Origin: a bacterium
Lineage (GTDB): Bacteria > CSSED10-310 > JAJRTK01
Reading direction: 5' to 3'
DNA length: 14,017 bases
Assembly: GCA_024278345.1 (NCBI GenBank)
Contig: JAJRTK010000390.1
Span: forward strand, 1 to 14,017
Shown here: one piece after another, positions 1 to 14,017 of the stretch
Layout: each line of letters opens with the position of its first letter
How positions within the stretch are numbered: the stretch's first letter is position 1
The notes under the pieces: model-generated
What the model saw: the letters and a program-made list of their open reading frames with translations, nothing else
Told to the model about the DNA's origin: nothing
Database searches by the model: none
Translations under genes and position numbers: made by a program

Positions 1-12
1 CCAGCGGTGATG

Positions 13-72
13 TTGTCAACCGGATCTGATAGGTCCCGGCGTGAACTTGTAAACCGGATCTGATAGGTTCCG
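13..72. repeat. two direct repeat units, 34 nt apart; possible insertion-sequence end
   Basis: A 26-nt unit occurs at 13-38 and again at 47-72 with two mismatches. The shared core is AACCGGATCTGATAGGT, preceded by TTGT and followed by CCG. Two directly repeated units near a boundary resemble the multiple terminal binding sites of IS21-family elements, whose tips start TGT. No transposase lies in the window, and the element would have to extend to the left of base 1. An IS end is inference; a regulator's tandem operator upstream of the FKBP gene is the alternative. Confidence 0.45.
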
Positions 73-158
73 TAAAAGACATGCACGAGCTGAGAATCTA
101 CGCCCCGTAGCAAGGCGGTGGGCGTAAGAGCTTGTCATTTCAGGAAAGGAATCTCCTC

Positions 159-920
159 ATGAGAAGGAATAGATCGGTGCTGGCGCTTCTTGGCGGCCTA
201 GCGGGAATTTTCGTGGCCTGCAACCAACCGGCTGCCCCGGATGAAAGTGCGTCTCAGGCCACCTCCGCGGAATCCCAAGCCCCGAAGAAGCTGACACTCC
301 AAAACGACATCGACAAATGGAGCTACTCCATTGGCGTGGATATCGCCAAGACCCTCAAAGAGCAGGGCACCAACCTCGATTTTGAGCTCATCCAGCGCGG
401 TATGAGCGACGTGTTGGCGGATCGGGACCTGCCACTCTCCGGCCAGGAAATGAGTCAGAGCTTGAGAGACTACCAGAAGAACATGCAGGAAAAAAAGAAG
501 AAACGGGAGCAAGAGATGGCCAAGAAAAACAAAGAAGAGGGAGAAGCCTTTCTGGCGAAAAATGGCAAGCGCCCCGGAGTGGTCACTCTGCCCAGCGGCC
601 TCCAGTATGAGGTCCTCAGAGAGGGCACCGGTTCGCAACCCAAAGCCTCCGACAGCGTGGTCACCCACTACCGCGGCACTCTCTTGGACGGCACCGAGTT
701 CGACAGCTCGTACAACCGCGACAAGCCGGCCACCTTCCGCGTTCAACGCGTCATCGCGGGATGGACGGAAGCGCTTCAGCTCATGAAGGTCGGCGCCAAG
801 TGGAAACTCTATGTCCCCTCCGAATTAGCTTACGGTCCCCGCCGCACCGGCCCCATCATCACCCCCAACAGCACACTGATCTTCGAGATCGAGCTTCTGA
901 ATATCGAAAAGTCGAAGTAG
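159..920 (+). CDS. FKBP-type peptidyl-prolyl cis-trans isomerase, lipoprotein (Mip/FkpA-like)
   Basis: This enzyme interconverts cis and trans prolyl bonds and probably assists folding of periplasmic or outer-membrane proteins. The N-terminus is basic (MRRNR), then hydrophobic, then a lipobox-like FVAC with Cys21 as likely lipidation site. Residues about 48-120 match the helical FKBP-N dimerisation domain. A lysine/glutamate-rich helix follows at about 105-130. Residues about 155-250 form the FKBP-C catalytic domain, with VVTHYRGTLLDGTEFDSSY, IAGWTEALQLMKVG and a C-terminal STLIFEIELL strand. The ATG at 159 is preferred over a TTG at 132 because AGGAAAGGA precedes it at suitable distance and the signal peptide begins there. 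The gene converges with the next one, leaving 9 nt. Family assignment is firm; the periplasmic client is unknown. Confidence 0.93.
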   Translation: MRRNRSVLALLGGLAGIFVACNQPAAPDESASQATSAESQAPKKLTLQNDIDKWSYSIGVDIAKTLKEQGTNLDFELIQRGMSDVLADRDLPLSGQEMSQSLRDYQKNMQEKKKKREQEMAKKNKEEGEAFLAKNGKRPGVVTLPSGLQYEVLREGTGSQPKASDSVVTHYRGTLLDGTEFDSSYNRDKPATFRVQRVIAGWTEALQLMKVGAKWKLYVPSELAYGPRRTGPIITPNSTLIFEIELLNIEKSK

Positions 921-929
921 AGTATTGGC

Positions 930-1970
930 CTAGTTTTCGGGGATCGTGTCGATGTCGTAAAGGAAATCGTCCGGACCCAGATAACCGCCATCATAGAAGA
1001 CCGAAATCCGCCCGCTGTCAGGCTCCAGACGGTAGACCCGCTGATCGACGCCCCGGATGCCGTAAACGATGAAGTAGAGGTTCTCATCCGGGCCAAGGGT
1101 CATGGCGACGCGGGTGGAATTGGAGGCGGCCATGGGCGGAAAGTCGCGGAACTCCGCGATCCTACGGCTGGCGCCCGTGTCGATCTCCACCTGGTAGAAC
1201 TCGATGGCCTCGATGGGCATCATCATCATTGTGGGCCGATCATTGCTCAAGTAGAAGGTGCGATCCGGGCCACGGACCAAAGCCTCGGGTCCCATGAACG
1301 AAGGCAGGCTCACCAGGGTTTCCGGGGCCGTGGCGCCAGCCCTCAAGATGAAAACGACTCCGTTGCACATCCCATAGCCGAAGGGGTCGCTATCCTTGTC
1401 CACGAAGATCAGATCGTCCCCATCGTAAAATGCGTCCGTCACGGTCATGAGCTCGGGACCGTAATAGACCATTTCCGTGGTGCGCGTGGCAATGTCGAAC
1501 CGGTAGATGCCGCTCCGGTAGATGCCCAGCCCGTCCGGATTGCCCACGGGATCAACGAAAATCAGCTCGTTGGCGTTGGCAAGCAGCATGCCCCGAGGCC
1601 GGTAGATCCAGGGCGAAAAGGGCTCCAGATCCTCGACCTGTTCTTCCCCACGCCGGAAGAGCATGAGCAACCCGTCTCCCTCTCCGGAAACCGTGCCGCC
1701 ATCGTAGATCCGGTAGAAGGGATCACCGACATAAAGGCGATCTGGCGCGGCGGCCAAAAGCGGAGGAAAAGCCGAAGACTCGTAGGGAGCAAGGTCGATT
1801 CGCTCGCCCGTGTCGATATCCAGAGCAAAGAGGCCGCCACGGCTCGAAACCACCAGGTTTCCATCGCAGTAGCCCTGGCCATCCGCCGTGCCGCATCCCG
1901 AAAGCCCCGCCAACCCCAACAGCAGGCCTAGAGTCAACCAACCTTCCCGGTTTTGTCTCTTCTTCCTCAT
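930..1970 (-). CDS. hypothetical lipoprotein, beta-propeller-like
   Basis: Encodes 346 residues with a clear lipoprotein signal: a basic start (MRKKRQNREG), a Leu/Gly-rich core and the lipobox LSGC with Cys26. The mature part contains recurring units of one pattern: GLFALDIDTGERI, GIYRFDIATRTTEM, FYQVEIDTGASRRI and VYRLEPDSGRISVF. Each is a strand, then an Asp/Gly turn, then a strand, as in propeller blades such as SMP-30/NHL or WD-like folds. I see no catalytic motif, so substrate and function are unknown. GGAG lies 8 nt before the ATG. It is divergent from the glycerophosphodiesterase gene; the roughly 260 nt between them show no feature I can support. Confidence 0.8.
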   Translation of the reverse strand: MRKKRQNREGWLTLGLLLGLAGLSGCGTADGQGYCDGNLVVSSRGGLFALDIDTGERIDLAPYESSAFPPLLAAAPDRLYVGDPFYRIYDGGTVSGEGDGLLMLFRRGEEQVEDLEPFSPWIYRPRGMLLANANELIFVDPVGNPDGLGIYRSGIYRFDIATRTTEMVYYGPELMTVTDAFYDGDDLIFVDKDSDPFGYGMCNGVVFILRAGATAPETLVSLPSFMGPEALVRGPDRTFYLSNDRPTMMMMPIEAIEFYQVEIDTGASRRIAEFRDFPPMAASNSTRVAMTLGPDENLYFIVYGIRGVDQRVYRLEPDSGRISVFYDGGYLGPDDFLYDIDTIPEN

Positions 1971-2231
1971 CCAGATTTCTCCGACGCCTGGGAAATGATC
2001 TGATTGCCTAGATTCGGAGCGGGCTCTTCAGCCGCTCTTGCTCCACTGCCCTAAGGCCGGAGCACCTACGTGGATACCCCTATTCATATCAGCTCTCTAG
2101 CTTCTTCGTCCACGGGAGTTTTGCTATTCCCGCGGCGGCGGCGTAATGGATAAAGGACGCCGTCTTCTGAGGGGTTGCGTGTGAAATGCCTTCACTTGCC
2201 AGGCTCGCGATGGCGGCGTACTCTTTTGGCC

Positions 2232-2960
2232 ATGCGACTTCCCCGGCAGCTTTTGGAAAAACCCATCGCCCACCGCGGCCTCCATGACGATCAAGCGCCG
2301 GAGAATTCCATGGCGGCGTTCCGCCGCGCCTTGGAGGCCGGTTATCCCATCGAGCTCGACCTCCGGGTTCTGAGAGATGGCCAAGCCGCCATCTTTCACG
2401 ACGAAACACTGGAAAGGATGACCGGAGGCAAAGGGCGACTGAAGGATCTGGCAACCAGTCGGATCAAAAAGGAACGCCTGCGGGGAACGGATCAGGCCAT
2501 CCCCCTTTTTGAAGAGCTGTTGGAGCTTGTCTCTGGCCGCGTGGCGCTCCTGGTGGAGCTCAAGAGCCTTGAAGGCCACGTTGGGCCCCTGGAAGAAGCC
2601 GTCGCACGCCTTCTGGAAAGATATGAAGGCCCCGTGGCAGTCCAGTCCTTCAATCCCAGATCCATGGGCTGGTTCCGGAACGGGGCGCCCCATCTTTCCC
2701 GAGGCCAACTGGCTAGCGGTTTCCTGGATTCTCATCACCTGCCCCACTGGAAGCGGCTCATGCTCCGCCACCTCCTCCTCAACCGCATCAGCCAGCCCGA
2801 TTTCATTGCCTACGATGTTGGTGCTCTCCCGGCAAAAGCCGTCGACCGCTGCCGCGCCAAGGGACTCCCCATCCTGGGCTGGACCGTCACCGGCCAGGAA
2901 ACCGCCCGCCGGATCCGCCCCTGGTGCGACAACTTCATCTTCGAGGGCTTCCGCCCCTGA
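2232..2960 (+). CDS. glycerophosphodiester phosphodiesterase
   Basis: Hydrolyses glycerophosphodiesters to an alcohol and glycerol 3-phosphate, recycling phospholipid head groups. All signature parts of the GDPD TIM barrel are present: HRG at residues 14-16, a metal-binding E41-x-D43 pair in IELDLRVLRDG, and H56-D57 in FHDETLERMTGG. A VELKSL strand follows, then FNPRSM and the C-terminal GWTV-x-G segment. The length of 242 residues is normal for the small soluble bacterial type, and no signal peptide is visible. The ATG at 2232 places HRG at its usual distance from the N-terminus but has no clear ribosome site. A GTG at 2181 has GAGGGG six bases upstream and would add 17 residues, so the start is uncertain. 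It converges with the BRCT-MerR-TPR gene, leaving 14 nt. Confidence 0.92.
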   Translation: MRLPRQLLEKPIAHRGLHDDQAPENSMAAFRRALEAGYPIELDLRVLRDGQAAIFHDETLERMTGGKGRLKDLATSRIKKERLRGTDQAIPLFEELLELVSGRVALLVELKSLEGHVGPLEEAVARLLERYEGPVAVQSFNPRSMGWFRNGAPHLSRGQLASGFLDSHHLPHWKRLMLRHLLLNRISQPDFIAYDVGALPAKAVDRCRAKGLPILGWTVTGQETARRIRPWCDNFIFEGFRP

Positions 2961-2974
2961 GCTTCCACCCGCCG

Positions 2975-4204
2975 CTAGAGGTGCTCTTCTTCCCGCAGAT
3001 GCTCCTGAGCGATGGCGATCCACTCCGGATCGGCCGCCACTTCGAGGTATCGTCTCCAATGGAGACCCGCCAGCTCGATATCCCCGGCTTCCTCGTACAG
3101 GAGGGCCAAGTTGAAATGGGCTCCGTCGAAATCGGGATCACTCCGGAGGGCGTTCTTGTACGCCCGCACGGCTCCCAGCCAGTTGGAGTAACGGTCGAAG
3201 ATATTCCCGAGGTTGAACCAGGCTTCGGCATAGGTGGGTTCGAGCTCGAGGGCCTTTTCAAAAGAGGCCCGGGCATTTTCCAGGAATCCCTCGGCAAACT
3301 GCACGTTTCCCTGGAGGCAGTAAACATCGGCGAAGTCGGGCTGTAGGCCGATGACTCTTTCCAGAAGATCGAGGCCCGGTTGGCGGGTTTCCGGGTGAGT
3401 CAAAAGCTGCTCAGCCTCCCAATAAAGCTCCCAGGCATCCCCAGAGTCCACGAAATCGACGATCTGGCCGGGCGCTTCGGCTTTGTCCCGGAAATCGAGG
3501 CAAAGCTGACCCCCGAGGTCAAACTGTTCGCCCCGATATTGGAAGAGGATCTGCCCCTTTTCCGTCAACACGTTGAGCTGCGCCAGGGGAGATTCGATGT
3601 CTCCCAAAACCGGTTCGAGGCTGGCCAGGATCTTGCGAATTTTCCCTGGCTTGAGCCCCCGAGCCACGAGATCATCCAAGGTGCGGAGAGCTTTAAGGTG
3701 CTGGAAGTTGTAGAAATCCTCGCGGTGGATCGTCTGAACCGGCGCAATGAGGCCCAGGCTGCGCCATTGGCGGAGCTGGCGTCTGGAGATTTTCAAGAGT
3801 TGGCAACAGGTCTTGGTGCTGAAAAGGCGGCTTTCGTGGGGGTATTTACTCTCCAGCCCCAGCAGATCGAGCCACTGGCGTTCCGTGAGAATTTGGATGC
3901 CCTCGCTCTGGTCCCTGAGGCGAAGGCCCAACTCCAGCTTGAGAGAAATCTCGCCCTCCTCCAAAGGCCAACCGTCTTCTCCGACGATGAGATAGTCGGT
4001 GAGCCGCGACACGGAGCTCCGAATCAGTCCGCCAGCCTCCTGCACGTATAGACCGGCGCGATGGCGGGTCATGGAAGCCAGCTTGCCCGTGAAGACGAAG
4101 ACCTTGTCGGCGATAAGCGGAAGCGTGGCCACCGGTTTGTCTTCCGGGATCGGCAGGAACGTGGGATTATGGTGACGTCGGGGCACGGGAATTCGCTTTG
4201 CCAA
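2975..4204 (-). CDS. BRCT domain - MerR-type helix-turn-helix - TPR fusion protein
   Basis: A 409-residue protein with three recognisable parts. Residues about 28-116 resemble the BRCT domain of bacterial DNA ligase LigA: VFVFTGKLASMTR, then the GG turn, SVSRLTDYLIVGE and ILTERQWLDLLGL. Residues about 126-198 resemble a MerR-family DNA-binding domain: STKTCCQLLKISRRQLRQW, GLI, then YNFQHLKALRTLDDLVARGL. Residues about 265-400 contain three to four TPR units, including AYAEAWFNLGNIF-like and DGAHFNLALLYEEAG helices. A DNA-linked regulator or scaffold is the natural inference; no effector domain is visible. Translation starts from TTG at 4204; no other in-frame start exists before a stop upstream, and no ribosome site is evident. 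The next gene upstream on this strand is 192 nt away. Confidence 0.85.
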   Translation of the reverse strand: MAKRIPVPRRHHNPTFLPIPEDKPVATLPLIADKVFVFTGKLASMTRHRAGLYVQEAGGLIRSSVSRLTDYLIVGEDGWPLEEGEISLKLELGLRLRDQSEGIQILTERQWLDLLGLESKYPHESRLFSTKTCCQLLKISRRQLRQWRSLGLIAPVQTIHREDFYNFQHLKALRTLDDLVARGLKPGKIRKILASLEPVLGDIESPLAQLNVLTEKGQILFQYRGEQFDLGGQLCLDFRDKAEAPGQIVDFVDSGDAWELYWEAEQLLTHPETRQPGLDLLERVIGLQPDFADVYCLQGNVQFAEGFLENARASFEKALELEPTYAEAWFNLGNIFDRYSNWLGAVRAYKNALRSDPDFDGAHFNLALLYEEAGDIELAGLHWRRYLEVAADPEWIAIAQEHLREEEHL

Positions 4205-4269
4205 GAGTTCAAAAAATGATGCACTCGCTCTATCTTGCGGAGCCGCTCAAGGCACCAGTGCGAGCACCA

Positions 4270-4380
4270 AAGCTTATAAGCTTACCTTTACGGCGGATTC
4301 AAAACCTGTCAAGCCCGATGGAAAGGGGATTCCCTAGAAATTCCTTGGGAACTTGTTGAAAAGATGTGAAAAGTTGTTGA
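4270..4380. promoter_or_regulatory. palindrome and paired direct repeats upstream of the BRCT-MerR-TPR gene
   Basis: The 192-nt gap between the BRCT-MerR-TPR gene and the phosphatidyltransferase gene holds a perfect 14-bp palindrome, AAGCTTATAAGCTT, at 4270-4283. It also holds two copies of TTGTTGA at 4353-4359 and 4374-4380, exactly 21 bp apart (two helical turns), each flanked by GAAAAG on its inner side. Both sit upstream of the minus-strand BRCT-MerR-TPR gene. They could be an operator, for example for that protein itself. Function is inferred from spacing only. Confidence 0.3.
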
Positions 4381-4396
4381 TAGCCAACTGGAACAT

Positions 4397-4969
4397 TCAA
4401 TGTTCTCCGTTAGTTCTGGCGCCGAGACTCCGTGCATAATCAACGCCAGAAAAAAGTGTCACCAAGGCCGCAAATCCCATCAACCACCAGCTCAACGCGA
4501 AAGAAGTCGCCGGCTCGATCCACCCCACCGCGGAATGGGAGAGAAGTTTTCCCACGCAGGTGCCAACAATTGCCAATGCCTGGACTACCGCTTTGAGCTT
4601 CCCCGAACGACGAGCCCCTACATCGACGCCACGCTGAGCCGCGTCGATCCGCAGGTAGGCCACCAGTTGATCGCGATAGAGAAAAACTAGGAGCATGGGC
4701 AGAGTGGGAGCTCCGGTCGTACTGTGCAGAGCGACGAACGCCGTCATCCGGGCAATGCTATCGGCCAGGGGATCAAGAAAACGCCCCAGCGCCGTCTGCC
4801 ACGAGTAGCGCCGCGCCAGAAAGCCGTCCAACCAATCGGTCAGCTCCATAAGGAAGGCAATGGCCAAGGCCGTCCACGTGGCTGTCAAGCTCCGCCCGCA
4901 GAGGGCGATGGCCAAAAGAGGAGCAAGGCCAAGGCGAAGGAAGGTCAGGGCATTGGGAATTCGATGCAC
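4397..4969 (-). CDS. CDP-alcohol phosphatidyltransferase family membrane protein
   Basis: Transfers a phosphatidyl group from CDP-diacylglycerol to an alcohol acceptor in the inner membrane. The full family signature is visible with exact spacing: D45-x2-D48-G49-x2-A52-R53-x8-G62-x3-D66-x3-D70, lying in TDWLDGFLARRYSWQTALGR. The N-terminus, HRIPNALTFLRL, is typical of PgsA-like enzymes. About five hydrophobic segments are visible, and 190 residues is normal length. The closest pattern is phosphatidylglycerophosphate synthase, but the acceptor cannot be read from sequence alone. The start is GTG at 4969, with GGGAG about ten bases upstream. It follows the BP74-domain gene by 15 nt on the same strand, so the two may be co-transcribed. 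Confidence 0.9.
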   Translation of the reverse strand: MHRIPNALTFLRLGLAPLLAIALCGRSLTATWTALAIAFLMELTDWLDGFLARRYSWQTALGRFLDPLADSIARMTAFVALHSTTGAPTLPMLLVFLYRDQLVAYLRIDAAQRGVDVGARRSGKLKAVVQALAIVGTCVGKLLSHSAVGWIEPATSFALSWWLMGFAALVTLFSGVDYARSLGARTNGEH

Positions 4970-4984
4970 TTTTCATGAGCTCCC

Positions 4985-5452
4985 TCAGCGCAAACGTGCC
5001 GAAATCCGCGCCGACCATGGACAGTAGGTCCCAATCTTTTCCAGCCACTCCTGGAGGTGTTCCTCCACGTAGCTCGGCACGCCATCACAAACCTCGATAG
5101 CGACGTCTGGAGTCTGGAAGGAGGCTGGAATCAAATGCCAGGAGTAGGGTCCATTAAAGCCGCCGTCTCCAGCCGCCAGTTCCCCCATAATCACTCCGAT
5201 TCTCCTGGCAGCCATTAGTTTTTCCGCATGGGCGATGGCCTGGGGATCATCCAGACGAAGCCGGAAGCTCTCGCCACCAACATTGATTTGAAAAACGGCA
5301 GCCGACGGCGGCAGAGGATCCGAGGAAGAACAGACCGCGAAGAGGGAGAGAAGGAGGATGCCAGCACTCCCACGCGCCGCTGCGAATCCGCCGCGACCGG
5401 GGAAGCCTGGGGAGAGGGACAAGAGAGCTGGCATCGCTGCGGGCTGAGACAT
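4985..5452 (-). CDS. small BP74-domain secreted protein, probable lipoprotein
   Basis: A 155-residue protein. Residues 1-40 form a likely signal peptide ending in LLLSLFAVC; Cys41 could be lipidated, although Val at -1 is atypical. The rest matches, from memory of the family, the domain first named in Dictyostelium calmodulin-binding protein BP74. It has FRLRLDDPQAIAHAEKLM, an N-x4-W-H core in FNGPYSWHL, the hallmark AIEVCD at 118-123, YVEEHL, and a closing YCPWSARI at 143-150. The biochemical role of this domain in bacteria is unknown to me. The ATG at 5452 has GGAG eight bases upstream. Longer readings to 5641 are rejected because they run through a dispersed intergenic repeat. A downstream ATG at 5434 has no ribosome site. 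Confidence 0.78.
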   Translation of the reverse strand: MSQPAAMPALLSLSPGFPGRGGFAAARGSAGILLLSLFAVCSSSDPLPPSAAVFQINVGGESFRLRLDDPQAIAHAEKLMAARRIGVIMGELAAGDGGFNGPYSWHLIPASFQTPDVAIEVCDGVPSYVEEHLQEWLEKIGTYCPWSARISARLR

Positions 5453-5497
5453 CGGTGGCACTCCGCTTTCAGGGCAACCGAAGGGAAAGGGGGGGGA

Positions 5498-5547
5498 AAT
5501 GGCGAGGAGCGGGCGTCGGACGGCGCCCGATGGGAGCGGAACGCAAC
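5498..5547. repeat. dispersed hairpin repeat, copy A (short variant)
   Basis: Shares AATGGCGAGnAGCGGGCG (5498-5515) with copy B and the 3' block GAGCGGAACGCAAC (5534-5547) with copies B and C. The central hairpin is reduced to CGGGCG (5510-5515) pairing with CGCCCG (5524-5529). It lies in the 191-nt gap between the cNMP-domain gene and the BP74-domain gene. Confidence 0.6.
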
Positions 5548-5643
5548 AGGTAAAAAATAGAGGGCTCTGGAAATTACGCCGTAGAGCAAGAGCACCATCC
5601 GAGAGATTAGTCCCGGCGGAACGCCCTTGCGCCCGCATCATAA

Positions 5644-6195
5644 CTACCGGAAATAAAACATATTTGACGCAAAATAAAGATTGATTCGATCCATTGCCTC
5701 ATGGTACGATTTGAACTTTTCACCCATGTGATGGAAGACCTTGCTGGCAGGCTTGGTGGTCTGGCGAAGGCGAGAGGAAAGGAGATCGCAAAAGCCCTGG
5801 AGGATCTTGACGGAGAGCGGGTTTTCCGGGGCGAGAAGCGCTTCGATGTTTTCACGCATGAGAACGAAGAGCTCAGTTTCCTCGAAGGCGACGGCAAAAG
5901 TAGAGCGCGGCTCCCTCTGCAGGATCGAGGTCTCCCCGAAGAGATCTCCGGGCCCAATCGTGGCAATGATGGCAGAGGGATCGTTTTCGAGCTGGTTCAT
6001 AATTCTGACCTTGCCCGAAAGGATCACAAAGAGGGCGTTGGATTCGGCGTCTTTTTTGAAAATGAGCGCTTTGTTGGGAAAAGTCCTGGTATGCCCCACC
6101 TCGACAACTGCCGTGATTTCATCATCGTCAAGGGCACCGAAGACTTTCGTGGCGCGTAAAAGAGCCGCTAAGTTGTTTGATTGCTCGCCGCACAT
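5644..6195 (-). CDS. cyclic nucleotide-binding (CRP-like) domain protein without DNA-binding domain
   Basis: A 183-residue protein whose first 125 residues form a cNMP-binding beta-roll: IFKKDAESNALFVILSGKVRI, IATIGPGDLFGETSIL, then EPRSTFAVA. The phosphate-binding cassette keeps F87-G88-E89 and R97, so cAMP or cGMP binding is possible. The remaining helices contain no winged helix, so it is not a CRP-type transcription factor; it more likely acts through protein contacts. Two ATGs compete: the one at 6201 is only one base from GGGAG, while the one at 6195 lies seven bases away and is chosen. It follows the membrane-protein gene by 29 nt on the same strand, suggesting co-expression. Its ribosome site is embedded in a palindrome. 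Confidence 0.85.
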   Translation of the reverse strand: MCGEQSNNLAALLRATKVFGALDDDEITAVVEVGHTRTFPNKALIFKKDAESNALFVILSGKVRIMNQLENDPSAIIATIGPGDLFGETSILQREPRSTFAVAFEETELFVLMRENIEALLAPENPLSVKILQGFCDLLSSRLRQTTKPASKVFHHMGEKFKSYHEAMDRINLYFASNMFYFR

Positions 6196-6202
6196 GGTCA
6201 TT

Positions 6203-6223
6203 CTCCCAAAGTTAACTTTGGAG
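6203..6223 (-). promoter_or_regulatory. palindrome enclosing the ribosome binding site of the cNMP-domain gene
   Basis: CCAAAGTTAACTTTGG at 6206-6221 is a perfect 16-bp palindrome between the membrane-protein stop codon and the cNMP-domain gene start. In minus-strand mRNA, CTCC on the 5' side can pair with the GGAG of the Shine-Dalgarno sequence on the 3' side, with one bulged G, around a TTAA loop. The fold would hide the ribosome site. As DNA, the same element is symmetric enough to be a dimeric repressor's operator. Confidence 0.5.
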
Positions 6224-6224
6224 G

Positions 6225-7154
6225 CTAACTCAAGGGAATAGGAGTGGCAAATTCAGGTTGTCGGGAAGATGATTTCCGCTTCATGGGAAGGTTTCGGAAC
6301 AACTGGTGTATCATCAAAAATGCCGGAACGAGGAGGAAGTCTTGAGCCGCCGTAGCCAGCAACAATTGAGGAAGGCTCTCCGTGCCGATGAGCACTCTTG
6401 TGCCCCAACCTCCAAAAATGTGGACGGATAAGATGAGAGCCAGCAGCCCCCCCACCGGCAGTTGCCGCTCGTTTGAAGCGGCCGCCTCCAACGCGGCGGA
6501 AGCAGGCATCCCTTGTGAAAGAAGTTCTCCAGCCAAGAGCCAATCCCGAAGAAGGCCAAGGCTCATCGCAAGAAAGACGCCCACCACAACAGGCTGGAGG
6601 ATCCCCATCAGCCGGAGCTCGGCCGCGACTACACGCCAGGAGATAACAGCGCCCACCGCCAGACCCACCCAGACGAATCTGTACACCGAAGAACGCCATG
6701 GGAACCCCCAGCCCGCGAACAATCCCGCCATTACCGCCAAACCACCCCAAACCAGCTCTTGCCCCGTGGGGACCATGGGCCACAGAAGAACCGCACCTTG
6801 CGCTGTTCCCAAAAGAGCTCCAAGCCATAGCGCTTCCAGCCCAAGGAGCTTCGGCAGCTCCCGCAAAAGGTGCAGCGACAGCCCGTGCTGTTCCACGATG
6901 CGCGGCAGCAGAAAAAGAGAGCTTTGGTGGGCGCCAAGGAGGAGAAGCAGGCCGAGCAGATCGTGAAGAGCCCACAAGATGAGGGGAGAAGCCACGAACC
7001 CCTGCCGCAGACCCCAAGCCAAGAACCAGAGCCCCGGACCCACGGCGAGGCAGTGGGGTATTGCCACGGCTAGGTAGCATGCAAGAGGCCGACGCCGAAA
7101 CAGCTCAACGCCGCCAACGATGCTCGAAATGAGACTCCGCGAGCGATTGCCCAA
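6225..7154 (-). CDS. polytopic membrane protein of unknown function
   Basis: I do not recognise the family. About eight hydrophobic segments are visible, among them LACYLAVAIPHCLAVGPGLW, a leucine-rich DLLGLLLLLGAH, EALWLGALLGTAQGAVLL, LVWGGLAVMAGLFAGW, VWVGLAVGAVISW, VVVGVFLAMSLGLL and LLALILSVHIFGGW. The C-terminus is basic (MKRKSSSRQ). The reading frame is open to 7427, but that part overlaps the TPR lipoprotein gene deeply and is not membrane-like. A TTG at 7154 preceded by AAAGGGAG at a spacing of about six is the best start, giving 309 residues and a 50-nt overlap with the upstream gene. That overlap suggests translational coupling with the TPR lipoprotein. Confidence 0.7.
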   Translation of the reverse strand: MGNRSRSLISSIVGGVELFRRRPLACYLAVAIPHCLAVGPGLWFLAWGLRQGFVASPLILWALHDLLGLLLLLGAHQSSLFLLPRIVEQHGLSLHLLRELPKLLGLEALWLGALLGTAQGAVLLWPMVPTGQELVWGGLAVMAGLFAGWGFPWRSSVYRFVWVGLAVGAVISWRVVAAELRLMGILQPVVVGVFLAMSLGLLRDWLLAGELLSQGMPASAALEAAASNERQLPVGGLLALILSVHIFGGWGTRVLIGTESLPQLLLATAAQDFLLVPAFLMIHQLFRNLPMKRKSSSRQPEFATPIPLS

Positions 7155-8460
7155 CGCTGAGCTCCCTTTGTGGACTGCCGTCTCGGAAAGAGTGGCGCCA
7201 AGAACCAACGTTTCTTTGCCCTTGGGGGAAAAGCTGACTGTCCACATAAAGCAGACGGACGCGAGCATCTTCCAGTGCTGGGTCGAGTTCCAGTGCGCGG
7301 GCGAAGCGGATCCGCGCTCGCTCGAAGTCGCTATCGAGCATGCGAATAATGCCGATAAGATGATGTGCATCGGCGAAGTCGGGTTTGATCTTGAGGGCGG
7401 TTTTCGCTGCGGAAAGGGCCTTGCCATAGCGCCGAAGGGTAAAATAACTGGTGGCTAGCTTGTAGCGTAAGAAAGGATTCCTCTTTTGGCGCTTGAGGGC
7501 GGTTTGAAAAAGCTTGATGGCTTCATCGAACCGTTTTTGGCTGAAATAGAGGTTGCCCAGGGCAATATAGGCCGGAGAAAACCTGGGAGCATCTTTGATC
7601 GCCCACTTGAATTCTTTTTCGGCGAGCAGCCGGCGACCTCGATGAAGGTAAGCCGTTCCCAAATTGAGCCGCGCCTTGGCAAACGTAGGCGCAATGGCCA
7701 AAGCCAGCTTGAACCGCTCGATATCTTGATCGGCGAAAACGAAAGATTTTCCTCCGTGCTCCGGCATTCCCAAGAGTGCGGCATAATCCACGCCTTCGTT
7801 GATCATGAAATGCGCAAGCCCCTCGAGATCGCTCATCACCCGCCGTGCAATCGCTTGCTGACGGGTCCTCTCCGCGAAATCCACGAAAAACAAGTCGGGT
7901 CCTTCTCGCACCACCGCACAAACATGGCCCACGTGAACAATCACACCTCCACGGCGAAGATAGCGGCGCCGTTCCGTAACGTCTACATAATAGGCTTCGA
8001 GTCCGACGGAGCGGGCCAAGGCAACAAAAAAATTGGTGAAAGAGACACAATTGGCCCTGCGTGACTCAAAAACCTCCACCGCGGTCAGGTTCACCCCCGC
8101 ATCGTAGACGACTCGAAGTGGCCCATGGACAATAGCTCGTGCCAATGCCTGGGCCTTGCCCTGGCTTGTGCGAAAGCCCGCCGTAATTCGCAGCGCAAAT
8201 CCCACCATCTCAGGAGTCGTTTCCAAGAGGTTCGGCAACCCTTTGGCCCGCTCCCCCAAGCGACGCTCCAAGATTTTTTGCCTGGCTGGAGCGCTCAAAG
8301 CCAAACGGCCCCCGGCAGCCGAAGCACAGCCCCCGAGGGCCAAGGCCATCGACCCGACAGTCAAAGAGACAAGTATCCCGGCGGCGAGAGCAGGAAAGAT
8401 CGACCCATTGCCCCGCTTTGCGTGGAGACCCCGTTTCTTTGCGTTGAGTTCCCCTCGCAT
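7105..8460 (-). CDS. lipoprotein with transglutaminase-like domain and TPR repeats
   Basis: A 451-residue protein. Residues 1-45 are a lipoprotein signal with lipobox ALGGC (Cys45). Residues about 100-200 form a transglutaminase-like papain fold with a plausible triad: Cys138 in RRANCVSFTNFFVALARSVG, His179 (or His176) in VHVGHVCAV, and Asp194 in LFFVDFA. Such domains act as proteases, transamidases or inactive binding modules. From about residue 245, at least four TPR units follow, for example KARLNLGTAYLHRGRRLLAE, PAYIALGNLYFSQKRFDEAI and ADAHHLIGIIRMLDSDFERA, which suggest a protein-binding scaffold. The frame is open to 8580, but ATG 8460 places the signal peptide correctly; its ribosome site is weak. 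It is the first gene of a minus-strand group with the membrane protein and cNMP-domain protein. Confidence 0.82.
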   Translation of the reverse strand: MRGELNAKKRGLHAKRGNGSIFPALAAGILVSLTVGSMALALGGCASAAGGRLALSAPARQKILERRLGERAKGLPNLLETTPEMVGFALRITAGFRTSQGKAQALARAIVHGPLRVVYDAGVNLTAVEVFESRRANCVSFTNFFVALARSVGLEAYYVDVTERRRYLRRGGVIVHVGHVCAVVREGPDLFFVDFAERTRQQAIARRVMSDLEGLAHFMINEGVDYAALLGMPEHGGKSFVFADQDIERFKLALAIAPTFAKARLNLGTAYLHRGRRLLAEKEFKWAIKDAPRFSPAYIALGNLYFSQKRFDEAIKLFQTALKRQKRNPFLRYKLATSYFTLRRYGKALSAAKTALKIKPDFADAHHLIGIIRMLDSDFERARIRFARALELDPALEDARVRLLYVDSQLFPQGQRNVGSWRHSFRDGSPQRELSVGQSLAESHFEHRWRR

Positions 8461-8630
8461 CAGGCGCGAGCCCGCACCCGCTGCTCGCCCGGCCACTCCC
8501 CTTGATGGAGCGCTGCCCCAAAAGCGAGGCCTCACCGAGGTTCTATGGGTGGCAATGCTCATAAAGATCCACACTCCCATGGGACCACGAAGTTCCCATT
8601 CGCTCCGAAACTCCCATCACGGATCATGAC

Positions 8631-8720
8631 TTGGCTGGCTGTGTAATCTATCATAATATGGTATTTTGGGGTTCCGAAGGTTTGGCCTAATTTGTATCTT
8701 TCTGGGGTTCGTGTTAAATA
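8631..8720 (+). promoter_or_regulatory. two candidate sigma-70-like promoters before the zinc-ribbon/CarD-like gene
   Basis: The AT-rich stretch between the divergent TPR lipoprotein and zinc-ribbon genes contains TTGGCT (8631-8636), a 17-nt spacer and TAATAT (8654-8659). It also contains TTGTAT (8692-8697), a 17-nt spacer and TAAATA (8715-8720). Both face the plus-strand cluster. The local drop in GC content supports promoter function; which one is used cannot be told. Confidence 0.35.
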
Positions 8721-8767
8721 AAGGGGTTTCTAGCGGTATGATCGCCCGCCGTGGCGAAAAAAAACCG

Positions 8768-9292
8768 ATGGCGAAAGGAAGGGAACCAGTGACCAAACCG
8801 CACGAAGTCGGAGGAGATATCGAGTCCTATTGCACCAAGTGCAGGACTGATACAGCTCACGTAATCGTTGCGCTCCTAGAAGAAAAAGCCAAGCGGGTGG
8901 TTTGCAACATCTGCAATGGCGAACACAACTACCGCGTGCCGAAAGCGCAAAGAGCCGCCATAAAAGCGGCGAAGAAAAAGAAAGCCGCCGCGAAGAGGAA
9001 AACCACCACGCGACGACGGCGAGTCGTCCCTAAAACCCCCGCGGAACAAGCCGCCGCAGATGCCTCCTCCGTGGAGGAATGGACCGCGAAGCTCCGGGAA
9101 ATCACCGAAGCTGAGATCGTGGACTACAAGCTTGATGGCATCTACCACCAAAAGGACCTCATTCAGCACCCGACCTTCGGGCTCGGCTTCATCGAAGAGG
9201 TTCAGCGCCACCGGGCTCACGTTGTCTTTCTAGAGTCAAAGAAGCTCCTTATCTGCCAAGACGCCAAGAAAAACCTGGCTTCGGCTGAATAA
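8768..9292 (+). CDS. zinc-ribbon protein with lysine-rich linker and CarD/TRCF-like C-terminus
   Basis: A 174-residue protein. The N-terminal zinc ribbon has two CxxC pairs, Cys22/Cys25 in YCTKCRTDTAHV and Cys46/Cys49 in VVCNICNGEHNYR. A very basic linker (residues about 58-90, rich in AAKKKKAAAKRK and RRRR) could bind nucleic acid. Residues about 125-170 (YHQKDLIQHPTFGLGFIEEV, then HVVFLESKKLLIC) resemble the small beta-barrel of CarD/TRCF RNA-polymerase-interacting domains. A transcription-linked role is inferred. Start alternatives are ATG 8738 and GTG 8789; the latter has AAGGAAGGG at good spacing, so the N-terminus may be seven residues shorter. The AspRS gene begins 3 nt downstream, so the two are probably an operon. 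Confidence 0.78.
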   Translation: MAKGREPVTKPHEVGGDIESYCTKCRTDTAHVIVALLEEKAKRVVCNICNGEHNYRVPKAQRAAIKAAKKKKAAAKRKTTTRRRRVVPKTPAEQAAADASSVEEWTAKLREITEAEIVDYKLDGIYHQKDLIQHPTFGLGFIEEVQRHRAHVVFLESKKLLICQDAKKNLASAE

Positions 9293-9295
9293 CCC

Positions 9296-10615
9296 GTGAC
9301 CTCCGAATCCAATCCAGCGACAAGAACATTACTCCGAGACGCCAGCCGGATGGCTGGCAAGCGGGTTGAGGTGGCGGGCTGGGTTCACCATCTGAGGAAG
9401 CTTGGCGGTATCACCTTTTTGATCTTGCGGGATCGAAGCGGCCTCTTACAGATGGTGGCACGAAGCGGGATTCCCCAGGGAGAGCTGCCTCCACCGGAGT
9501 CAGTGGTGCGTGCCGTGGGCCGATGTCTTGAAGAGGCCCGCGCTCCCGGCGGGGTCGAACTCCATATAGATCGGTTGGAGATCTTGGCTCACGCCGGGCA
9601 GCCGCTGCCAATCCATGTGGGCCAGCCGCGCACCGAGGCCCTCAATCTCGAGACAGTCCTGGATCACCGGTCGATCTCGTTGCGGGCTCCCAAGCGCCTT
9701 GCCATCTTCCGCCTCCAATCGGCGATCCTCGAATCTTTCTCGGCGGCCCTCCGGAAGATGGAATTCACGGAGATCAAGAGCTCTAAGCTTGTCTCTTCCG
9801 GCACGGAAGGCGGCAGCAATCTCTTTTATCTAGATTACTTCGGAAAAGCCGCCTTCCTTGCACAGTCTCCACAGTTTTACAAGCAAATTCTTGTGGGTAC
9901 AGGCTTGGAACGCGTTTTCGAAATCGGGCCGGTCTTCCGCGCCGAGCCCCACAATACCTCCAGGCATCTCAACGAATACACCAGCCTGGATTTTGAAATG
10001 GGATTCATCGACGACGAAAACGACGTCATGGATACCGAGGCAGAGGTCATCGGCCAAATCATCGAACACCTTGCCAACCATTGCCGCTACATCTTTGATC
10101 TATACGGCCAACAGATTCCCCAAGCGGCAGAAATCCCACGCCTTCCACTCCAAGATGCCGGCCGCATCCTCACGGAACAATTTAGCGTACAGGAGCGGAT
10201 CTTCCACGACTTGAGCCCGGCGGAAGAAAAACAGCTCTGGCAGTGGGCACGGGAAGAGCATGGTTCCGACTTTCTCTTCATTACTCGCTACCCGGCCAAG
10301 AAGCGGCCCGTCTACACGATGCCCTGCCCAGAGAACCCGACGTTGACCCGATCTTTCGATCTCTTGTTCCGCGGCCTGGAAATCACCACTGGTGGGCAAC
10401 GGATCCACGATTACCGGCAACTGGAGGACAACATGCGGAAATTCGGGCTCGATCCCGCCGATTTCAAGGACTACCTGGAGTGCTTCCGCTACGGGATGCC
10501 ACCTCACGGCGGTTTGGCCATCGGCCTTGAAAGACTGACCATGCAGCTCTTGGGGCTCGACAATGTTCGAGAAGCCTCTCTTTTTCCAAGAGACAAGGAA
10601 CGCCTGAGGCCCTGA
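9296..10615 (+). CDS. aspS: aspartyl-tRNA synthetase, archaeal/eukaryal type, probably non-discriminating
   Basis: Charges tRNA-Asp, and possibly tRNA-Asn, with aspartate. An N-terminal OB-fold (VEVAGWVHHLRKLGGITFLILRD) is followed by a class II catalytic core with motif 2, FEIGPVFRAE, then TSRHLNEYTSLDFE, and motif 3, GLAIGLERLTMQLLG. The AYLAQSPQ-like FLAQSPQFYKQ and GGQRIHDY segments are typical of AspRS/AsnRS. The bacterial insertion (GAD) domain is absent, and 439 residues is the archaeal-type length. His31 in GWVHH and Pro84 in APGG correspond, by memory of archaeal studies, to the residues found in enzymes that accept both tRNAs. The start is GTG 3 nt after the previous stop, without a clear ribosome site, suggesting coupled translation. 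Confidence 0.93.
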   Translation: MTSESNPATRTLLRDASRMAGKRVEVAGWVHHLRKLGGITFLILRDRSGLLQMVARSGIPQGELPPPESVVRAVGRCLEEARAPGGVELHIDRLEILAHAGQPLPIHVGQPRTEALNLETVLDHRSISLRAPKRLAIFRLQSAILESFSAALRKMEFTEIKSSKLVSSGTEGGSNLFYLDYFGKAAFLAQSPQFYKQILVGTGLERVFEIGPVFRAEPHNTSRHLNEYTSLDFEMGFIDDENDVMDTEAEVIGQIIEHLANHCRYIFDLYGQQIPQAAEIPRLPLQDAGRILTEQFSVQERIFHDLSPAEEKQLWQWAREEHGSDFLFITRYPAKKRPVYTMPCPENPTLTRSFDLLFRGLEITTGGQRIHDYRQLEDNMRKFGLDPADFKDYLECFRYGMPPHGGLAIGLERLTMQLLGLDNVREASLFPRDKERLRP

Positions 10616-10666
10616 CAATAACGAGGCTCCGAGGCCCCAACCCTTTTTCCGGTAGAAGGCTCAAAC

Positions 10667-11896
10667 ATGGATTCTCAACCTTCCCCCATCCCCGGCGATC
10701 ATTGGGAGACGGATCGCGCCGTCCAAAGCCTCTCCCATGCGCTGGACGGGCAACATATCCTCTTGGTCGTCACTGGCGGCATCGCGGCACTCCTATCGCC
10801 ACTCCTGGCCAGGGAGCTCCGCCGACACGGCGCCAAGGTGGAAGCGACCATGACTCGGGCGGCCAGAGAGTTCATCGGCGATCTCTGCCTGGAGTGGGCG
10901 ACGACGAATCCCGTGACAACTGGGCTCACAGGGAAAGCAGAGCAGACGCGCCTCCACGATCTCATTCTGGTTTCGCCCTGCACTCTCAACGCTGTAGGTA
11001 AAATGGCGGCGGGAATCGCCGACGACGCAGCCCTGACATCTATCGGCGCGGCTTTCGGAGCCGGAATTCCCGTTGTCATTGTTCCCACGATGCACGAAAG
11101 TCTCTGGCACAATCCCATCTTCCGGCAAAACCTCCACCAGCTTCAGAAAGCCGGTCTAATCCAAATCGTTCCGCCGCTCGTAGCAGAGGGCAAGGCGAAA
11201 TACCCGGGCCAGGATGCCGTGATCAGGGTCGTCCGTCGAGCCCTGTCCCGGTCGCCCATCAAGGGTCGCCGAATTCTTCTGACGGCAGGACCCACCCGCG
11301 GCCCCATCGACGCCGTGCGTTACATCCAGAACCGCTCCAGCGGCCGGCTTGGATGCCTTTTGGCGGCTGAGCTCGATGCCCGTGGAGCAGAGGTGACTCT
11401 CATCTACGGGCCGGGAACCGCAATCCCACCGAAGGGAGTCGAACTGGTTCCCGTGGAAACGCCTCGCCAAATGCTCGACGCCGTCCTCAGCCTTGGCCAG
11501 AAACAGCAGCCATTCGCCGCAATCTTCGCCGCCGCCGTCCTCGACTACGTGCCCACTCGCCCTCGCCAGGAAAAGCTCCCGTCAGGCGGAGAGCTCCAGG
11601 TGGAATTCCAGACCACACCAAAGATCATTCTCGAAGCAGACAAGCTTCGGCTGCCCTGGATTAAGGTCGGCTTCAAACTCGAAGCCGGCCTGAGCGACGC
11701 GGAGCTCATGGAGAGAGGCAGCGCGTTTTTGAGGCGCTCTGGCGTCGAGATCGCTGTCTGCAATCGCCTGGAAGACGTGAGCATCGACGGTCACCGGGGA
11801 GTTGTCCTCACCGCCTCTTCCCACCACTGGGCGGAAGGTCGGCAAAATCTTGTCCACGCCATTGCCGCCGCCTTGGAAGAAAAAGCGACTCACTAG
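10667..11896 (+). CDS. coaBC: bifunctional CoaBC (phosphopantothenate-cysteine ligase / decarboxylase), divergent
   Basis: Catalyses two steps of coenzyme A synthesis: joining cysteine to 4'-phosphopantothenate, then decarboxylating the product. The flavin-binding CoaC half (about 28-195) has LLVVTGGIAA, VEATMTRAAREF and AAGIADDAALT. The CoaB half (about 200-405) has LLTAGPTRGPIDAVRYIQN, SSGRLG, AAAVLDY and a lysine in EKLPSGGE. The PAMN motif of common bacterial enzymes reads PTMH (140-143), and the flap reads EGKAKYPG without the usual cysteine; both are features I associate with archaeal-type enzymes. The catalytic histidine near GHIxL in E. coli Dfp seems replaced by Lys90 in TGKAEQT. GAAGG lies seven bases before ATG 10667. 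It follows aspS by 51 nt. Confidence 0.88.
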   Translation: MDSQPSPIPGDHWETDRAVQSLSHALDGQHILLVVTGGIAALLSPLLARELRRHGAKVEATMTRAAREFIGDLCLEWATTNPVTTGLTGKAEQTRLHDLILVSPCTLNAVGKMAAGIADDAALTSIGAAFGAGIPVVIVPTMHESLWHNPIFRQNLHQLQKAGLIQIVPPLVAEGKAKYPGQDAVIRVVRRALSRSPIKGRRILLTAGPTRGPIDAVRYIQNRSSGRLGCLLAAELDARGAEVTLIYGPGTAIPPKGVELVPVETPRQMLDAVLSLGQKQQPFAAIFAAAVLDYVPTRPRQEKLPSGGELQVEFQTTPKIILEADKLRLPWIKVGFKLEAGLSDAELMERGSAFLRRSGVEIAVCNRLEDVSIDGHRGVVLTASSHHWAEGRQNLVHAIAAALEEKATH

Positions 11897-11902
11897 GCAA
11901 TT

Positions 11903-12211
11903 TTACCCTTCTGCCTCACCGGCCAGCCTCCGCCTAAGAAGCCGCACTCCCACGAACAAGAACCCGGCAAGTAGGCCCAACGCGAGGGGCGTTGACGATC
12001 CCGCCGGAGGGCTGCACCCACGGGCCAGGAAGCAGGTCAAGGCTCGATCCATGAGATTCGAGAGAGCCTCGTCGCTCTTGAGTGCCCACGGGGTTGCGCT
12101 GGCTCCGATGCCCAAGACCTGACCGCCGGCCTGGTGCTGAAAATAGAGGATCGTCCCCGTTTTTGTCGGTTCGAAGGCAATACCGCAAGGCTCTATATGC
12201 GATCCAGGGAT
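11903..12211 (-). pseudogene. 3' remnant of a gene for a membrane-anchored protein, truncated at the IS remnant
   Basis: An in-frame stretch of about 102 codons runs from the transposase stop codon (12212-12214) to TAA at 11903. The first half (EPCGIAFEPTKTGTILYF, then GQVLGIGASATPWALKSDE and ALSNLMDRAL) looks like the end of a larger globular domain. It faintly resembles C-terminal parts of dimethylformamidase-like or amidotransferase-like secreted proteins. The end, CSPPAGSS, then LALGLLAGFLFVGV and RLLRRR, has the shape of a C-terminal anchoring or sorting tail. There is no plausible start except internal TTG 12115, and no upstream half on the far side of the IS remnant, so it is called a truncated gene. 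It converges with coaBC, leaving 6 nt. Confidence 0.6.
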
Positions 12212-12840
12212 CTAGACGAGGAGGACTCCTAGAAGGGAGCCGAGCAAGGCAGTGCCGCGTTTTCGGACGTTATGAACGAACTCAAAAAAAACGAGGTAGG
12301 CAGGCAGGTGCTCCTGGGAGATACCCCGGTGCGATCGGAGCCATGAGCGCAAAAGGGACCAGAAACCCTCCATCGTATTGACATGAACCTCGCAAAACCC
12401 GCCGGCATCGTCGTCACGAGCATATTCGCCCTTGCTATGGCAGACAGTCTCATGAGCGTAACCCCAATCCTCCAAACGTGCGTAAATATCGTATTCATCG
12501 GTGTAGATGAGGGAATCAGGAGCAATAGTTTTCTTGATGATGGGCTCGATGGTGACTTGTTTGACGTTTTCCAGCATCTGGATCGAGACCTGACCGCCCC
12601 GCTCGTGCATTCCAAAGATCGGGGGCTTCTCTTTCTCCAGCGTTCCGCGGCCTCGCGCACCCTTCAGTCGACGCCTTCGACCTTCGCGCCCTTTTTTACT
12701 TCATCGCACTCCACATGACCTTTGAGCTTTACTGGTGGTCGAGCCACTTCGATCCCTATCCTGAGCTGGGCGGATCTTCCGCACGCTGTCCTTGTTTAGC
12801 CCTAATTCTCGGTGGTGCTCCAGCCCTAGGGCAATGGATC
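12212..12840 (-). pseudogene. degenerate ISXO2/IS1595-type transposase with two reading-frame lesions
   Basis: Joining three frames gives a recognisable transposase: LGLNKDSVRKIR, then AQLRIGIEVARPPVKLKGHVECDE, then KKGREGRRRLKGARGRGTLEKEKPPIFGMHERGG and onward. The first lesion is a one-base shift near 12768. The second, near 12697-12700, has lost about a dozen codons after ECDEV, where relatives continue with YV and a glycine/histidine-rich stretch. DDE residues are still visible: Asp in ECDE, Asp in IYTDEYDIY, and Glu in VNTMEGFWSLLRSWL. The C-terminal 133 codons are open from 12610, but without the first catalytic Asp no active enzyme is expected. Terminal inverted repeats were not found, so the element boundaries are unknown. 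Confidence 0.85.
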
Positions 12841-12852
12841 GAAGGCGGCGAC

Positions 12853-12925
12853 AATGGCGAGCAGCGGGCGCCGCGGGAAACTCGCGCCACAGGCGCGGGT
12901 CGAACCGATGTGAGCGGAACGCAAC
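12853..12925. repeat. dispersed hairpin repeat, copy B
   Basis: Begins with AATGGCGAGCAGCGGGCG, continues through GCCGCGGGAAA, a hairpin CTCGCGCC-ACA-GGCGCGGG (12881-12899), and ends with GAGCGGAACGCAAC (12912-12925). It shares the hairpin and 3' block with copy C and both flanks with copy A. It lies directly beside the IS remnant. Confidence 0.7.
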
Positions 12926-13150
12926 ACGAAGAAAACAAAGGGTTTGCCGACAACTCCGCCCTAAAAGGAGAGCACGAGCGAAAATTGCGCCCTGGACGGA
13001 GAGCACGATCCACTTTCAGGCAGCCATCGTTCCCAAGGAAGAGGCGCCGCGACTTTTCCGGGCATTCCGGATTGGACAGAAGACCTTTCAGAGTTTAGCA
13101 ATGAGGGTTGGACAGGCCAACCGACTGATTTTTCAAGGACATGAGAGCCC
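12926..13150. other. intergenic stretch, no gene supported
   Basis: Together with repeat copy B this makes a gene-free stretch of about 310 nt between the IS remnant and the hypothetical membrane-protein gene. Short open frames on both strands have no recognisable domain and run across the repeat. AAGGA at 13135-13139 is the likely ribosome site of the next gene. I see nothing else I can support. Confidence 0.5.
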
Positions 13151-13726
13151 ATGAACCCGACCTCCACGGAACCGCTACACTTTCCGCCTCACCCACGGCG
13201 CCGCCAAACCAGGCTGGTCCTGGGCCTTACCATCGGGCTTTCGGGCCTGATGCTGGCCATTGTCTGCAGCGCTGCCTATTTCGTTGCCCAGACCGTCTGG
13301 TCGAGCATCGCCAAAGACGTGGGCGGTCTTTTCCTTCTCATCCCGGCGGCGGCGGGACTGGGAGCCATGGCTCTGGGAGCCATCATCGCCTTGAGCGGAC
13401 GAAATGATGGAGTGACCATCTCCGAGGATGAGATCACTCTCGTCCTGGGCTGGCAGACAACCGGGATCTCCCTGGCCGGAATCCGGCGGATCTCCGCTTC
13501 CCGGGTCTCCCAGAGGCTCACGGTTCCCCGCTGGCGGCTCGACATCCTGGGCGGAACCGGCGAACAGCTCTCCCTGGAGCTGCCCCCCGGCCCCGAAGCC
13601 CCGCTCTTCGATGTTTCAGCGATTCTTCGGGCCATCCTGGAACGCGTTCCCCAGTCCCCCATCCTCTCCAAGGAAGTGGAGCTTTACCTGGAAATCGGCA
13701 AGCTGCCAGCACCGGCACCGCAGTGA
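13151..13726 (+). CDS. hypothetical membrane protein, two N-terminal helices and a PH-like domain
   Basis: A 191-residue protein I do not recognise as a named family. Two hydrophobic helices lie at about 22-52 (LVLGLTIGLSGLMLAIVCSA) and 58-83 (GGLFLLIPAAAGLGAMALGA). They are followed by a soluble domain with alternating strands: DGVTISEDEITLVLGWQTTG, ISLAGIRRISASRV, RWRLDILGG, then a final helix at LFDVSAILRAILERV. This layout resembles the two-helix plus bacterial PH-like domain seen in YdbS/YdbT-like proteins, an inference from pattern only. ATG 13151 is preceded by AAGGA about 11 bases upstream. It stands alone between a decayed region and the hairpin-rich right edge. Confidence 0.72.
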   Translation: MNPTSTEPLHFPPHPRRRQTRLVLGLTIGLSGLMLAIVCSAAYFVAQTVWSSIAKDVGGLFLLIPAAAGLGAMALGAIIALSGRNDGVTISEDEITLVLGWQTTGISLAGIRRISASRVSQRLTVPRWRLDILGGTGEQLSLELPPGPEAPLFDVSAILRAILERVPQSPILSKEVELYLEIGKLPAPAPQ

Positions 13727-13770
13727 AACGCGGGCACAGCGCCTTTCCCGCTTCTTGCCGGGCAACCGGG

Positions 13771-13830
13771 GGCGCCGCGAGAAACTCGTGCCAAAGGCAC
13801 GGGTCGATACCGCCGCGAGCGGAACACAAC
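13771..13830. repeat. dispersed hairpin repeat, copy C
   Basis: GGCGCCGCGAGAAA leads into a hairpin CTCGTGCC-AAA-GGCACGGG (13785-13803), then GTCGATACCG and the 3' block GAGCGGAACACAAC (13817-13830). Compared with copy B, the stem changes C to T on the left arm and G to A on the right arm, keeping the pair. Confidence 0.7.
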
Positions 13831-13895
13831 CCTCGCCTTGCTCTTTCGGGGCCTTGGTCATCGTTCCGGCCACCCAGTGAACTTCGGGTCCAGCC

Positions 13896-14015
13896 CCAGG
13901 GCTTCCAGCCCTGGAACCCGGCGGAGGCGGCCTCCGGACCTCCGCTGGGAGCGCCGCTCCCAGACCCACGCCAGGGAGCGCACTCATTTCCCGTTGCAAC
14001 TTGCGGGCAACGGGA
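13896..14015. repeat. cluster of four hairpins at the right edge
   Basis: Four inverted repeats follow one another in non-coding DNA. CCAGGGC-TTCCA-GCCCTGG lies at 13896-13914, CGGAGG-CGG-CCTCCG at 13922-13936, CTGGGAG-CGCCG-CTCCCAG at 13945-13963, and TCCCGTTGC paired with GCAACGGGA at 13989-14015 around a 9-nt loop. None has a T-run, so an intrinsic terminator is not shown. They could be a repeat cluster continuing past the window. Confidence 0.55.
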
Positions 14016-14017
14016 TC

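Follow-up and report, generated by a model that had tools for sequence, protein, structure and literature searches.

The window analysed here, a stretch of 14,017 nucleotides from a bacterial genome represented only by an assembly (6.06 Mb in 550 contigs), contains four copies of a hairpin-forming repeat. Three of them (A, B, and C, all on the forward strand) had been noticed in the initial annotation as sharing a 3' block, GAGCGGAAC(G/A)CAAC, which we found at the same places; the fourth, which had been overlooked, consists of the core only and lies on the reverse strand (8435..8492, 54.2 bits with the covariance model described below). Copy A is a 147-bp MITE (5454..5600) with the ends GGTGGCACTC... 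and ...GAGCACCATCC, whose flanking sequences, GAGACATC and GAGAGATT, are identical at six of eight positions and look like an aged 8-bp target duplication; its core hairpin and tail occupy 5498..5555 (75.7 bits). Copy B (12811..12979) is also a MITE, with the left end GGTGGTGCTCCAGCCCTAGGGCA, a first right end GAGCACGAGC, and a further right-end-like stretch, GAGCACGATC, at 13001-13010, and has no clear target duplication. In copy B, the core hairpin and tail (12853..12933, 50.1 bits) include an extra apical hairpin at 12881-12899. Such a hairpin is also present in copy C (13785-13803), which comprises core and tail (13771..13838) without MITE ends and matches the model over 13793-13838 only, with a score of 19 bits, because its left arm deviates. 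The compensatory base change reported between these two copies is real (CTCGCGCC-ACA-GGCGCGGG in B, CTCGTGCC-AAA-GGCACGGG in C); it sits in the extra apical hairpin. Just upstream of an IS1595-family transposase remnant (12212-12682, reverse strand; Pfam score of 95 bits over 12275-12682) lies copy B, and a closely similar fragment occurs on contig C295 (locus L181). The IS1595 family makes 8-bp duplications, and its members were considered as mobilisers of the repeat and rejected, since no ends in common with it were detected and the family is represented by two fragments only.

The repeat unit, a core about 62 nt long, comprises a GC-rich hairpin, with a short GC foot below the G·A mismatches, followed by an unpaired tail, GGAACNCAACCCAAAGAAA. 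Its successive parts are GGC, a G·A-rich internal loop (replaced by Watson-Crick pairs in some copies), two pairs, a G·A mismatch, C-G, a variable apical stem, GAGC, and the tail, with AAAGGC and GAGCGGAACNCAAC as conserved flanks. About one-tenth of the copies carry the extra apical hairpin, always oriented as the core (21 of the 22 in the sample fall within model matches, all in the same orientation). Across 86 distinct rows, pairing was observed in 87.7% of cells, compared with 72.6% after shuffling and 20-57% when the partner was slid, and changes on both sides were seen in 11 of 12 modelled pairs, in an alignment that was fitted to the covariance model, which favours structure, and with shuffles and pair counts that ignore the relatedness of copies. 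A smaller set aligned without the covariance model likewise covaried strongly when compared with shuffled and slid controls, and sites selected by the tail showed a fold upstream (mean z -1.55) that is absent downstream (mean z -0.04). On one strand, G·U outnumbers A·C by 200 to 9 in all copies and by 77 to 2 in copies picked by the exact tail sequence, ratios that do not count events since many of these cells are inherited. As G·U and A·C are equally easily reached from a Watson-Crick pair by one transition, the fold of the sense strand appears to matter, and the ratio of the two may serve as a cheap way to tell which strand of a repeat folds. In single-stranded DNA, too, G·T is more stable and better tolerated than A·C, so the asymmetry is no proof of RNA. 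The excess of paired substitutions and the G·U preference strongly support the earlier proposal that selection acts on structure in a dispersed repeat. At four places (L205 9875, L143 5511, L126 15233, and L100 2340), the arms seem to be swapped (GATG...CAGC for CAGC...GATG) with the tail unmoved.

In the genome to which the window belongs, the pattern GAGCGGAACRCAAC was matched 204 times and a reversed-pattern control not once, and a covariance model built from 21 copies has at least 150 matches there. Among the contigs C1-C80 (843 kb, chosen by their numbering and not by content; E thresholds of up to 0.1 for C1-C60 and 0.01 for C61-C80), 111 model matches were detected, which extrapolates by scaling to about 800 copies per genome. 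The same model detected no copies in 59 other genomes, a set that includes seven from the same phylum. These results exclude chance similarity, as the initial annotation had argued from the three copies. Scanning 84,980 species genomes (GTDB) and viral contigs (IMG/VR) for the pattern returned four isolated sites, which we read as chance, and plasmid and phage records gave no match. When the covariance models of Rfam 15 were applied, none reached its gathering score in the window and none matched copy A up to E = 10.

Recent copies are MITEs of 146-150 bp flanked by 8-bp target duplications, perfect examples of which are TGTTTTCG, AGGATTCC, AGAAGATC, AGAATCTC, GGCCTTCC, CGTTTTCG, and CGAACTGG. 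Their ends are GGTGGTGCTC-N6-TAGGGC and its counterpart, corresponding to the terminal inverted repeat pattern GGTSGTGCTC-N6-TAGGGC, which is found at both ends in at most 77 of 230 sampled copies. Genome-wide, the MITE end pattern has 38 exact matches (none in the control), two of which, on contigs C58 and C548, bound remnants of IS1-type transposases with a mutual identity of 92%. Both give weak matches to the IS1 DDE domain (17 bits, below the cut-off, on C58; 26 bits, above it, on C548), one matching end is visible in each, and an intact IS1-type element with the same ends was not found in the assembly. A second MITE-like family with unrelated ends, CTGAAACATCCCCTCATTT...AAAATGAGGGGATGGCTCAG, bears the same core at several places (L082 549, L080 7551, L212 18092, L085 3291, and L223), with a 9-bp duplication, GGTCTGGGC, suggested at L082. 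MITE flanks are recognisable in 77 of the 230 copies, unrecognisable in 112, and unclear in 41. Where no left end can be recognised, copies keep a conserved core between flanks that are close to background, with faint flank remnants in a minority; both decay of MITE ends with retention of the core and movement of core-only units are possible. The suggestion of a MITE-like repeat thus holds for a subset of copies, with terminal inverted repeats, target duplications, and ends matching IS1-type remnants. Overall, the structure and mobility of the hairpin repeat are well supported.

With regard to genes, which were predicted with a home-made caller, only 15 of the 230 sampled copies lie inside coding regions, about 80% of the sampled DNA being coding by predictions of the same kind. 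Within 150 nt of gene starts, a cut-off picked after the bias was first noticed, 79 copies are in sense and 25 in antisense orientation (p about 1e-7), and the sense strand there is the same one that favours G·U over A·C. The bias persists when the gene sets are restricted more stringently (p 7e-7 and 2e-4) and when the limit is widened to 300 nt from starts (115 versus 61, p 6e-5), whereas no bias was seen within 150 nt of stops (75 sense, 63 antisense). Distances between copies and starts are broad, and a simple sigma-70 scan on both sides of the copies gave no promoter signal that would place them inside leaders. The reading of GGAAC as an ECF-type promoter was rejected because a conserved -10 region is absent downstream, and integron attC sites were rejected because the copies are scattered over many contigs in both orientations.

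Taken together, the covariation, the tolerance of G·U on one strand, and the sense bias at gene starts suggest selection on an RNA hairpin. In the explanation that we prefer, with a probability of roughly 0.55, the core would have been carried through the genome by small non-autonomous transposons. One carrier family has IS1-type ends and was probably moved by an IS1-type transposase, and another has unrelated ends. After insertion, the transposon ends would decay while the core persists, because it would fold as RNA in the transcript, probably within leaders of the genes that follow, and would there most likely modify transcript stability or translation. This role in transcripts is inferred from the genomic pattern. 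A more far-reaching version, in which a transposon-borne RNA module was acquired by unrelated MITE families and adopted by one lineage as shared post-transcriptional control in hundreds of leaders, is offered tentatively and seems rather doubtful.

Several other explanations account for part of these observations. Much of the evidence for mobility, including the terminal inverted repeats, target duplications, and matching IS1-type ends, would also be expected of a plain selfish MITE family whose hairpin serves the transposon only and whose orientation bias arises from purging of antisense insertions near starts, and MITE-flanked copies are indeed biased at starts as well (23 versus 8 within 150 nt). 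However, retention of the core in the 112 copies without recognisable MITE flanks and its sharing with an unrelated MITE-like family argue against this explanation, which we regard as improbable. An intrinsic terminator or attenuator would fit a stable GC-rich intergenic hairpin, but the hairpin is not followed by a U-run on either strand, and the orientation bias is strong before starts and absent after stops, making this possibility very remote.

It is somewhat more conceivable, though still unlikely, that the core is a REP-like hairpin of single-stranded DNA that moves by itself via a RAYT/Y1 transposase and was merely captured by MITEs. Its size, copy number, intergenic placement, and conserved stem mismatches agree with the REP-like character proposed initially, and stem subfamilies are common to copies with unrelated flanks. 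On the other hand, the hairpin foot lacks the GT[AG]G and CGTC tetranucleotides, dimers hardly occur (3 of 128 neighbour pairs are closer than 300 bp), and a bias at starts and not at stops is unexpected under strand-specific insertion. The initial annotation had also suggested looking for an associated RAYT, for which nothing convincing emerged. The only RAYT gene in the genome (C390:22510-23235, or L145 17510-18235; NCBIfam REP-associated tyrosine transposase, 67 bits with a cut-off of 80) has a degenerate core over its stop codon, which, with copies so dense in this genome, could be due to chance. Two in-frame double-foot REPs of the typical GTAG type (GGGCGGGTTCGGAACCCGCCCCTAC, twice) are inserted between the HuH and Y motifs of the gene, and these are therefore probably its cognate REP. 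By its DHVH and YIENNP motifs, this RAYT resembles subclass 2.4, whose genes often have in-frame REP insertions (PMC6006769). When the RAYT protein was searched for in 193 genomes, 35 (own genome included) had matches, and 30 loci were obtained, one of them the gene itself; four of the other 29 are without a RAYT frame, L165 has a different frame, and L150 and L158 seem to end early. Inspection by eye of the 3' flanks of the remaining relatives revealed no comparable core.

Compared with known systems, this MITE-borne hairpin repeat of RNA type is of a familiar general kind, and its sequence and combination of features are new. BOX, ERIC, and Correia-type repeats are short, non-autonomous, and strongly structured as RNA, some have ends like those of resident insertion sequences, and they affect co-transcribed genes, sometimes in an orientation-dependent manner (PMC3049150). 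The present repeat differs from them in its ends and sequence, and its internal hairpin is the conserved part, which appears to outlast the ends and is common to two transposon-like families. REP, BIME, and REPIN elements occur between genes in hundreds of copies and are imperfect palindromes whose stems show G-T pairs and alternative complementary residues (PMC3733652). These features are shared here; however, our repeat is not dimeric, has no GTAG/CGTC foot, has MITE ends in many copies, and shows no shift to convergent or 3'-end positions. The Sulfolobus MITEs SM3A and SMN1, which derive from insertion sequences, have terminal repeats and small direct repeats and are mobilised in trans by a resident transposase (PMC3718332). 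Terminal repeats and small direct repeats are likewise found here, and trans mobilisation by an IS1-type transposase appears probable, with the differences lying in the IS1-type ends, the 8-bp duplications, and a structured cargo that appears to survive end decay. Transposon ends and cargo are usually inherited together, whereas here the decaying ends and the persisting structured cargo, oriented with gene starts, appear to come apart; if transcripts confirm the proposed role, this would clearly exemplify how mobile DNA can distribute an RNA element throughout a bacterial genome.

Other repeats lie at both edges of the window. Positions 1-80 contain CCGGATCTGATAGGT twice, and the same repeat adjoins other copies of the element (e.g., at L011 and L023). 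A different composite repeat (GGTCATCGTTCCGGCCACCC, GGGAGCGCCGCTCCC) occupies 13850-14017 and reaches the contig end, and DNA similar to it was found within the IS1-type remnant on C58.
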